Positions 1-64,000 of a stretch of DNA of 64,000 nt are shown piece after piece. The notes below the pieces were generated by a model. The model did not search any database. It was not told the origin of the DNA and saw only the letters and a program-made list of their open reading frames with translations. The DNA comes from Actinokineospora spheciospongiae (lineage in GTDB: Bacteria; Actinomycetota; Actinomycetes; Mycobacteriales; Pseudonocardiaceae): positions 1 through 64,000 of the forward strand of contig NZ_AYXG01000203.1 of the NCBI RefSeq assembly GCF_000564855.1, written 5' to 3'. Position 1 is the first letter of the stretch. Every line of letters begins with the position of its first letter. The position numbers and the translations under genes are program-made.

Positions 1-29
1 GGCCCGGCCCGCACGACGACATTCGACCC

Positions 30-1217
30 ATGCAGCAGTACCGCCGGTTGCTCGGCCTCCCCGGCATGCCCGCCCTGATGCTCCTGCTCTTCTTCGCCAG
101 GGTGCCCGGCGCCGCCACCACGATGGTGCTCACGCTGCACGTCGCGGTGGGCTTCGACCGGGGCTACGGGCAGGCGGGGCTGGTCGGCGCCGCGGTCACC
201 GTCGGCATGGCGGTCGGCTCGCCCTACGTCGGCCGGGTCGTCGACCGCTACGGCCTGCGTCCGATGCTCGTGGTGGTGACGCTGGGCGAGACCGCGTTCT
301 GGCTGACCATGCGGTTCCTGCCCTACGAGGCGCTGCTGCCGGTGGCGTTCGCGGGCGGGGTGGTGGCGCTGCCCGCCATGGCCATCGGGCGGCAGGCCGT
401 CGCCGCGATCGCCCCACCGGAACTGCGCCGCACCGGGTACTCGCTGGACTCGGTGTCGACCGAGCTGTCGTTCATGGTGAGCCCCGCGGTCGCCGTCCTG
501 CTCGCCACCCGCTTCTCCACGGCCACCGCCACGACGCTGCTCGGCGTCGCGGTGTTCCTGGCGGGCGGGGCGCTCGCGGCGATGAACCCGAAGGTCAAGG
601 CGGAAACCGGACCGGGCGCGCCGATCAGGGTGCCGCGCCGGGAGTGGCTGACCCCGCGGCTGGTCGGCGTGCTCGCCGTCGCGGGCGGCGCCACGTTCGT
701 GCTGTCCGGCATCGACGTCGCCCTGGTCGCCGCGCTGCGCGACACCGGTCAGCTCGACTGGACCGGGGTGGTGGTCGCCGGGTGCTCGCTGGCCTCGGCG
801 GTCGGCGGGCTGGTGCACGGCCTCGTCCGGCGCTCGCTGCCGCAGTTGGTCCTGATGGCGCTGCTGAGCGCGCTCACCCTGCCGGTCGGGTTCGTCGCGG
901 GCGGACCGTGGTGGCTGCTGTCGCTGGTGCTGCTGCCCGCCTGCGCCGTGTGCGCGCCGACCGTCGCCGCCACCGGGGAGGGCGTCGCCCGGCTGGCGCC
1001 GCCCGCGGCCGCGGGCGAGGCCGCCGGGTTGCAGAGTTCGGCGTTCACCCTCGGCGTCGCCCTGGGCGCGCCCGCGGTCGGCTTCGTGCTCGACCACGGG
1101 AACGCGGTGCTGGGCTTCGCCGCGGCGGGGCTCGGCGGGCTGCTGGTCGCCCTGGCCGCGTGGCTGCTGGCGCGGGTCCACCAACCCGCGCCAGCGGAGA
1201 TCCCGGCGGCCCCCTGA
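30..1217 (+). CDS. MFS transporter
   Basis: A 395-residue integral membrane protein with about twelve hydrophobic segments, the usual size for a major facilitator superfamily carrier. The GxxxDRxG-type loop between helices 2 and 3 is visible as GRVVDRYGLRP near residues 68-78. The two six-helix halves are joined by a short basic loop around residue 190-205 (the PRREWLTP region). The substrate cannot be told from sequence; drug or metabolite efflux is the usual role of such actinobacterial members. The ATG at 30 is close to the window edge and I see no clear ribosome-binding site, so the start is moderately certain. The gene converges on the next one. Confidence 0.8.
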   Translation: MQQYRRLLGLPGMPALMLLLFFARVPGAATTMVLTLHVAVGFDRGYGQAGLVGAAVTVGMAVGSPYVGRVVDRYGLRPMLVVVTLGETAFWLTMRFLPYEALLPVAFAGGVVALPAMAIGRQAVAAIAPPELRRTGYSLDSVSTELSFMVSPAVAVLLATRFSTATATTLLGVAVFLAGGALAAMNPKVKAETGPGAPIRVPRREWLTPRLVGVLAVAGGATFVLSGIDVALVAALRDTGQLDWTGVVVAGCSLASAVGGLVHGLVRRSLPQLVLMALLSALTLPVGFVAGGPWWLLSLVLLPACAVCAPTVAATGEGVARLAPPAAAGEAAGLQSSAFTLGVALGAPAVGFVLDHGNAVLGFAAAGLGGLLVALAAWLLARVHQPAPAEIPAAP

Positions 1218-1238
1218 GCGGGAGCCGCCGGGGATTCC

Positions 1239-1859
1239 CTACGCCGTGCGGCACCAGTGGGTGAGGTAGGCCGACGCCTCGGCGGCGAGCCAGGCGTCCA
1301 GCTTGGGCACGTTCACGCTGCGCGAGAGGCGCAGCTCGCGGCCGCGGCGGGTGTCGAGGACCAGCGGCCGGGCCCCGGGGCGCAGCTCGGGCATGCAGCG
1401 GTCGAGCACCCGCAGCGCGGCGTTGGCGGCGTCGCGCGGCAGCGGCGCCTCCTTCAGGTACAGCAGCACCACGTGCTCGTCGCCGCGGCGGTCCTCGAAC
1501 GCCAGGTGCGGGCTCACCGCCAGGTCCAGGCTCCCGAAGCCCAGCAGCGCCGACCCCACCGCCACCGGGGTCGCCCCCCGGCCGCGCCACCAGCGCAGGA
1601 AACCCCCGGCGACCTCGGTGAACGCCCGGGCCTGGCCGTTCAGCTCGGCCGCCGCCACGGCCGCGGCGAGCGTGGCCGCCGGGTCGGGGTCGGTGACACA
1701 GGCCTGGACGGCTTCGATGATCGGCCGGTAGAAGACGTGCGCGTAGTGCTCCTCGTCGACGGCCCTGGCGTGCTGGTCGGCGACGATCTCGGTGCGGCCC
1801 CGCCGCCCGGCGGCGGCGTACTCGACGAACGACGACGTGGCGACAACAACGTTCCCCAT
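1239..1859 (-). CDS. Protein of unknown function, 206 aa
   Basis: I do not recognise this family. It is a soluble alpha/beta-looking protein with no signal peptide or membrane span. The ATG at 1859 is chosen because a strong GGGAGGA ribosome-binding site precedes it; longer open frames upstream lack one. A -10-like TAAAAT lies at 1894-1899 on the same strand. The middle part (FEDRRGDEHVVLLYLKE, about residues 125-141) looks like a beta-hairpin bearing conserved charged residues and could be a nuclease or binding core, but that is speculation. It stands alone, convergent with the MFS gene. Confidence 0.65.
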   Translation of the reverse strand: MGNVVVATSSFVEYAAAGRRGRTEIVADQHARAVDEEHYAHVFYRPIIEAVQACVTDPDPAATLAAAVAAAELNGQARAFTEVAGGFLRWWRGRGATPVAVGSALLGFGSLDLAVSPHLAFEDRRGDEHVVLLYLKEAPLPRDAANAALRVLDRCMPELRPGARPLVLDTRRGRELRLSRSVNVPKLDAWLAAEASAYLTHWCRTA

Positions 1860-2113
1860 GCGGTCCTCCCTGGCGGGTCGTGCTCCCGGGAGAATTTTAT
1901 CGCGGGGGTATGACACATCTGTTCGACTGAACGGGTACCGCTGCGGACCTGATGGATTTCCCGTCCGGTTGCCGCACCTGCGGAGCAGTATTCCCACCCA
2001 TTCGCCCACGGCGTTCCGCAATCGATTCCCGGCGCCGATCGGGAGCGGGCGCGGCGGGTCCCCGGTGCGCGCCGGACCGCGGGCAGGCTGGCACCGGGGA
2101 CCACCGCCGTACC

Positions 2114-2323
2114 TCAGCCGACCAGGGTTTTCCCGCCCTCGGTGATGGTGATGGCCAGCGCCGGGCAGGCCTCCGCCGCGTCCAGCGCGTCCTGGTCCGG
2201 TTCGATCCGCGCGGACCGCGCGGTGGCCACCAGGCCGTCCAGTTCGAAATGGTCCGGCGCAGCCGCCGCGCAAACACCCGCGGCTATGCACCGGCCCGCG
2301 TCCACATTCAGATTCCAGGTCAT
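2114..2323 (-). CDS. Ferredoxin, 3Fe-4S type
   Basis: A 69-residue acidic ferredoxin. The cysteines follow C12-x5-C18 ... C53-P54, the pattern of single-cluster 3Fe-4S ferredoxins that pass electrons to cytochromes P450 in actinomycetes. The middle cysteine of a 4Fe-4S motif is absent (Ala/Gly there), which supports a 3Fe-4S cluster. No P450 or ferredoxin reductase gene lies nearby, so its partner must be encoded elsewhere. A TACCGT box six bases before the ATG suggests a leaderless mRNA of its own rather than co-transcription with the gene 14 bp upstream. Confidence 0.85.
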   Translation of the reverse strand: MTWNLNVDAGRCIAAGVCAAAAPDHFELDGLVATARSARIEPDQDALDAAEACPALAITITEGGKTLVG

Positions 2324-2329
2324 CCCGAC

Positions 2330-2335
2330 ACGGTA
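2330..2335 (-). promoter_or_regulatory. Leaderless -10 box of the ferredoxin gene
   Basis: TACCGT reads toward the ferredoxin and is separated from its ATG by six bases, so transcription would start at or next to the start codon. Confidence 0.5.
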
Positions 2336-2337
2336 GA

Positions 2338-2982
2338 TCAGCGCCCGATTTCCTCGAACGTGGCGACGATCTCATCGAGCGCCGGTCCCGCCGCGTCCCG
2401 GCGGTCCTCCAGCGTCCAGGCGATGACCTGGTAGTACGCCCCGTCCCCCTCGACGAGGGTCTGCCAGAACAGCGCGTCCACGCCGTCGATCGAACCGCTC
2501 ATCTCGTAGCGCACCGCCGTGCGCCCGCCCAACCGCATCGGCGTGCCCTGGTCGACCTTCAACACGCCCCCGCCCGCCAGTTCGCTCACCGTGGCCTCCT
2601 CGAAGTCGGGGAAGTCGGTGTAATCGGCCTTGTCGAACGGCACGACCATGACGTAGCGCTCCTGGAAAAGCTGCCCCTGGGCCAGCACCGCGCGCTCGTC
2701 GCGGTACTCCGCGGCCAGCTCGCGCCACCCCTCCGGCACGGTCATCCGGCTGCGCCCGTCGGACGCGGTGACCACCTTGGTCAGCGAGTCGTCGGGCGCG
2801 CTGCGCCGCTGCGGCGTGCCGTTGGTGGCCACCACCAGCCAGGCGACCGCACCGAGCAGCACGACGAGCAGCAGCGACAGCCCCACCCACAACCCGGTCG
2901 GGCGCTTCGGCGGCGGGCCCACCATGCCCCCGGGGAAGTACTGGCCACCGGCGCCGACCTGCCCGGACCACTGCTCAGCCAT
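2338..2982 (-). CDS. Membrane-anchored protein with PsbP/LpqN-like domain
   Basis: A 214-residue protein. A Gly/Pro-rich cytoplasmic N-terminus (about 1-28) is followed by one membrane helix (about 31-53) and an extracellular domain. That domain starts with a TVPEGW-type motif and ends in an ATFEEI helix, an arrangement seen in Mog1/PsbP-like and DUF1795/LpqN-type proteins. The role is unknown; related domains are extracytoplasmic ligand-binding or envelope-associated proteins. The start is the ATG giving MAEQWSG, 81 bp from the divergent peptidase gene. No lipobox is present, so it is a signal-anchor protein rather than a lipoprotein. Confidence 0.65.
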   Translation of the reverse strand: MAEQWSGQVGAGGQYFPGGMVGPPPKRPTGLWVGLSLLLVVLLGAVAWLVVATNGTPQRRSAPDDSLTKVVTASDGRSRMTVPEGWRELAAEYRDERAVLAQGQLFQERYVMVVPFDKADYTDFPDFEEATVSELAGGGVLKVDQGTPMRLGGRTAVRYEMSGSIDGVDALFWQTLVEGDGAYYQVIAWTLEDRRDAAGPALDEIVATFEEIGR

Positions 2983-3063
2983 GCCCGATCCCGCCCCCAG
3001 ACCCCGCGACCCGCCCCTGGCGGCGGGCGACGGCGAGCCTACCGGCCTGGCAGGATCGGGCAG

Positions 3064-4905
3064 GTGACGAATCATCCAGGCGCCGAGGTCCCGGACCACC
3101 TGTTCACCGACGCCGCGGCGGAGGCGCGCTGGCGGGCCCGCTTCCACGCCGCCCGGGTGTCGCTGCCCGACTGGGCCTGGCAGGCGCCCGACCGCACCGT
3201 CTACGCCTCCAACGCCAGCGGCGTGTGGGAGATCTACGCCTGGGACCGGGCCACCGACACCCACCGCCAGGTCACCGACCGCCCCAACGGCACCCTGCAC
3301 GCCACGGTCAGCCCGGACGGCGAGCACATCTGGTGGTTCGACGACACCGACGGCGACGAGTTCGGCTCCTGGGTGCGCGAGCCCTACGGCGGCCGCCCGG
3401 CGGGCGCGGCGGCCGAACCCGCCGTCGCGGGCACCAAGCCCGGCTACCCGGCGGGCCTGGAGATCGGCGACGAGGTCGTCGCGGTCGGCGTCGCCGACGA
3501 CGACGGCACCACCGTCTACCTCGCCCGGGGCGGAGCGGAAGCCGAGGTCGTCTACCGCAACGAGAACGACGGCGGCGTCGCGGCCCTGTCCTTCGACGAG
3601 ACCCTGCTGGCCATCGCCCACTCCGAGCACGGCGACAACCGCCACCCCGCCCTGCGCGTCCTGTCGGTCGCCGACGGCACGGCGGTGGCGGAGAAGTGGG
3701 ACGGCCCCGGCAAGGGCCTCGACGGCATCGCCTTCAGCCCCGTCGAGGGCGACCAGCGGCTCCTCGTCCTGCACGAGCGCCACGGCCGCGAGGAACTGCT
3801 CATCTGGGACGTCGCCGCCGACACCGAGACCGAGATCGCCCTCGACCTCCCCGGCGAGGTCACCGCGGGCTGGTACACCGACGGCGCGGCACTGCTCATC
3901 GCGCACACCCACGAGGCCCGCAACACGCTGCACCGCTACGAGATCAGCACCGGCACCCTGTCCACCTTGGACACCCCGCCCGGTGTCATCAGCGCCGCCC
4001 ACACCCGCAAGGACGGCACGGTCGAGTACTCCACGTCGAACGCGGCCCACCCCACCGCCGTCCGCGCCCTGTTCACCGACGGCACCGACCGCGTCCTGCT
4101 CACCCCACCCGGCGACCCGGCCCCGCCCTCGGCCCCGCTGGTGGACGCGTTCGTCGAGTACGCCAACGGCCGCGTCCACGCCCTCGTCGCCCGCCCCACC
4201 GACGCCCCGGACGGCCCCCTCCCCACCGTCTTCAGCCTCCACGGCGGCCCCCACGCCGCCGACGAGGACCGCTTCTCGGCCTACCGGGCCCTGTGGCTCG
4301 ACGCGGGCTTCGCGGTCGTCCACGTCAACTACCGGGGCTCCACCGGCTACGGCTCAGCGTGGCGAGACGCCATCGAGGGCCGCCCCGGCCTCACGGAGCT
4401 GGAGGACGTCGCCGCCGTCCACACCTGGGCGGTCGAATCCGGCCTGACCGACCCGGCCAAGTGCGTGGTCAACGGTGCGTCGTGGGGCGGCTACCTGACC
4501 CTCCTGGCCCTGGGCACCCAACCCAAGCTGTGGGCAGCGGGCGTCGCGGGCGTCCCGGTCGCCGACTACCTCGCCGCCTACGAAGACGAGATGGAACCCC
4601 TCCGCGCCTTCGACCGAGCCCTCTTCGGCGGCTCCCCCACCGAGGTCCACGACCGCTACGTCGAGTGCTCCCCCCTGACCTACGTGGACCAGGTCCAAGC
4701 CCCGGTCCTGGTCCTGGCAGGCGAAAACGACCCCCGCTGCCCCATCCGCCAGATCGACAACTACCTGGACCGCCTGGCCACCCGGGACATCCCCTACGAG
4801 ATGTACCGCTACGACGCAGGCCACGGCTCCCTGGTGGTAGCCGAAACCATCAAACAGTCCCTCATCGAAGTCCACTTCGCCCTGAAGTCCCTCAACCTCA
4901 GGTAG
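3064..4905 (+). CDS. S9 family prolyl oligopeptidase-type peptidase
   Basis: A 613-residue serine peptidase with an N-terminal beta-propeller (about 20-360) and a C-terminal alpha/beta-hydrolase domain. The catalytic triad is readable as Ser473 (GASWGGYL), Asp556 (GENDPRC) and His587 (DAGHGSL). The FSLHGGPHA stretch before it is the oxyanion-side HGGP motif of the acylaminoacyl-peptidase/S9C group. It would cleave short peptides in the cytoplasm, since no signal peptide is present. The GTG start has a CAGGAT box seven bases upstream, compatible with leaderless transcription. A 14-bp hairpin follows the stop, so it is probably monocistronic. Confidence 0.92.
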   Translation: MTNHPGAEVPDHLFTDAAAEARWRARFHAARVSLPDWAWQAPDRTVYASNASGVWEIYAWDRATDTHRQVTDRPNGTLHATVSPDGEHIWWFDDTDGDEFGSWVREPYGGRPAGAAAEPAVAGTKPGYPAGLEIGDEVVAVGVADDDGTTVYLARGGAEAEVVYRNENDGGVAALSFDETLLAIAHSEHGDNRHPALRVLSVADGTAVAEKWDGPGKGLDGIAFSPVEGDQRLLVLHERHGREELLIWDVAADTETEIALDLPGEVTAGWYTDGAALLIAHTHEARNTLHRYEISTGTLSTLDTPPGVISAAHTRKDGTVEYSTSNAAHPTAVRALFTDGTDRVLLTPPGDPAPPSAPLVDAFVEYANGRVHALVARPTDAPDGPLPTVFSLHGGPHAADEDRFSAYRALWLDAGFAVVHVNYRGSTGYGSAWRDAIEGRPGLTELEDVAAVHTWAVESGLTDPAKCVVNGASWGGYLTLLALGTQPKLWAAGVAGVPVADYLAAYEDEMEPLRAFDRALFGGSPTEVHDRYVECSPLTYVDQVQAPVLVLAGENDPRCPIRQIDNYLDRLATRDIPYEMYRYDAGHGSLVVAETIKQSLIEVHFALKSLNLR

Positions 4906-4923
4906 CGCGACACAAGACGAACT

Positions 4924-4957
4924 GGCAGCCTGGGCGCCCACAAGCGCCCAGGCTGCC
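4924..4957 (+). terminator. Hairpin terminator after the S9 peptidase
   Basis: Perfect 14-bp inverted repeat (4924-4937 with 4944-4957) around a six-base loop, 18 bp after the stop codon. No T-run follows, as is common in high-GC actinobacteria. Confidence 0.7.
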
Positions 4958-5006
4958 CAACCTGATGGCCCCAGAAGACAGCCGTACCAGGTTCAAGGGC
5001 TTCGAG

Positions 5007-5048
5007 AGCCCAATGCTGGTTCCCACTAGCCCGATGCTGGTTCCCACT
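5007..5048. repeat. Tandem 21-bp repeat, two copies
   Basis: Two abutting 21-bp copies (5007-5027 and 5028-5048) differ at a single base. They lie in the non-coding stretch between the peptidase terminator and the tRNA gene. Nothing else is visible between 4958 and 5173. Confidence 0.8.
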
Positions 5049-5172
5049 CACGTGCCCAGCGCCCGCCCACAGGAGGAGCTCGCACCGTGGGGGTCTGGGG
5101 GGTCGCCCCCCAGGACGTGGAAAGGGCGATCCCGGTCCGCGCTTACTGCGGACAGGGACCGCCCAATCGCCC

Positions 5173-5247
<75 letters not shown>

Positions 5248-5263
5248 GTGGAACGAGACAAGC

Positions 5264-6229
5264 CTACCTGACGCCCGCACCGGGGTTGAAGCGGGCTCCC
5301 CTAGTGGCGTCGAGGGCGGGGTTTGCGCTGGTGGTGCGGGGTACGAGGGTCAGCAGGCTGGCTTCGGGCGGGCAGGCGAAGCGGACCGGCGCGTAGGGCG
5401 AGGTGCCCAGTCCGGCGGAGACGTGCAGCCAGGTGTGGGCGCCCCAGCGGGAGCTGCCCCGGGCCCGAGACCGGTCGAGCTGGCAGTTGGTGACGATGGC
5501 GCCGTAACCGGGGATGCGCAGTTGTCCGCCGTGGGTGTGGCCCGCCAGGACGAGGTCGTAGCCGTCTTCGGCGAAGCGGTCGAGGACGCGCGGTTCCGGG
5601 GAGTGGGTGACGCCGAGGCGGAGGGTGGCCTGGCGGTCGGGCTTGCCCGCGATCTCGTCGTAGCGGTCGCGCTTGAGGTGCGGGTCGTCGACCCCGGCGG
5701 CGGCGATGGGGCGGCCGTCGACGGTGAACAGGGTGCGGGTGTGGGTGAGGTCGTGCCAGCCGTGTTCGAGCATGGCGGCGCGGAGGTCCCGCCAGGGCAG
5801 CGGGATGCCGTGGAAGCGCTTGTCGGAGGGGAACAGGTAGCGCGCGGGGTTCTTCGGCTTGGGCGCGTAGTAGTCGTTGCTGCCGAAGACGAACACCCCG
5901 GGCCGGTTGAGCAGCGGGCCGAGCGCGCGCACCACGGCCGGGACGGCCTGCTTGTGCGCGAGGTTGTCCCCGGTGTTGACCACGAGGTCCGGGTTGAGTT
6001 CGTCCAGCGCGGCGACCCAGCGCTGCTTCGACTTCTGCCCGGGCATCATGTGCAGGTCGGAGATGTGCAGCACGCGCAGCGGCCGCGCCCCCTCGGCGAG
6101 GACGGGCAGCGTGGCCTGGCGCAGCGTCCAGTGCGTGCGCTCGAAGCCCGCGGCGTAGGCGAGGGTGGCGGCACCGACCGCGGTGGTGCCGAGTGCGATC
6201 CGGCTGAGGTTCCTGACGACGTCACTCAC
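5264..6229 (-). CDS. Membrane-anchored metallophosphoesterase (Rv3683-like)
   Basis: A 321-residue calcineurin-like phosphoesterase. Metal-binding motifs are ISDLH (residues 56-60), TGDN (86-89), GSNDYY (116-121, replacing the usual GNHD) and GHTHGG near residue 235. An N-terminal hydrophobic stretch (about 9-28) would anchor it with the catalytic domain outside. Members are often linked to cell-envelope phospholipid or UDP-sugar metabolism; the substrate here is unknown. The GTG at 6229 is preferred over an upstream TTG because TACCCT lies exactly seven bases before it. In M. tuberculosis the homologue sits beside ponA2 and whiB4, as here. Confidence 0.85.
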   Translation of the reverse strand: MSDVVRNLSRIALGTTAVGAATLAYAAGFERTHWTLRQATLPVLAEGARPLRVLHISDLHMMPGQKSKQRWVAALDELNPDLVVNTGDNLAHKQAVPAVVRALGPLLNRPGVFVFGSNDYYAPKPKNPARYLFPSDKRFHGIPLPWRDLRAAMLEHGWHDLTHTRTLFTVDGRPIAAAGVDDPHLKRDRYDEIAGKPDRQATLRLGVTHSPEPRVLDRFAEDGYDLVLAGHTHGGQLRIPGYGAIVTNCQLDRSRARGSSRWGAHTWLHVSAGLGTSPYAPVRFACPPEASLLTLVPRTTSANPALDATRGARFNPGAGVR

Positions 6230-6236
6230 ACCCCAA

Positions 6237-6242
6237 AGGGTA
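6237..6242 (-). promoter_or_regulatory. Leaderless -10 box of the metallophosphoesterase
   Basis: TACCCT on the minus strand, seven bases before the GTG start at 6229. Confidence 0.5.
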
Positions 6243-6287
6243 CGGTGCGCCGCCGTCGGCGCCGACAACTCGTTTGGCCTGGCCCGT

Positions 6288-6293
6288 TACGCT
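6288..6293 (+). promoter_or_regulatory. Leaderless -10 box of the YqeY gene
   Basis: TACGCT six bases before the ATG at 6300; it is divergent from the metallophosphoesterase promoter 46 bp away. Confidence 0.5.
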
Positions 6294-6299
6294 CGTCGC

Positions 6300-6770
6300 A
6301 TGGCTGAGCTGAAGAACCGGTTGCAGGCGGACCTGACCGCCGCGATGAAGGGCCGGGAGAAGACCAGGGTCGCGACCCTGCGCATGGCGCTTGCCGCGAT
6401 CACCACCGCCGAGGTCGCGGGCGACGAGGCCGTGCAGCTCACCGACGACGAGGTGCTCAAGGTCCTCACCCGCGAGGTCAAGAAGCGCAAGGAGGCCTCC
6501 ACGGCCTTCGCGGGCGCGGGCCGCGCCGAGCAGGCCCAACAGGAACTCGACGAGGCCGCCGTCCTCGACGAGTACCTCCCCAAGCAACTCGACGACGCGG
6601 AACTGACCGCCCTGGTGGCCACCGCGGTCGAGGAGGTCACCGCCCAACTCGGCGAGACCCCCGGGCCTCGCCAGATGGGCCAGGTCATGAAGGCCGCCAA
6701 CGCCAAGGTCGCGGGCCGCGCCGAGGGCGGCCGCGTCGCCGCCGCCGTGAAGGCCCGCCTGACGGGCTGA
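6300..6770 (+). CDS. GatB/YqeY domain protein
   Basis: A 156-residue cytoplasmic protein that spans the whole YqeY family length. It begins with the helical N-terminal part (LKNRLQADLTAAMKGRE) and ends with the GatB-tail-like three-helix domain (about 95-156, including PGPRQMGQVMKA). The C-terminal domain resembles the tRNA-binding tail of the GatB amidotransferase subunit, so a tRNA-related role is suspected but unproven in the family. An intrinsic terminator follows 13 bp after the stop, so the gene is transcribed alone. Confidence 0.9.
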   Translation: MAELKNRLQADLTAAMKGREKTRVATLRMALAAITTAEVAGDEAVQLTDDEVLKVLTREVKKRKEASTAFAGAGRAEQAQQELDEAAVLDEYLPKQLDDAELTALVATAVEEVTAQLGETPGPRQMGQVMKAANAKVAGRAEGGRVAAAVKARLTG

Positions 6771-6783
6771 CCACGCACCCGCT

Positions 6784-6817
6784 CGAGGGCGCCCGGGAAA
6801 CCTTCCGGGCGCCCTCG
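6784..6817 (+). terminator. Intrinsic terminator after YqeY
   Basis: 13-bp perfect stem (6784-6796 with 6805-6817) with an eight-base loop, followed at once by CGC and TTTT. Confidence 0.85.
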
Positions 6818-7081
6818 CGCTTTTCGGCGAGCCACCACACCCCGCCCGACCCGACCCCACCGCTCCCATGCACACCGCGGCATCCTCCGACTGCCTCGCC
6901 GCCCCGACGAACCACATTTCGGTGCCCACTCCGCCCCGCCGCGCCCCCACCGACCCTGCTCGGCTTCCTCGCAACGACCGGACTCCGCCCAGACAGCCGC
7001 AACAGCCCGCCCTGTCAACACAGCCCGGCTCCGCTCGACACCGGCCGACCTGGCGCGGCCCCGCTCGTTCCGATTAGCCTC
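6818..7081. other. Non-coding stretch, C-rich on the plus strand
   Basis: No credible gene: open frames here have poor codon bias and no ribosome-binding sites. The plus strand is strongly C-over-G biased. I see no promoter or operator. Confidence 0.5.
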
Positions 7082-7145
7082 GCCCGGCTGCCCGGCTGCC
7101 CGGCTGCCCGGCTGCCCGGCTGCCCGGCTGCCCGGCCGCCCGGCT
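7082..7145. repeat. 8-bp microsatellite, eight copies
   Basis: Eight consecutive copies of the octamer GCCCGGCT, the seventh with a T-to-C change, running into further CGGCC units to about 7165. It is intergenic, between the YqeY terminator and the PBP terminator, and could vary in copy number by slippage. Confidence 0.9.
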
Positions 7146-7215
7146 CGGCCCGGCCCGGCCAGCCCGGCCTGCCTGCCTGGTCCGGCTCCGCTCGGTGCGG
7201 CCTGCTTGGAATGGC

Positions 7216-7251
7216 TGTGGGCCCCGCACCCACTGGGGTGCGGGGCCCACA
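7216..7251 (-). terminator. Hairpin terminator after ponA2-like gene
   Basis: Perfect 16-bp stem (7216-7231 with 7236-7251) with a four-base loop, 14 bp beyond the PBP stop codon. Confidence 0.75.
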
Positions 7252-7265
7252 CGTACTGCTTGGAC

Positions 7266-9770
7266 CTAGGGAGCGGGTGCCCCGTTGCCGGGGTTGCCCG
7301 TGTTGCCGTTGCCGGGGTCACCACCGCCCTGGCCGGGGTCGCCGTTGCCGGGTGGGGGAGTGCCTGCTCCGCCGCCGGGGTCGGTGCCGGGGGGTGGGGT
7401 GGTGGGGCTGGATGGGGATTCGGAGGTTTGGGGCGGGGGGACGTAGCCGGTGCTGACCTGGATGGTGATGGTTTCCCCGGTCAGTGCGGCGCCGCGGGGG
7501 GACTGGCTGACGACGGTGCCCTTGGTGGCGGCGTCGGGGCGTTCCTTGGCGACGACCTGGTAGCCGGCCTGCTGCAGGATCTGGGTGGCCTCGTCCTTGC
7601 TCTTGCCGATGACGTCCGGCACTCGGATCTCCGGGCCGCCGTCGAGGTAGCGCGGGTCGGTCGGGGGCAGCGGGAGGGCGGGCTGGCCCTCCAGGAGCGG
7701 GGTCATCGTCTGGAACCAGGTGCGGGCGGGCACCTTGCCGCCGTAGATGTTGCCGCCGGTGCCGCAGAGGCGGGGTGGGTCGGTGTCGCAGATGCCCTGG
7801 GGTTTGGGGCTGTCGTTGAAGGTCAGGACCGCCGCGGCGTACTGCGGGGTGGCGCCGAGGAAGCCCGCCGACTTGTACTCCTGGGTGGTGCCGGTCTTGC
7901 CCATCATCGGGCGCGCCCACTTCGAGGCCTGGGCCGCGGCGCGGGAGGTGCCTTCGATGTCGTCCTTGCTCAAGCCGGTGACCAGGGTGTTCGCCAGCGG
8001 TTCGGCGACCGCCTGCTCGCACGGCGCCTCGTTGACCTCGATCTTCTTGCCGTTGCGGTCGCGCACCTCCAGCAGCGGGGTCGGCGGGCACCACACGCCG
8101 CCGCTCATCAGCGTCGCACCGACGTTGGCCAGTTCCAGGGTGCTCACCGGGCCGGGGCCGAGGGTGAACGACGCCTTGCCCGCGTTGTTGCCCATCGGCT
8201 TGAAGAACTCGGACTGGCTGAACCGGTACTCGGGGGCGGAGGCCGCCGGGTCCGGGTCCACGCCGCCCATGCTGGAGGCCATCGTGGTGCGCAGGCCGAG
8301 CCTGCTGGCCATGTCCACGATGGGGGCCATGCCGACCCGCTCCTCGAGGATGACGAACCCGGTGTTCGGGGAGGTCGCCAGGGCGGTCTGCAACGTCATC
8401 CTGGACGGCGGGTTGCCCGTGTTGGAGACGCAGTACTTCTTCGTGCCGTCCACGCCGCCCGGCGGGCACTTCGAGCCACCGCCGCTGAACACGTTGGAGG
8501 TGTAGGAGGCGGGCACGTCGATGATGTTGTTGATGCCGCCACCCTTCTCCAGGTAGGCGGCGGAGGTGAAGATCTTGTAGATCGAGCCCGCGCCGAACTT
8601 GTTGGCCACCCGGCTGGGCAGGCCGTAGGTCGTCTGCCCGTTGTTGGCGTCGAGGCCGTAGTCGCGGTTGGCCACCAGGGCGACGACCTGGTGGCGCTCC
8701 TTGCCCGGCTGGATGATCGCCATGGTGTTGGCGATGCCCGGCTGGGTCTTGGGGACCTCGTTCATCGCCGCCTGCTTGGCCAACTGGGTGGCGCGGGCGT
8801 CGAAGCTGGTCTTGATGGTGTAGCCGCCGGTCTTGATCTGGTCCTCGGAGAAGCCGAGGCGCTCGAGGTACTCGAAGACGTACTGGCAGAAGAAGCCGTA
8901 CTCCGGGCCCGCGCCGACGCAGTTCGCGGCGGGCTTGCGGGGGGTGGGCAGGGTGCCGAGCGGCTCTTCCTTCGCCGCCTCGGCCACCTCTGGGGTGACC
9001 TTCTGGTTCTCCAGCATCTTGTCGATCACGACGTTGCGCCGCTGTAGCGTCTCCGCGGGCTTGCGCCACGGGTTGTAGAGCACGGGGTTGTTCACCGCGC
9101 CCGCGAGCAGCGCCGCCTGGGCGACGGTCAGCTTGTCCGCGGTGGTGCCGAAGTAGGCGCTGGCCGCCGCGCCGACGCCGTAGACCTCGTAGGCGAACTC
9201 GACGACGTTGAGGTAGCCGGCGAGGATGTCCTCCTTGCTCATCTTCTGCTCGAGCTGGATGGCGATCCGCGCCTCGCGCAGCTTGCGCGCGATGGTCTGC
9301 TCCTGGGCCTTGGACTGCTCGGTCTTGTTGTCCCGGTTGACCACGTTGATCAGGTAGTTCTTGACGTACTGCTGGGTCAGCGTGGACGCGCCCTGGGTGT
9401 CGCCGCCGCTCTGGTTGGAGATGGCGGCGCGGATGGTGCCCTTCCAGTCCACCCCGTGGTGCTCGTAGAACCGGCGGTCCTCCACCGAGACCAGCGCGGC
9501 CTTCATGGTGGGGGAGATCTGCTCGGACGAGACCGGGATGCGGTACTGGTCGTAGAGCGAGGCGATCGGGGTGCCCGCGCTGTCGGTGATCGTGGTGATC
9601 AGCGGCGGCGGGGTGGCGACCAGGTCGGCCGAGACGCTGTCGATGGTGTCGCTGGCCCGGTTCGACGCCACCCCCACGGCCCCGACCAGCGGAAACAGCA
9701 TGCCCGCGACGAGCACCCCCGCCAGCAGGCACAGTCCGAGCATCTTCAGCAGGCTGTCTCCCACACGCAC
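7266..9770 (-). CDS. ponA2: Class A penicillin-binding protein with PASTA domain
   Basis: Bifunctional peptidoglycan synthase of 834 residues. After a short cytoplasmic N-terminus and one membrane helix (about 8-36) comes a GT51 glycosyltransferase domain with catalytic Glu97 in EDRRFYEHHG. The transpeptidase domain follows, with S396-I-Y-K399, S467-P-N469 and K625-T-G627. One PASTA domain lies at about 715-775, and then a Pro/Gly/Asn-rich tail. Single-PASTA architecture and the whiB4 neighbour match mycobacterial PonA2. I place the start at the GTG at 9770 because TACCCT lies seven bases before it; a GTG at 9791 would add seven residues. A 16-bp terminator follows. Confidence 0.93.
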   Translation of the reverse strand: MRVGDSLLKMLGLCLLAGVLVAGMLFPLVGAVGVASNRASDTIDSVSADLVATPPPLITTITDSAGTPIASLYDQYRIPVSSEQISPTMKAALVSVEDRRFYEHHGVDWKGTIRAAISNQSGGDTQGASTLTQQYVKNYLINVVNRDNKTEQSKAQEQTIARKLREARIAIQLEQKMSKEDILAGYLNVVEFAYEVYGVGAAASAYFGTTADKLTVAQAALLAGAVNNPVLYNPWRKPAETLQRRNVVIDKMLENQKVTPEVAEAAKEEPLGTLPTPRKPAANCVGAGPEYGFFCQYVFEYLERLGFSEDQIKTGGYTIKTSFDARATQLAKQAAMNEVPKTQPGIANTMAIIQPGKERHQVVALVANRDYGLDANNGQTTYGLPSRVANKFGAGSIYKIFTSAAYLEKGGGINNIIDVPASYTSNVFSGGGSKCPPGGVDGTKKYCVSNTGNPPSRMTLQTALATSPNTGFVILEERVGMAPIVDMASRLGLRTTMASSMGGVDPDPAASAPEYRFSQSEFFKPMGNNAGKASFTLGPGPVSTLELANVGATLMSGGVWCPPTPLLEVRDRNGKKIEVNEAPCEQAVAEPLANTLVTGLSKDDIEGTSRAAAQASKWARPMMGKTGTTQEYKSAGFLGATPQYAAAVLTFNDSPKPQGICDTDPPRLCGTGGNIYGGKVPARTWFQTMTPLLEGQPALPLPPTDPRYLDGGPEIRVPDVIGKSKDEATQILQQAGYQVVAKERPDAATKGTVVSQSPRGAALTGETITIQVSTGYVPPPQTSESPSSPTTPPPGTDPGGGAGTPPPGNGDPGQGGGDPGNGNTGNPGNGAPAP

Positions 9771-9777
9771 GTGACCC

Positions 9778-9783
9778 AGGGTA
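9778..9783 (-). promoter_or_regulatory. Leaderless -10 box of ponA2-like gene
   Basis: TACCCT seven bases before GTG 9770. It would lie inside the coding sequence if the upstream GTG at 9791 were used. Confidence 0.45.
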
Positions 9784-9948
9784 CGCGTCACCCGGTCGGT
9801 CCACCCGGAGCCGCCTGCTAAAGCATTGACATTCTGTAACGGCTGGGTCTCTGGAGGTTCTCGATGGAACCGTCACGCACTAGAGTCCGTCAACGTCTCA
9901 CGACAGCGCTGATCAGCCTCGTCGCTCCCGCGGCAGGTCGGTCGGCAC

Positions 9949-9968
9949 CCGATACCGGGGGGTATCGG
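9949..9968. promoter_or_regulatory. G-tract inverted repeat upstream of whiB4
   Basis: Eight-bp arms (9949-9956 and 9961-9968) around GGGG, centred 46 bp before the WhiB start. The G-tract flanked by ATAC and GTAT resembles CsoR/RcnR-family operators; the regulator is not in this window. Confidence 0.4.
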
Positions 9969-10004
9969 TCCAGGGTCGCTGACGACGACAGGGGTGGGGG
10001 ACAC

Positions 10005-10319
10005 ATGTATCTCGAGAACCAGCAGCAGGCGGACTGGCGGGTGCGCGCGACGTGCCGCGACGAGGACCCGGACGGGCTGTTCGTCCGCGGCGCCGAGCAG
10101 CGCAAGGCGAAGCTCGTCTGCATCGCGTGCCCGGTGCGCACCGAGTGCCTGGCCGAAGCACTGGACAACCGGATCGAGTTCGGTGTCTGGGGCGGGATGA
10201 CCGAACGCGAGCGACGCGCCCTGCTGCGCAGGCGCCCCGACGTCGACAACTGGCGCGAACTGCTCGACGACGCCCGCCGCAGGCACAGCTTCGACGACGA
10301 GGAAGTCCGCGTCGGCTGA
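10005..10319 (+). CDS. whiB4: WhiB-family iron-sulfur regulator (WhiB4-like)
   Basis: A 104-residue WhiB protein with the four cluster cysteines C17, C39, C42 and C48 (C-x21-C-x2-C-x5-C). The GVWGG turn (about 60-64) precedes a basic C-terminal tail. Such proteins carry an oxygen- and NO-sensitive 4Fe-4S cluster and act with the primary sigma factor. The position between ponA2 and the ArsA-like ATPases equals Rv3681c (whiB4), so the WhiB4 assignment rests on synteny. The ATG at 10005 follows a GGGGTGGGGG ribosome-binding site. The upstream 200 bp carry a TTGACA at 9826-9831 and an inverted repeat at 9949-9968. Confidence 0.92.
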   Translation: MYLENQQQADWRVRATCRDEDPDGLFVRGAEQRKAKLVCIACPVRTECLAEALDNRIEFGVWGGMTERERRALLRRRPDVDNWRELLDDARRRHSFDDEEVRVG

Positions 10320-10337
10320 GGTCGGCCACCCGGCCCC

Positions 10338-10360
10338 GACCCGCCCGCGCCGGGCGGGTC
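10338..10360. terminator. Bidirectional hairpin between whiB4 and ArsA-like gene
   Basis: Perfect 10-bp stem (10338-10347 with 10351-10360) with a CGC loop. It overlaps the stop codon of the convergent ATPase gene and can serve both. Confidence 0.65.
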
Positions 10361-11480
10361 AGGCCCCGGTCAGCCGTTCCCCGATGCGGCGCAGCCCGTC
10401 GACGTCGTGCACGTCCGCGGCCATCGCGGGCACGTGCACCAGCGGCACACCGGGGTGCGCCTTGGTGAACCGGTTGACCAGCCTGCGCTCCCGCTGCGCC
10501 TGGGCGACCCGGTCGGCGTGCAGGCGCAGGACGGCCGCGGCCAGCGGTGCCTCCCCGGCGGCATCCAGGTTGTCCGCCGCGGTGAGCGCCTTGGCCGCGG
10601 GCAGCTTGGCCAGCACCGGGTGGGTCCGGTTGACGACCAGCCCGGACAGCGGCATGGACTCCGCTTCCAGCCGCTCGACGAAGTAGCTGGCCTCACGCAG
10701 CGCGTCCGGTTCCGGCGCGGCCACCACCACAAACGCGGTGCCGGTGGAGCGCAGCAGCTCGTAGGTCTTGCGCGCCCGCTCGCGGAACCCGCCGAACATG
10801 CCGTCGAAGGCCTGCACGAACGCCGACGCGTCGGCGAGCAGCTGCCCGCCGACGATGGTCGACACGGCCTTGGCGAACAACCCGAACCCGGCGCTGACCA
10901 CCTTGCGGATGCCCCAGCCACCGGCCTTCACCGGCCCGGTGAGCAGCTTGATCATCCGTCCGTCGAGCGCGGTGGAGAGCCGCTGCGGCGCGTCCAGGAA
11001 GTCCAGCGCCGACCGCGACGGCGGGGTGTCGACGATGATCAGGTCCCAGGTGCCCTCGGCGGCGAGCTGGCCGAGCTTCTCCATCGCCATGTACTCCTGG
11101 GTGCCGGAGAACGACGAGGAGATGGTCTTGTAGAACGGGTTCGACAGCACCTCCTCGGCGCGCTTCTCACCCGCGTGCGCCAGCACCATGTCGTCGAACG
11201 TGCGGCGCATGTCCAGCATCATCGCGCTCAGCTCGCCGGTCGGGGCGAAGCCGTCGACCGACACCTGCTTCGGGGTGTTGCCCAGCTCCTCCAGGCCCAG
11301 CGCCTGCGCCAGCCTGCGCGCCGGGTCGATGGTCAGCACCACCGTCTTGCGGCCCCGCTCGGCCGCGCGCACCCCGATCGACGCGGCGGTCGTGGTCTTG
11401 CCCACCCCGCCGGACCCGCAGCACACGATGACCCGCGTCCCCGGGTCGTCGATCAGCGTGTCGACGTTGAGCCCGCTCAT
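10359..11480 (-). CDS. ArsA/GET3-like ATPase (Rv3680-like)
   Basis: A 373-residue P-loop ATPase of the anion-transporting ATPase family. The deviant Walker A CGSGGVGKTT spans about residues 21-30, the switch I region starts at TIDPARRL (about 49-56), and switch II is IVDTPPS (about 155-161). It lacks the arsenite-binding cysteine set, so arsenic export is unlikely. In mycobacteria the Rv3679-Rv3680 pair forms a complex needed for envelope or metabolite homeostasis. It overlaps the upstream partner by four bases (ATGA), so the two are translationally coupled. Confidence 0.88.
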   Translation of the reverse strand: MSGLNVDTLIDDPGTRVIVCCGSGGVGKTTTAASIGVRAAERGRKTVVLTIDPARRLAQALGLEELGNTPKQVSVDGFAPTGELSAMMLDMRRTFDDMVLAHAGEKRAEEVLSNPFYKTISSSFSGTQEYMAMEKLGQLAAEGTWDLIIVDTPPSRSALDFLDAPQRLSTALDGRMIKLLTGPVKAGGWGIRKVVSAGFGLFAKAVSTIVGGQLLADASAFVQAFDGMFGGFRERARKTYELLRSTGTAFVVVAAPEPDALREASYFVERLEAESMPLSGLVVNRTHPVLAKLPAAKALTAADNLDAAGEAPLAAAVLRLHADRVAQAQRERRLVNRFTKAHPGVPLVHVPAMAADVHDVDGLRRIGERLTGA

Positions 11481-12481
11481 CGCACCCCCTGCTCGACCAG
11501 GGCCTCGGCCAGCTCGTAGAGCGCCCCGGTGTCCACCCCATCGACCAGTTCTGCCAGCTCCACCGCGGGCAGGTCGACCTCCGCGAGCCGTTCCCTGGCC
11601 CGCTGCTCGGCCTGCACCCGCACCGCGTGCTCCACCGTCTCCTCGACCAGGCCGTCGAGGTCGTCGGCGGACAGCGCCAACCCGGCCGAGGTCAGCCCCT
11701 CGCGCACTCGGCCCGCGTCGACCCGGCCGTCGGCGGCGGCGGTCACCGAGTGCGCGGGCAGCCGCGGCGGGCGAACCCGGTTCAGGATGATCGCGCCGGG
11801 CCGCAGGTCCGCCCCGTCGAGCTCGCCGACCGCCTCCATCGTCTCGCGCACCGGCATCTCCTCCAGCAGCGTCACCAGGTGCACCGCGGTGTCGCCGGAG
11901 TGCAGCAGCCGGACCACGCCGTCGCTCTGCCCCTTGATCGGCCCGACCTTGGCCAGGTCGGCCATGGCCTTGGTCACGTCGAGGAACTTGACGATCCGGC
12001 CGGTCGGCGGGGCGTCGACGACCACCGCGTCGTAGGTGTGCCGACCGGACTCGTCGGTGCGCGTCACGCACTCCTTGACCTTGCCGGTGAGCAGCACGTC
12101 GCGCAGGCCCGGCGCCAGCGTGGTGGCGAACTCGATCGCCCCCATCTTGCGCAGCGTGCGGCCCGCGAAGCCCAGGTTGTAGAACATCGACAGGTACTCC
12201 AGCAGCGCCGCCTCGACGTCGACGTGCAGCGCGCGCACCTCCCCGCCACCGGGGGCCGAGGCCACCTTCTCCTCGGAGTAGGGCAGCGGCTGGGTGTCGA
12301 AGAGCTGGGCGATGCCCTGCCTGCCCTCCACCTCGACCAGCAGGACGCGCCTGCCGCCGGTGGCCAGGGCCAGCGCGAGGGCGCCCGCGACGGTGCTCTT
12401 GCCGGTGCCGCCCTTGCCGGTCACCACGTGCAGTCGGGCGCGGGCGATCTGCTCGGTCCAGCCGACGACGGGGGTGGTCAC
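11477..12481 (-). CDS. ArsA/GET3-like ATPase (Rv3679-like)
   Basis: A 334-residue partner of the following ATPase. Walker A TGKGGTGKST lies at residues 21-30 and switch II at VVVDAPPTG (about 160-168); the C-terminal half is helical with many Leu and Glu. Paired, non-identical ArsA-like subunits are known from Rv3679/Rv3680 to assemble together. The GTG start at 12481 is fixed by a TAGGCT box six bases upstream, so the bicistronic mRNA is probably leaderless. Confidence 0.88.
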   Translation of the reverse strand: MTTPVVGWTEQIARARLHVVTGKGGTGKSTVAGALALALATGGRRVLLVEVEGRQGIAQLFDTQPLPYSEEKVASAPGGGEVRALHVDVEAALLEYLSMFYNLGFAGRTLRKMGAIEFATTLAPGLRDVLLTGKVKECVTRTDESGRHTYDAVVVDAPPTGRIVKFLDVTKAMADLAKVGPIKGQSDGVVRLLHSGDTAVHLVTLLEEMPVRETMEAVGELDGADLRPGAIILNRVRPPRLPAHSVTAAADGRVDAGRVREGLTSAGLALSADDLDGLVEETVEHAVRVQAEQRARERLAEVDLPAVELAELVDGVDTGALYELAEALVEQGVR

Positions 12482-12487
12482 CGTTTC

Positions 12488-12493
12488 AGCCTA
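12488..12493 (-). promoter_or_regulatory. Leaderless -10 box of the ArsA-pair operon
   Basis: TAGGCT on the minus strand, six bases before GTG 12481. Confidence 0.55.
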
Positions 12494-12527
12494 AATGCCC
12501 GGAGGCCCCCACCGCTGTCCGACCGTC

Positions 12528-12776
12528 CTAACCGACCAGCAACAGCACCGACACCGCGGCGCCGACCACCAGGACCGCGCCCCACGCCACCGGTTGCGGG
12601 AGGACGGTGAGCACCAGCAGGCACAGCAGCGCCAGCAGGGCCATCGACACCGCCCCGGCCACCGCCACGCTGCTGCCCCGGCCGGTCCGGTCGCGCACCT
12701 TGGCCATCGCCACCAGCACCAACACCAGCCCCGCCGCGACGAGCAGGGCGGTCGCGAACAGTCGCCACGACTCCAT
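12528..12776 (-). CDS. Small membrane protein, 82 aa
   Basis: A small hydrophobic protein with three predicted membrane segments (about 8-26, 38-58 and 62-80) separated by a basic loop (KVRDRTGRG). I do not recognise the family. The ATG at 12776 is supported by a TACGGT box seven bases upstream, which would make a leaderless mRNA divergent from the DUF4177-like gene. It could instead extend to a TTG at 12806, but that would cover the -10 box. Confidence 0.5.
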   Translation of the reverse strand: MESWRLFATALLVAAGLVLVLVAMAKVRDRTGRGSSVAVAGAVSMALLALLCLLVLTVLPQPVAWGAVLVVGAAVSVLLLVG

Positions 12777-12783
12777 GAACGCC

Positions 12784-12789
12784 ACCGTA
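12784..12789 (-). promoter_or_regulatory. Leaderless -10 box of the small membrane protein
   Basis: TACGGT seven bases before ATG 12776 on the minus strand. Confidence 0.4.
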
Positions 12790-12813
12790 CCGAGACGTGA
12801 CACCAACGTGATC

Positions 12814-12819
12814 TAGGCT
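12814..12819 (+). promoter_or_regulatory. Leaderless -10 box of the DUF4177-like operon
   Basis: TAGGCT six bases before ATG 12826. Confidence 0.55.
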
Positions 12820-12825
12820 GCGGGC

Positions 12826-12984
12826 ATGACGAAGTGGGAGTACGCGACCGTGCCACTGCTGATCCACGCGACCAAGCAGATCCTGGACAACTGGGGTCAG
12901 GACGGCTGGGAGCTGGTCACGGTCCTGCCCGGCCCCACCGGTGAGCAGCTGGTCGCGTACTTCAAGCGGCCCAAGGGGGCGTGA
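12826..12984 (+). CDS. DUF4177-like small protein (Rv3678A-like)
   Basis: A 52-residue protein with the compact WEY...LDNWGQDGWELV...FKRP pattern typical of DUF4177. In that fold two strands pack on one helix. The function is unknown. It is the first gene of a run with RidA (its TGA overlaps the RidA ATG by one base), as in mycobacteria where a 51-residue protein precedes Rv3678c. It is too short for many gene finders but has a good promoter and coding bias. Confidence 0.8.
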   Translation: MTKWEYATVPLLIHATKQILDNWGQDGWELVTVLPGPTGEQLVAYFKRPKGA

Positions 12985-13439
12985 TGTCCTGGCGCGCCAA
13001 GCTCGCCGAACTGGGCGTCGAACTGCCCCCGGTGGCACCTCCCGCGGGTTCCTACGTCCCGGCGGTGCGCACCGGCTCGCTGGTGTTCACCGCGGGCCAG
13101 ATCCCGCTGGTCGACGGAGCGGTCGCGGCGACCGGCAAGGTCGGCGCCGAGGTCAGCCCCGAGGAGGCCCAGCGGCTGGCCCGGATCTGCGCCCTCAACG
13201 CCCTGGCCGCGGTCGACGACCTGGTGGGCATCGACGAGGTGGTCCGGGTGGTCAGGATCGTCGGCTTCGTCGCCTCCGCGGAGGGTTTCACCGGCCAGCC
13301 CGCGGTGGTCAACGGTGCCTCCGACCTGTTCACCGAGGTGTTCGGTGAACAGGGCAGGCACGCCCGGTCGGCGGTCGGTGTGGCCGAACTGCCGCTCGGT
13401 GTCCCGGTCGAGGTCGAACTGGTGGTGGAGGTCCGATGA
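12984..13439 (+). CDS. RidA family deaminase (Rv3678c-like)
   Basis: A 151-residue YjgF/YER057c/UK114 family protein. Visible landmarks are VFTAGQIPLVDG (about 34-45), the RICALNALAAV helix and the C-terminal PVEVELVVEV strand. The family hydrolyses reactive enamine/imine intermediates made by PLP enzymes. The usual Arg of the canonical C-terminal RAR-type motif is not obvious (RSAVGVAELPLGVPVE here), so this is a non-archetypal Rid subgroup with unverified activity. The ATG at 12984 overlaps the previous stop; a GTG one codon earlier is an alternative. The next gene overlaps by ATGA. Confidence 0.85.
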   Translation: MSWRAKLAELGVELPPVAPPAGSYVPAVRTGSLVFTAGQIPLVDGAVAATGKVGAEVSPEEAQRLARICALNALAAVDDLVGIDEVVRVVRIVGFVASAEGFTGQPAVVNGASDLFTEVFGEQGRHARSAVGVAELPLGVPVEVELVVEVR

Positions 13440-14047
13440 GCACGGCAACCCAGACCGCCGAGTGCCACGAGCTGCTGCTGCGGCTCGCGGGCAGGCTCGG
13501 CGACCGGCAGCTTTGGCGCTGCCGCGACTGGCTCGCCTCCGGCGCGGTCGACGCGGTGGCCAGGGTGCTGCCGCTGACCCTGCTGCGCGAACGGGTGGCG
13601 ATCACACCGGAGGAATCGCGCCTGGTCGGAGCGGTGCTGCTGCCCGCCGGGGCCGACGCGGAGCGGCTCAACGCCATCCCGTGGGTGGACGAAATCTCCG
13701 AAACCGACTACACCTTTTCTGCGGAGTCCACTGATCGGGTGAGCGCGGGTGACTCCGACGCGGTTGTGCTCGGGGCGATCCTCCGCGGCAGGCCCGAGGT
13801 CGTGGAGGCGCGCTCGAGCTGGCGCCACGACCGGACCTCCGGTTCCACCGCCCGGGTGGTCCTGGTCACCACGACCGGTGACGCCGCCCGCCTGACCGGG
13901 GAGCTGCAGCGGGTGCTGCGGGCCCTGGGCACCGCGGAACCGGTGGTGGAGGTGCTGCCGAGGGCCTTCGAGCCCACGGGGTACCACCGGGCGGCGTTGG
14001 CGGCCTCCGAGCCGCTGGTCGCCGAAGGACACCTGGTTCCGAGCTAG
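13436..14047 (+). CDS. Unknown protein, paralogue of the next gene
   Basis: A 203-residue soluble protein coupled to ridA by a four-base overlap. Its N-terminus (HELLLRLAGRLGDRQLWRCR) and its C-terminal VEVLPRAFEPTGYHRAALA stretch reappear in the next gene as HDLLLGLAGRLDDD and VEVLRDGAEPTDYHRTAMR. The two therefore arose by tandem duplication. The helical N-terminal half and alpha/beta C-terminal half give no recognised fold, and no catalytic motif stands out. No signal peptide. I cannot name a function. Confidence 0.7.
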   Translation: MSTATQTAECHELLLRLAGRLGDRQLWRCRDWLASGAVDAVARVLPLTLLRERVAITPEESRLVGAVLLPAGADAERLNAIPWVDEISETDYTFSAESTDRVSAGDSDAVVLGAILRGRPEVVEARSSWRHDRTSGSTARVVLVTTTGDAARLTGELQRVLRALGTAEPVVEVLPRAFEPTGYHRAALAASEPLVAEGHLVPS

Positions 14048-14078
14048 TCGCCTGGACTGATGTGGGAGGGGTTCGATC

Positions 14079-15116
14079 GTGACGCAGATCGCCAGTGGCA
14101 AGGGTGCCGCCTGGCCGGGGGTTGCCCTCCCGGTCCGGGTGCACGACCTGCTGCTCGGACTCGCGGGCAGGCTCGACGACGACGCGCTCGCCGACGCCAG
14201 GGAACTGCTGGCCTCGGCCGAGGTCGACCGGTCGCTCGACCTGGTCGCGGGCTGCCTGGCCGCGGGGCCGATCGCGGTCAGCCGGGCCGAGCACGACGAA
14301 CTGCAGGAGCTCTTCCTCGCCGCGCACGCCGACCCGGCCGTCGTCGAGCGGCTGACCATCGCCGAGCCGGACCTGGTCACCCGGCACCGCTTCGCCACCG
14401 GCTCGGTGGCGGGCGTCAGCCCCGAGGACGGCGTCGCCGAGGCGGCCAACCGGGTCCTCGACGTGCTGCCCGACATCCGCGCGGTGTGGGCGGTCTGGCG
14501 GCTCACCCCCGCCGGACCGGCCACCGGCCCGGTGCCGCACCGGGTGGTGCTCGTCGGGGTCGGCCAGCAGGGCTCTGCGCCCGCCACGGCCTACCGGGTG
14601 GAGCACGCCCTGCGCCGCGCGGGCATCACCGCCTCGGTCGAGGTGCTGCGCGACGGCGCCGAGCCCACCGACTACCACCGGACGGCGATGCGCTACGCCA
14701 ACGAGGTCGGCGCCGCCCGCACCAACGTGGTCGCCGCCCCGACAGGGTCGGAGCAGGCGCCCCGGGCGGAGCGCCGCGAACCCGAGCTGACCGCGCCGAC
14801 CCTCCCGTCGCCGCCGTCGATCACCCCGCCGAAGATCTCCTCGGCGCCGGACCCGGAGCCCACCCCGTGGAGCACCGAGGAGCCCAAGGCCGAGGCGAAG
14901 TCCGCCGCGGCGGCCACGGACGAGTCGCTCAACGACCAGGAACTCGACCTGCTGCGCCAACTCCAGGAGGAACTGGCCCGCCGCGAGCAGACCGACCCGG
15001 CCCAGCCCGCCGCCTGGCAGGGCGACCTGGGCACCAGCACCCCGTTCGACTGGTCCGAGGCGAACAGCTCGACCATGGTCAACGGCATCCCGTTGCAGCC
15101 GCCGGACAACCGCTGA
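14079..15116 (+). CDS. Unknown protein with disordered C-terminal tail
   Basis: A 345-residue protein whose first ~215 residues are paralogous to the preceding 203-residue protein. It adds a low-complexity Pro/Glu/Ala tail (about 225-285), then a short coiled-coil-like segment (NDQELDLLRQLQEELARREQ, about 287-306) and a conserved-looking end. The tail suggests a scaffold or partner-docking role. The GTG at 14079 follows a GGGAGGGG ribosome-binding site. It is probably in the same transcript as ridA and its paralogue (31-bp gap). The family is not recognised. Confidence 0.7.
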   Translation: MTQIASGKGAAWPGVALPVRVHDLLLGLAGRLDDDALADARELLASAEVDRSLDLVAGCLAAGPIAVSRAEHDELQELFLAAHADPAVVERLTIAEPDLVTRHRFATGSVAGVSPEDGVAEAANRVLDVLPDIRAVWAVWRLTPAGPATGPVPHRVVLVGVGQQGSAPATAYRVEHALRRAGITASVEVLRDGAEPTDYHRTAMRYANEVGAARTNVVAAPTGSEQAPRAERREPELTAPTLPSPPSITPPKISSAPDPEPTPWSTEEPKAEAKSAAAATDESLNDQELDLLRQLQEELARREQTDPAQPAAWQGDLGTSTPFDWSEANSSTMVNGIPLQPPDNR

Positions 15117-15131
15117 CCCGGTACCACCCCG

Positions 15132-16028
15132 TCAACGACCCTCGACGACCCGCAGCACGGCGTCGAGGGTCTGTTGCACCCGCACCCCCCGGTGCACGTC
15201 GAGCGGGTGTTCGGTCCGCCCGTCGCGCACCAGGGCGGTGAAGTCGTCCAGCAGCGCCGAGTAGCACTCCGCCGCGGGCGTCGCCCGCCCCGGCAGCTCC
15301 AGGTACCCGGCGTCGCCGTAGACCGCCACGTCGGTGACGGTCGGGCGCATCGGCAGCCGCATCGAGAGGCTGGCGGTGCTGCTCGCCCCGCCCTCGTGCC
15401 GCAGCACCAGGTGCCACAGGTCGGGTTCGGTGCGGTGCGCCGACAGCACCTCGACGACCGGTCCGAGCGCCGCGTCGAGCAGGTCGAGCAGGTGCGGCCC
15501 GACGTCGGCCAGGGCGCCGCCGTCCTGCCGCCAGGCCGACTCCGAGTACGCCCCGCCCAGCAGCGCGCCGGACAGCCAGCGCGCGCTGGCACCGGCCCAC
15601 GCGCCGCCCGCCCGCACCTGCTCCAGCCACGCCCTGGTCTCCGGCGCGAACCGCCGGACGAACACGACCAGTGACGCCACCCCGGCCGCGTCCACCGCGT
15701 GCGCGACCGCCTTGGCCGATTGCAGGGAGTCCGCCACCGGCTTCTCCAGCAGGACGTGCCTGCCCGCCTCGGCCGCGCGGATCGCCAGCTCGCCCTGCAC
15801 CGCGGGCGGCACCGCGAATGCCACCGCGTCCACCCCGCTGATCAGCTCGTCCACGTCCCCGACCGCGGTGGCGCCCAGTGCGCCCGCCAGCTCGGCCGCC
15901 GCCTCCGGTCGCCTCGCCCACACCCCCGCCAGCTCGGTGCCGGGGTGCGCGGCGAGCCCCGGCCCGTGCACGGCCTGGGCCCATGGACCCGCCCCGACCA
16001 GTCCCACTCGCAGCACGTCGTCGCTCAT
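15132..16028 (-). CDS. Gfo/Idh/MocA family oxidoreductase
   Basis: A 298-residue NAD(P)-dependent oxidoreductase. The N-terminal Rossmann domain starts with VGLVGAGPWAQ (GAGPWA replaces GxGxxG, about 8-18), and EKP in VLLEKPVAD (about 91-99) is the family's catalytic lysine motif. The C-terminal alpha/beta domain holds the substrate site, likely a sugar or cyclitol. ATG 16028 has GGAGG nine bases upstream, so the ATG three codons earlier is rejected. It is convergent with the preceding gene and divergent from the Nudix gene. Confidence 0.85.
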   Translation of the reverse strand: MSDDVLRVGLVGAGPWAQAVHGPGLAAHPGTELAGVWARRPEAAAELAGALGATAVGDVDELISGVDAVAFAVPPAVQGELAIRAAEAGRHVLLEKPVADSLQSAKAVAHAVDAAGVASLVVFVRRFAPETRAWLEQVRAGGAWAGASARWLSGALLGGAYSESAWRQDGGALADVGPHLLDLLDAALGPVVEVLSAHRTEPDLWHLVLRHEGGASSTASLSMRLPMRPTVTDVAVYGDAGYLELPGRATPAAECYSALLDDFTALVRDGRTEHPLDVHRGVRVQQTLDAVLRVVEGR

Positions 16029-16116
16029 GCCGGTCATCCTCCGTGACCGCTGTCCACGAGCGACACCCGGCCATGACCTGGTTCGCACCAGGGGGTGCGC
16101 GGCGGTCCGGCCGGGT

Positions 16117-16122
16117 TAGGGT
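16117..16122 (+). promoter_or_regulatory. Leaderless -10 box of the Nudix/MBL operon
   Basis: TAGGGT six bases before GTG 16129. Confidence 0.55.
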
Positions 16123-16128
16123 CGAGGG

Positions 16129-17001
16129 GTGCCCGAACTGCCCGAGGAATTCGTCCTGCCCGCCGGTTCCGTACCGGACGAGGCACCGGACCTGCCCGCC
16201 GTGCCCAGGGACGCCGCGACCGTGATGCTGGTGCGCGACACCGACGGGCCGATCGAGGTGTTCCTGCTGCGCCGGGTCGTGGGGATGGCCTTCGCCGGGG
16301 GGATGACGGTGTTCCCCGGCGGTGGTGTGGACGAGCGGGACCTGGACGCCTCCGTGGCCTGGCACGGGCCGGACGCCGCGTGGTGGGCCGAGCGGTTCGG
16401 GTGTTCGGAGTCGCTGGCGCGGGCCCTGGTCTGCGCGGCGGTGCGGGAGACGTTCGAGGAGTCGGGGGTGCTGCTCGCGGGCCCCGACGCCGGGAGCGTC
16501 GTCTCGGACACGACGCCGTACCACGCGGCCCGGCAGGAGTTGGTGGACAAGGAGTACTCGTTCGCCTCGTTCCTGGCGGCGCACGGCCTGGTGCTGCGGG
16601 CGGACCTGTTGCGGCCGTGGGCGAACTGGGTGACCCCGGCGGAGGAACCGCGGCGGTACGACACCAGGTTCTTCCTCGCCGCGATGCCGGAGGGGCAACT
16701 CGCCGACGGCGCCACGACCGAGGCCGACGACGCCGGGTGGCAGCGGCCCGCCGAGGCGATCGAGGACTGGAAGCGCGGGGCGCGCGGGTTGATGCCGCCC
16801 ACCTGGGTGGCGTTGGCCGAGCTGGATTCCTGCGCCGGTGTCGCCGCGGCGATGGCGACCCCGCGGACCGTCGAGAAGATCATCCCGAAGGTGGTCCGGG
16901 ACGGCACCGCGCTGCGGGTCGTGCTCCCCGGGGACACCGGATACGGGGGCGCGGCGAACCACCTCGACGCGCGCCGGGACGACAGGCTGGAGCCCCGGTG
17001 A
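16129..17001 (+). CDS. Nudix hydrolase, NUDT19-like
   Basis: A 290-residue Nudix enzyme. The Nudix box is split: PGGGVDERD (63-71) is separated by a ~30-residue insert from AAVRETFEESGVLL (103-116), which holds the REUxEExGU metal-binding core. This split arrangement is typical of the NUDT19/RP2p group that hydrolyses CoA derivatives in animals; the bacterial substrate is uncertain. The C-terminus ends in a low-complexity basic tail. The stop overlaps the GTG of the MBL-fold gene, so the two are coupled. Confidence 0.85.
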   Translation: MPELPEEFVLPAGSVPDEAPDLPAVPRDAATVMLVRDTDGPIEVFLLRRVVGMAFAGGMTVFPGGGVDERDLDASVAWHGPDAAWWAERFGCSESLARALVCAAVRETFEESGVLLAGPDAGSVVSDTTPYHAARQELVDKEYSFASFLAAHGLVLRADLLRPWANWVTPAEEPRRYDTRFFLAAMPEGQLADGATTEADDAGWQRPAEAIEDWKRGARGLMPPTWVALAELDSCAGVAAAMATPRTVEKIIPKVVRDGTALRVVLPGDTGYGGAANHLDARRDDRLEPR

Positions 17002-17777
17002 GCCACCCGGCGTACGGGGTCCCGCGGTCGGTCACGCCGTTCGCTTCCGTCGTGCTGGAGGACAACCCCGGACCGATGACCCTGGACGGGACCAACACCT
17101 GGCTGCTGCGGGCGCCGGGCGCCCCGGGGTGCGTCGTGGTGGACCCCGGGGAGGAGGACGTCCCCCACCTGGAGCGCGTGCTCGCCGCCGCGGGTCCGGT
17201 CGAGGCGGTCCTGATCACGCACCACCACGGGGACCACGTGGGCGGGGCGGAGTGGTTGGCGCGGCGGGCCGACGCGCCGGTGCGGGCCTTCGACCCCGCG
17301 CTGTGCCGGGGGTCGGGGCCGTTGCGGGACGGTGAGGTGCTGGCGCACGCGGGGTTGTCCCTCGAGGTGTTGCACACCCCCGGGCACACCGGGGACTCGG
17401 TGTGCTTCGCGCTGGAGCACGACGGGGTGTCGGCGGTGGTGACCGGGGACACGGTGCTGGGGCGCGGCACCACCGTGATCATCCCGCCGGACGGGAAGTT
17501 GGGCGAGTACCTGGATTCGTTGCGGGAGTTGGCCGGGCGCAGCGGGTGGGTGCTGCCGGGGCACGGGCCGGAGTTGGCGGACCTCGCCGCGGTCGCCGGG
17601 CAGTACCTGGCGCACCGGGAGGGGCGGTTGGAGCAGATCCGGGTCGCCCTGGGGGTCCTGGGTGCGGGGGCTTCGGCTCGGGAGGTGGTGGAGGTCGTCT
17701 ACGCGGATGTCGACCGGGGGTTATGGCCCGCTGCTGAGCTGTCGGTGATGGCCCAGTTGGAGTACCTGCGGGGGTAG
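16998..17777 (+). CDS. MBL-fold metal hydrolase (Rv3677c-like)
   Basis: A 259-residue metallo-beta-lactamase-fold hydrolase. The zinc motif THHHGDH lies at 74-80, with HTPGHT, TGDTVLGRG and LPGHGP as the downstream metal ligands. The C-terminal helical extension resembles LACTB2-type hydrolases, which act as endoribonucleases or thioester hydrolases. The GTG start overlaps the Nudix stop codon. In mycobacteria the homologue lies next to crp; here a dnaN paralogue and an MFS gene intervene. Confidence 0.88.
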   Translation: MSHPAYGVPRSVTPFASVVLEDNPGPMTLDGTNTWLLRAPGAPGCVVVDPGEEDVPHLERVLAAAGPVEAVLITHHHGDHVGGAEWLARRADAPVRAFDPALCRGSGPLRDGEVLAHAGLSLEVLHTPGHTGDSVCFALEHDGVSAVVTGDTVLGRGTTVIIPPDGKLGEYLDSLRELAGRSGWVLPGHGPELADLAAVAGQYLAHREGRLEQIRVALGVLGAGASAREVVEVVYADVDRGLWPAAELSVMAQLEYLRG

Positions 17778-17881
17778 TCCCCGGGACCGTGGCTGCCCGG
17801 GTCGAGTGCTCTCGGCCCGGTGCGGGGGTGGCGGATCACTGTGGAGTTGTCAAGGAACGCGGGGAAGGGGAGTGGGGGCGG

Positions 17882-18985
17882 TCAGGGCTGGGGCGGACGG
17901 ATGGGGACGAGGATGTACTTGATGTTCACCTCCCCCGGGTCCACGGCGGTGAGGATGGTGGCGCGCATCCCGGGCTGGATGGCCAGGTGGACCTCGCCGC
18001 CCGCGAAGGGGCGTAAGGCGTCCACGAGGTAGCGGGCCTGGTAGCTGGGGCTGGTGCGGCCGTCGTGGGTGGTGGCCTTGAGGGTTTCCTCCGCTTCGCC
18101 CGACTGCTGGTTGGCGCTGCGGAGGCGGAGGTGGGAATCGCCCACCTCCAGGTGCACCACCCCTCGGGTGTCGGCGTAGAGGGAGGTTCGGCGGACGGCG
18201 GCGAGGAGGGCGTCGGCGTCCGCTTCCACCCTGGTGTCCACCTTGGACAAGACTACGTTGCCCTCGTTGACGAAGGTGCCGTCGAGGACGGCCGTGGTCG
18301 CCGTCGAGCGGCGCCAGGACAGCGAGAACGTGTTGTGGGCCGACCGGAGGGTCACCTCGTGCTCGCCCATTACCTGTTTCCCCACCTCCGCGAGCAGGGT
18401 GGCGGGGACCAGGGCGTCGACCGGGTCGCTCTGGGCGGTCCAGGGGATGGTGGCGATGGCCATCCGGTAGCGGTCGGTCGCGCGGAGGATCAGGCGGCCG
18501 CCCTCGCTCTGCACGCGGACCCCCGTGAAGATGGGCAGGGCGTCGTCGCGAGAGGCGGTTCCGGCCACTGTGGACAATGCGGTGGCCAGGTGGGTGCCGG
18601 AGACGGTTCCGTTGGCGGTGTCCTGCCGCGGTGGGGTTCCCGGGTGCAGGTCGATGTCCAGCAGGGGGAGGGCGAAGCGGGCGCCCTCGGTGCGGATGGC
18701 GAGGCGGGAGCCCTCGACCACCAGGCGGATCTGCGGGGCGGTGAGGGCGCGTAGGGTTTCCGCCAGCGGTTTGGCCGGGACGAGTGCCCGGCCCTCCGCG
18801 TGCACGAGGGCCGGGCACTCGACCCTGGCGGAGCGTTCGCGGTCGCTCGCTTCGAGGACCACGCCTTCCGCGGTGGCGGTGATGACCACCCCGCTGAGGA
18901 CGGGGTCCAGCAATTTGCCGGGGACCAGGCGGACCAGGTCGGCCGCGGCGGCGGCCAGGTGCTCTGTGGTGACGGTGAGATCCAT
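17882..18985 (-). CDS. DNA polymerase III beta clamp paralogue
   Basis: A 367-residue protein with the three-domain sliding-clamp fold. Family landmarks are the N-terminal MDLTVTTEHLAAAAADLVRL, the mid-protein LPIFTGVRV and ATDRYRMAIA, and the C-terminal YQARYLVDALRPF and ILTAV. The C-terminal end lacks the classical PMR(L/I/V) tail and reads VNIKYILVPIRP. The essential dnaN normally sits by dnaA at the origin, so this is probably a second clamp, as some actinomycetes carry. The ATG at 18985 has TACCTT seven bases upstream (leaderless). No SOS box is seen. Confidence 0.85.
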   Translation of the reverse strand: MDLTVTTEHLAAAAADLVRLVPGKLLDPVLSGVVITATAEGVVLEASDRERSARVECPALVHAEGRALVPAKPLAETLRALTAPQIRLVVEGSRLAIRTEGARFALPLLDIDLHPGTPPRQDTANGTVSGTHLATALSTVAGTASRDDALPIFTGVRVQSEGGRLILRATDRYRMAIATIPWTAQSDPVDALVPATLLAEVGKQVMGEHEVTLRSAHNTFSLSWRRSTATTAVLDGTFVNEGNVVLSKVDTRVEADADALLAAVRRTSLYADTRGVVHLEVGDSHLRLRSANQQSGEAEETLKATTHDGRTSPSYQARYLVDALRPFAGGEVHLAIQPGMRATILTAVDPGEVNIKYILVPIRPPQP

Positions 18986-18992
18986 GGCGCCG

Positions 18993-18998
18993 AAGGTA
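18993..18998 (-). promoter_or_regulatory. Leaderless -10 box of the beta clamp paralogue
   Basis: TACCTT seven bases before ATG 18985 on the minus strand. Confidence 0.5.
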
Positions 18999-19025
18999 GC
19001 GACGGCCACCGACAAGCGCGAAAAG

Positions 19026-19051
19026 TTGTCCACAGGCCCCTTGTGGCCTGT
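19026..19051. promoter_or_regulatory. DnaA-box 9-mer overlapping a hairpin
   Basis: TTGTCCACA (19026-19034) is a perfect match to the actinobacterial DnaA box. A 7-bp inverted repeat (19032-19038 with 19045-19051) overlaps it and may terminate the upstream MFS transcript. Confidence 0.45.
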
Positions 19052-19063
19052 CACCCGACCGGG

Positions 19064-20302
19064 TCAGGTCAGGGCGGGAACCCGGTCTTCCGCCTGGTCG
19101 GCGGCGTCCTGGACGGTCGAGCGGCGCAGGTAGACCACCACGGCGAACAGCAGGCCGACCACGCACGCGGCGACGTAGGCCGCCCACACCCCGACGTGCT
19201 CCACCAACTGCCCGGACACCGACTGGCCGAAGGCGAGGCCCAGGGTGACCGCGGTGATCACCCAGCCGAACGCCTCGGTGGCGCTGCTCTGCGGGGCCAC
19301 CAGCTCGATCGCCGCCGAGTGGGCGGTCGCCTGCGGGGTGACGAGCATCCCCGCGACCAGCAGGACGATGCCCAGGCTGATCAGGGAGGTGGGGATGGCC
19401 AGCAGTGCCACCAGGACCGAGAAGCCCGCCAGCAGCGCGGGCAGCCGCAGGCTCATCGGGCGCGGCCACGGGCGGACGCCGTAGAACACGCCGAACGCGA
19501 CCGAGCTGATCGACCACAGGCCCAGCAGCAGCCCGCCCGCCGGGGCGTTGCCGGTGGCGGTCGCGGCGGCCGGGACGGCGACCTCGACGAAGCCGATGGT
19601 GACGCCGAAGCCCATCGCGGCCAGGGCCACCGTGCGCAGGCCCGGGCTGGCGAGCGCGCCGAGCAGACCACCCCTGGCCGCGTTCGGGGCGGGGCGGACG
19701 CGGCGGATGGTCGGGGTCAGGGCGAAGCCGAAGGCGCCGACGACCATGCAGGCCGCGCCCGCGACCACGCCGGTGCCCGCCCACGGGGCGGCGATCAGCA
19801 CGCCGGACAGGGCTGGGCCCAGGATGAAGAAGACCTCCATGCTGATGGCCTCGTAGGCGAGGGCGGCGTCGCGCACCGGACCGGCGGGCACCAGCCGGGT
19901 CCACATGGCCCGCGAGGCCGCGCCGATCATCGGTTCGGTGATGCCCACGCCGAAGCCGAAGGCGATGAGGACCGGGGTGGGCGCGCCGCTCTCCACCGCG
20001 AGCACCGAGGCGGTGACCACGAGGGCGAACAGGGTGGCGGTGACGAGCAGCGGCAGGGTCGGGCCGACCCGGTCCATGATCCGGCCCTGCGCCACCGAGC
20101 CGATCGCCACGCCGACCAGCGCCGCCGCCGAGACCAGGCCCGCGCTGGCGAACGAGCCGGTGGCGTCCTGGACGTAGAACAGCATGGCCAGGCCGATCAT
20201 GGCCACCGGCAGGCGCCCGAGCAGGGAGGTCAGCACGGGGCCGCGGGCACCCGGGGCGGTCAGGGCAGCGCGGTAGTCGGACAGGCCGGTGGAATGGGAC
20301 AT
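19064..20302 (-). CDS. MFS transporter
   Basis: A 412-residue carrier with about twelve membrane helices. The GRIMDRVGP loop between helices 2 and 3 and the paired six-helix halves mark it as a major facilitator member of the drug or sugar efflux type. The ATG at 20302 is bracketed by palindromic operators (20305-20338), one of them a perfect 16-mer, so it is probably controlled by a TetR-type repressor encoded elsewhere. It shares fold but not close sequence with the MFS at 30-1217. Confidence 0.85.
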   Translation of the reverse strand: MSHSTGLSDYRAALTAPGARGPVLTSLLGRLPVAMIGLAMLFYVQDATGSFASAGLVSAAALVGVAIGSVAQGRIMDRVGPTLPLLVTATLFALVVTASVLAVESGAPTPVLIAFGFGVGITEPMIGAASRAMWTRLVPAGPVRDAALAYEAISMEVFFILGPALSGVLIAAPWAGTGVVAGAACMVVGAFGFALTPTIRRVRPAPNAARGGLLGALASPGLRTVALAAMGFGVTIGFVEVAVPAAATATGNAPAGGLLLGLWSISSVAFGVFYGVRPWPRPMSLRLPALLAGFSVLVALLAIPTSLISLGIVLLVAGMLVTPQATAHSAAIELVAPQSSATEAFGWVITAVTLGLAFGQSVSGQLVEHVGVWAAYVAACVVGLLFAVVVYLRRSTVQDAADQAEDRVPALT

Positions 20303-20304
20303 GC

Positions 20305-20338
20305 GTACCAGTATGCACACTCTGGTACGGCCGTACCA
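20305..20338. promoter_or_regulatory. Palindromic operator upstream of the MFS gene
   Basis: TGGTACGGCCGTACCA at 20323-20338 is a perfect 16-bp palindrome. A third half-site GTACCAG at 20305-20311 pairs with CTGGTAC at 20322-20328. This is the arrangement of TetR-family operators covering a promoter. Confidence 0.6.
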
Positions 20339-20641
20339 ATAATTTTCCGGTGGTCTCGGACACCGTCGGTATGTCAGGTCTCGATCCTGTAACGGTATGT
20401 CGGATTTCGGGAGGAACCGGGCAACCGAACCCGCAGAAGGTGAGTCCTTGAGGGTGAAAACCCTTGAGCGAGGGGTGGGGGTCCGTGCGACGCTTGCCCC
20501 ACACGACTCCCTCCGGTGAAGAGGTTCGGGGCCTGGGCCGGAGGGCGGGGAGCGTGGGCTGTCGGGGGATGGTCCGCGCACAGCGGAGGGCCGGTGCGCC
20601 GCGTCGGGGGCGGCGCCCGGCCCTTCGTCACGTCCGGGGAC
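20339..20641. other. Non-coding stretch between MFS and crp
   Basis: No gene is supported. A short direct repeat CGGTATGTC occurs twice (about 20368 and 20393). Otherwise I see nothing before the crp terminator. Confidence 0.5.
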
Positions 20642-20680
20642 GGGGAAGAGGCCGCGGTCGGTGACCGCGGCCTCTTCCCC
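20642..20680 (-). terminator. Hairpin terminator after crp
   Basis: Perfect 18-bp stem (20642-20659 with 20663-20680) closed by a three-base GGT loop, 11 bp beyond the crp stop. Confidence 0.85.
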
Positions 20681-20691
20681 TGCTCATGCGC

Positions 20692-21366
20692 TCAGCGCGC
20701 GCGTCTGGCGAGCCGCTCCGGGTCGAGGATCAGCACGCTCTTGCCCTCGAGCCGCAGCCAGCCACGGTGCGCGAAGTCGGCCAGCGCCTTGTTCACGGTC
20801 TCGCGGGAGGCGCCGACGTACTGGGCGATCTCCTCCTGCGTCAGGTCGTGGGTGACCCGCAGCAGGCCCGCCTCCTGGCTGCCGAAGCGCTGCGCGAGCT
20901 GCAGCAGCGCCTTGGCGACCCGGCCGGGCACGTCCGTGAAGATCAGGTCGGCCAGCATCCCGTTCGTCCGGCGCAGCCTCCTGGCGATCACCCGCAGCAA
21001 CTGCTCGGCGATCTCCGGTCGGTTGGCGATCCACTGCCGCAGCGCCGGTCGGTCCATCGTCACCGCGCGGACCTCGGTGACCGTCGTCGCGGTCGACGTC
21101 CGCGGACCCGGGTCGAAGATCGACAGCTCGCCGAACATGTCCGACGGGCCGAAGATCCCCAGCAGGTTCTCCCTGCCGTCGGGCGACTTGCGGCCGAGCT
21201 TCACCTTGCCGGACTGGATGATGTACAGCCGGTCACCGGGCTCGCCCTCCGCGAAGATCACATGTCCACGGGGGAACTCCACCGACTCGAGTGTCTGTGC
21301 GAGCGCTTCGGCCGCGGCCGGCTCGACCCCTTGGAAGATGCCCGCACGGGCCAGGGTCTCATCCAC
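20692..21366 (-). CDS. crp: Crp/Fnr-family cAMP receptor protein
   Basis: A 224-residue regulator, the same length as M. tuberculosis Rv3676 and very similar along its length as I recall it. The cyclic-nucleotide domain carries the phosphate-binding cassette [19 protein letters not shown] (78-96), and the C-terminal winged helix has the recognition helix at about 186-197 ([12 protein letters not shown]). It should bind TGTGA-N6-TCACA-like sites. The GTG at 21366 has AGGAGG seven bases upstream, so longer frames are rejected. The terminator is very strong, and the 83-residue gene upstream is on the same strand. Confidence 0.95.
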
Positions 21367-21524
21367 CTCGGTCCTCCTGTTTCCACCCGGCGGCCACGAG
21401 GCTGCGCCGCCGATCACTAACAGACAGTGTAGGGGGTGACCCCAGTTCCTCTGGGAGCCGCGCCGACCGTCCGGTAACAAACCTCCGGCGCAGGTCACCG
21501 CCCCAACCGCTCGACCTTAGCGCC

Positions 21525-21776
21525 CTACCCCCGACCCCGGCGACCGCGCAGCTTCGCGGCCCGGCCGCCGAGCCTGCGCAGCCGGAACAACTCCAGGGCC
21601 CGGCCGATGCCGTGGCCGTAGAGCGCGCGCACCTCGTCCGGGCGGGCCTGCTCCAGGAATTCCTCCACGTCGGTCTCCTGGACGGCGACGTGGCGCAGGC
21701 GGGCCTCGACCCGCTCCATGAACAGCGCGAAGAACATGATCACCAGCGGTACCGCGAACACGAACCAGACAGCCAT
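21525..21776 (-). CDS. Small membrane protein (Rv3675 position)
   Basis: An 83-residue protein: one N-terminal membrane helix (about 3-20), an acidic segment (TDVEEFLEQARPDEVRALY) and a very basic tail. The function is unknown. A small membrane protein also sits between crp and nth in mycobacteria (Rv3675). The ATG at 21776 has only a modest GAGGAT-like site upstream. Confidence 0.65.
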   Translation of the reverse strand: MAVWFVFAVPLVIMFFALFMERVEARLRHVAVQETDVEEFLEQARPDEVRALYGHGIGRALELFRLRRLGGRAAKLRGRRGRG

Positions 21777-21890
21777 GGGTCGTAGATCCTCAGCTCGTCG
21801 TCCATCCGGAACCCGGGGCTCCCGGTCCGGTCAAGGGGGTGGTCGTCTCAGAAGACGTCCGGTGCACATCTCGGGTTGTCCGACGGCCCG

Positions 21891-21896
21891 TAGGCT
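21891..21896 (+). promoter_or_regulatory. Leaderless -10 box of the nth operon
   Basis: TAGGCT six bases before GTG 21903. Confidence 0.55.
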
Positions 21897-21902
21897 ATCG
21901 AG

Positions 21903-22706
21903 GTGCCTCCCACCACCCGACGACCGCCCCGCGCAGCAGCTCCGGTGGACGGCGGACCGGGGATCGCCCTCACCCGCCGCGCCCGCCGGATGGTGCGCGC
22001 GCTGGCCGAGGGCTACCCGGACGCCCACTGCGAACTCGACTTCACCAACCCGCTCGAGCTGGCGGTGGCGACCATCCTGTCCGCCCAGTGCACGGACAAG
22101 AAGGTCAACGAGACCACCCCTGCCCTGTTCGCGCGGTACCGCACCGCCGCCGACTACGCGGGCGCCGAGCGCACCGAACTCGAAGAGCTGATCCGGGCCA
22201 CGGGCTTCTACCGGAACAAGACCAGCTCCCTGATGGGCCTCGGCGCCGCGCTCGTGGAGAAGTTCGACGGCGAGGTGCCGGGCACGCTCGACGAGCTGGT
22301 CACGCTCCCCGGCATCGGCCGCAAGACCGCCAACGTCATCCTCGGCAACGCCTTCGACGTCCCCGGCATCACCGTCGACACCCACTTCGGCAGGCTGGTC
22401 CGCCGGTGGGGGTGGACGGAAGAGGAGGACCCGGTCAAGGTCGAGCACGCGATCGGCCCGCTGATCCCGCGCAAGGACTGGACGATGGCCTCGCACTGGA
22501 TCATCTTCCACGGCAGGCGGGTCTGCCACGCCCGCAAGCCCGCCTGCGGCGCCTGCTTCCTGGCCCCGGAGTGCCCGTCGTTCGGCGAGGGGCCCACCGA
22601 GCCGGACAAGGCCGCCAAGCTGGTCAAGGGCGTGGAGGCCGAGCACCTGCTGGAACTGGCCGAGCGGGTCCGCGGCGGCTACCGGCCGGGGAAGTCGACC
22701 GGGTGA
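21903..22706 (+). CDS. nth: Endonuclease III
   Basis: A 267-residue base-excision-repair glycosylase/AP lyase for oxidised pyrimidines. The helix-hairpin-helix [11 protein letters not shown] carries catalytic Lys141 and is followed by catalytic Asp159 in VDTHFGRL. The 4Fe-4S cluster ligands are C208, C215, C218 and C224 (C-x6-C-x2-C-x5-C). A ~20-residue basic/Ala-Pro extension precedes the core. It starts the coupled run nth-tlpA-nudix-marP, where each of the first two junctions overlaps by four bases. Confidence 0.96.
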
Positions 22707-23302
22707 GCACCCGGCTGCGGTGGGTGCTGGTCGCGGTGGTCCTGCTGGTCGCCGGGGCGGTCGCGGTGTGGCCGAGGGGCGACGACCCGGCCCCGGTGTC
22801 CGCTTCCGCACCGGACCTGACCGGACCCAGGAAGGCCGCCGACCTCGCCCCCTGCGCCGCGACCGGGCCCGGTCCGGAGGTGCTGCGGTCGGTGACCGCG
22901 ACCTGCCTGGCCACCGGGGAACCGGTCGGCGCGGGCAACGCGCTCGGGGGTCGGGACGTCCTGGTGAACGTGTGGGCAACCTGGTGCCAGCCGTGCCGCG
23001 AGGAGCTGCCGGTGCTGGCCGAGTACGCGACCGCGGCGGACGCGGTCGACGTGGTCGGCCTGGCCGTGCAGAGTCCGGAGGCCGACGCGCTGTCCCTGCT
23101 GACCACGCTGGGCGTGCGCCTCCCGAACCTGTTCGACGGCGGCGGCGCGGTCGCGAAGGCGCTCAAGGTGCCCGACGCCCTGCCCGCCTCCTACCTCATC
23201 TCCGCCGACGGCGCGGTCACCTTCGTGACCCAGCCCCGGGTCTTCCGGACGGTGGAGGACGTGCGCGCCGCGGTGGCGCGCCTGCGCGAAGGGACCCGAT
23301 GA
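22703..23302 (+). CDS. TlpA/ResA-type membrane-anchored thioredoxin (Rv3673c-like)
   Basis: A 199-residue protein with an N-terminal membrane anchor (about 7-24) and an extracytoplasmic thioredoxin fold. The redox motif is WCQPC (C95, C98), and the cis-Pro lies in LPASYLI. Two further cysteines, C51 and C68, form the TlpA-family N-terminal pair. It likely reduces disulfides or haem-binding cysteines of exported proteins. The GTG start overlaps the nth stop codon, and its stop overlaps the Nudix ATG. Confidence 0.9.
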
Positions 23303-24012
23303 CGCACGGACCGCTGGTGGACCCGGCCACGCTGCCCGAGTGGATCAGACCGCTCGTCGCGGCGACCGCCGACCTGGACGCGGACCTGTGGCGCCGGTTC
23401 TCCGAGCCCACCGGCCGGGTCCGCGACGCCGCGGTCCTGATCCTGCTCGGCGAGGACCCCGAACACGGCCCCGACCTGCTGTTCCAGCTACGCGCCGACA
23501 CCGGGGGCAGCCACTCCGGGCAGGTCGCCTTCCCCGGCGGTTCGGCCGAGCCCGAGGACGGCGGCCCGGTGGCGACGGCGCTGCGCGAGGCCGTCGAGGA
23601 GACCGGGCTGGACCCGTCCGGCGTGGTCCCGGTGGCGCTGCTGCCACCGCTGTTCGTACCGGTCTCCGGCTTCCACGTGACCCCGGTGCTGGGCTGGTGG
23701 CGGACGCCGAGCCCGGTCGGCCCGGTCGACCCGGCGGAGTCGCAGGCGGTGGCCAGGGTGCCGGTCGCGCACCTGGTCGACCCGGCGAACCGGTTCCGCG
23801 TCGGTCACCCGTCCGGGTTCACCGGGCCCGCGTTCGCCGCGCCGGGGATGCTGGTGTGGGGCTTCACGGCGGGGCTGCTGACCATGGTGCTGGCCACCGC
23901 GGGCTGGGAGCGGCCGTGGGACACCTCGGACGTGCGCGACCTCGACGCCGCGTGGCGCTCGGTCGGGTCCGCGGGCGCCGTCGGGTCCGCGGACGTCGGC
24001 GCGGAGGTCTGA
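23299..24012 (+). CDS. Nudix hydrolase, CoA pyrophosphatase type (Rv3672c-like)
   Basis: A 237-residue enzyme with a complete Nudix box at 80-103 (GGSAEPEDG...REAVEETGL), preceded by the coenzyme-A-type signature LLFQLRADTGGSHSGQVAFPGG. It should cleave CoA or related dinucleotides to 3',5'-ADP and 4'-phosphopantetheine. The C-terminal tail has a GSAGAVGSADVG repeat of low complexity. The ATG overlaps the previous stop by four bases, and marP follows after 2 bp. Confidence 0.9.
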   Translation: MTHGPLVDPATLPEWIRPLVAATADLDADLWRRFSEPTGRVRDAAVLILLGEDPEHGPDLLFQLRADTGGSHSGQVAFPGGSAEPEDGGPVATALREAVEETGLDPSGVVPVALLPPLFVPVSGFHVTPVLGWWRTPSPVGPVDPAESQAVARVPVAHLVDPANRFRVGHPSGFTGPAFAAPGMLVWGFTAGLLTMVLATAGWERPWDTSDVRDLDAAWRSVGSAGAVGSADVGAEV

Positions 24013-24014
24013 GC

Positions 24015-25199
24015 GTGAACTGGGTGGACGTGCTCGTCGTCGCGCTGGCGGTGCTGGCGGCCGTCTCGGGGGCGCGGCAGGGGGTGATCACGGCGCTGCC
24101 CGCGTTCGTCGGGGTGCTGCTCGGCGCGGTCGCCGGGATCAAGGTCGCGCCGCTGGTGGTGTCCCGGATCGACTCCACGCCGACCAGGGTGGCGTTCGCG
24201 GTGGCGATCTTCGTGCTGCTGGTGGCCCTGGGTGAGACGTTCGGCGTGTGGATCGGGCGGACCATCCGCCAGAAGATCAATTCGCCGCGGCTGGCCGGGG
24301 TGGACAGCGCGCTGGGCGCGGTCGTGCAGGGCGCCGTCGTGTTCGTGGTGGCCTGGCTGATCGCGCTGCCGCTGACCTCGGTGGGCGGCCTGCCCAGCCT
24401 GGTCTCGGCGATCAACAACTCGACGATCCTGGGCGGGGTCGACACCGTGATGCCGCAGGCCGCGCGCGGCCTGCCCGACGAGCTGCGCGAACTGCTCGAC
24501 GTCTCCGGCTTCCCGGCCGCGGTCGACCCGTTCAACCGCACCCCGAACAAGGAGGTCGACCCGCCGGACCCGGCGCTGCAGGCCAGCGAGGTCGTGCGGC
24601 GGGTGGAGGGCAGCGTGCTGAAGATCAACGCCCGGGCGCCGTCGTGCGAGCGGGCGCTGGAGGGCAGCGGCTTCGTGGTCTCGCCGCAGCGGGTGATGAC
24701 CAACGCGCACGTCGTCGCGGGCACCGACGAGGTGACCGTGGAGTCCGGCGGCCGGTCGCTGCGGGCGCGGGTGGTGCTCTACGACCCGGAAACCGACGTC
24801 GCGGTGCTCTCGGTGCCCGGGTTGACCGCCGAACCGCTGCCGTTCGCCCCCGGCGACGCGACGAGCGGCCAGGACGGGATCGTGCTCGGCTACCCGCTCG
24901 ACGGCCCGTACACCGCGGCGCCCGCCCGCATCCGGGATCGAATCCCGCTGCGCGGCCCGGACATCTACGACGCGGCCACGGTCAACCGGGACGTCTTCAC
25001 GCTGCGGGCCAAGGTGCTCAGCGGCAACTCCGGTGGACCGCTGGTCGACACCAACGGGCAGGTCATCGGGGTGGTGTTCGGCGCCGCCGTGGACAACTCC
25101 GAGACCGGGTTCGCGCTGACGGCGGCCGAGGTCCGCGACGAGCTGGGCCGGGCACCGTCGCTGACCCAGCCGGTCGGCACCGGTCGCTGCGCCTCCTGA
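24015..25199 (+). CDS. marP: Periplasmic acid-stress serine protease MarP
   Basis: A 394-residue protease with four N-terminal membrane helices (CvpA-like, about 1-125) and a chymotrypsin-fold domain. The triad reads H232 (NAHVVAG), D261 (PETDVAV) and S339 (SGNSGGPL). C211 and C392 stand where the regulatory disulfide C214-C395 of M. tuberculosis MarP lies, so redox control is likely conserved. In mycobacteria MarP activates the cell-wall hydrolase RipA under acid or oxidative stress. GTG 24015 lies 2 bp after the Nudix stop. A terminator overlaps the end. Confidence 0.95.
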   Translation: MNWVDVLVVALAVLAAVSGARQGVITALPAFVGVLLGAVAGIKVAPLVVSRIDSTPTRVAFAVAIFVLLVALGETFGVWIGRTIRQKINSPRLAGVDSALGAVVQGAVVFVVAWLIALPLTSVGGLPSLVSAINNSTILGGVDTVMPQAARGLPDELRELLDVSGFPAAVDPFNRTPNKEVDPPDPALQASEVVRRVEGSVLKINARAPSCERALEGSGFVVSPQRVMTNAHVVAGTDEVTVESGGRSLRARVVLYDPETDVAVLSVPGLTAEPLPFAPGDATSGQDGIVLGYPLDGPYTAAPARIRDRIPLRGPDIYDAATVNRDVFTLRAKVLSGNSGGPLVDTNGQVIGVVFGAAVDNSETGFALTAAEVRDELGRAPSLTQPVGTGRCAS

Positions 25200-25226
25200 G
25201 CGGGCCCGGGGGCTCCGGGCCCGCTC
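25198..25226. terminator. Terminator between convergent marP and aspS
   Basis: Perfect 12-bp stem (25198-25209 with 25215-25226) with a GGGCT loop, overlapping the marP stop and ending 5 bp before the aspS stop. Confidence 0.75.
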
Positions 25227-25230
25227 CCGG

Positions 25231-26520
25231 TCACGGGTGGAGGCGGTTGAGGTCGCGGGGGAACAGGGTCGTCTCCCGGACGTTGCGCAGGCCGAGCAGG
25301 CGGGCCGCCCAGCGCTCCAGCCCGATGGCGAAACCACCGTGCGGTGGCATCCCGTGGGCGAAGGCGTCCAGGTAGCCCCGGTACGGCTCCGGGTCCTCCC
25401 CGCGCGCGGAGAGCGCGGTCAGGTAGTCGGAGTACCGGTGCAGCCGCTGACCTCCTGTCACCAGCTCCACGCCCCGGAAGAGCAGGTCGAAGCTGTTGGA
25501 GTACTCGGGCCGCCCGGGGTCCGGGTGGGTGTAGAAGGGCCTCTTGGCCATCGGGTAACCGGTGACGTACAGGAAGTCCGAGCCGTGGGTGCGCGAAGCC
25601 CAGTCGGACAGCCACCGCTCGTGCGCGGGCGCGAGGTCGGGTTCGCCGCGCGGGTCCTCGCCGGTGTGCCGGGCCAGCAGCTCCTGCGCCTCGGCGAAGT
25701 GGATCACCGGGATCTCCATCGGGACCTCGGGCAGCTCCACTCCCAGCAGGTCCAGCGCGTCGGCGGCCCGATCGGCCACGGCGGCCAGCATGCCCGCCAC
25801 GGTGTCGCGCAGCACGGCCATGACGTCGCGGTGATCGGCGATGAACCCCAGCTCGGCGTCGAGGCTCGTGTACTGCGCCAGGTGCCGGGTGGTGTCGTGC
25901 GGCTCGGCCCGGAACACCGGTCCGACCTCGTAGACCCGCTCGAACACCCCCACCAGGGCCTGCTTGAACAGTTGCGGCGACTGGGCCAGGAAGGCCCGCC
26001 TGCCGAAGTAGTCGAGGCCGAAGACGTTCGCGCCGGACTCGGTCGCCGACCCGACGACCTTGGGGGTGTGCACCTCGGTGAAGCCCGCGCCGTCCAGCGC
26101 CGAGCGGAACCCGGCGGTGCTCGCGGAGGTCACCGCGAACCGGGCCCGCAACCTCGGGTGGCGCAGCGCGACGGCGGCGTTGTCGAGGACCACGGGCAGC
26201 GTCGCGCCGAGCGTCGGGCGGTAGAGGTCGAACGGCGGCGCGGTCGCGTGCTCGGACAGCGCCGTGACCACCGCGTCGGTGACCTCGACGCCGCCGGGGG
26301 CCTGCGGGTTGGCCGTCGCCAGCCCGTCGACCCGCACCACCGTCTCCTCCGGCGGGAGGTCGGCCGCGGCGGGCAGCACGACCTGGGCCAGCCCGGTGCG
26401 GTCGCGCAGCACCAGGAAGGACATCGATTTCAGGGCTCGTCGCCGGTGGACCCAACCGGCCACCGACACGGGGCGACCGACCCGGTCCGGCAGCTCGGCG
26501 GCCAGGGTACGAGAGATCAT
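25231..26520 (-). CDS. aspS: Aspartyl-tRNA synthetase, archaeal/eukaryotic type
   Basis: A 429-residue class II synthetase. The N-terminal OB fold (about 1-105) binds the anticodon. Motif 2 is around VGPVFRAEPHDTTRH and motif 3 is GFAIGLERWAARLLGL near the C-terminus. The ~150-residue GAD insertion of ordinary bacterial AspRS (about 590 residues) is missing, so this is the archaeal-type enzyme. In bacteria that form may be non-discriminating or act as a spare. The ATG at 26520 is preceded by AGGAG five bases away, and that site lies inside a T-box switch. Whether a bacterial-type aspS also exists cannot be seen. Confidence 0.92.
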   Translation of the reverse strand: MISRTLAAELPDRVGRPVSVAGWVHRRRALKSMSFLVLRDRTGLAQVVLPAAADLPPEETVVRVDGLATANPQAPGGVEVTDAVVTALSEHATAPPFDLYRPTLGATLPVVLDNAAVALRHPRLRARFAVTSASTAGFRSALDGAGFTEVHTPKVVGSATESGANVFGLDYFGRRAFLAQSPQLFKQALVGVFERVYEVGPVFRAEPHDTTRHLAQYTSLDAELGFIADHRDVMAVLRDTVAGMLAAVADRAADALDLLGVELPEVPMEIPVIHFAEAQELLARHTGEDPRGEPDLAPAHERWLSDWASRTHGSDFLYVTGYPMAKRPFYTHPDPGRPEYSNSFDLLFRGVELVTGGQRLHRYSDYLTALSARGEDPEPYRGYLDAFAHGMPPHGGFAIGLERWAARLLGLRNVRETTLFPRDLNRLHP

Positions 26521-26523
26521 CAC

Positions 26524-26795
26524 CACTCCTCGTGGACATGGGGTGATCCCTTGGGAGTGCGGGCGAGAAGGGAACTCGCGGTGCCACCGCACTTTCACCG
26601 CCGCACGGGGCGACGGCCTCACGGGCCCGGTCACGGGGGCGAACCGGCGGGGCATGGGGCTGACCACCGACTGCGGCCGCCGTTCCTCCCCGCACTCGGG
26701 AGGGTCTTCACCGGGGGTGCGGGGTCGCCTTCTCAGCGGCCGGCGGCTCTCTGGGCCCGCGTGGACCCCGGTTACTCGTCTCCGTCTACGCGTTG
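26524..26795 (-). promoter_or_regulatory. Translational T-box riboswitch upstream of aspS
   Basis: The leader reads on the minus strand. Stem I is built by ACCGGGG after an AGTA motif (about 26772-26765), pairing with CCCCGGT just before GAA-GAC. GAC at 26706-26704 is the specifier codon for Asp. The antisequestrator helix 26587-26593/26556-26562 encloses the T-box bulge TGGCACC (26586-26580) and a GCGAG/CTCGC hairpin. The alternative helix pairs 26554-26559 with the Shine-Dalgarno GGAGTG at 26524-26529. The bulge residue C matches discriminator G73 of tRNA-Asp. Uncharged tRNA-Asp should free the ribosome-binding site. Confidence 0.85.
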
Positions 26796-26801
26796 CGCAG
26801 C

Positions 26802-26807
26802 AGGGTA
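26802..26807 (-). promoter_or_regulatory. Possible -10 box of the T-box/aspS transcript
   Basis: TACCCT on the minus strand would place the RNA start near 26795, just before stem I. A TTGACG at 26831-26836 is too far (23 bp) to be a standard -35. Confidence 0.35.
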
Positions 26808-26860
26808 GGCACCGGGAGCGGCTCGGCGCTCGTCAATTTCCCGCCGTCAGTTTCCCGCCG

Positions 26861-27799
26861 TCAGTTTCCACGGAGGAACATCGTCAGCAGGGCGTTGGTG
26901 GTCTCCGGGTCTTCCTCGTGCGGGAAGTGCCCGGCCCCGGGGATGTCGTGGCGGATGTGCGTGCGCACCCACGGCGCGGAGGCCTCCCGGGAACGCGGCA
27001 GCACGCACGGGTCCTCGGCGCCGTAGAGCTGCTGGGAGGGGGCGTCGACGATCCGGGACAGGGCTTCGGTGAAGCGCCGCCCCTCGCTGCGCAGCTGGGA
27101 GCGGGCCGCCCAGCGGTAGTACTCCAGCGAGCAGTGGGCGGTGCCGTGCACGAGCACCGCGTCGCGGCAGCGGCTGACCGACTCGACGAAGTCCGGGGTG
27201 CGCTGCCAGCCAGGGCCCGCCCAGCGGCGGATGAGGGTCTCGACCACCGCGGCGCGGTCGCGGGTCAGCCAGCGCTCGGGGAACACCGGCACCTGCGCGC
27301 GGAACACGTGGCCCAGCGCGCGGGCCTGGTTGCGGGACCTGCGGCGCAGCGCGGTGCGGCGGATCTGCCCGCGCAGGGCCAGCGGGTGCGGGGCGGAGAC
27401 CGCGCTGATGGAGCGGACGACCCGCGGGTGCAGGGCGCCGGCGGTCCAGGCGAGCAGCCCGCCCCAGCCGTGCCCGACCAGGTGCGCGCGGGTCTCCCCG
27501 AGCGCGCCGACCAGCCCGGCCACGTCGCCTGCCAGCGTCCAGGCGTCGTAGCCGCGCGGCGGTTTGTCCGAGTCACCGTAGCCGCGCAGGTCGACCGCCA
27601 CGGCGCGGAACCCGGCGTCGCCCAGGGCGGTCAACTGGTGCCGCCAGGTCCACCAGAACTCGGCGAACCCGTGCAGCAGCAGGACCAGCGGACCCTCACC
27701 GGTCTCCGCGACGTGCAAGCGGATGCCGTTGGCGTAGACGTCGCGGTGCGCCCACGGCCCGTCGACGCGGACGGTCGACGGATCGGGTGCGGCCGACAC
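26861..27799 (-). CDS. Alpha/beta hydrolase, EphE-like, nucleophile altered
   Basis: A 312-residue alpha/beta-hydrolase resembling epoxide hydrolases, at the position of Rv3670 (ephE). The oxyanion motif HGFAEFWW (43-50), the acid-loop LYGAEDPC and the catalytic His in GAGHFPHEE are all present. The nucleophile elbow, usually GHDWGG in epoxide hydrolases, reads GHGWGG with Gly111 in place of Asp. Without that residue ordinary epoxide hydrolysis is not expected, so it may bind rather than cleave, or use another mechanism. The GTG start is 8 bp after the holin-like gene, suggesting co-transcription. Confidence 0.8.
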   Translation of the reverse strand: MSAAPDPSTVRVDGPWAHRDVYANGIRLHVAETGEGPLVLLLHGFAEFWWTWRHQLTALGDAGFRAVAVDLRGYGDSDKPPRGYDAWTLAGDVAGLVGALGETRAHLVGHGWGGLLAWTAGALHPRVVRSISAVSAPHPLALRGQIRRTALRRRSRNQARALGHVFRAQVPVFPERWLTRDRAAVVETLIRRWAGPGWQRTPDFVESVSRCRDAVLVHGTAHCSLEYYRWAARSQLRSEGRRFTEALSRIVDAPSQQLYGAEDPCVLPRSREASAPWVRTHIRHDIPGAGHFPHEEDPETTNALLTMFLRGN

Positions 27800-27807
27800 G
27801 GGGCGCG

Positions 27808-28305
27808 TCAGTCGGAGTGCTCGCCGCGCCGCGACAGCACGGCGGCGTTGTCCCTCATGGTGTCGATCGTGCGCTTCGGCGCCCGGATCGCCTTGACCTT
27901 GCGGTAGCCGAGGAACCCGAACAGGCCCGCGAACAGCAGCATCGCGGCGAACACGATGCCGAACGCCGCCGAGCGCACCAGGCCGACGTCGGCCAGCAGC
28001 TCCGCGAGGGCGAAGAACAGGAAGAACGAGCTGTAGAGCAGGACCACCAGGGCGATGATGAAGAAGATCGACCCGCGCAGACCCTTCTTGATCTCGCCGG
28101 TGACCTCCGACTTCGCCAGCTCGACCTCGGCTCTCACCAACGTCGACAGGTGGGTGGTCGCGTCCTTGACCAACGCCCCGATGGAGTGGTCGGACGCGGC
28201 CGCCAGGGCCAGGTCGTCGGCGAGGGGGATCGAGGGGACGGGCGGCAGTCCCGAGCCGTCGCGGTCCCCGCCTGCGTTTCCGTGCGCGCTGGTCACCTGC
28301 GACAT
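27808..28305 (-). CDS. Holin-superfamily-III/DUF1469-like membrane protein (Rv3669 position)
   Basis: A 165-residue protein: a disordered N-terminus, an amphipathic helix rich in Glu/Lys (VRAEVELAKSEVTGEIKKG, about 58-76), two membrane helices (about 79-103 and 112-134) and a basic tail. This is the layout of the actinobacterial phage-holin-3_6/DUF1469 family. Despite the name it is not a phage gene; members are conserved housekeeping membrane proteins of unknown role. It lies upstream of the EphE-like gene in the same order as in mycobacteria. Confidence 0.8.
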   Translation of the reverse strand: MSQVTSAHGNAGGDRDGSGLPPVPSIPLADDLALAAASDHSIGALVKDATTHLSTLVRAEVELAKSEVTGEIKKGLRGSIFFIIALVVLLYSSFFLFFALAELLADVGLVRSAAFGIVFAAMLLFAGLFGFLGYRKVKAIRAPKRTIDTMRDNAAVLSRRGEHSD

Positions 28306-28521
28306 GGTGCCATGCCGACCCCCGGCTTACCGGGCGGGCGGGCTCCCGCGTGTTTCTTGTGCCGGGCGATCAACCCGGCCGGTGCGCCTTGCTCCCGCCG
28401 ATCAGCAGTGCGGTGGTCACCGCCGAGACCGGCGGCGCACCGGGCGCGGGGGTACCGGGGACCTGCGGGTTCCGCCCGGCCCGGCCGACCCGCCGCGGGA
28501 CCGGTGCCCGAAGATTGGCGG

Positions 28522-29247
28522 GTGGACACCGAACGGCCGATGGGCCTGCGGCACGCGCTGGCGCTGATGTTCCGGGTGCCGCGGCGCGGCCGCGGGTTCT
28601 GGTACAGCTTCGCGATCGACCTGATCTGGCCGCTGCTCGCGCTCTCGGCCCGGCTCCGCTTCCGCGGCACCCTGCCCCGGACCGGACCGGTGCTGCTGGC
28701 CTCGAACCACCTCTCCTACGCCGACCCGGTCACCGTGACCGCGTACGCGCTGACCCGCGGGCGCATCCCGCGCTACCTGGCCCGCGCGGACCTCTGGCAG
28801 ATGCCGGTCGTCGGGAGGGTGCTCGACGGCGGTGGGCACATCCCCGTCGAGCGCGGCACGGTCCGCGCGCGGGACGCCTACCGCAACGCGGTGGACGCCG
28901 CCCGCCGCGGTGAGTGCGTGATCTTCTTCCCGGAGGCGGGCTTCTCCGACAACGCCGACAACTGGCCGTCGGAGCGGGTGAAGAACGGGGTCGCCCGGGT
29001 GGCGCTGGAGACCGGGGCACCCGTGGTGCCGGTGGTCAACTGGGGCACCCACGACCTGCTGCCGTCCACGGCGTGGTTCCCCCGGCTGTTCCCGCGCAGG
29101 ACCGTCGACATCGTCGCGGGTGAGCCGGTGGACCTGTCCGACCTGACGGCCGTCGACCGCGAGACCCTCGACGAGGCCACCAAGCGGATCATGCACGCGA
29201 TCACCGAACTGCTCGCCGACCTGCGCGGCGAGCAGCCCCCCGGCTAG
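28522..29247 (+). CDS. 1-acyl-sn-glycerol-3-phosphate acyltransferase (PlsC family)
   Basis: A 241-residue membrane-associated acyltransferase. The catalytic NHLSYAD (HX4D) is near residue 65, followed by the substrate-binding FFPEAGFS, the variant of the FPEGTRS motif. It would acylate lysophosphatidate or a related acceptor. The true start is uncertain: the GTG at 28522 gives VDTERPMGLRH, the GTG at 28504 adds six residues, and the ATG at 28540 is also possible. None has a strong ribosome-binding site. The open frame extends far upstream but without coding character. It overlaps the next convergent gene by four bases. Confidence 0.82.
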   Translation: MDTERPMGLRHALALMFRVPRRGRGFWYSFAIDLIWPLLALSARLRFRGTLPRTGPVLLASNHLSYADPVTVTAYALTRGRIPRYLARADLWQMPVVGRVLDGGGHIPVERGTVRARDAYRNAVDAARRGECVIFFPEAGFSDNADNWPSERVKNGVARVALETGAPVVPVVNWGTHDLLPSTAWFPRLFPRRTVDIVAGEPVDLSDLTAVDRETLDEATKRIMHAITELLADLRGEQPPG

Positions 29248-29963
29248 CCCACGGTGACGCCGAAGGCCAGGCCGACGCCGTAGGTCACGGCCATCGCCAG
29301 GCAGCCCACGGTGACGTTGCGGGTGATCGCGGGCCGCTTCCTGGCGCCGCCGAGCCGCGCGGAGACGGCGCCGGTCACCACCAGGCCGAGCACCACGGCC
29401 GCGGCGCAGGCCCAGACCCGGGCGCCCACCGGGGGCAGCGTGATGGCCAGCAGCGGCAGCAGCGCGCCGATCGAGAACGACAGCAGCGACACCCACGCGG
29501 CGGTCCACGGGTTGGTCAGGTCGTCCGGGTCGATCTTCAGTTCGGCCTCGGCGTGCGCGCGCAGGGCGTCCTTCTCCGACAGCTCGTGCGCCACCTGCCG
29601 GGCGAGTTCGGGGGACAGACCCTTGTCCCGGTAGATGTCGGCGAGTTCGCGTTCCTCGGCTTCCGGCATCGTCGCCAGTTCCCGCTCCTCCTTGCGCAGG
29701 GCGGCCTTTTCCGTGTCGAGCTGGGTGCTCACCGAGACGTATTCCCCGCCCGCCATGGAAAGGGCGCCCGCGACCAGTCCGGCCAATCCGGCGAGCAGGA
29801 TCGTGGTCCGGTCCGCGGTGGCCCCGGCCACGCCGACGACCAGGCCCGCGGTGGACACGATGCCGTCGTTGGCGCCGAGAACCCCGGCGCGCAGCCAGTT
29901 CAGCCTGCTGTTGAGCCCGTCGGCGTGCGGCTCGACGCCGTGTCCGGGGACCTGCTCGTCCAT
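29244..29963 (-). CDS. VIT1/CCC1-family iron/manganese transporter
   Basis: A 239-residue membrane protein of the vacuolar iron transporter family. Features are the first helix with GANDGIVSTAGLVVGVAGA, the second with LAGLVAGALSMAGGEYVSVSTQ, a cytosolic Glu-rich metal-binding helix pair (about 85-140) and three further helices. It would move Fe(II) or Mn(II) by proton exchange. The start is ambiguous: ATG 29963 (MDEQVPG) is used here, and a GTG at 29972 would add three residues. It converges on the acyltransferase with a 4-bp overlap. Confidence 0.9.
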   Translation of the reverse strand: MDEQVPGHGVEPHADGLNSRLNWLRAGVLGANDGIVSTAGLVVGVAGATADRTTILLAGLAGLVAGALSMAGGEYVSVSTQLDTEKAALRKEERELATMPEAEERELADIYRDKGLSPELARQVAHELSEKDALRAHAEAELKIDPDDLTNPWTAAWVSLLSFSIGALLPLLAITLPPVGARVWACAAAVVLGLVVTGAVSARLGGARKRPAITRNVTVGCLAMAVTYGVGLAFGVTVG

Positions 29964-30062
29964 CTGCGTCACGGTCGAATCGTGGCACACGCGGAATGGT
30001 TCGGCTGAGTAAGTTCGACCACGTCAGGATAGGCGAAGCTGTATTAGTGGAGGCTGTCCTGA

Positions 30063-30108
30063 AATGCGCGCGGCCCCCGGAACGCCCGTTCCGGGGGCCG
30101 CGCGCATT
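30063..30108 (-). terminator. Hairpin terminator after acs
   Basis: Perfect 21-bp stem (30063-30083 with 30088-30108) with a GCCC loop, 3 bp beyond the acs stop. The longest perfect hairpin I found in the window. Confidence 0.9.
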
Positions 30109-30111
30109 CGG

Positions 30112-32091
<1,980 letters not shown>

Positions 32092-32284
32092 GGACGAGAC
32101 CTCCTCGGTGGTATCCGGCATCGGGGGCGGGCGCGGGCCGGTCGTCGGTACCGAATCTAGTGGGATGCGGCGCGGTCCGACAGTCCACGAACGGATAGGT
32201 GTAGACCAATGCGCCCATTGTCGGACTCGTCCGATCGGCCGCCGCATGCTCCGTTCGGCTGTGCTCATCCGAATCTGCGGAAAG

Positions 32285-32290
32285 TAGCCT
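32285..32290 (+). promoter_or_regulatory. Possible -10 box of the MFS gene at 32346
   Basis: TAGCCT about 55 bp before the start codon; the divergent acs promoter must lie in the same 254-bp gap. Confidence 0.3.
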
Positions 32291-32345
32291 GGTGGGGACA
32301 TACCGTGGTCGACTCGGGGGCACGCCGTGGACGAGGGATGTGACG

Positions 32346-33542
32346 ATGGGTGGTGTTGACCGGGGGTCCCCCCTCGCCAGTCGCGAGTTCCGCGCGCTCT
32401 GGATCGCCGAAGCCCAGTCCGTGGCCGGGGACCAGCTCGCCAGGGTGGCCATCTCGGTGCTGGTCTACCAGCGCACCTCCTCGGCCGCCCTCACCGCCCT
32501 GACCTACGCCCTGACGTTCCTGCCCGACATCGTCGCGGGCCCGCTGCTGTCCGGGCTCGCCGACCGGTTCCCCCGGCGCGCGGTGATGGTGGCCGCCACC
32601 CTCAGCCAGGCGGTGCTCGTCGGGGTGATGGCCATCCCCGGGGCGCCCATCGCGCTGGTCGCCGCCTGCGTCGCGCTCGAAGCGGCCGCGCAGGCCCCGT
32701 TCAAGGCCGCGCAGACCGCGCAGGCCCGGGTCATCCTCGGCAACGACGACCTCGCCGCGGGCCAGGCCCGGCTGACGACGCTGCGCGAGGTGGGGCAGCT
32801 CGCCGGGCTCGCCGGGGCCGCCGCGGTGGTCGGGTTCCTCGGCACGACCCCCGCGCTGGTCATCGACGCGGTCACCTTCGTCGCCGCCGCGCTCGTGTTG
32901 CGATTCGGTCTGCTCGACCGTCCGGCCGCGCGGACTGCGGCGGTCGCCACCGGCGGACTGCTCCTTCCGGACCCCAAGCGCCGGGCGGTTGCCGCCCTGT
33001 CCCTGCTCGCCGCGCTCACCGTGATGCCGCACGGGCTGATCGTGCCGCTGGTCGACGAGCTGAACGCTCCGACGTGGACGATCGGGCTGCTCCTCGCGGC
33101 CGACCCGTTCGGCCTCGTCGTGGGCGCCTACCTGTTCTGCCGCTCGGGCAGGTCCAGGGAATCGCGCAACGCGCTGATCGTGCCGCTCGCCCTGCTGTGC
33201 CTGGGGGCACTCGTGTTCTTCGCCGCCAGACCACACCCCGTGATCGCCGCGCTACTGCTGGCGATCTCCGGACTCGGTGCGGCGTACCAGATCCTGGCCA
33301 AGTCGGCCTACGTGGAACTGCTGCCCGACGCCGTGACGGGTCGGGCGACCGGGATGGTGCGCACCGGGCTGCGGGCCGGGCAGGGGCTCAGCGTGCTCCT
33401 CGGGGGCGTGCTGACCGAGGTTTTCGACTCCGCCGCTGTCACGATCGCGCTTGCGGGCGCGATTGGCACCGTAGGCTGCGCTGTGGCGGGCTTCGTCTGG
33501 AACCGAGGGAGGTCCGGCTCGCCCAGGGAGGTGATCGCGTGA
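32346..33542 (+). CDS. MFS transporter
   Basis: A 398-residue carrier with about twelve membrane helices. The N-terminus SREFRALWIAEAQSVAGDQLARVA and the ADRFPRRAVM loop are typical of the MFS_3/enterobactin-exporter-like group common in actinomycetes. The substrate is unknown. The ATG at 32346 follows GAGGGA; a GTG two codons upstream is possible. The gene ends 7 bp before the tail of the minus-strand mini-ORF transcript, so the two units converge. Confidence 0.85.
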   Translation: MGGVDRGSPLASREFRALWIAEAQSVAGDQLARVAISVLVYQRTSSAALTALTYALTFLPDIVAGPLLSGLADRFPRRAVMVAATLSQAVLVGVMAIPGAPIALVAACVALEAAAQAPFKAAQTAQARVILGNDDLAAGQARLTTLREVGQLAGLAGAAAVVGFLGTTPALVIDAVTFVAAALVLRFGLLDRPAARTAAVATGGLLLPDPKRRAVAALSLLAALTVMPHGLIVPLVDELNAPTWTIGLLLAADPFGLVVGAYLFCRSGRSRESRNALIVPLALLCLGALVFFAARPHPVIAALLLAISGLGAAYQILAKSAYVELLPDAVTGRATGMVRTGLRAGQGLSVLLGGVLTEVFDSAAVTIALAGAIGTVGCAVAGFVWNRGRSGSPREVIA

Positions 33543-33549
33543 TCGAGGC

Positions 33550-33570
33550 TCAGTACTCACGATTGCGCAT
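33550..33570 (-). CDS. Mini-ORF encoding hexapeptide MRNREY (copy 2)
   Basis: ATG CGC AAT CGT GAG TAC TGA on the minus strand, with AGGAGG (33579-33584) eight bases before the ATG, an ideal ribosome-binding site. Together with copy 1 at 33639-33659 it encodes the same six residues with different synonymous codons. That is the pattern expected if the peptide itself is under selection. The function is unknown. The stop is 8 bp from the end of the convergent MFS gene. The longer frame it terminates (to 33741) has poor coding character and is not called. Confidence 0.55.
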   Translation of the reverse strand: MRNREY

Positions 33571-33611
33571 TGCGGCTTCCTCCTCGGGGGTCCTGCCAAT
33601 CGAAAAGTCGA

Positions 33612-33629
33612 CGAGAGCGGTCGCTCTCG
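33612..33629. terminator. Hairpin between the two mini-ORFs
   Basis: 7-bp perfect stem (33612-33618 with 33623-33629) with a four-base loop. On the minus strand a TTTT follows shortly after, giving a weak terminator or attenuator between copy 1 and copy 2. Confidence 0.45.
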
Positions 33630-33638
33630 GGATGCGTC

Positions 33639-33659
33639 TCAGTACTCGCGGTTCCGCAC
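33639..33659 (-). CDS. Mini-ORF encoding hexapeptide MRNREY (copy 1)
   Basis: GTG CGG AAC CGC GAG TAC TGA on the minus strand, preceded by GGAGG (33667-33671) with a seven-base spacer. No other start codon is available in frame before an upstream TGA. Relative to copy 2 it differs at the start codon and at the third bases of codons 2, 3 and 4, with no amino-acid change. It lies divergent from the diguanylate cyclase gene (ATG 33751), so its promoter would be in 33672-33750. It is too small for ordinary gene prediction. Confidence 0.55.
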   Translation of the reverse strand: MRNREY

Positions 33660-33750
33660 GGGGATACCTCCAACTCGAATCCGGAACTCCCGGACGTGGC
33701 GGCCCGAATGCGCGCCACAAGCAGTGTCCCGTCTGTCTCAAAGGGGGACA

Positions 33751-35142
33751 ATGCCCAGTCTGACAAGCCCTCAGCGCGGCCGCTTGTCCGGTGTCCCCCT
33801 AGCGCGACGGCTCGCTTCTCTGGATCTGGTCGCGCACACGACCCGGCTGGGCCTGGTCTGGATACTCGCCACCGAGGCCGGGATTCTCACCTGGGTGGTC
33901 CTCGGCACCGCAGCCTCGGGTGCGCCGGACTCCCTGTCGCTGCGGCTGTTCGCGCTGCTGACCGGCTTCGCCATCCTGCACATGGAGGCCACGCGCCCCG
34001 CCGAGGAACGCCGCCGGGCGGCCCACCTGGGCGGCGAGCACATCGACCACACCGGGGTCTGGACGTGCGCCGGGGCGTTCGTGCTGCCGGTCCCCCTGGT
34101 CGTCGCACTGGTGCTGATCATCCGCTTGCGACGGTATTTCATCGCCAGGAAACCACCCGGTCGATACCTGTTCACCACCTCCGCGATCACCTCGTCGGCC
34201 CTGGCGGCCCAGGCGATCGCCACCGCCACCCCGGTGCACGCCTGGATTCGCGGCGCCCCCGTACCACCCGATCGGGTCATCTCGGCGGGCCTGGCGGTGC
34301 TGGCCGCCTTCGCCGCCTACTACGCCGCGCAGACCGTCGTCATCGGCCTCGCCCGCGGCCTGCGCGGTGACTGGCAGTGGATCTCGATCCTCGGCGAGCG
34401 CAAGGAGAACGCCGACCTGCTCATCACGCTGTGCCTGGGCCTCATCGCCGCCTGGGCCGCCGGGGTCGCCTACGGGCTGCTCCTGTTCGCCCTCGCCGGT
34501 GTGGTGATCGGCTACACCAGGCACACCCAGCGCATCGAGCAACTGGAGCAGGAACGCGACCGCCTCGAGGTCGACGCCCTGCACGACCCGCTGACCGGCC
34601 TGGCGAACCAGCGCGGGTTCAACCCCGCCGCGGTGCTGGCCCTGGTCGCCGACCAGGCCCGCCGCAGGCCGACGGCGGTGATGATGTTCGACCTGGACCG
34701 CTTCAAGCAGGTCAACTCGCGCCTGGGCCACCTCGGGGCGAACGAGGTGCTCAAGGCGCTCGCCGGAGTGCTGCGGGCGAGCGTGCGCCGCGACGACCTG
34801 GTCTGCCGCTGGGGCGGTGAGGAGTTCACGGTCCTGCTGCCGAGCACCTCCCGGGTCGACGCCTGGGCGATCGCGGAGCGGATTCGGGACGCGGTGGAGA
34901 ACATGACGGTGGAGCTCACCCGGGCCGCGGGCGGGCGCACGGAGGTCGAGGCGGGGTTCACGATCTCCGGGGGAATCGCGCTGTCACCCGAGCACGGAAC
35001 GGACCTGGCGGCGTTGCAGGAGCACGCGGACCAAGCCCTCTCCGAGGCGAAGAACGGCGGCCGCAACCAAATTCGGATTACTCCGTCAATGCCCCTCCCC
35101 GGCCCCCGCGCCTCCCGCGAGCCGACTTTCGAGCGGCCTTGA
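33751..35142 (+). CDS. Membrane diguanylate cyclase (GGDEF)
   Basis: A 463-residue protein with six or so N-terminal membrane helices (about 30-260), a short coiled coil (HTQRIEQLEQERDRLEVDA) and a C-terminal GGDEF domain. The active-site motif is GGEEF at 355-359. An RRDD inhibitory I-site stands five residues upstream, so it should make c-di-GMP from GTP with product inhibition. In actinomycetes c-di-GMP acts through BldD and other receptors on development. The ATG at 33751 follows AAGGGGGA; a GTG at 33724 is a weaker alternative. Confidence 0.92.
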   Translation: MPSLTSPQRGRLSGVPLARRLASLDLVAHTTRLGLVWILATEAGILTWVVLGTAASGAPDSLSLRLFALLTGFAILHMEATRPAEERRRAAHLGGEHIDHTGVWTCAGAFVLPVPLVVALVLIIRLRRYFIARKPPGRYLFTTSAITSSALAAQAIATATPVHAWIRGAPVPPDRVISAGLAVLAAFAAYYAAQTVVIGLARGLRGDWQWISILGERKENADLLITLCLGLIAAWAAGVAYGLLLFALAGVVIGYTRHTQRIEQLEQERDRLEVDALHDPLTGLANQRGFNPAAVLALVADQARRRPTAVMMFDLDRFKQVNSRLGHLGANEVLKALAGVLRASVRRDDLVCRWGGEEFTVLLPSTSRVDAWAIAERIRDAVENMTVELTRAAGGRTEVEAGFTISGGIALSPEHGTDLAALQEHADQALSEAKNGGRNQIRITPSMPLPGPRASREPTFERP

Positions 35143-35336
35143 CCCCGTTTGCGCCGGGTGTTCCACCGCACCCGGACCGGCCCACCGCGACCGCCCGGTC
35201 CCGGGGTCGAGCCGCTTTCGACGGCGGCCCCGGACCGTTCTCGCCACCTGCGCCCGACCGCTGGTCGGTACTGCTCCACCCACCGCGTCCACCCGCCGAC
35301 CGGGAGCCGTTTCTCCCCGTCCCACATCGGCCCGAG

Positions 35337-35510
35337 TTACCCACAGGGCTGTGGACAACTCCATCGCACGCGCGCTCTTTTGTCGTGGCCACACCGTAGT
35401 GTGGAATTCGGGGGTTCCCCTGGGGCTGTGGACAACTGGAGCCGAGCGGCGGTTTTTGTCGGTGCCGCCCGGTAGTGTGGAAATCGGGGGAACCCCGGGC
35501 CTGTGGATGG
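35337..35510. repeat. Three-copy ~76-bp repeat with DnaA-box 9-mers
   Basis: The gap 35143-35556 between two convergent genes holds three degenerate units spaced 75-77 bp. Each carries TGTGGA: perfect DnaA boxes (minus strand) at 35350-35358 and 35427-35435, and a TGTGGATGG at 35502-35510. TTACCCACA lies at 35337-35345. Units 2 and 3 also share GTAGTGTGGAA(A/T)TCGGGGG at 35396 and 35472. No gene is supported here. Confidence 0.75.
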
Positions 35511-35556
35511 TTCGAGCGGGGCTCGGGGTCTCGGGGATATGTTGGCGGGTTGGGGA

Positions 35557-36138
35557 TCAGCGCAGCTTGGCGGTCAGGGCGGGCCGGACGGTGGGCCACT
35601 CCTCGGCGGTGACGGAGTAGGTGACGGTGTCCCGGATCGTGCCGTCGGGGCGGATTCGGTGGGAGCGCAGGACGCCTTCACGCCGGGCGCCGAGGCGCTC
35701 GATCGCCCGCTGGGAGCGCTCGTTGCGGTGGTCGGTGTGCCAAGCGACGCGGATCGCCCCGAGGTGGTCGAAGGCGTGCGACAGCAGCAGGAGCTTCGCC
35801 TCGGTGTTCAGGCCGGTGCGGTGCCAGCGGGAGCCGATCCAGGTGTGGCCGATGGCGAGGCCCCGGTGCTGCTCGTCGATGTCGTAGTAGGACGTCGTGC
35901 CCGCCGCTTCGCCCGTGTCGGCGCAGATCTGGGCGAACGCGAGGCGGTCCGGGTCCGCGAGCGCCCTGGTGATGAGGGCTTCCATCTCGGGGACGGTGGT
36001 GGGCCGGGTGCTGCTCAGCCACGTCCACACGTCCGGGTCCCGGCCCGCGGCGAGGAGGCCGGGGGCGTGGGACGGGGTCAGGGGTTCCAGGCGGACGTGC
36101 TTGCCGGTCAGGGTCCGATGCTCTCGCCAGGTGCTCAC
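35557..36138 (-). CDS. GNAT family N-acetyltransferase (RimJ/RimL type)
   Basis: A 193-residue acetyltransferase of the ribosomal-protein-Ser/Ala acetyltransferase group. It has VRLEPLTPSHA at the N-terminus, the acetyl-CoA pyrophosphate-binding region around HRTGLNTEAKLLLLSHAF and the RNERSQRAIERLGARREG helix typical of RimJ/RimL. The acceptor is unknown. The GTG at 36138 is preferred because TAGCGT lies seven bases before it; the GTG at 36147 would overlap that box. It is divergent from the Fic-like gene. Confidence 0.87.
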   Translation of the reverse strand: MSTWREHRTLTGKHVRLEPLTPSHAPGLLAAGRDPDVWTWLSSTRPTTVPEMEALITRALADPDRLAFAQICADTGEAAGTTSYYDIDEQHRGLAIGHTWIGSRWHRTGLNTEAKLLLLSHAFDHLGAIRVAWHTDHRNERSQRAIERLGARREGVLRSHRIRPDGTIRDTVTYSVTAEEWPTVRPALTAKLR

Positions 36139-36145
36139 CGCACCC

Positions 36146-36151
36146 ACGCTA
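36146..36151 (-). promoter_or_regulatory. Leaderless -10 box of the GNAT gene
   Basis: TAGCGT on the minus strand, seven bases before GTG 36138. Confidence 0.5.
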
Positions 36152-36217
36152 GAGCGCGAAGTGGCATTACCGGGATGGCCACTACTGGTCAGTTAGGCAA
36201 GGCCACTTGTCGGCCGG

Positions 36218-36223
36218 TAGTGT
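36218..36223 (+). promoter_or_regulatory. Leaderless -10 box of the Fic-like gene
   Basis: TAGTGT seven bases before GTG 36231. Between the two divergent boxes, GGCCACT occurs at about 36176 and 36201 with an inverted copy at about 36162, a possible operator. Confidence 0.45.
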
Positions 36224-36230
36224 CCGGGCC

Positions 36231-36968
36231 GTGACCGATCCACTGGCTCCGCTGCTGGACCTGCCCGGTGTCGCCGACGCCGTCCGCCTCGCCAGGGAGT
36301 CGGTGGCGGTGGTGCACCGGCACCCGACGAACCGCCGGGGGTGGCCCGCGACGTCCGCCGAGGCGTCGGTGCGGGCCGCGCGGGCCTCGGCCGTGCTCGA
36401 CGGCGGGGACCCGGAGATCCCCGAGGAGGGTGGGGTCACCGACCCGGTGACGGCGGGCGCGCTGCGCGTCGCCGAGGCGCTGGGGCCGCTGCTGTCCACC
36501 TGGGAGCGGGCACCCATGCAGGCGCTGGCGCGGCTGCACGTGCTCGCGGCCGCCGACCTGGGGGCCGACGACAGCGCGCTGGGACGGCCCCGCGAGGGGC
36601 TGGGGGTGGCGAGCAGGCTCGACCTGCTGGCCGGTCTGGTCGCCGGTGGGTCGAAGGTGCCCGGACCGGTTTTGAGCGCCGTCGTGCACGGGGAACTGCT
36701 GGCGCTGCGGCCGTTCGGGACGGCCGACGGGGTGGTGGCGCGGGCGGCGGCCCGGCTGACCACCATCCAGACCGGCTTGGACCCCAAGGGGCTGGCCGTG
36801 CCCGAGGTGTTCTTCATGCGCCGGGCCGAGCGCTACCGCGAGACCGCCGACGGGTTCGCGGGCGGCGGCCCGGAGGGGGTCGCGGCCTGGATCGTGTTCT
36901 GCTGCGAGGCCCTGGAGGCTGGGGCCAAGGAGGCCACCGGCATCGCCGAGGCCGCCGTCACGCAGTAG
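36231..36968 (+). CDS. Fic/DOC-fold protein, active site degenerate
   Basis: A 245-residue all-helical protein. Near residue 160-175 the stretch LLALRPFGTADGVVARAAAR sits where Fic proteins have HPFxxGNGRxxR: the PF and the final Arg remain, but the catalytic His is Arg and GNGR is DGVVAR. AMP transfer is therefore unlikely. Related actinobacterial genes are often labelled oxidoreductase without evidence. The GTG at 36231 is supported by a leaderless promoter. Its 3' end overlaps the convergent murQ by 11 bp. Confidence 0.7.
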   Translation: MTDPLAPLLDLPGVADAVRLARESVAVVHRHPTNRRGWPATSAEASVRAARASAVLDGGDPEIPEEGGVTDPVTAGALRVAEALGPLLSTWERAPMQALARLHVLAAADLGADDSALGRPREGLGVASRLDLLAGLVAGGSKVPGPVLSAVVHGELLALRPFGTADGVVARAAARLTTIQTGLDPKGLAVPEVFFMRRAERYRETADGFAGGGPEGVAAWIVFCCEALEAGAKEATGIAEAAVTQ

Positions 36969-37887
36969 CGCCCGCGTTCAGCAGCCCCAGGGCCTGCCGG
37001 ACGTGGCCGTTGGAGTCCGCCAGCGCCTTGCCCGCCCGGGTGACGCCGACGCCGGAGAGCAGGTGGACCATGGCCACCTTGAGGTCGCCCTGGGCTTCGA
37101 TCAGCGCCGCCGAGCACTCCTGCTGGTCCAGGCCGGTGGCCTCGCACAGGATGCGCAGCGCGCGGCCGCGCAGCTTGGCGTTGCTGGCCCGCATGCTGAC
37201 CATCAGGTTCGAGTACGTGCGACCCATCTTGATCATCACGGCGGTGGAGAACGCGGTCAGCACGATCTTCTGCGCCGTGCCCGCCTTCATCCTGGTCGAA
37301 CCGGAGATGGCCTCGGGGCCGGTGTCGACGGTGATGTGGATGTCGACGCAGGCGGGGCGGACCGCGTCGGGGTTGTTCGACACCAGCGCGGTCGTCGCGC
37401 CGATCTCCCGGGCCGCGGCCAGCGCGCCGATCACGAACGGGGTGCGGCCGGAGGCGGCCAGGCCCAGCACGAAGTCACCGGGGCGCACGTCGCGGACCAT
37501 CTCGGCGGCACCGGCGCGGTCGTCGTCCTCGGCGCCCTCCACGGCGTTGCGCAGCGCGCCCGCGCCACCGGCGTGGTGCACCTGGAACCAGTCGTCGGGG
37601 ATGTTGAAGGTGGGCTTGAGTTCAGCGGCGTCCAGCGTCGCCAGCCTGCCCGAGGTGCCCGCGCCCACGTAGTGCACGCGGTGGCCGTCGCGCAGCGCCT
37701 CGGTGGCCAGGTCGACCGCCCGGCTCAGGTGCTGCAACGCGGCGGCGACCGCGCCGGGGACCACGTGGTCCTCGGTGTTGATCGTGCGCAGGATGTCCAG
37801 GGTGGACATCCGGTCGATCTCGGCGGTGCGCGGGTTCCGCCGCTCCGTGGGGGATTCGACATGGACCACTTGGCGTGGCACGGTCAT
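36958..37887 (-). CDS. murQ: N-acetylmuramic acid 6-phosphate etherase
   Basis: A 309-residue SIS-domain lyase that removes D-lactate from MurNAc-6-phosphate to give GlcNAc-6-phosphate. The signatures TERRNPRTAEID near the N-terminus, VHYVGAGTSGRLATLDAAE (sugar-phosphate site) and the TGPEAISGSTRMKAGTAQK motif are intact. The ATG at 37887 has GAGGAGGGGG upstream. An ATG at 37935 overlapping the murR stop (ATGA) would add 16 residues and is a real alternative. It is co-transcribed with murR. Confidence 0.95.
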   Translation of the reverse strand: MTVPRQVVHVESPTERRNPRTAEIDRMSTLDILRTINTEDHVVPGAVAAALQHLSRAVDLATEALRDGHRVHYVGAGTSGRLATLDAAELKPTFNIPDDWFQVHHAGGAGALRNAVEGAEDDDRAGAAEMVRDVRPGDFVLGLAASGRTPFVIGALAAAREIGATTALVSNNPDAVRPACVDIHITVDTGPEAISGSTRMKAGTAQKIVLTAFSTAVMIKMGRTYSNLMVSMRASNAKLRGRALRILCEATGLDQQECSAALIEAQGDLKVAMVHLLSGVGVTRAGKALADSNGHVRQALGLLNAGATA

Positions 37888-37931
37888 GGAAACGTCCCCC
37901 TCCTCGGCGGCGCGAGCCCGCGCACCCCTGG

Positions 37932-38867
37932 TCATTTGCCGGTCTCCCGCGGCTTGCGGCGGCCGTCGTGCCTGGTCTCCAGGCGGTGCGGGCCGACCGC
38001 GTCGCGGGTCGAGTCGAGTGCCTTGATCGACTGGTCCAGGTGGTGCTGGGCCACGCCGATGAACAGGCAGTCCACGACGGTGAGCTGCGCGATGCGGCTC
38101 GCGGTGGCGCCGGAGCGGAAGGTCGTCTCCCGCGCGGCGGTGGTGAGCACGAGGTCGGCGACCTCGGCGATCGGCGACGTCGGGTAGTTGGTCAGGGCGA
38201 CCGTGGTGGCCCCGTGCTCCCTGGCGACGCGCAGCGCCTCGACGGTGTCGGCGGTGGCGCCGGTGTGCGAGATGCCGACCGCGACGTCGCCGGTGTTCAG
38301 GACGGCCGCGGAGGTCAGCATGATGTGCGTGTCGTTCCAGGCGAAGCAGACCCGGCCGATGCGGTGCAGCTTCTGCTGCAGGTCGGCGGCGACGAAGGCG
38401 CTGGCGCCCACGCCGTAGACGTCGACCCGGCCCGCGGTGGCGACGGCCTCGATGACCTGGGCGAGCACGGCGATGTCGACCTGCTCGGCGGTCTCCTCGA
38501 CCGCGCGGGCGTCGGCGAAGGTGACCTTGCCGACGACGGTCTTGAGGTCGTCCTCGGGGGCGATCTCACCGCCCAGGTCGCGGTCGACCCTGGCCTCGGA
38601 GCGGGCGGTGTCGGCCGCGAGGGCGATGCGCAGCTCGGGGTAGCCCCCGACGCCGATCGCCTTGCAGAACCGGGTCACCGTCGTCTCGCTGGTACCGGCG
38701 GCCTCGGCGACCTCGGTGATGCTGCGCCGGGCCACGGTGTGGGGGCTGTCGAGCACCACCTTGGCCACTCGCTGCTCTGCTCTGGCCAGGCCGGGCAGGA
38801 GCGAGCGAATGCGGACCAACGGGCTTGCCTCGCTGTGTTCTGCTGTCGTCATGTCACTCGCACTCAC
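37932..38867 (-). CDS. murR: RpiR-family regulator (MurR-like)
   Basis: A 311-residue regulator. The N-terminal HTH_6 domain (about 15-90, with ITEVAEAAGTSETTVTRFCKAIG) binds DNA, and the C-terminal SIS domain (about 130-260, with VYGVGASAFVA and ISHTGATADTVEAL) should bind a phosphosugar, most simply MurNAc-6-P given murQ downstream. The GTG at 38867 is set by a TAAGTT box six bases upstream. A palindrome CTAACAGTTAG abuts that box and would suit autorepression. The gene name rests on the neighbourhood. Confidence 0.88.
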   Translation of the reverse strand: MSASDMTTAEHSEASPLVRIRSLLPGLARAEQRVAKVVLDSPHTVARRSITEVAEAAGTSETTVTRFCKAIGVGGYPELRIALAADTARSEARVDRDLGGEIAPEDDLKTVVGKVTFADARAVEETAEQVDIAVLAQVIEAVATAGRVDVYGVGASAFVAADLQQKLHRIGRVCFAWNDTHIMLTSAAVLNTGDVAVGISHTGATADTVEALRVAREHGATTVALTNYPTSPIAEVADLVLTTAARETTFRSGATASRIAQLTVVDCLFIGVAQHHLDQSIKALDSTRDAVGPHRLETRHDGRRKPRETGK

Positions 38868-38873
38868 GTGGGA

Positions 38874-38890
38874 AACTTACTAACAGTTAG
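38874..38890 (-). promoter_or_regulatory. murRQ promoter with palindromic operator
   Basis: TAAGTT (38874-38879, minus strand) six bases before the murR GTG, abutted by the perfect 11-bp palindrome CTAACAGTTAG (38880-38890), a likely MurR site. Confidence 0.5.
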
Positions 38891-39018
38891 GGGGTATATC
38901 AAGGTGCTGCGTGACATCTGGAGGCAACGCTACCCAAATGTGTCCGCAACCGCCGTGGCCCTTCGTGGGGCTTGCCCACGGAATCGCTGGTCGAGTGCTG
39001 TTTGTTAGCGCCCAACCC

Positions 39019-40773
39019 TCAACGAGTTTGGAGGCGCCACCCGAGCGGTCGCATCAGGTGGGGTTCTTTCTCACCGTTGAGCAGCATTCGATCACCGTCG
39101 GTTACGACTATCCCGTCCAACAGGATTCCTCGACCGGTGTAACGACTGTCCGTAGTCGAAACCCAGCGCAAAGTTATGCCGTCGCCACCCGGCACGATTG
39201 CGTCAACCGTCCACCAACTGCGGTGTCCCGAACCCGCCAGTAACTCCGTTTGGCCTACTGGCGCACCGGTTCCCCAGGCGCGCAACGGGATTCGCCGCCA
39301 CGTCTGCCCGTCCGCGCTCGACTCCAGGGCGAGCGGGTCGGTGTCCTCGGTGTCGACGAAGGCGTCGAAGCGCACCCGCATCGCACCCCGGGAGGTCAGC
39401 GGCGGGGTCGTCAGCGTGGCTGTCGTCGCGTCGACGGGCGGGGCGAACCAGGCGTCCGGACCGTGCCTGGGGTGCACGGCCATCGCCGAGGCCAAACCGC
39501 TCGCCAACCGTTCGCGTGCCATGTTGATGGTTCCCCGGTTGCGGGACGGGTGAACCCTGTTGGTCAGCAGGATCGCGATGGAGCGCGAAGCCGGGTCGAT
39601 GACCAGCGACGTCCCGGTGAAACCGGTGTGCCCCGCGGTGCGCGGACCGGACAGCCCGCCCATGTACCAGCGCTGGTCCAGTTCGAAGCCCAGGCCGTGG
39701 TCGTTGCCGGGGAAGTCGCCGTTGAAGTTGGTGAGCATGGTGTGGACCGTGTCCGGCCGCAGGACCCGCCTGCCCGCGTAGCTGCCGCCGTTGAGGATCG
39801 CCTGGCCCAGCACGGCGAGGTCGGCCGCGGTGGAGAACACCCCGGCGTGCCCGGCCACCCCGCCCAGCGACCACGCGTTCTCGTCGTGCACCTGCCCGCG
39901 CACCACCCCGCGCGGGGGAGCGCTCTGGAACTCCGTCGCCGCCACCCGGTCCAGCTTGCTCGCGGGTGGGTTGTAGCCGGTGTCCACCAGGCCCAGGGGG
40001 CGGGTGATCCGGTCGGCCACGAAGGCGTCCAGGGAGCGGCCGCTGAGCCGTTCGACGAGGACGCCGAGGGTGATCAGGTTGAGGTCCGAGTACACGTACG
40101 ACGAGCCGGGCGGGTTGACCGGCGCCCGGTCCATCACCGCCTTGACCCGCGACGGCTCGTCCGGCCAGTCGCGCCACAGCGGGATGAACGGCTCCAGGCC
40201 CGAGGTGTGCGTCAGGAGCTGCCGGACGGTGATCTGCTCCTTGCCGTTGACCCCGAACTCCGGCAGGTAGCCCGCCACCCGCCGGTCCACCTTGAGCCTG
40301 CCGTCCTCGACCAGGCACATGACCGCCAGCGAGGTGAACAGCTTGCTCACCGACGCCAGGTCGAACACGGTGTCGGCGCGCACCGGCACCTGCTGCTCGG
40401 CGGGCAGCTCCGTGCCCGCGCCGTCGGCGTAGCGCAGCGCCTTGCCCACCGCCTGCCGGTGCACGACGGTGCCGTGGTGCACCAGCAGGCTGACCGCACC
40501 GGGGAACAGCGGTGTCGTCGGCGACGGCCCGGTCCACGCCGCGATTGCCTCGCCCGCGGCGCGGATCGGCGCCGGGTCCAGGCCCACCGACTCCGGCGTG
40601 CCCGGCCGCAGCACGGTGTCGGCGGGGGCGAACCCGCGCTGCGGCAGGTCGAAGCGCCCCGCCGCGCGTTCGTCGCCCGGGTGTGCGGCCACCGCTACCG
40701 CGCTGCCCGCGACCGTGGCCGCCACCAGCGCGAGGCACAGGACCGCCGCGCCGCCGCGTGTTCTCCAGGCCAT
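39019..40773 (-). CDS. Exported beta-lactamase-family serine hydrolase, AmiE-like
   Basis: A 584-residue secreted protein with a signal peptide (about 1-30). The penicillin-binding-fold catalytic motifs are S141-V-S-K144 and Y228-S-D, with GHTGFTG as the third box. A ~170-residue C-terminal beta-rich domain follows (after about residue 410), unlike compact esterases. Its place after nagZ and namZ matches Bacillus ybbE/amiE, whose product is a MurNAc-L-Ala amidase; I infer that role from context. It is 10 bp from namZ, so one operon. A GTG at 40782 could extend it by three residues. Confidence 0.8.
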   Translation of the reverse strand: MAWRTRGGAAVLCLALVAATVAGSAVAVAAHPGDERAAGRFDLPQRGFAPADTVLRPGTPESVGLDPAPIRAAGEAIAAWTGPSPTTPLFPGAVSLLVHHGTVVHRQAVGKALRYADGAGTELPAEQQVPVRADTVFDLASVSKLFTSLAVMCLVEDGRLKVDRRVAGYLPEFGVNGKEQITVRQLLTHTSGLEPFIPLWRDWPDEPSRVKAVMDRAPVNPPGSSYVYSDLNLITLGVLVERLSGRSLDAFVADRITRPLGLVDTGYNPPASKLDRVAATEFQSAPPRGVVRGQVHDENAWSLGGVAGHAGVFSTAADLAVLGQAILNGGSYAGRRVLRPDTVHTMLTNFNGDFPGNDHGLGFELDQRWYMGGLSGPRTAGHTGFTGTSLVIDPASRSIAILLTNRVHPSRNRGTINMARERLASGLASAMAVHPRHGPDAWFAPPVDATTATLTTPPLTSRGAMRVRFDAFVDTEDTDPLALESSADGQTWRRIPLRAWGTGAPVGQTELLAGSGHRSWWTVDAIVPGGDGITLRWVSTTDSRYTGRGILLDGIVVTDGDRMLLNGEKEPHLMRPLGWRLQTR

Positions 40774-40783
40774 CGCCCCCACC

Positions 40784-42064
40784 TCACCGGTAGAGCAGGT
40801 ACTCGCGCCGCAGACCGCGGAAAGCGGCCTGCTCCGACTCCCACGCGCCGACGACCTCGTCGACCCCCGCGCCCGCGTCCACCATCCGGCGCAGCCGGTC
40901 GGAGCCGGAGAGCTTGTCGACGTAGTTGTCCGGCCGCCAGCCGAACACGTCCGGGTGCGCCAGCTCGGCGGTCACGATCATCGCGATCGCCGTGCGGATT
41001 GGGTCGAACCGGCGCGGGTCGGTGACGTGCACCTGCACCCCGCCGCACGCCTCGCCGACGAACTTGCCGAACGTCGGCACGAAGTGGTGCTCGCGCAGCC
41101 GCACCCCGGGCAGCCCGAGCGCGTTGAGCGCCTCCGCCCACCGCCAGTCGACCCCGGGGGCGCCGATGATCTCGAACGGGCGGGTGGTGCCCCGGCCCTC
41201 GGAGAACACCGTGCCCTCGAACAGGCAGGTGCCGGGGTAGGCGAGCGCGGTCTGCTCGGTCGGCACGTTCGGGCTCGGCATGACCCACTGCAACCCGGTC
41301 TCGGCGAAGAGCTGGTCGCGCCGCCACCCCCGCACGCGCACGACCTCCAGCCCCGGCAACCGCTTGCCGCCGGTGTCGGCGGGCAGGAACTCGGCGTCGA
41401 ACAGGCCCGCCAGCTCGCCGACGGTCATGCCGTGCTGCTGGGCGATCGGCTTGCGCCCCACCCCGGAGGCGAACGCCGGGTCCAGGGTGGGCCCGAACGC
41501 CTCGCCGCCGACCGGGTTGGGCCGGTCGAGCACGACGAACGCGGCGCCGGTCAGCGCCGCCGCGTGCATGGCCGAGTACATGGTCCAGATGTAGGTGTAG
41601 AAGCGGGCGCCGATGTCGGCGATGTCGAACAGCACGGTGTCGACCCCCGCCTTGGTCAACTGTCCGGCGAGCTTCGCCGCGGTGGCGCCGTAGGCGTCGT
41701 ACACCGGCAGCCGGGTCCGCGGGTCGAGGTAGTCGCCCTCGGACCCGCCCGCCTGCGCGGTGCCGCGGAACCCGTGCTCCGGGCCGAAGACGGCGACCGG
41801 TCGCACCCCAGCGGCCACCATGGAGTCGACCAGGTGCGTGCCGTCGCGCAGGACGCCGGTCGGGTTCGACACGACGCCGACCTTCCTGCCCGCCAGCGAC
41901 CGCCACCCCTGCGCGGCCAGCACGTCGGCCCCCGCGGTGACCCGACCGGGACCGCCCGGCTGCCCCTGCTGCTCGTTTTGCCGGGTCGCCGTCGCCGGGC
42001 CCGCCGCCGTGGACAGCAGCGGGGCGGCCAGCGTCGACGCGGTGAGGAAACGTCGTCTGTCCAT
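40784..42064 (-). CDS. namZ: Exo-beta-N-acetylmuramidase NamZ (DUF1343)
   Basis: A 426-residue DUF1343/YbbC-type protein, the family of Bacillus NamZ (GH171), which releases terminal MurNAc from wall fragments. A twin-arginine-like signal (DRRRFL at residues 2-7, then a hydrophobic Ala-rich stretch) sends it outside folded. Conserved blocks are VVSNPTGV, FGPEHGFRG, LFDIADIGARFYTYIWTM and VLDRPNP. The ATG at 42064 is 6 bp after the nagZ stop, so it is co-translated with nagZ. Confidence 0.92.
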   Translation of the reverse strand: MDRRRFLTASTLAAPLLSTAAGPATATRQNEQQGQPGGPGRVTAGADVLAAQGWRSLAGRKVGVVSNPTGVLRDGTHLVDSMVAAGVRPVAVFGPEHGFRGTAQAGGSEGDYLDPRTRLPVYDAYGATAAKLAGQLTKAGVDTVLFDIADIGARFYTYIWTMYSAMHAAALTGAAFVVLDRPNPVGGEAFGPTLDPAFASGVGRKPIAQQHGMTVGELAGLFDAEFLPADTGGKRLPGLEVVRVRGWRRDQLFAETGLQWVMPSPNVPTEQTALAYPGTCLFEGTVFSEGRGTTRPFEIIGAPGVDWRWAEALNALGLPGVRLREHHFVPTFGKFVGEACGGVQVHVTDPRRFDPIRTAIAMIVTAELAHPDVFGWRPDNYVDKLSGSDRLRRMVDAGAGVDEVVGAWESEQAAFRGLRREYLLYR

Positions 42065-42070
42065 GCCCGG

Positions 42071-43903
42071 CTACCAGCTCAGACCGTGGTCGAACGGGTA
42101 CCGGATGGTCGACGGGTCAGCGCCGTCCGGCACGTCCACCGGAAGTTTGCCGACCGGCCCGACCTCGCCGAAGAGCACCTTCGCCAGCGATTCCAACGAG
42201 ACCGCGCGCCACGAGTAGGTGGCGACCCAAGTGGGAGCGTCGACGAAACCGGCGTCGTAGGGCGCCTGCGCCGCCACGGCCACCACCGGTGTGCCGGTCC
42301 CGAGCAGCTCGGTCAACAGCGTCCGCTGCTGGGTGTTCGCGGAGAGGTTGTTCGTCAGCAGCACCACGAGGTCCGACTCCCGAGCGGCGGCGACCGCCGA
42401 GGAGATCGCCGCGGCGCCCGGTTTGAGACCGGTCGCCAGCGGAGTCGCCGCCGAGCCGCGGGCGGTGATGCTCCTGGCCAGGTTGCTCGGCGAGTTCGCC
42501 GGGGTCACCGTGTCGCCGACGCCCGCGACCAGGACCTTCGCCGGTGCGGCGGCCAGCGGGAGCACGCCATTGTCGTTGCGCAGCACCGTGACGGTCTTGT
42601 CGGTCAGCCGCTGGATCGCGGCCAGGTGGTCCGGCGTGCCCACTTCCGCCGCCACCGCGCGCTGGTCGACGAACGGCCGGGCGAAGATGCCGCGCTTCCA
42701 CTTCAGCGCCAGGACCCGCCGCACGCTCTCGTCGATCCGCCGCTCGGTCAGCCGCCCGCCGCGCACGGCCGCGAGCACGGATTCCTTGGCCAGGGTCAGG
42801 TCCGGCGGCATCAGGAGCTGGTCGGCACCCGCCTCCACCGCGCGCACCGCGGCCTCGGCGTCGCCGAACATGTCGCGCACGCCCTGCATCCCCATCGAGT
42901 CGGTGACGATCACGCCCCGGTAGCCCAGCTCCCCGCGCAGGATGCCGGTCAGGATCGGCGGGGACAGGGTGGCGGGCACCCCGCTGGGGTCCAGGCTGGG
43001 GAACTGGATGTGCGCGGTCATGATCGAATCGATGCCCGCGTCGATGGCCGCCCGGAACGGGGGCAGGTCCACCGCCCGCCACTGCTCCGCCGTCCGGGAG
43101 ATCACCGGCAGGCCGGTGTGGCTGTCGGTGGCCGCGTCGCCGTGGCCGGGGAAGTGCTTGGCCGAGGACGACACCGTCTCCGTCGGCCCGGCGCCCTCCT
43201 GGTAGCCGCGCACCTCGGCGGCGACCAGCTCGGCCGCCAGGTCCGGGCGCGCGGAGAACGACCGGGCGGCGATCACCGGGTTCAGCGGGTTGGAGTTGAC
43301 GTCGGCGACCGGGGCGAAGTCCTGGTTGATGCCCATCGCGCGCAGCTCGCGGCCGCTGACCGCGGCCAGCGTGCGCGCGTCGGCGGCGCTGCGGCCCGCG
43401 CCGACCGCCATGCTGCTCGGGAACTCGGTGGCGGGGGCCTCGATCCGGGTGACGTTGCCGCCCTCCTGGTCGATGCTGATGACCAGCGGCAGGTGCGGCG
43501 CGGAGCTGAGCGCGGCGCGTTGCAGGCCGTTGGAGAAGGCGGCCACCTGTTGCGGGCCCTCGATGTTGTCCGTGCCGCTGTTGTTGAAGTAGATGACCCC
43601 GCCGACCTGGTACTTCTGCACCACCTGGGCCGGGGTGTCCACGCCGTAGCGCGTCCGGTTGGTCGGGTGGACCTCGTCCGCGGACTTGCCCCACACGGTG
43701 GCGACCAGCATCTGGCCGACCTTCTGCTCCAGCGGCATCCGGCGCAGCAGCGCCTCGGTCCACGCCGACACCAGGGACGGTTCGGCGTCGGGGACCGGGA
43801 CGGGTGGTTCGGGCGCGGCCGAGGCGGGCGCGGCGAGCGCGACGACGGTCAGGGTGGCCGCCGACGCGGTGAGGGTCCGGCGGAACAGGCGGTGAACGGG
43901 CAC
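42071..43903 (-). CDS. nagZ: Exported beta-N-acetylglucosaminidase NagZ (GH3)
   Basis: A 610-residue two-domain GH3 enzyme of the Bacillus NagZ type. A signal peptide (about 1-29) leads to a TIM-barrel domain with the acid/base dyad D260/H262 in KHFPGHGDAATDSH and nucleophile D335 in VTDSMGM. A C-terminal alpha/beta domain (about 440-610) follows. It removes non-reducing GlcNAc from muropeptides outside the cell, feeding NamZ. The GTG at 43903 has AGGAGG five bases upstream. It is the first gene of nagZ-namZ-amiE and has a well-formed promoter with an operator. Confidence 0.93.
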   Translation of the reverse strand: MPVHRLFRRTLTASAATLTVVALAAPASAAPEPPVPVPDAEPSLVSAWTEALLRRMPLEQKVGQMLVATVWGKSADEVHPTNRTRYGVDTPAQVVQKYQVGGVIYFNNSGTDNIEGPQQVAAFSNGLQRAALSSAPHLPLVISIDQEGGNVTRIEAPATEFPSSMAVGAGRSAADARTLAAVSGRELRAMGINQDFAPVADVNSNPLNPVIAARSFSARPDLAAELVAAEVRGYQEGAGPTETVSSSAKHFPGHGDAATDSHTGLPVISRTAEQWRAVDLPPFRAAIDAGIDSIMTAHIQFPSLDPSGVPATLSPPILTGILRGELGYRGVIVTDSMGMQGVRDMFGDAEAAVRAVEAGADQLLMPPDLTLAKESVLAAVRGGRLTERRIDESVRRVLALKWKRGIFARPFVDQRAVAAEVGTPDHLAAIQRLTDKTVTVLRNDNGVLPLAAAPAKVLVAGVGDTVTPANSPSNLARSITARGSAATPLATGLKPGAAAISSAVAAARESDLVVLLTNNLSANTQQRTLLTELLGTGTPVVAVAAQAPYDAGFVDAPTWVATYSWRAVSLESLAKVLFGEVGPVGKLPVDVPDGADPSTIRYPFDHGLSW

Positions 43904-43926
43904 CACGGCCTCCTGGGTGTGCCGAA

Positions 43927-43947
43927 ACTTGTTCACCAAGAACAAGT
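43927..43947. promoter_or_regulatory. Inverted-repeat operator upstream of nagZ
   Basis: ACTTGTTC and GAACAAGT (8-bp perfect arms, 43927-43934 and 43940-43947) around ACCAA, sitting just downstream of the predicted start site. It differs from the murR palindrome, so a second regulator may act here. Confidence 0.6.
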
Positions 43948-43959
43948 GTTCACCGGCAA

Positions 43960-43988
43960 GTTATCCACGACAACCGTGTACCTGTCAA
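43960..43988 (-). promoter_or_regulatory. Sigma-70-type promoter of nagZ-namZ-amiE
   Basis: TTGACA (43983-43988) and GATAAC (43960-43965) with a 17-bp spacer on the minus strand, the best consensus promoter in the window. A DnaA-like TTATCCACG overlaps its -10. Confidence 0.65.
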
Positions 43989-44005
43989 CGGCGCCACGCG
44001 CGCCC

Positions 44006-44014
44006 TGTGGACAA
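44006..44014 (-). promoter_or_regulatory. DnaA-box 9-mer
   Basis: TGTGGACAA, a perfect reverse-strand match to TTGTCCACA, between the nagZ promoter and the RNA terminator. Confidence 0.4.
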
Positions 44015-44041
44015 CTCGGCGCACCGCGGCCGGACACAGAT

Positions 44042-44286
44042 CGAGCGGTCCCGCTCCGAAGAGCGGGACCGCCCACATCCGTCAGCGCGAACATCTCGGA
44101 CTACCAAGCGTGCAACCTGTCGTACAACTCTGGCCTAGGCGTCCGGCGTCCCGGTCCGCAGGCCCCAGACGACATGCCTCCCGCGGCGTGCTGCGCGTGG
44201 GTGCTCCGGCGTCCGCGCACGGAGCTCGGATCGGGGTGGCGCCGGGCTTCTCTTCGCCTGGTCCCTGGCCGGTCTCAAGGTCCGCA
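44042..44286 (-). ncRNA. Candidate Ms1/6S-like RNA
   Basis: A ~245-nt gene-free transcription unit directly downstream of the Rv3661-type HAD gene on the same strand. In mycobacteria that is exactly where Ms1 (MTS2823) lies, and a 6S-like RNA is reported from the matching Streptomyces locus. It has its own promoter (44293-44321) and a strong terminal hairpin (44045-44072). I could not confirm the Ms1 fold by hand; the call rests on position, promoter and terminator. A 50-codon frame inside it has poor codon bias and is not called. Confidence 0.45.
44045..44072 (-). terminator. Hairpin terminator of the RNA gene
   Basis: Perfect 12-bp stem (44045-44056 with 44061-44072) with a CGAA loop, reading toward nagZ but ending before its promoter. 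Confidence 0.75.
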
Positions 44287-44292
44287 CCTCCC

Positions 44293-44321
44293 TTTCTACC
44301 CAGTGAGCCAGCTCACTTCAA
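44293..44321 (-). promoter_or_regulatory. Promoter of the candidate RNA with Crp-like site
   Basis: TTGAAG (44316-44321) and TAGAAA (44293-44298) are 17 bp apart. Between them the palindrome AGTGAGCCAGCTCACT (44302-44317) fits GTGA-N6-TCAC, the core of Crp sites of the Rv3676 type, and would place the regulator over the promoter. Confidence 0.45.
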
Positions 44322-44404
44322 GAGCTCTTTCGGGTGCACCGGTCAAGACGCGGCACCCGGTCGAACGCGACGGTCCGTGCACAGGAAGTCCCCCGCGCGA
44401 GGGG

Positions 44405-44424
44405 TGCCCCTCCCTTGCGGGGCA
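44405..44424 (-). terminator. Short hairpin after the HAD pseudogene
   Basis: 6-bp stem TGCCCC/GGGGCA with an eight-base loop, 10 bp beyond the HAD stop codon. The rest of 44322-44433 shows nothing. Confidence 0.35.
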
Positions 44425-44433
44425 ACGGAATGA

Positions 44434-45113
44434 TCAGCGCCTGCGCATCCGGTGCAGTCCGCACCAGGCGGCGCCCGCGGTGGCCACCGCGCCGATCCCG
44501 ATCGCGGCCACCGCCGTGGACGACCGCGAGCGCGGGGACACCGGCTCGCTGGAGGTCAGCACCGGCCACGCGCGCTCGGCCGCCGGCCTGCGCAGCCCGC
44601 GGTCGGGGTTGACCACCGCCGGGTGCCCCGCCGCCTCGAGCATCGGCGGGTCCGCGCTGGAGTCGGAGTAGGCGTGGCCGGCGGTCAGGTCGTAGCCGTT
44701 GCGCCCGGCCTGCTCGCGCACCGCGGTCGCCTTGTTCGCGCTGTGGCAGTGGAAGGAGATCTCACCGGGGTGGCGGCCGCGGACGGAGACCACCTCGGTG
44801 CCGACGCTGTGCGTGGCCCCGATCATCGCCGCGACGATCTTCGCGCCGGAGACCGACACGACCACCACGTCGTGCCCGTCGGCCCGGTGCCCGGCCACCG
44901 GTTCCGCCGCTTCGGCGCAGACCAGCGGGTCGACGACGTCGTGCAGCGCCTCCTCGACGATCCCGCACCCGACGTGGCGATCACGGTCTTGTCGAGGTCG
45001 AAGGACGCGGCCACCCGACCGGTCGCGTCGGGGCTGCCGGGGGCTGTCACGGCGCCTGCGCAGGGAACGCGGCGACCCGGATGGCGGATGGCGCGCGCGG
45101 ACGTACGGGGCAC
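44434..45113 (-). pseudogene. HAD-IB (SerB-like) phosphatase, broken
   Basis: The 5' part (GTG 45113) encodes FDLDKTVIATSG, the HAD nucleophile motif DxDxT, then leaves frame near 44970. The remainder in another frame resumes with GIVEEALHDVVDPLV and continues through VVVVSVSG (motif II), the GEISFH region and AYSDSSADPPMLEAAGHP (motif IV) to the normal end. Compared with the family, the cap-domain stretch of some 65-75 residues between these parts is missing, so there is an internal deletion plus a frame change. An intact copy (Rv3661) sits next to the tad locus in mycobacteria. It is probably non-functional unless a sequencing error is involved. Confidence 0.75.
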
Positions 45114-45185
45114 GGGTGCGAACTCGGCGGGGTGTTCTCACCTGTTGATGCCCATGCGACCCCGTGGAGGGGATACAGTATCGGT

Positions 45186-45280
45186 ACCCGGCGTTCGCGC
45201 CGGGTTGGTTCAGTCCGACCCCCCGGGGCTGAACCTCTGACGACCCCCGCCCCTCCCCCCTGGCGGGGGTCGTCCCTTTC
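45186..45280 (+). ncRNA. Candidate structured RNA or tad leader with three hairpins
   Basis: A TACAGT box (45174-45179) is followed by three tandem hairpins: 45187-45204 (7 bp with a TTCG tetraloop), 45207-45235 (7-bp GGTTCAG/CTGAACC arms) and 45239-45274 (13 bp, terminator-like). It could be a ~90-nt small RNA or an attenuated leader of the tad genes, whose first ATG is 300 bp away. No coding sequence is seen. A perfect DnaA-box 9-mer lies further on at 45465-45473. Confidence 0.4.
45239..45274 (+). terminator. Terminator-like hairpin upstream of the tad locus
   Basis: Perfect 13-bp stem (45239-45251 with 45262-45274) with a ten-base loop, followed by CCTTTCC. Confidence 0.6.
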
Positions 45281-45583
45281 CCCGCACCCCTCCCGGCGGG
45301 TCCTCCCTGCTTCCGGGCTGTTTTCCCAGTTCCGGGCCTTCGCCCCGGCCGGCCTTGCCTGCTCAGCCCCGTCCGTTCAGCCCTGTCCAGTCAACATCGG
45401 GGCACGCGGGACCCCTCCCGAGCATCGCACGGCAGACCGACAGTTCCGGTACGCCGACAACCGGTTGTCCACATCCCCCGAAATCCCTCCACAGGTTTTC
45501 GGCGTCCCTTTCCCGCCGTCCCCGCCCTCCCGATCCTGGTGTCAGCGGCCCGATCCGAGGGCCGCCCGGCAAGAGGGGGAACC
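45275..45583. other. Non-coding leader region before tadZ-like gene
   Basis: No gene is supported. It holds the DnaA-box 9-mer TTGTCCACA at 45465-45473 and is pyrimidine-rich on the plus strand. No clear promoter is visible. Confidence 0.4.
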
Positions 45584-46681
45584 ATGGACCGTCCGGTCGT
45601 CTGCGTCCACGACACCGCCGTCCTCGACGAGGTGCTGCGCTTGGCCGCCGCCGCGGGCACCGAGGTCGAGCGGGTCGCGGACGTCGCCGCGCTGCGCGCC
45701 CGCTGGCCGGTGGCGCCGCTGGTCGTCCTCGACGGGGAGGCGGTGGCGCGGTGCCGGTCGGCGGCGCTGCCCCGGCGGGAAGCGGTGGTGCTGGTCGCCA
45801 CCGGCCCACCGCCGCCCGCCCTGTGGGAGCAGGCGGTGGGCGTCGGGGTCGCCAGGGTGGTGGAGCTGCCCGCCGGGCAGACCTGGCTGGTCGGTGCCCT
45901 CGCCGACGCGGCCGACGCGCCCGCGGGCACGGCGGGCCGGGTGCTGGCGGTGGTCGGCGGCCGGGGTGGGGCGGGCGCGTCCACGTTCGCCGCCGCGCTC
46001 GGGTTGTCGGCGCTGGAACTGGGCACCGGCACGCTGCTGGTCGACTGCGACCCCCTGGGCGGCGGCCTCGACCTGGTGCTCTCGGCCGAGGACCAACCCG
46101 GCCTGCGGTGGCCGGACGTCCGACTGCGGTCCGGGCGCGTCCCGGTGTCCAGCCTGCGTTCCGCGCTGCCCGGCCACACCCGGTCCGGGGCCAGGCTGAC
46201 GCTGCTCTCCAGCGCCCGCGACGGCGACGGCCCGGCGCCCGAGGCGGTGGCGGCCGTGGTCGACGCGGGCAGGCGGGGCGGCGAGACCGTGGTGTGCGAC
46301 CTGCCTCGAGCACCCGACCCGGCCGCGCACGCCGCCCTCGACCGGGCCGATCTCACCGTGGTCATCGCCCCGGCCGAGCTGCGCGCCGCCTCGGCCACCC
46401 GCCGGGTCGTAGCGCACCTGGCCGACCGCGGTGTGCGGCCCGGCCTGGTCGTGCGGGTACCCGGGCCGTCGGCGCTGAGCCCGAACGCGATCGCGGAGGC
46501 GGTCGGACTGCCGCTGCTGGCGACGGTCAAGACCGATCCCGTTCTGGCGCACTCGATCGAGAACGGTGGGTTCCGGCTCAGCGGCTCCATCGCCCGGGCG
46601 GCCCGCGCCGTCCTGCGCGCCCTCGCCCACCCACCGGGTTCGCGGGTACCGCGAGCCCGACCCTTCCTCACCCGCGCGTGA
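45584..46681 (+). CDS. TadZ/CpaE-like (Ssd) ATPase of the Tad pilus locus
   Basis: A 365-residue protein with an N-terminal receiver-like domain (about 1-110) and a C-terminal MinD/ParA-type ATPase domain. The Walker A is degenerate (VVGGRGGAGASTFAAALG, with Ala where Lys should be, about 125-142), as in septum-site-determining Ssd proteins of actinobacteria. VDCDPLGGGLDLVL is the switch region. It is expected to localise the Tad secretion machine; Rv3660c is the mycobacterial equivalent. The ATG follows GAGGGGG. It heads the tad gene run. Confidence 0.88.
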   Translation: MDRPVVCVHDTAVLDEVLRLAAAAGTEVERVADVAALRARWPVAPLVVLDGEAVARCRSAALPRREAVVLVATGPPPPALWEQAVGVGVARVVELPAGQTWLVGALADAADAPAGTAGRVLAVVGGRGGAGASTFAAALGLSALELGTGTLLVDCDPLGGGLDLVLSAEDQPGLRWPDVRLRSGRVPVSSLRSALPGHTRSGARLTLLSSARDGDGPAPEAVAAVVDAGRRGGETVVCDLPRAPDPAAHAALDRADLTVVIAPAELRAASATRRVVAHLADRGVRPGLVVRVPGPSALSPNAIAEAVGLPLLATVKTDPVLAHSIENGGFRLSGSIARAARAVLRALAHPPGSRVPRARPFLTRA

Positions 46682-46706
46682 CCCCCACTGCGAAAGGAGT
46701 TCCCCG

Positions 46707-47873
46707 ATGGCTGCCCTCGACCTCGTCGACCGGGTCCGCACCCGCCTCGCGGGCCGGGAAGCCGACATGTCCGCGGCCGCGGTGGCCGAGGCCGTGCGCG
46801 CGGAAGCCGACGGCGTCCTCGGCGACGGCGACGTGCTCGCCGCGCTCACCCTGCTGGAGCAGGAGTTCATCGGCACCGGACCGCTGGACCCGCTGCTGCG
46901 GGACCCGGCCACGACCGACGTCCTGGTCACCGGGCCCGACCAGGTCTGGGTCGACGGCGCGGACGGCCTCCGCCGCACCGGCGTCCGCTTCACCGACGAG
47001 GACGCCGTCCGCAGGCTCGCCCAGCGCTTGGCCATGTCCGCGGGCCGCAGGCTCGACGACGCCCAGCCCTACGTCGACGGCTGGCTGCCCACCGCCGGTG
47101 GCCGGGTCCGGATGCACGCCGTCCTCGCCCCGATCGCCGCGGCGGGAACCTGCCTGTCCCTGCGCGTCCTGCGCCCCGCCTCCCACGACCTCACCGCCCT
47201 CCGGGCACTGGGCACCTTCGACGACGCCGTGCACCACCTCCTCGACGCGATCATCACGGCCCGCTTGGCGTTCCTGGTCTCCGGTGGCACCGGCAGCGGG
47301 AAGACCACCCTGCTGGCGGGTCTCCTCGGCCGGGTCCCACCCGCCGAGCGGATCGTCTGCGTCGAGGACGCGGGTGAGCTGGAGCCCGGGCACCCCCAGT
47401 TCGTCCGGCTCCTCGCCCGCCCGCCCAACGTCGAGGGCGCGGGCGAGGTCACCCTCCGCGACCTGGTGCGCCAAGGCCTGCGCATGCGCCCCGACCGCAT
47501 CGTCGTCGGCGAGGTCCGCGGCGCCGAGGTCTGCGACCTCCTGTCCGCGCTCAACACCGGTCACGACGGCGGCGCCGGAACGGTCCACGCCAACGCCCCC
47601 GCCGAAGTGCCCGTCCGGCTGGAGGCCTTGGCCGCCCTGGGGGGTCTGTCCCGAACCGCCCTGCACAGCCAATTCGCCGCGGCCGTCCACGTGATCCTCC
47701 ACATGAGACGACTGGGCACCGGCGAGCGGCGCCTCACCGAGATCGGCGTGGTGGTCCGCCCGGCGGGTGGTGTGACCGTGCGCCCGGTGTGGCGCGCGGG
47801 TGAGTGGGCCGAGGGGCGTGCCGACCTGGACCGCCTTCTGGCCGGTCGAGGGGGTCGACCATGCGGCGACTGA
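46707..47873 (+). CDS. tadA: TadA/CpaF-type secretion ATPase
   Basis: A 388-residue type II/IV secretion ATPase powering Flp-pilus assembly. Walker A is GGTGSGKT (193-200), the Asp box follows as ERIVCVEDAGELEP, Walker B is RIVVGEVRG, and the His box is TGHDGGAGTVHAN. A compact N-terminal domain (about 1-60) replaces the longer one of some TadA proteins. It has an AAAGGAG ribosome-binding site, 25 bp after tadZ. Equivalent to Rv3659c. Confidence 0.94.
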   Translation: MAALDLVDRVRTRLAGREADMSAAAVAEAVRAEADGVLGDGDVLAALTLLEQEFIGTGPLDPLLRDPATTDVLVTGPDQVWVDGADGLRRTGVRFTDEDAVRRLAQRLAMSAGRRLDDAQPYVDGWLPTAGGRVRMHAVLAPIAAAGTCLSLRVLRPASHDLTALRALGTFDDAVHHLLDAIITARLAFLVSGGTGSGKTTLLAGLLGRVPPAERIVCVEDAGELEPGHPQFVRLLARPPNVEGAGEVTLRDLVRQGLRMRPDRIVVGEVRGAEVCDLLSALNTGHDGGAGTVHANAPAEVPVRLEALAALGGLSRTALHSQFAAAVHVILHMRRLGTGERRLTEIGVVVRPAGGVTVRPVWRAGEWAEGRADLDRLLAGRGGRPCGD

Positions 47874-48053
47874 CGGCGACCATCGAGGCGGTTTTGGCGC
47901 CTGCGGTTTCGACGTCTGTGGATTCGGCGGCTGTGGATTCGGCGACGCCGGACAGGGCGGTGCGGCTTGGGTGGGGCAGAGGGGTCTTTCGGGTCGATTC
48001 CACATCATGTCCTTTGTGGAAGGTAGTCGGATCGGGTGCAGGGAGGATGGGGC

Positions 48054-48848
48054 GTGCTGGGTCTGCTGTTCGTGGCCGGGGCGGTGTTGTCGTGGCCGTC
48101 CGGTGCTGCCGCGCGGAGGCTGCGGGCCTTGCGGGGGCCACGGGTGCGGCGGTGGGCGCCGCCTCGACCGCGCACGGTGTTGGTCGTCGCCGGGTGCGGG
48201 CTGGTGGGGTGGGTTCCCTTCGGAGCGGGCGGGGCGGTGGCCGCCTGCATCGCCGGGGTGAGCGTGTGGCGCGGTCAGCTGGCCCGGCGGCGCTCGCGCG
48301 AGACCCTGGCCGGGATCGAGGGATTCGCCGAATCCGTGCGGGCCCTGGTGTCGGAGCTGACCGCGGGCGCGCACCCCGCCACCGCGGCCGAGCACGCCGC
48401 CGTCGACGCCGACCCGGCCTCGGCCAAGGCCCTGCGCGCAGCCGCCGCCGCGGCCCGGCTCGGGGGTGGCGTCGGTGCCGCGCTGGCCCGTGCGGAACTC
48501 CCCGCCACCCTGTCCGCCGCCACCCGGCGAGTCGGTCGGGCGTGGGACCTGGCGGGTCGCCACGGCCTCCCCCTGGCCGAGGTCCTCGATGCCGTCCGCC
48601 GCGACCTCGACCACCGGGCCCGCTTCGCCCACCAGGTCGACGCCAGGATGGCGGGTCCCAGGACCAGCGCCGCCGTCCTCGCCGCCCTGCCGGTCCTCGG
48701 TGTCCTCCTCGGCGAGGCCATGGGCGCCGCACCCCTGGCGGTGTTCACCACACCGGCGGGTCAGGTCCTCCTGGTGCTCGGCGTCGCGCTCGCCGCGGCG
48801 GGTGTCGCCTGGACGTCGCACCTGACCGGCCAGGTGGTTTTCCGATGA
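48054..48848 (+). CDS. tadB: TadB-like inner-membrane platform protein
   Basis: A 264-residue membrane protein of the T2SF/GspF family. It has two N-terminal membrane segments (about 1-18 and 42-75), a cytoplasmic helical T2SF domain (about 85-200, with GIEGFAESVRALVSELTAG and GLPLAEVLDAVRRDLD) and C-terminal helices. The GTG at 48054 follows GGGAGG with a seven-base spacer and is preferred to the GTG at 48036. The 180-bp gap after tadA holds short GTGGATTCGGC repeats but no gene I can support. Confidence 0.85.
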   Translation: MLGLLFVAGAVLSWPSGAAARRLRALRGPRVRRWAPPRPRTVLVVAGCGLVGWVPFGAGGAVAACIAGVSVWRGQLARRRSRETLAGIEGFAESVRALVSELTAGAHPATAAEHAAVDADPASAKALRAAAAAARLGGGVGAALARAELPATLSAATRRVGRAWDLAGRHGLPLAEVLDAVRRDLDHRARFAHQVDARMAGPRTSAAVLAALPVLGVLLGEAMGAAPLAVFTTPAGQVLLVLGVALAAAGVAWTSHLTGQVVFR

Positions 48849-48872
48849 GTCCGCGCCGAGGCAGTCGCACTC

Positions 48873-49075
48873 GCGGCGGTGTGGCGCTCGCATCCGAGAC
48901 GAACCGGGAGGTCGTGGGATGAGCCGGTCGTTGCGGTCGTTGCGGTCGTTGCGCTTGCGGCGGTGTGGCGCTCGTACTCGGGGCGAACCGGGTGGTCGTG
49001 GGATGGGTCTGTTGTCGCGGTGGTTGCGCTTGCGGCGGTGTGGCGCTCGTACTCGGGGCGAACCGGGAGGTTGTG
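48873..49075. repeat. Three-copy degenerate repeat between tadB and tadC
   Basis: A unit beginning GCGGCGGTGTGGCGCTCG recurs at 48873, 48957 and 49032. The last two copies agree over more than 40 bp, and each is followed by a CGAACCGGG(A/T)GG segment. It also contains TTGCGGTCG triplets (48931-48952). It fills the 294-bp gap between tadB and tadC. Frames through it look like repeat translations, not a gene. Confidence 0.8.
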
Positions 49076-49142
49076 TGATGAGTCCGGTGCCGACAGCAGG
49101 CGCTGCTGGTGCTGTGCGGTCGGCGAATCGGGGGGTCCCGTG

Positions 49143-49838
49143 ATGAGCCTGTCGTTCCTCCTGCTGGCCGTGGCGGTGGTGGTCGGGGTTCCGCCCGGTC
49201 GGGCCGGGCAGCGGTTGGCGGGGCTGGGCGGAGTCGTCCGTCGGAGGTGGCGGGTGCCGTTGCCGTTGCCGGTGGTGGCCGGGGTCGCGGTGGGGACTGC
49301 CGTCGCGGTGAACGCCGGTGTGGGGATCGGGATCACGGTTGGGGCTGGGGCCTGGTGGGGTGCGGTGCGGCTGCTGCGACCCCGGCCACCGCCGGTGGAC
49401 CGGCTCGGGTTGGCGGCCGGGTGGGACCTGCTCGCCGCCTGCCTCACCTCCGGGATGCCGGTGCCCACCGCGGTGCGGGTGGTGGCGGGCGACCTGCCCG
49501 GGCGGGCGGGGGCCGCCCTCCGCGACACCGCCGACCTGCTCGCCATGGGTGCCGACCCGGCGCGCGCGTGGGCCGTGGCCCTCGCCTGCCCCGAGACCGC
49601 CGAGCTGGCCCGAGGTGCCCGCCGCACCACCCGCTCCGGGGCGGCACTCGCCGGGGTGGCCCGGGCGCTGGCGGCGGGCGTGCGCGAGCAGGCGACCGAC
49701 CTGGCCGAGGAGAAGGCCCAGCGCGCGGCGGTGCGGGTCACCGGTCCGCTGGGGCTGTGCTTCCTCCCCGCCTTCCTCTGCCTGGGGGTCGCGCCCGTGG
49801 TCATCGGCCTGGTGGCCCGGTTGTCCACCCAGTTCTGA
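49143..49838 (+). CDS. tadC: TadC-like inner-membrane platform protein
   Basis: A 231-residue second GspF-type platform protein that pairs with TadB. Helices at about 3-20 and 42-75 are followed by the T2SF helical domain (LGLAAGWDLLAACLTSGMPVPTAVRVV onward) and a C-terminal pair of helices (LGLCFLPAFLCLGVAPVVIGLV). The ATG at 49143 has a GTG immediately before it as an alternative. Equivalent to Rv3657c. Confidence 0.85.
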   Translation: MSLSFLLLAVAVVVGVPPGRAGQRLAGLGGVVRRRWRVPLPLPVVAGVAVGTAVAVNAGVGIGITVGAGAWWGAVRLLRPRPPPVDRLGLAAGWDLLAACLTSGMPVPTAVRVVAGDLPGRAGAALRDTADLLAMGADPARAWAVALACPETAELARGARRTTRSGAALAGVARALAAGVREQATDLAEEKAQRAAVRVTGPLGLCFLPAFLCLGVAPVVIGLVARLSTQF

Positions 49839-49874
49839 CACCACCGATCTGACACCACTGAGAAGGGAGATGTT

Positions 49875-50048
49875 GTGCGCAAACAGGAGAGGGTGCTGTC
49901 CGATCCCGGGATGAGCACCGTGGAGTACTCGATCGGACTGCTCGTCGCCGCGGCGCTGGCGATGCTGCTGTACTCCGTCGTCACCGGAGGGGAGGTCGCC
50001 GCGGGGCTGCTCGGGCTGGTGCGGCGGGCCCTCTCGTTCGAGCCGTGA
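49875..50048 (+). CDS. Flp-pilin-like small protein (DUF4244)
   Basis: A 57-residue protein with the DUF4244 pattern: MSTVEYSIGLLVAAALAMLL is a class-III-pilin-like stretch with the invariant Glu-Tyr before a membrane helix. It is likely the pilin subunit of this Tad system (position of Rv3656c). The GTG at 49875 follows AGGGAG. It is too short for many gene callers. Its TGA overlaps the next ATG by one base. Confidence 0.85.
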   Translation: MRKQERVLSDPGMSTVEYSIGLLVAAALAMLLYSVVTGGEVAAGLLGLVRRALSFEP

Positions 50049-50389
50049 TGGCCGACCGGGGAGCGGTCACCGTTGAGGCCGCGGTGGCGCTCGGGGCGAT
50101 CGTGCTCGTCCTGGCCTTCGCCCTGGGCGGGATCTCGGCCCTGTCCGCGCAGGTCCGGTGCGTCGACGCCGCCAGGGAAGCCGCGCGGCTCGCCGCCCGC
50201 GGCGAACCCGAGCGCGGCCGTGCCGCCGCGGTGGCCATCGCGCCGCCCGGCGCCGCGGTCGACATCCGCCGGTCCGGTGACGAGGTGACCGTCGTGGTCC
50301 ACGCGGCCCCGGTCGGCGGGTTGCTTCCCGGGGTGGACCTGACAGCCGAGGCGTACGCCGTCGCCGAACCGGAGGGGGTGATTCCATGA
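50048..50389 (+). CDS. TadE-like pilus protein
   Basis: A 113-residue pseudopilin. The short N-terminus DRGAVTVEAAVALGAIVLVLAFAL carries the TadE motif (Val-Glu-Ala before a membrane helix), then CVDAAREAARLAARG and a small extracellular domain. It corresponds to Rv3655c. The ATG overlaps the previous stop (TGATG), and the next gene overlaps by ATGA, so the pilin-like genes are translationally coupled. Confidence 0.88.
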   Translation: MADRGAVTVEAAVALGAIVLVLAFALGGISALSAQVRCVDAAREAARLAARGEPERGRAAAVAIAPPGAAVDIRRSGDEVTVVVHAAPVGGLLPGVDLTAEAYAVAEPEGVIP

Positions 50390-51123
50390 CCGGTGCTCCC
50401 GGAACCGGTGCTCCCGTGATCAGGACTTCCGTGACCGCGGTCAACGCCCCGGCACTGCCCGCTCGGACCGCCGCTGCACCGGGCACAACTGCACCAAGTG
50501 CGGCTTCACTGGGCGCTGCTCCGCCGGGCGTGGCTGTACCGGGTGTCGTTGCACCGGGTGCGGCTTCGTCGGGCAGGCCTTCGCCGGGCACTGCCGCTCC
50601 GGGTGTCGTTGCACCAGACGTGGCTTCACCGGGCACTGCTCCGCCAGGCGCGGCTGCTCCGGGCGTGGCTGTACCGGGTGCCGTTGCACCGGGTGCGGCT
50701 TCATCGGGCAAGCCTCCGCCGGGCACTGCCGCACCGGGCGCAGCTCCGCCGGGTGGATCGGTCTCGCGGTGTGGGCGCGGTGGGGCGGGCGACGGCGGGT
50801 TCGCCACCGTGTGGGCGGCGGGGGTGATCATGGCGCTGGTGGTGGTGGCGGGGTTCGGCGTCCTGCTCGGGTCGGCCGTCGTGACCCGGCACCGGGCCGA
50901 GGCCGCCGCTGACCTGGCCGCGCTGGCCGGGGCGGGGCGGGCTGTCGACGGGGAGCGGTGGGCCTGTGACCGGGCGCGGTGGGTGGCGGATCGGATGCGG
51001 GTGGAGGTGGTCGGGTGCCGGGTCGACGGGTTCGTCGTGTCCGTGGTCGTGGTGGCGCGGCCACCGGGGGTGTTGGCGGGAGTCAGGAGTGGACGCGCGG
51101 TCGCGGTGGCCGGGCCCGTGTGA
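50386..51123 (+). CDS. Rv3654c-like TadE/TadG protein with collagen-like N-terminal repeats
   Basis: A 245-residue protein. The last ~115 residues are the conserved helicase-neighbourhood TadE-like domain (GGFATVWAAGVIMALVVVAG membrane helix, then VTRHRAEAAADLAALAGAGR). In front lie ~125 residues of Ala/Pro/Gly repeats such as APGVAVPGVVAPGAASSG, absent from ordinary family members, which have only a few residues before the helix. The repeat DNA contains a 135-bp direct duplication. The start overlaps the previous stop by ATGA, which supports reading through the repeats. Confidence 0.75.
   Translation: MTGAPGTGAPVIRTSVTAVNAPALPARTAAAPGTTAPSAASLGAAPPGVAVPGVVAPGAASSGRPSPGTAAPGVVAPDVASPGTAPPGAAAPGVAVPGAVAPGAASSGKPPPGTAAPGAAPPGGSVSRCGRGGAGDGGFATVWAAGVIMALVVVAGFGVLLGSAVVTRHRAEAAADLAALAGAGRAVDGERWACDRARWVADRMRVEVVGCRVDGFVVSVVVVARPPGVLAGVRSGRAVAVAGPV
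50527..50735 (+). repeat. 135-bp-spaced direct repeat in the TadG-like gene
   Basis: About 75 bp starting at 50527 recur at 50662, nearly identical, shifted by exactly 135 bp (45 codons). Shorter CCGGGTGTCGTTGCACC units occur throughout 50450-50750. Confidence 0.8.
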
Positions 51124-51135
51124 TCGGGTCGGGGG

Positions 51136-51366
51136 TCAAGCGGTCGCCGTGGAACGGTGAACGGCATCGCGGAAGTTGTTCACCGACTGTTCGCGGAGGT
51201 GGGTCACCCAGCGTGTAGCGGGTTGTTTCTGCTGGTGGGTGGCGCTTTCCGTAGTGCTGCCAGGTGGGCGGCGCTGCTCGGTGGGTGCCCACGTCCGAGT
51301 GATGGCCGCGGCGTCGGTGATCGGTCGGCTGGGCTTAGGTCGGCCGTTCTCGTTGTCGGCGCTCAT
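51136..51366 (-). CDS. Doubtful small ORF, 76 aa
   Basis: A 76-residue hydrophilic, Thr/Arg/Gln-rich frame on the minus strand starting MSADNENGRPKP. It has no clear ribosome-binding site and a third-position GC lower than real genes here, so it may be spurious. It is listed because nothing else occupies 51124-51478. That gap is otherwise unmarked except for a DnaA-like TTCTCCACA at 51426. Confidence 0.2.
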   Translation of the reverse strand: MSADNENGRPKPSRPITDAAAITRTWAPTEQRRPPGSTTESATHQQKQPATRWVTHLREQSVNNFRDAVHRSTATA

Positions 51367-51478
51367 CTTGCCAAAACGACCAGTGGTCGACGGTGAGTTC
51401 CGTGTTGGGCACCCATGGCGTTGAGTTCTCCACAGGGAGCCAACCCGGCCCCCGCCACCCGAGGAGGCACCGCCCGAG

Positions 51479-52105
51479 ATGATCGGTAGCGAAAGGTCGG
51501 ACAGCTGGCGCAGGGCGTTCCAGGTCGAACTCCGCGCGGAGGCCATCGGTCTCGCGTTCCGCGGATGGCCGGTACTCCCGGGCACCTACCCGGCCGGTGC
51601 GCAGTGGGCGGGCCGACAGGACTTCGAGGCCACCGGGCCGGTTCCGGTGCACGACGACTGGCAGGCGCGGATCGGCACCCGGTCCGACCAGGTCGCCACC
51701 TGGTGGGCCGGGCAGCCCTACAGCCTGCTGCTGGCCACCGGTGCCGGGTACGACGCCATCGAGGTCGACGTCGAACTGGGTCGCCGGGCCGCGGGTGTGC
51801 TGCGCTCCGTGGGGGTGCCGGTGCCGATCATCGCCACGCCGGACAGCAAGTGGTTGTTCCTGACCACTTCGAACCGGGCGCTCGACGCCGAACTCGCCGA
51901 GAGCGGTGTGGTCCTGCGCGGTGCGGGTGAGTGGATCACCCTGCCGCCGAGCCCGGCCAGCCACGGCGTCGTGCACTGGCGGGTCAAGCCCGAGGTGTGC
52001 GGGTGGCAGATCCCGGCGTCGCGGGTGGTGCAGGACGCGCTGCTCGACGCGTTGGGGCTGCCCACCTACGACCGGTTGGCCACCCAGTTGGTCACCGCCG
52101 ACTAG
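51479..52105 (+). CDS. Prim-Pol N-terminal domain protein
   Basis: A 208-residue stand-alone protein resembling the bifunctional DNA primase/polymerase N-terminal domain (AEP/Prim-Pol). It has FRGWPVLPGTYP at the start, LLLATGAGYDAIEVDVELGRRA holding the acidic D-V-E metal-type motif, and VLRGAGEWITLPPS toward the end. Full-length relatives are fused to helicases; here only this domain is present, next to a separate helicase gene on the other strand. Whether it polymerises is open. GAGGAGG lies 11 bp before the ATG, a slightly long spacing. Confidence 0.75.
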   Translation: MIGSERSDSWRRAFQVELRAEAIGLAFRGWPVLPGTYPAGAQWAGRQDFEATGPVPVHDDWQARIGTRSDQVATWWAGQPYSLLLATGAGYDAIEVDVELGRRAAGVLRSVGVPVPIIATPDSKWLFLTTSNRALDAELAESGVVLRGAGEWITLPPSPASHGVVHWRVKPEVCGWQIPASRVVQDALLDALGLPTYDRLATQLVTAD

Positions 52106-52613
52106 CTCGACCGGTTCCGGTCCGAGTGCGACAGACCCACAACTGAATGACCACTGTGGTCGGTCCCGTGCGCGCCCGCCGCGAGCACGGACCGCCACTC
52201 CCGCCAGTCCGCGACGGCGACACCCCTTCCGCCCCTGGTGCGTGTCGCCGCCGGACCGGCAGCCAGCCGAGCACCGCTGGAGGCGTCCGTCTCCCGCACG
52301 CGCACGGATCTGGGACGAGCGGCCACCAGGCCGCGGTCGGCGAAACCCGCCCCGGGAATGCCATCCGCTCGACACCATCCGCCTCCCAGGTGTCGACGAC
52401 CGGTAGTCCCCGCCGATCGGTTCCCGGAGTCCGAGCGCCGCGGTCGCAGACGGATCGCCGCGGGCTCGGTGGCAGGCAGCGCGCCGGGGTTGCGCGCCGA
52501 CATCTTGTCGGCGCCCCCCGGCGCCGCTGCTTTTCCCACCCCGCTGCTTCCCGCTCGCTGCTTTCCCAAGCCCACTGTGTTTCCGGCCCCGCAGGATCTC
52601 CGGGTCCGCGTGA
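52106..52613. other. Non-coding stretch between Prim-Pol and helicase genes
   Basis: About 500 bp without a supported gene between two convergent genes. It contains a 13-bp palindrome GACCACTGTGGTC (52149-52161) and a terminator hairpin (52509-52526). Frames crossing it have poor codon bias. Confidence 0.5.
52509..52526 (+). terminator. Terminator hairpin with T-run
   Basis: 7-bp stem CGGCGCC/GGCGCCG with a CCCC loop, followed by CTGC and TTTT. Confidence 0.6.
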
Positions 52614-55007
52614 TCAGTCCCGGATGGTGTTGAGGACTGTGGTGAGCACGGCTATGGCGCCCTTCTTGTTCAACGGGTCATTGCCGTTGCCGCACTTGGG
52701 GGACTGGACGCAGGAGGGGCACCCCTCGGGGCACTCGCAGGCGGCTATCGCCTTCCTCGTCGCGGTCAGCCACGGGATGAGGGCCGCGTGGCCCCGGTCG
52801 GCGAAACCCGCTCCGCCGGGGTGGCCGTCGTGGACGAAGACCGTGGGCTGCTCGGTGTCGGGGTGCAGGGCGGTGGAGACGCCGCCGATGTCCCAGCGGT
52901 CGCAGGTGGCGAACAGGGGCAGCAGGCCGATCGCGGCGTGCTCCGCCGCGTGCAGGGCGCCGGGGACCTCCGAGCGCTTCAGGCCCGCTCGGTCCAAGCC
53001 CTTCCCGGTCACCAGGTCCTCGGTGAGGGTGTACCAGACGGCGCGGGTGTGGAGGGTGTTCTCCGGGAGGTCCAGGGGGATCTGGTCCAGGACCTCGCCG
53101 CTGGGGAGCTTGCGCAGGTAGGCGACGACCTGCGAGGTCACCGCGACCTCGCCCAGGCAGACCCGGACCTCGCCGCCGCCCAGGGCCGGGTGGACCGTCT
53201 CCGACACCGTGTCGAGGATCGTGATGTCGACCAGTTCGCGCGGGGTGGTGGTCCACTCGGGGGTCTCCGGGTGGACCATGGCCAAGCCGGACTCCAGGTC
53301 GAGTTCGTCGACCACGTACGACGAGCCCTGGTGCAGGTAGATGGCGCCGGGGTGCACGGTGGCGCAGGCGTTGCCGGGGTTGACCGTACCGAGCATCCGG
53401 CCCGAGTCCGCTTCCACCACGGCGATCTGGTCGCCGCCCGAGCCGCGGATGTCGACCAGGCCGTGCGGGCGTTCGCGCTGGGTCCAGTACCAGCCGGTGG
53501 GCCGCTTGCGGAGGGTTCCCTCGGCCACAAGGTCATCGAGGACCGCCCTCGCCTGCTCGCCGCCGAAGTCGGGGAGGCAGTCCGCGGTCAGCGGGAGTTC
53601 GGCGGCGGCGCAGGCCAGTTGCGGGGCCAGGACGTACGGGTTGCCCGGGTCGGTGACGGTGGCCTCGACGGGCTTGTCGAGGACCGCGGCGGGGTGGTGC
53701 ACCAGGTAGGTGTCCAGCGGGTCGTCCCTGGCCACGAAGACGACCAGGGAGCCGTCGCCCGCCCGGCCCGCCCGCCCCGCCTGCTGCCAGAACGAGGCGA
53801 GGGTCCCGGGGTAGCCCGCGACCACCACGGCGTCGAGGCCCGCGATGTCGACACCCAGTTCCAGGGCGTTCGTGCTGGCCACGCCCAGGAGGCGGCCGTC
53901 GGCGAGGGCGGCTTCGAGGGCCCGGCGCTCCTCCGGGAGGAACCCGGCGCGGTAGGCGGCCACCCGGTCGGGCAGGTCGGCGTCGACCTCGGCGAGGATG
54001 CGCTTGGCGCCGAGCGACGTCAGCTCCGCGCCCAGGCGGGAGCGGACGAACGCCAGCGTGCGCGCCCCCTCGATCACCAGGTCGGCGAGGATGCGGGCGG
54101 ACTCGGCGCCCGCCGAGCGGCGGACCGGGGCGCCGTTCTCCCCCGCCACGTCGTCGAGCAGCGGGGGTTCCCAGAGGGCGACCGTGCGGGCGCCGCGCGG
54201 GGAGCCGTCGTCGGCGACCGCTGCGCAGTCCACTCCGGACAGGCGGGTGGCGGAGGCGGCCGGGTTCGACACCGTGGCCGAGGCCAGCACGAACACCGGG
54301 TCGGCGCCGTAGCGGCGGCACACCCGGCGCAGCCTGCGCAGCAGCAGGGCCACGTGCGAGCCGAACACGCCCCGGTAGGAGTGGCACTCGTCGACGACGA
54401 CGTAGCGCAGGCGGCGGAAGAACATCGACCAGCGGCCGTGGGCGGGCAGGATGCCGCGGTGGAGCATGTCCGGGTTGGTGAACACCCAGCGGGCGTGCGC
54501 GCGCACCCAGTCGCGCTCGGCGGTCGGGGTGTCGCCGTCGAAGGAGGCGGCGCGGACGCCGGGGAGGTCGAGGGCGGAGACCGAGCGCAACTGGTCGGCA
54601 CCGAGGGCCTTGGTGGGGGAGAGGTAGAGCGCGGTGGCGCGGGTGTCGCCGGTCAGGGCGGTCAGCACCGGAAGCTGGTAGGCCAGGGACTTCCCGGAGG
54701 CGGTGCCGGTGGCGATGACCACGCTGCGGCCCGCGTGCGCGTGCTCGGCCGCCTCGACCTGGTGCGACCACGGTTCGCGCACGCCGCACGCGGTGAACGC
54801 GGCGCGCACGGGGTCGGGCGTCCACTCCGGCCACGGGACCACCCTGGCCGCCCGCTCGGGCAGCTCGGCGACGTGGGTCAGCGGCTCCTCGCCCGCAGGC
54901 ACCCCGGCGAGCACCCGCCTGAGCAGGTGGGTGCCCCGGTCCGGCTCCGCCGCGCCCGCCGGGAGAGCCGCGACCGTCGGGAGATCTGTGGCCGACTCGA
55001 CACGCAC
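52614..55007 (-). CDS. Hrq1/YprA-type DEAD/DEAH-box helicase (Rv3649-like)
   Basis: A 797-residue superfamily 2 helicase. Motif I is ATGTASGKS (100-108), motif II DECHSY, motif III LASATVSN and motif VI QQAGRAGRAGDGS. A C-terminal DUF1998/MZB-type domain has a four-cysteine cluster in CECPEGCPSC...KCG. This is the domain order of Hrq1/MrfA helicases, which unwind DNA in crosslink and alkylation repair. The GTG start at 55007 encodes VRVESATD. Divergent from hppA, with a large inverted repeat between them. Confidence 0.92.
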   Translation of the reverse strand: MRVESATDLPTVAALPAGAAEPDRGTHLLRRVLAGVPAGEEPLTHVAELPERAARVVPWPEWTPDPVRAAFTACGVREPWSHQVEAAEHAHAGRSVVIATGTASGKSLAYQLPVLTALTGDTRATALYLSPTKALGADQLRSVSALDLPGVRAASFDGDTPTAERDWVRAHARWVFTNPDMLHRGILPAHGRWSMFFRRLRYVVVDECHSYRGVFGSHVALLLRRLRRVCRRYGADPVFVLASATVSNPAASATRLSGVDCAAVADDGSPRGARTVALWEPPLLDDVAGENGAPVRRSAGAESARILADLVIEGARTLAFVRSRLGAELTSLGAKRILAEVDADLPDRVAAYRAGFLPEERRALEAALADGRLLGVASTNALELGVDIAGLDAVVVAGYPGTLASFWQQAGRAGRAGDGSLVVFVARDDPLDTYLVHHPAAVLDKPVEATVTDPGNPYVLAPQLACAAAELPLTADCLPDFGGEQARAVLDDLVAEGTLRKRPTGWYWTQRERPHGLVDIRGSGGDQIAVVEADSGRMLGTVNPGNACATVHPGAIYLHQGSSYVVDELDLESGLAMVHPETPEWTTTPRELVDITILDTVSETVHPALGGGEVRVCLGEVAVTSQVVAYLRKLPSGEVLDQIPLDLPENTLHTRAVWYTLTEDLVTGKGLDRAGLKRSEVPGALHAAEHAAIGLLPLFATCDRWDIGGVSTALHPDTEQPTVFVHDGHPGGAGFADRGHAALIPWLTATRKAIAACECPEGCPSCVQSPKCGNGNDPLNKKGAIAVLTTVLNTIRD

Positions 55008-55062
55008 CCCCCGATTTTCGCACAGGTGTACGAGGTTCCCGTGCTCCGCGGGGCGACACGCG

Positions 55063-55088
55063 GTGTGATCATGAGATTTCGATCACAC
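55063..55088. promoter_or_regulatory. Inverted repeat between helicase and hppA
   Basis: GTGTGATC and GATCACAC (55063-55070 and 55081-55088), perfect 8-bp arms ten bases apart, 56 bp from the helicase start. A TAGACT -10-like box for hppA lies at 55158-55163. Confidence 0.5.
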
Positions 55089-55276
55089 TACGGCGGTGTT
55101 GCATAACGGAGGGTGCACGGTGTGGAACAGATTCGCGTCAGTGATCCGCTTTACCAATAGACTTCCGAGCGGACCACTGATTGTGGTGGCCCACACGTGC
55201 AAACGGGGTCGGTGGACGTCGTGTGGTAGTGGCGGTCGGCCGGCGCTGAACACCAGGCAGATCCTCAGGAGGCCGG

Positions 55277-57562
55277 ATGTCCGGGCAGTCCCTCGCGGCA
55301 GATCTGACACTCACCGGCGGCGACCGCGGTGTCGTCGTCGTGGTCGCCGTGATCGCCCTAGCCGCGCTCGCCGTCGGGTACGTCCTCATCAGGGAGGTCC
55401 TGGCCGCGGGCCAGGGCACCCTGAAGATGCAGGACATCGCCAGGGCGGTCCAGGAAGGCGCGGCGGCGTATCTCAAGCGACAGCGCAACACCCTGCTGGT
55501 CTTCGGCACAGTGGTGTTCCTGCTGCTGTTCCTGCTACCGGCCGACAGCGGTGGTGAACGGATAGGACGATCGCTGTTCTTCCTGGTCGGCGCCGTCTTC
55601 TCGTTCGCCATCGGGTACCTCGGCATGTGGCTGGCCACCCAGGCCAACCTGCGCGTCGCGGCCGCGGCCAACGAGCAGGGGGGCCGGGAGACCGCCACCA
55701 GGATCGCGTTCCGCACCGGCGGCGCCGTGGGCATGGCGACGGTCGGCCTCGGCCTGTTCGGGGCGGCCATCGTGGTGCTGGTCTACACCGGCGCCGCGCC
55801 CAAGGTGCTGGAGGGCTTCGGCTTCGGCGCCGCGCTGATCGCGATGTTCATGCGGGTCGGCGGCGGCATCTTCACCAAGGCCGCCGACGTCGGCGCCGAC
55901 CTCGTCGGCAAGGTCGAGCAGGGCATCCCCGAGGACGACCCGCGCAACGCCGCGACCATCGCCGACAACGTGGGCGACAACGTCGGCGACTGCGCGGGCA
56001 TGGCGGCCGACCTGTTCGAGTCCTACGCGGTCACGCTGGTCGCGGCGCTCATCCTGGGCTCCACCGCGTTCGGCTCCAAGGGTCTGCTGTTCCCGCTGAT
56101 CGTCCCGGCGCTCGGCGTGGTCACCGCGATGCTCGGCGTCTACATCACCAGGGCCAGGGCGGGGGAGAGCGGGCTGACGACGATCAACCGCTCGTTCTAC
56201 ATCTCGGCGCTGATCTCGGCCGTGCTGTGCACCGCGGCGGCGTTCATCTTCCTGCCGAGCTCGTTCTCCGCGCTGACCGACGGCACCCAAGCGAGCACCG
56301 CGGGCAACCCGGCGCTGATCGCCGCGGTGGCCGTGATCATCGGCATCGTGCTGGCGGGGGTCATCCTCTGGCTGACCGGCTACTACACCGGCACCGAGTA
56401 CAAGCCGGTCAAGGAGGTCGGCAAGACCTCGCTGACCGGTGCGGCGACCGTGGTCCTGTCCGGCATCTCGGTCGGCTTCGAGTCGGCGGTCTACACCGCG
56501 CTGGTCATCGGCGCGGCGGTGTACGGCGCGTTCCTGCTGTCCGGTTCGGTCGTGGTGGCGCTGTTCGCCATCGCGCTGGCGGGCTGCGGGCTGCTGACCA
56601 CGGTCGGCGTGATCGTCGCCATGGACACCTTCGGGCCGGTGTCGGACAACGCCCAGGGCATCGCGGAGATGTCCGGCGACGTGACCGACGAGGGCGCGAA
56701 GATCCTCACCGAGCTGGACGCGGTCGGCAACACCACCAAGGCCATCACCAAGGGCATCGCCATCGCCACCGCGGTGCTGGCGGCGACCGCCCTGTTCGGC
56801 TCCTACCAGGACGCCATCGGCAAGGCGCTGGTCAAGGCCGGGGAGACGTTCGACCCGACCGCGTTCCTGGTGTTCAGCCCGGACGTGCTGGTCGGCGTGC
56901 TGATCGGCGCGGCGGTGGTGTTCATGTTCTCCGGCCTGGCGATCAACGCGGTGACCAGGGCGGCGGGCGCGATCGTGTTCGAGGTGCGCCGCCAGTTCCG
57001 GGAGATCCCGGGGATCATGGAGGGCACCGGCAAGCCGGAGTACGGCAGGGTCGTGGACATCTGCACCCGCGACTCGCTGCGCGAGCTGGCCACCCCGGGC
57101 CTGCTGGCGGTGCTGGCGCCGATCGCGGTCGGGTTCGGCCTCGGGGTCGGGCCGCTGGCCGGGTACCTGGGCGGCGCGATCGCCACCGGCACGCTGATGG
57201 CGGTGTTCCTGGCCAACTCCGGTGGCGCCTGGGACAACGCGAAGAAGCTGGTCGAGGACGGCAACCACGGCGGCAAGGGGTCCGAGGCGCACGCCGCCAC
57301 GGTCATCGGCGACACCGTCGGCGACCCGTTCAAGGACACCGCCGGTCCGGCGATCAACCCGCTGATCAAGGTGATGAACCTGGTCTCGGTGCTGATCGCG
57401 CCCGCCATCGTGGGCTGGTCGGTCGGCGCGGACGCCTCGACCGGGCTGCGGGTGAGCATCGCGGTGGTCGCCCTGGTGCTGATCGTGGTGGCCGTGGTGA
57501 TCTCCAAGCGGCGCGGCACGGCCATCGCCGACGCGCCCGCGGAGGCGGCCAACCGGCCCTGA
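55277..57562 (+). CDS. hppA: K+-insensitive proton-pumping pyrophosphatase
   Basis: A 761-residue membrane pyrophosphatase with about 16 helices that couples PPi hydrolysis to proton export. Substrate motifs are DVGADLVGKVEQGIPEDDPRN, DNVGDNVGDCAGMAADLFES and the C-terminal GDTVGDPFKDTAGPAINPLIK. The residue after GNTT is Lys (GNTTKAITKG), the hallmark of K+-independent H+-PPases. A 19-bp hairpin follows, so the gene is monocistronic. Confidence 0.96.
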   Translation: MSGQSLAADLTLTGGDRGVVVVVAVIALAALAVGYVLIREVLAAGQGTLKMQDIARAVQEGAAAYLKRQRNTLLVFGTVVFLLLFLLPADSGGERIGRSLFFLVGAVFSFAIGYLGMWLATQANLRVAAAANEQGGRETATRIAFRTGGAVGMATVGLGLFGAAIVVLVYTGAAPKVLEGFGFGAALIAMFMRVGGGIFTKAADVGADLVGKVEQGIPEDDPRNAATIADNVGDNVGDCAGMAADLFESYAVTLVAALILGSTAFGSKGLLFPLIVPALGVVTAMLGVYITRARAGESGLTTINRSFYISALISAVLCTAAAFIFLPSSFSALTDGTQASTAGNPALIAAVAVIIGIVLAGVILWLTGYYTGTEYKPVKEVGKTSLTGAATVVLSGISVGFESAVYTALVIGAAVYGAFLLSGSVVVALFAIALAGCGLLTTVGVIVAMDTFGPVSDNAQGIAEMSGDVTDEGAKILTELDAVGNTTKAITKGIAIATAVLAATALFGSYQDAIGKALVKAGETFDPTAFLVFSPDVLVGVLIGAAVVFMFSGLAINAVTRAAGAIVFEVRRQFREIPGIMEGTGKPEYGRVVDICTRDSLRELATPGLLAVLAPIAVGFGLGVGPLAGYLGGAIATGTLMAVFLANSGGAWDNAKKLVEDGNHGGKGSEAHAATVIGDTVGDPFKDTAGPAINPLIKVMNLVSVLIAPAIVGWSVGADASTGLRVSIAVVALVLIVVAVVISKRRGTAIADAPAEAANRP

Positions 57563-57573
57563 TCCGCCGCACC

Positions 57574-57615
57574 CGACCGGGGCTCGACCGGCGCACGCCG
57601 GTCGAGCCCCGGTCG
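57574..57615 (+). terminator. Hairpin terminator after hppA
   Basis: Perfect 19-bp stem (57574-57592 with 57597-57615) with a GCAC loop, 11 bp after the stop. Confidence 0.9.
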
Positions 57616-57673
57616 GCGTTCCCGGTGCGCGCGTGCGAGCATCGGAGCGATTTCCGGCGCCCCCGGCTGAGGA

Positions 57674-58261
57674 GTGCTCAATGTCACGTCGCCCCGTTGT
57701 CGCCCTGGAACCGGCATCCGCCGCCCCGGGGTCCTGAGCGCCGGGGCCGCCGCGGTGGGGCTGGTCCTCGCCGCCGTGGTCGGGTGCACCGGGACGACCG
57801 GCGACGACCCGGCGGCCAAGATCGCCTGGTCGGGTGAACTGTGCGCGGCGGTGACCTCGGCGTCCGCCGTGCTGGCCACCCCGCCCCCGGTTGCCGACCC
57901 CGCCGACCCGGCCTCGGTGCGAAGCGCGGTGGAGACCTACCTCACGTCCGTCACCCGGGGTCTGACCGAGGCCGTGGACACCACGACCAGGCTGCGCTCC
58001 TCCCCCGTGACCGGCGGTGATGCCGTGGCCGCGGGCGCGGCGACCGCCTACGACGCCGTGCGCGCTCCCCTCGACGCGGCGTTGATCACCCTGCGGGGTG
58101 ATCCGAGCCCGGGTGCGGCGCTGACCGCGCTGGCCGAGGTGGTGCCCCGGATCACGTCGGCGGTGCCACCGGAACCGCTCCGGGTCGAACCCGATTCGGA
58201 ATTCACCCGATGGGCGCAGCAGGCACCGCAGTGTGCCGACGTGCCCGCGCTGCGTCGCTGA
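57674..58261 (+). CDS. Putative lipoprotein
   Basis: A 195-residue exported protein. A basic stretch (GIRRPG) precedes a hydrophobic segment ending in the lipobox AVVGC (Cys38), followed by a Thr/Gly linker and a helical Ala-rich domain ending in CADVPALRR. The family is not recognised. The start is odd: the only in-frame start, GTG 57674, lies on top of GAGGAG. That ribosome-binding site is ideally spaced for ATG 57681 in another frame, which stops after 18 codons. A frameshift in this 5' region, real or a sequencing error, is possible. Confidence 0.6.
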   Translation: MLNVTSPRCRPGTGIRRPGVLSAGAAAVGLVLAAVVGCTGTTGDDPAAKIAWSGELCAAVTSASAVLATPPPVADPADPASVRSAVETYLTSVTRGLTEAVDTTTRLRSSPVTGGDAVAAGAATAYDAVRAPLDAALITLRGDPSPGAALTALAEVVPRITSAVPPEPLRVEPDSEFTRWAQQAPQCADVPALRR

Positions 58262-58299
58262 ACCGATTCCGGGCGCTTCCGCCAGTCGAACCCTTGTTC

Positions 58300-58305
58300 T
58301 ATTCT
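58300..58305 (+). promoter_or_regulatory. Leaderless -10 box of the Rv3647c-like gene
   Basis: TATTCT seven bases before GTG 58313. Confidence 0.5.
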
Positions 58306-58312
58306 GCCTGTC

Positions 58313-58921
58313 GTGGCGCAGCAGATGTCGATCTTCTCCGCGGAGGTCAGCCACCCCGGCGTCGCCGACCTCGCGGGGCTGCTGTGCGGGCCGGGGCGCA
58401 CGGCCGTCTTCGCCCGCGCCACCGCCCGGCTCCTCCTCCCCGTCGACGACCAGTGGCGGGCGAACGCCCTGGTCAAAGCCTGCGCCGAGCGCGGGGTGGC
58501 GGCCGAGGTCCGAACCTGCGAGGAGTCCGGCGGCCCGCGGTTGAGCACCGCCTTCCGCCGCGACCTGGCCCCGCTGGCGAGCGCCTGGACCGACCCCGCG
58601 GGCGGCAAGGCCGTCCCCGACTGCTTCCTCCCCGACGGCGCCGCGCTGCGCATGTGGGTGCTCGCGGCCGGGCGCTGGACCGACGGGGGCTACCTGCTGC
58701 CCCTCGACCCGACCGCCCCGCACACCCACGCCCCGCTGGCCGAGGCCCTGCTGCGCTGCGGCCTCCCGGCGACCGCCCCGACCGCGAAGGGCGAGGTCCC
58801 GGGCCTGCGCGTGGTCGGCAGGCGCAGGCTGGCCCGGCTGCTGGAACTGGTCGGCCCGCCCACCGGACCGGGGTGCGCCGACCAGTGGCCCGCCGTTTCC
58901 CGGATGCGCGCCGTGTCCTGA
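58313..58921 (+). CDS. Conserved actinobacterial protein of unknown function (Rv3647c position)
   Basis: A 202-residue soluble protein. It has a VSHPGVADLAGLLCGPG N-terminal region, alternating strands and helices, and a C-terminal RVVGRRRLARLLELVG helix with clustered Arg. The order unknown protein then topA equals Rv3647c-Rv3646c in mycobacteria, so a DNA-related role is conceivable but unsupported. The GTG start is set by a leaderless promoter and topA follows after 142 bp. Confidence 0.75.
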   Translation: MAQQMSIFSAEVSHPGVADLAGLLCGPGRTAVFARATARLLLPVDDQWRANALVKACAERGVAAEVRTCEESGGPRLSTAFRRDLAPLASAWTDPAGGKAVPDCFLPDGAALRMWVLAAGRWTDGGYLLPLDPTAPHTHAPLAEALLRCGLPATAPTAKGEVPGLRVVGRRRLARLLELVGPPTGPGCADQWPAVSRMRAVS

Positions 58922-59063
58922 GCGTGCTACTGGTGGAAAGGGGGTCATACTCGGTCGGCCGATCTCCAGCGCTGGGCAACCTGGAATAGGGCTTTTCCTC
59001 ATCAGCGTGCACACTGACTGGCTGACGCAGGCTTGGTACGGGGTTCACAGGAAGCGGGACAGC

Positions 59064-61865
<2,802 letters not shown>

Positions 61866-61936
61866 CAGACCGCGGCACCCGGGGGTGGACGGTCATGTCC
61901 ACCTCCGGGATGACCCGGGACCCGGCGCACCCCGGC

Positions 61937-61942
61937 TACCCT
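61937..61942 (+). promoter_or_regulatory. Possible -10 box of the MFS-Tmk gene
   Basis: TACCCT would start the mRNA near 61949, about 20 bp before the GTG at 61969. Confidence 0.4.
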
Positions 61943-61968
61943 GGGCGCGTCTACGGCGTGGAAAGAGG

Positions 61969-64000
61969 GTGGCTGTCATCAGCGGCGACGGGGACACCGG
62001 GGACGGCAAGCCCCCGGTCGGCGGCGAGGGCTCGATGGCTTACCGGGCGCGCAGCGTGCTGTCCATCCGCCCCTTCCGCAGGCTCTGGGGCGTCACCTAC
62101 CTGTGCAGCATGGGCGACTGGCTGGCGCTGCTGGCGCTGAGCGGGCTGGCCAGCCAGTTCACCCAGGGCTACAAGGCGCAGAGCTTCGCCTTCGCCGGTG
62201 TCGTGCTGACCCAGTTGCTGCCCGGGCTGCTGTTCGCCCCGCTCGGCGGGCTGTTCGCCGACCGGTTCGACCGGCGCAAGGTGATGGCCTTCGCCGACGT
62301 CGGCCGGTTCGGGCTGCTGCTGTCGATCGCCCTCGTCGGCTCGACGCTGTGGCTGTTCATCGGCAACTTCCTGGTCGGCTGCTGCGCGCTGCTGTGGATT
62401 CCGTCGAAGGACGCCGCGGTGCCCAACCTGCTGCGCAGACCGGACCAGGTGGAGACGGCCAACCAGCTCGGGCTGGTGATGACCTACGGCATCTCGGTGA
62501 TCAGCGGCGCGGGCCTCTACGCGCTGATCAACGGGGTCAGCACCAACCTCAACCTGCGCTTCGACGACACCGGCCTCGGCATCGTCAAGGTCATCCTGAT
62601 CCTCACCGCGCTGTTCTACCTGACCAGCGCCCTGCTCATCGCCACCCGCATCCCCGAGCTGTCGCGCCGGGTGGTGGCCAAGCCGGTCGAGCGGGCCGCG
62701 GAGGAGACCGCGCCGGAGGTCAAGTCCGGCTTCCTGGCCATGGTCCGCGACGCGGGCCGGTTCGTGCGGAGCACCCCGCTGGTGCGCGGGCTGCTCATCG
62801 GCATGGTCGGCGCGTTCGCCGCGGCCGGTGCCCTGGTGGGCTCCGCGCAGCTCTACGGCAAGAGCCTCGGCGGTGGCGAGTCGACGTTCGGCCTGCTGTT
62901 CGTCGCGCTGTTCGTGGGCCTGGTGCTGGGCATGACCGGGTCGCCGAAGCTGGCCCGCAGGCTGCCGCGCAACCGGATGTTCGGCATCGCCATCGTGATC
63001 GCGGGCCTGTCGCAGCTCATGCTGGCGATCTCGCCGCACCCGGTCGTGACGCTGCCGTTCGTGGTGCTGCTCGGCGCGTGCGCGGGCGCGGCCTTCCTGA
63101 CCGGGGTGACGATCATCGGCACCGAGGTCGAGGACGCCATCCGCGGCCGGATCAACGCCATCTACCAGTCCATGATGAAGCTCATCCTGGCCGGTTCGAT
63201 GGCGCTGACACCGCTCCTGGTCGGCCTGGTCCGGCCGCACACGATCACCGTGTTCGGCCGGGACATGGTGGTCGACGGCACCCGGCCGGTGCTGCTCGGC
63301 GCGGGGATCATCGCCGCACTGGTCGGCGTGATCGCCTACCGGCAGATGGACGACCGGCGCTCGGAGAGCATCCTGTCCGACCTGCTCTCGGCGGTGCGCG
63401 GCAAACCGCGGCGCAGCACCGGGCTGCTGATCGCCGTCGAGGGCAACACGCACTTCGACACCTCCACCCAGGCGCACCGGCTCGCCGACTGGCTGCGCGG
63501 GCCCGGCCGCAAGGAGGTCCTGCTCGCCACGGACCCGGTGCTCGACGACGCGAAGCTGCGCGCGGTGCTGTCCGGGGCGCAGCTCTCCAGCGCCCGCGCG
63601 CACGCGCTGGTGGCCGCCGCCGTGCGCGCCGACCTGGTGGAACGGGAAATCCGGCCCGCCCTGGACCGCGGCGCGCTGGTGGTCATGGAGCGCTTCGTCG
63701 ACAGCCCGCTGGCGCACCTGTCCGCCGCGGCCGACCTCGACTCCGCCGAGCTGGAGGGGCTGGCCGACTGGGCCACCTCGCGGCTGCGGCCGGACATCAC
63801 GATCCTGCTCGACCGCGACCCGGCCGCGCTGCCGCCGCGGCCCGGCAGCGTCGAGCACCACTGGCACGTCCGGGGCGTGCTCACCGACATGGCCGCCGCG
63901 GACCCCGACCGGTACGTCGTGGTCGACGGCGACGGCTCGGCCGACGAGGTCGCCGCCCGGGTCGCCGCGGCGGTCTACGTGGCGCTGGTGACCAGGAACG
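61969..64000 (+). CDS. MFS transporter fused to thymidylate-kinase-like domain (3' truncated by window)
   Basis: The frame runs from GTG 61969 through the window edge with no stop (677 codons seen). Residues ~20-460 form an MFS carrier (RPFRRLWGVTYLCSMGDWLALL, DRFDRRKV loop). The rest resembles dTMP kinase. MFS-Tmk fusions beside topA are known in actinomycetes such as Streptomyces. The kinase P-loop is degenerate: EGNTHFDTSTQ stands where EGxxGxGKTTQ is expected, and MERFVDSPLA replaces DRYxxSxxA. Phosphate transfer is therefore doubtful. ATG 62035 is an alternative start with GAGG upstream. Confidence 0.85.
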   Translation, partial: MAVISGDGDTGDGKPPVGGEGSMAYRARSVLSIRPFRRLWGVTYLCSMGDWLALLALSGLASQFTQGYKAQSFAFAGVVLTQLLPGLLFAPLGGLFADRFDRRKVMAFADVGRFGLLLSIALVGSTLWLFIGNFLVGCCALLWIPSKDAAVPNLLRRPDQVETANQLGLVMTYGISVISGAGLYALINGVSTNLNLRFDDTGLGIVKVILILTALFYLTSALLIATRIPELSRRVVAKPVERAAEETAPEVKSGFLAMVRDAGRFVRSTPLVRGLLIGMVGAFAAAGALVGSAQLYGKSLGGGESTFGLLFVALFVGLVLGMTGSPKLARRLPRNRMFGIAIVIAGLSQLMLAISPHPVVTLPFVVLLGACAGAAFLTGVTIIGTEVEDAIRGRINAIYQSMMKLILAGSMALTPLLVGLVRPHTITVFGRDMVVDGTRPVLLGAGIIAALVGVIAYRQMDDRRSESILSDLLSAVRGKPRRSTGLLIAVEGNTHFDTSTQAHRLADWLRGPGRKEVLLATDPVLDDAKLRAVLSGAQLSSARAHALVAAAVRADLVEREIRPALDRGALVVMERFVDSPLAHLSAAADLDSAELEGLADWATSRLRPDITILLDRDPAALPPRPGSVEHHWHVRGVLTDMAAADPDRYVVVDGDGSADEVAARVAAAVYVALVTRN

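Follow-up and report, generated by a model that had tools for sequence, protein, structure and literature searches.

Phr peptides are cut from an exported pre-peptide that carries a signal sequence, and their receptor is a cytoplasmic TPR protein that is encoded beside them. The Microcin C pump MccC is an MFS protein, and c-di-GMP controls actinomycete development. In an excerpt of work on the Phr system, PhrF (QRGMI) and PhrC (ERGMT) have a shared core and differ at their first and last positions (PMC3601957). Genes of minimal length are documented in two further systems, excerpts of the respective sources giving the product of mccA as the seven residues MRTGNAN, with MccC as the dedicated pump (PMC7136475), and biarylitide precursors as five residues from 18-bp genes (PMC13417212).

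The locus described here is part of a stretch of 64,000 nucleotides from Actinokineospora spheciospongiae (contig NZ_AYXG01000203.1, positions 1 to 64,000), which is referred to as the window. It occupies the gap between two plus-strand genes, which the first-pass annotation had named from the letters alone as an MFS transporter and a membrane diguanylate cyclase; domain matches confirm both, the former (32292..33542; PF07690) being the proposed exporter and the latter (33724..35142; GGDEF domain, PF00990, at residues 285-449) the proposed receptor. On the minus strand of the gap, two tandem six-codon ORFs are present as first reported, mini-ORF 1 at 33659-33639 (GTGCGGAACCGCGAGTACTGA) and mini-ORF 2 at 33570-33550 (ATGCGCAATCGTGAGTACTGA), and both encode fMRNREY. 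Each has its own Shine-Dalgarno sequence on the same strand (GGAGG at 33667..33671 with 7 nt spacing, and AGGAGG at 33579..33584 with 8 nt), and all four codon differences between the copies are at the start codon or synonymous. Since the MFS and GGDEF genes are both on the plus strand, the mini-ORFs run divergently to the GGDEF gene and convergently to the MFS gene, whose stop codon lies antisense 8 nt downstream of mini-ORF 2. The MRNREY pattern gave two matches in the window and none in 100 shuffles, and a slightly wider pattern returned the same two sites alone across the 7.5 Mb genome; on these grounds a chance origin of the pair was rejected. The same genome has a second GGDEF locus (G000:C33, L290) with a single altered mini-ORF, MRSRDR, which on its sequence appears to be SRDW with CGG in place of TGG.

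Selection on the peptide had been argued from the window pair, and the comparison with related genomes bears this out. Across 10 Actinokineospora species, MRNREY is encoded by 20 of 20 copies, all in tandem pairs, which differ only synonymously or in the start codon (ATG/GTG, CGG/CGC, AAC/AAT, CGC/CGT and, in one A. globicatena copy, Arg CGC changed to AGA), while the Shine-Dalgarno sequences are kept and the spacers have diverged. Among 200 Pseudonocardiaceae genomes, the pattern matched seven (reversed-pattern control, no matches), each with exactly one pair whose copies are 80-95 nt apart; six of the seven, that of the window included, are among the 10 genomes sampled from Actinokineospora. 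The remaining four of these 10 (G078, G100, G179 and G190) have no MRNREY pair, as judged by a fixed-spacing pattern of Shine-Dalgarno sequence plus ORF with up to three mismatches allowed. In G100 a GGDEF protein with a 66% identical membrane part is encoded at a locus from which the mini-ORF is absent, and at further GGDEF loci all four genomes encode different tetrapeptides (DREL, SRDW, DRDL, DRDM, NRDM and VRDW). A 44-bp block (33723..33766), which lies between mini-ORF 1 and the coding part of GGDEF and overlaps the GGDEF start (candidates GTG at 33724 and ATG at 33751), is strongly conserved in the 10 species and contains the similar elements CAGACTGGGCA and CAGACGGGACA. This block may represent a divergent promoter or operator; a scan of 33300-34000 with the sigma-70 consensus returned no promoter.

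The first-pass annotation had before it a single pair, and its observation is real but understated, in that the window pair belongs to a wider family of peptide genes of minimal length that are linked to GGDEF genes and arranged in arrays of up to 21 copies. A relaxed pattern matched 21 of the 200 family genomes, with one match for the reversed control, and tandem MRDREY, MSDREY and MLDREY/MMDREY occupy the equivalent MFS-GGDEF gap in other genera. The general form, found upstream of GGDEF homologs, is M-(x)n-x-R-[D/E]-phi-stop, with endings that include DRDF, GRDF, SRDF, NRDF, DRDW, SRDW, VRDW, ERDW, DRDL, DRDM and NRDM as well as DREA, DRET, DREL, DREW, NREW, NREY and DREY; variant endings are seen in MSDRAW, present four times in L267, and in M[RG]G[VIF]EY of genus g28. 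For a survey of 93 GGDEF loci, 80 were taken down the listed GGDEF protein matches, some near-identical species being skipped, and 13 known mini-ORF carriers were added: ten, among them the window, that have the R[DE] motif, and three that have a variant ending. At least one mini-ORF (range 1-21) is present at 70 of the 93 loci and at least two at 46. Within the 80 protein-search loci alone, the motif was found at 60, or 61 when the MSDRAW of L267 is counted, which leaves 19 without it. The highest count, 21, is that of A. iranica (G136; MRSRDW/MSRDW), followed by 18, 14 and 10.

The survey count of 206 mini-ORFs includes one false call, MLLPYRRDS, which was dropped for the codon statistics to leave 205, and a few extra copies with TTG starts or weaker Shine-Dalgarno sequences are visible and were left out of the counts. 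Every one of the 205 has its own Shine-Dalgarno sequence and stop; 191 are of 5-6 codons, the longest called being 11, with ATG (129) or GTG (76) starts and TGA (194), TAA (8) or TAG (3) stops. Twenty shufflings of the surveyed 114 kb yielded no mini-ORFs.

A spread beyond the Pseudonocardiaceae was considered and rejected. The pattern MxxRD[FWLC] matched 72 of the 200 family genomes, which fall into 18 of the 46 genera, with three matches for the reversed control, and one of 246 genomes, in a single copy, in a sample of the class without other members of the family. A strict tandem pattern matched 12 genomes among 298 from the order, every one belonging to the 54 Pseudonocardiaceae sampled and none to the other 244. 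The strict tandem pattern (RD followed by F, W, L or C) had no matches in a viral collection, and a phage origin was set aside on that basis. A scan for [N/D]REY returned 18 stretches, five of which, each with a single copy and from unrelated groups, are regarded as chance matches.

Two sets of motif-like ORFs were observed in other settings. In genome G183, MKNREY, MNNREY (two copies) and MRNREY are found away from GGDEF genes (L026 7860-7880 and 10097-10077, L027 8861-8881, L020 9904-9924). A SnoaL-like gene follows MKNREY at 50 nt, and a gene for a secreted 146 aa protein, present in two copies, follows MNNREY at 54 nt; both genes were named by eye. In two genomes of genus g8, MSNRDF (L269 6749-6769, L270 7348-7368) overlaps the final part of a gene for a small membrane protein; a response regulator lies upstream and pilus-like genes are nearby, again named by eye.

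The pattern of codon change within arrays identifies what is conserved. Between the members of 135 adjacent array pairs, the final four codons differ synonymously 119 times and non-synonymously once, whereas codon 2 of the six-codon ORFs has 27 synonymous and 42 non-synonymous differences. By residue of the tetrapeptide, the synonymous and non-synonymous counts are 53 and 1 for the first, 37 and 0 for the second, 26 and 0 for the third, and 3 and 0 for the last. Changes at R and D/E would be undercounted, because the search rule fixes both codons, and the fair test is therefore that of the first and last residues together, at 56 synonymous to one non-synonymous. Serine codons alternate between TCN and AGY within arrays, a single tetrapeptide is used in 45 of 46 multi-copy loci, and the five other ORFs preceded by a Shine-Dalgarno sequence that were found inside arrays do not resemble decayed copies. 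Since the last four codons are constant and the N-terminal length is variable (MSRDW/MRSRDW, MVERDW/MRVERDW), the conserved product is the C-terminal tetrapeptide. Over all arrays, the codons for R and D/E differ (182 and 98 pair differences, respectively) only at the third position as read on the mini-ORF strand, which identifies this as the constrained strand within the mini-ORFs. These codon comparisons strongly support the conclusion that selection acts on the translated peptide.

The second constant feature is the GGDEF gene. Across the 93 loci, all 206 called mini-ORFs lie on the strand opposite to GGDEF and none on the GGDEF strand. Among the matches listed for all 72 genomes, 67 of 76 clusters are within 3 kb upstream of a GGDEF match (nine are not), and all 67 of these linked clusters are on the opposite strand. 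In the window protein, GGEEF and RxxD motifs are seen by eye, and the N-terminal part has no Pfam match and no credible PDB relative; EspR was considered as a relative of the membrane part and rejected, the nearest chains having E values of only 0.23-0.3. Homologs of the membrane part are present in 141 of the 200 family genomes. At five loci (L198, L199, L200, L206 and L192), GGDEF homologs are without mini-ORFs and have a P450 gene upstream.

Tetrapeptides appear to be allotted to GGDEF paralogs. In all 10 genomes with at least two labelled GGDEF loci the tetrapeptides differ between loci; in Actinokineospora, for example, NREY accompanies one GGDEF clade and SRDW another in the same genomes. 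When the tetrapeptides are laid on the GGDEF tree (93 rows, 74 of them labelled), 33 label changes are required, against a mean of 55.4 and a minimum of 50 in 200 shuffles. Such agreement is the pattern that insulated ligand-receptor pairs would be expected to leave, though linked genes share a tree anyway. Covariation of the last tetrapeptide residue with the protein did not separate the sensor part (mean z 2.16) from the GGDEF part (2.07); the ten strongest covarying columns are in the membrane part, a set that was chosen after the fact and from linked genes that share a tree anyway. In five Actinokineospora loci of the SRDW/VRDW class (L253, L254, L256, L258 and L266), every array spacing is a multiple of three and the GGDEF frame passes through the array from a conserved Shine-Dalgarno sequence and TTG start to its left, so that the GGDEF protein has an in-frame repetitive N-terminal extension opposite the array. 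From the triplet spacings and the passage of this frame, both strands are probably coding in this class.

The MFS gene is a frequent rather than a constant partner. A homolog lies upstream of GGDEF in 56 of the 93 stretches, on the GGDEF strand in 55 and on the other strand in one, and 48 of the 55 have the motif, or 52 when four variant loci are counted. In the other 37 stretches no MFS match was found, and 21 of these still have the motif, including the NREY locus of G152; for two of the 21, a longer stretch does reveal one on the other strand, separated from the array by 1.6-1.7 kb. In the three longer SRDW/VRDW stretches L275-L277 an MFS gene is located on the other strand, at 0.7-1.7 kb from the array, and two of the three have an SDR gene in between. 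MRNRDF, in turn, is found in line with an MFS homolog, approximately 118 and 200 nt upstream of it (L272 7079-7099 and L273 7301-7281), and no GGDEF homolog was found in these stretches, which come from two genomes. The NCBIfam models nearest to the window MFS protein are TIGR00900 and EntS, and its matches to both fall far short of the cut-offs. By eye, neither a peptidase nor an importer was noticed as a constant neighbour in the listed genes. In L278, L282 and L283, and also in L255, L240, L229 and L193, the last mini-ORF is followed after a few hundred nt, on its own strand, by an SDR-like gene, also named by eye.

The scheme that is proposed for these cassettes draws on gene sequence and arrangement. 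A short transcript divergent from GGDEF would carry between one and 21 separate ribosome-binding sites, from each of which a leaderless formyl-peptide, mostly of 5-6 residues and ending in a locus-specific x-R-[D/E]-phi (NREY in the window), would be translated, with repetition of the gene serving to raise dosage. The linked MFS protein would export the peptide, or the tetrapeptide left after N-terminal trimming, and the linked diguanylate cyclase would sense it through its membrane part and set the level of c-di-GMP, such that paralogous cassettes with different tetrapeptides could act as private channels. The translation signals, the selection on the tetrapeptide, the linkage to GGDEF and often to MFS, and the use of one peptide type per receptor gene are all well supported by the comparisons above. 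We would give an even chance to the proposition that the two window ORFs belong, as genuine minimal genes, to a cassette for peptide signalling in the Pseudonocardiaceae in which the MFS protein is the exporter and the cyclase the receptor. The fuller statement, that the Pseudonocardiaceae signal by leaderless tetrapeptides made from arrays, exported by MFS proteins and read by paralog-specific cyclases into c-di-GMP, is more tentative and is put a little below even.

The peptides could instead stay within the cell, as miniature regulatory subunits acting on the membrane domain of the same cell's cyclase or on the MFS protein. The absence of a leader would suit such a role, as would the divergent arrangement, which lends itself to co-regulation, and it is GGDEF and not MFS that forms the most constant link, with 21 motif loci having no MFS match in the stretch. 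Conversely, the recurrence of MFS upstream in 56 stretches, and its association with a mini-ORF in the two genomes in which GGDEF was not found beside it, would not be expected of purely intracellular subunits. Private tetrapeptides for each paralog are expected here as well as under export and sensing, and so do not discriminate. An intracellular role is considered unlikely, though it deserves to be taken seriously.

It is rather improbable that the arrays function as a translated regulatory RNA, a leader or antisense transcript in which translation of the codons would be the sensor and GGDEF, MFS or some gene downstream would be the target. The arrays adjoin the 5' end of GGDEF, and in the SRDW/VRDW class the GGDEF frame runs through them; the NREY mini-ORFs of G183 are 50-54 nt upstream of the SnoaL-like and secreted-protein genes; and a called same-strand gene, in several cases an SDR gene, lies within 600 nt downstream at 11 of 70 motif loci, such that a leader role is possible at some loci. 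At the other 59, however, there is no called same-strand gene that near, and a cis-acting leader does not fit the window, in which nothing but the 3' end of MFS, read in antisense, follows the mini-ORFs. The hairpin with a T-run that was first noted between the window copies does exist, as 7 bp at 33612..33629 on the minus strand followed by TTTT at 33603-33606, but it is not a conserved feature, a terminator scan around it called nothing, and array spacers are not specially folded: over 131 spacers within arrays, 30-130 nt in length and drawn from many loci, the mean folding z was +0.29, with one of the 131 below -2. With the spacers no more folded than shuffles, and no Rfam match in the window between 33000 and 34200, a conserved RNA structure or terminator between the copies is not supported, and the window hairpin looks incidental. 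An attenuator with codon specificity fits poorly also with the variation among TGA, TAA and TAG stops, the TCN/AGY switch at serine and the one change of arginine from CGN to AGA.

Less probable still is that the mini-ORFs encode minimal RiPP precursors, or precursors of a Microcin C-like antibiotic, for export by the MFS protein. The combination of minimal genes and a pump recalls mccA/MccC and the biarylitide genes. However, as searched with one P450 query, P450 genes are absent from the window, as the first-pass annotation had remarked of the immediate neighbourhood, and are not constant in the survey, being present in seven of 93 stretches, none of which has two or more mini-ORFs; no MccB-like neighbour was noticed by eye among the listed genes, and the tight pairing with GGDEF would be left unexplained. 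A conserved non-coding DNA repeat, or chance, can be dismissed as scarcely credible, for although some arrays are near-identical, single matches such as MLSFAGREW in L263 may be fortuitous and the reversed relaxed and MxxRD[FWLC] patterns do give one and three matches, change is nearly all synonymous, including the serine and arginine exchanges between codon families, Shine-Dalgarno sequences are kept and ATG and GTG exchanged while spacers diverge, and shuffles give no matches. Among the roles that were offered initially, then, the peptide signal fits best, while the regulatory leader misfits the window and a RiPP of the P450 type is not supported.

Should the proposed export and sensing of the tetrapeptides be correct, peptide signals encoded by genes too short for ordinary gene callers would be present across an actinomycete family and wired to c-di-GMP, and a class of membrane diguanylate cyclases to which no ligand is assigned would gain one. 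Four residues would suffice to test the specificity between peptide and receptor, and arrays of genes of 5-6 codons would be established as a gene architecture. If the signalling model is set aside, codon-level selection in about 200 mini-ORFs still indicates a family of minimal genes likely to be missed by annotation. The open-licence PMC literature that was searched yielded no description of the mini-ORF family, which is apparently undescribed, and the open-licence literature searched yielded no ribosomal peptide gene beside a membrane diguanylate cyclase.

Set against the described systems, the family resembles each in part. Biarylitides need a dedicated P450, and none is constant beside the mini-ORFs, from which biarylitide core motifs such as YWH, YVH and YWY are absent. 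Microcin C, so far as the excerpted account of it extends, is similar in having a minimal gene product and a dedicated pump; the mini-ORF family differs in its arrays, its GGDEF partner and its non-Asn C-terminus, and an adenylating enzyme was not seen by eye. The window cyclase, with a GGEEF domain and I-site behind a hydrophobic N-terminal part, is like other membrane diguanylate cyclases whose sensors are unknown. Constancy within loci (45 of 46) and difference between paralogs (10 of 10 genomes) are found as in peptide signalling, and it is Phr/RRNPP signalling that may be regarded as offering the nearest known logic. Two of its defining features are replaced in the mini-ORF family: the exported pre-peptide by leaderless arrays of ORFs of mostly 5-6 codons, and the TPR receptor by MFS and GGDEF neighbours, with the membrane cyclase as candidate receptor. 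What appears to be shared, to the extent that the excerpt on PhrF and PhrC allows comparison, is the use of very short peptides with specificity in the end residues, the tetrapeptide x-R-[D/E]-phi varying mainly at its first and last positions, and of one peptide type per receptor paralog.
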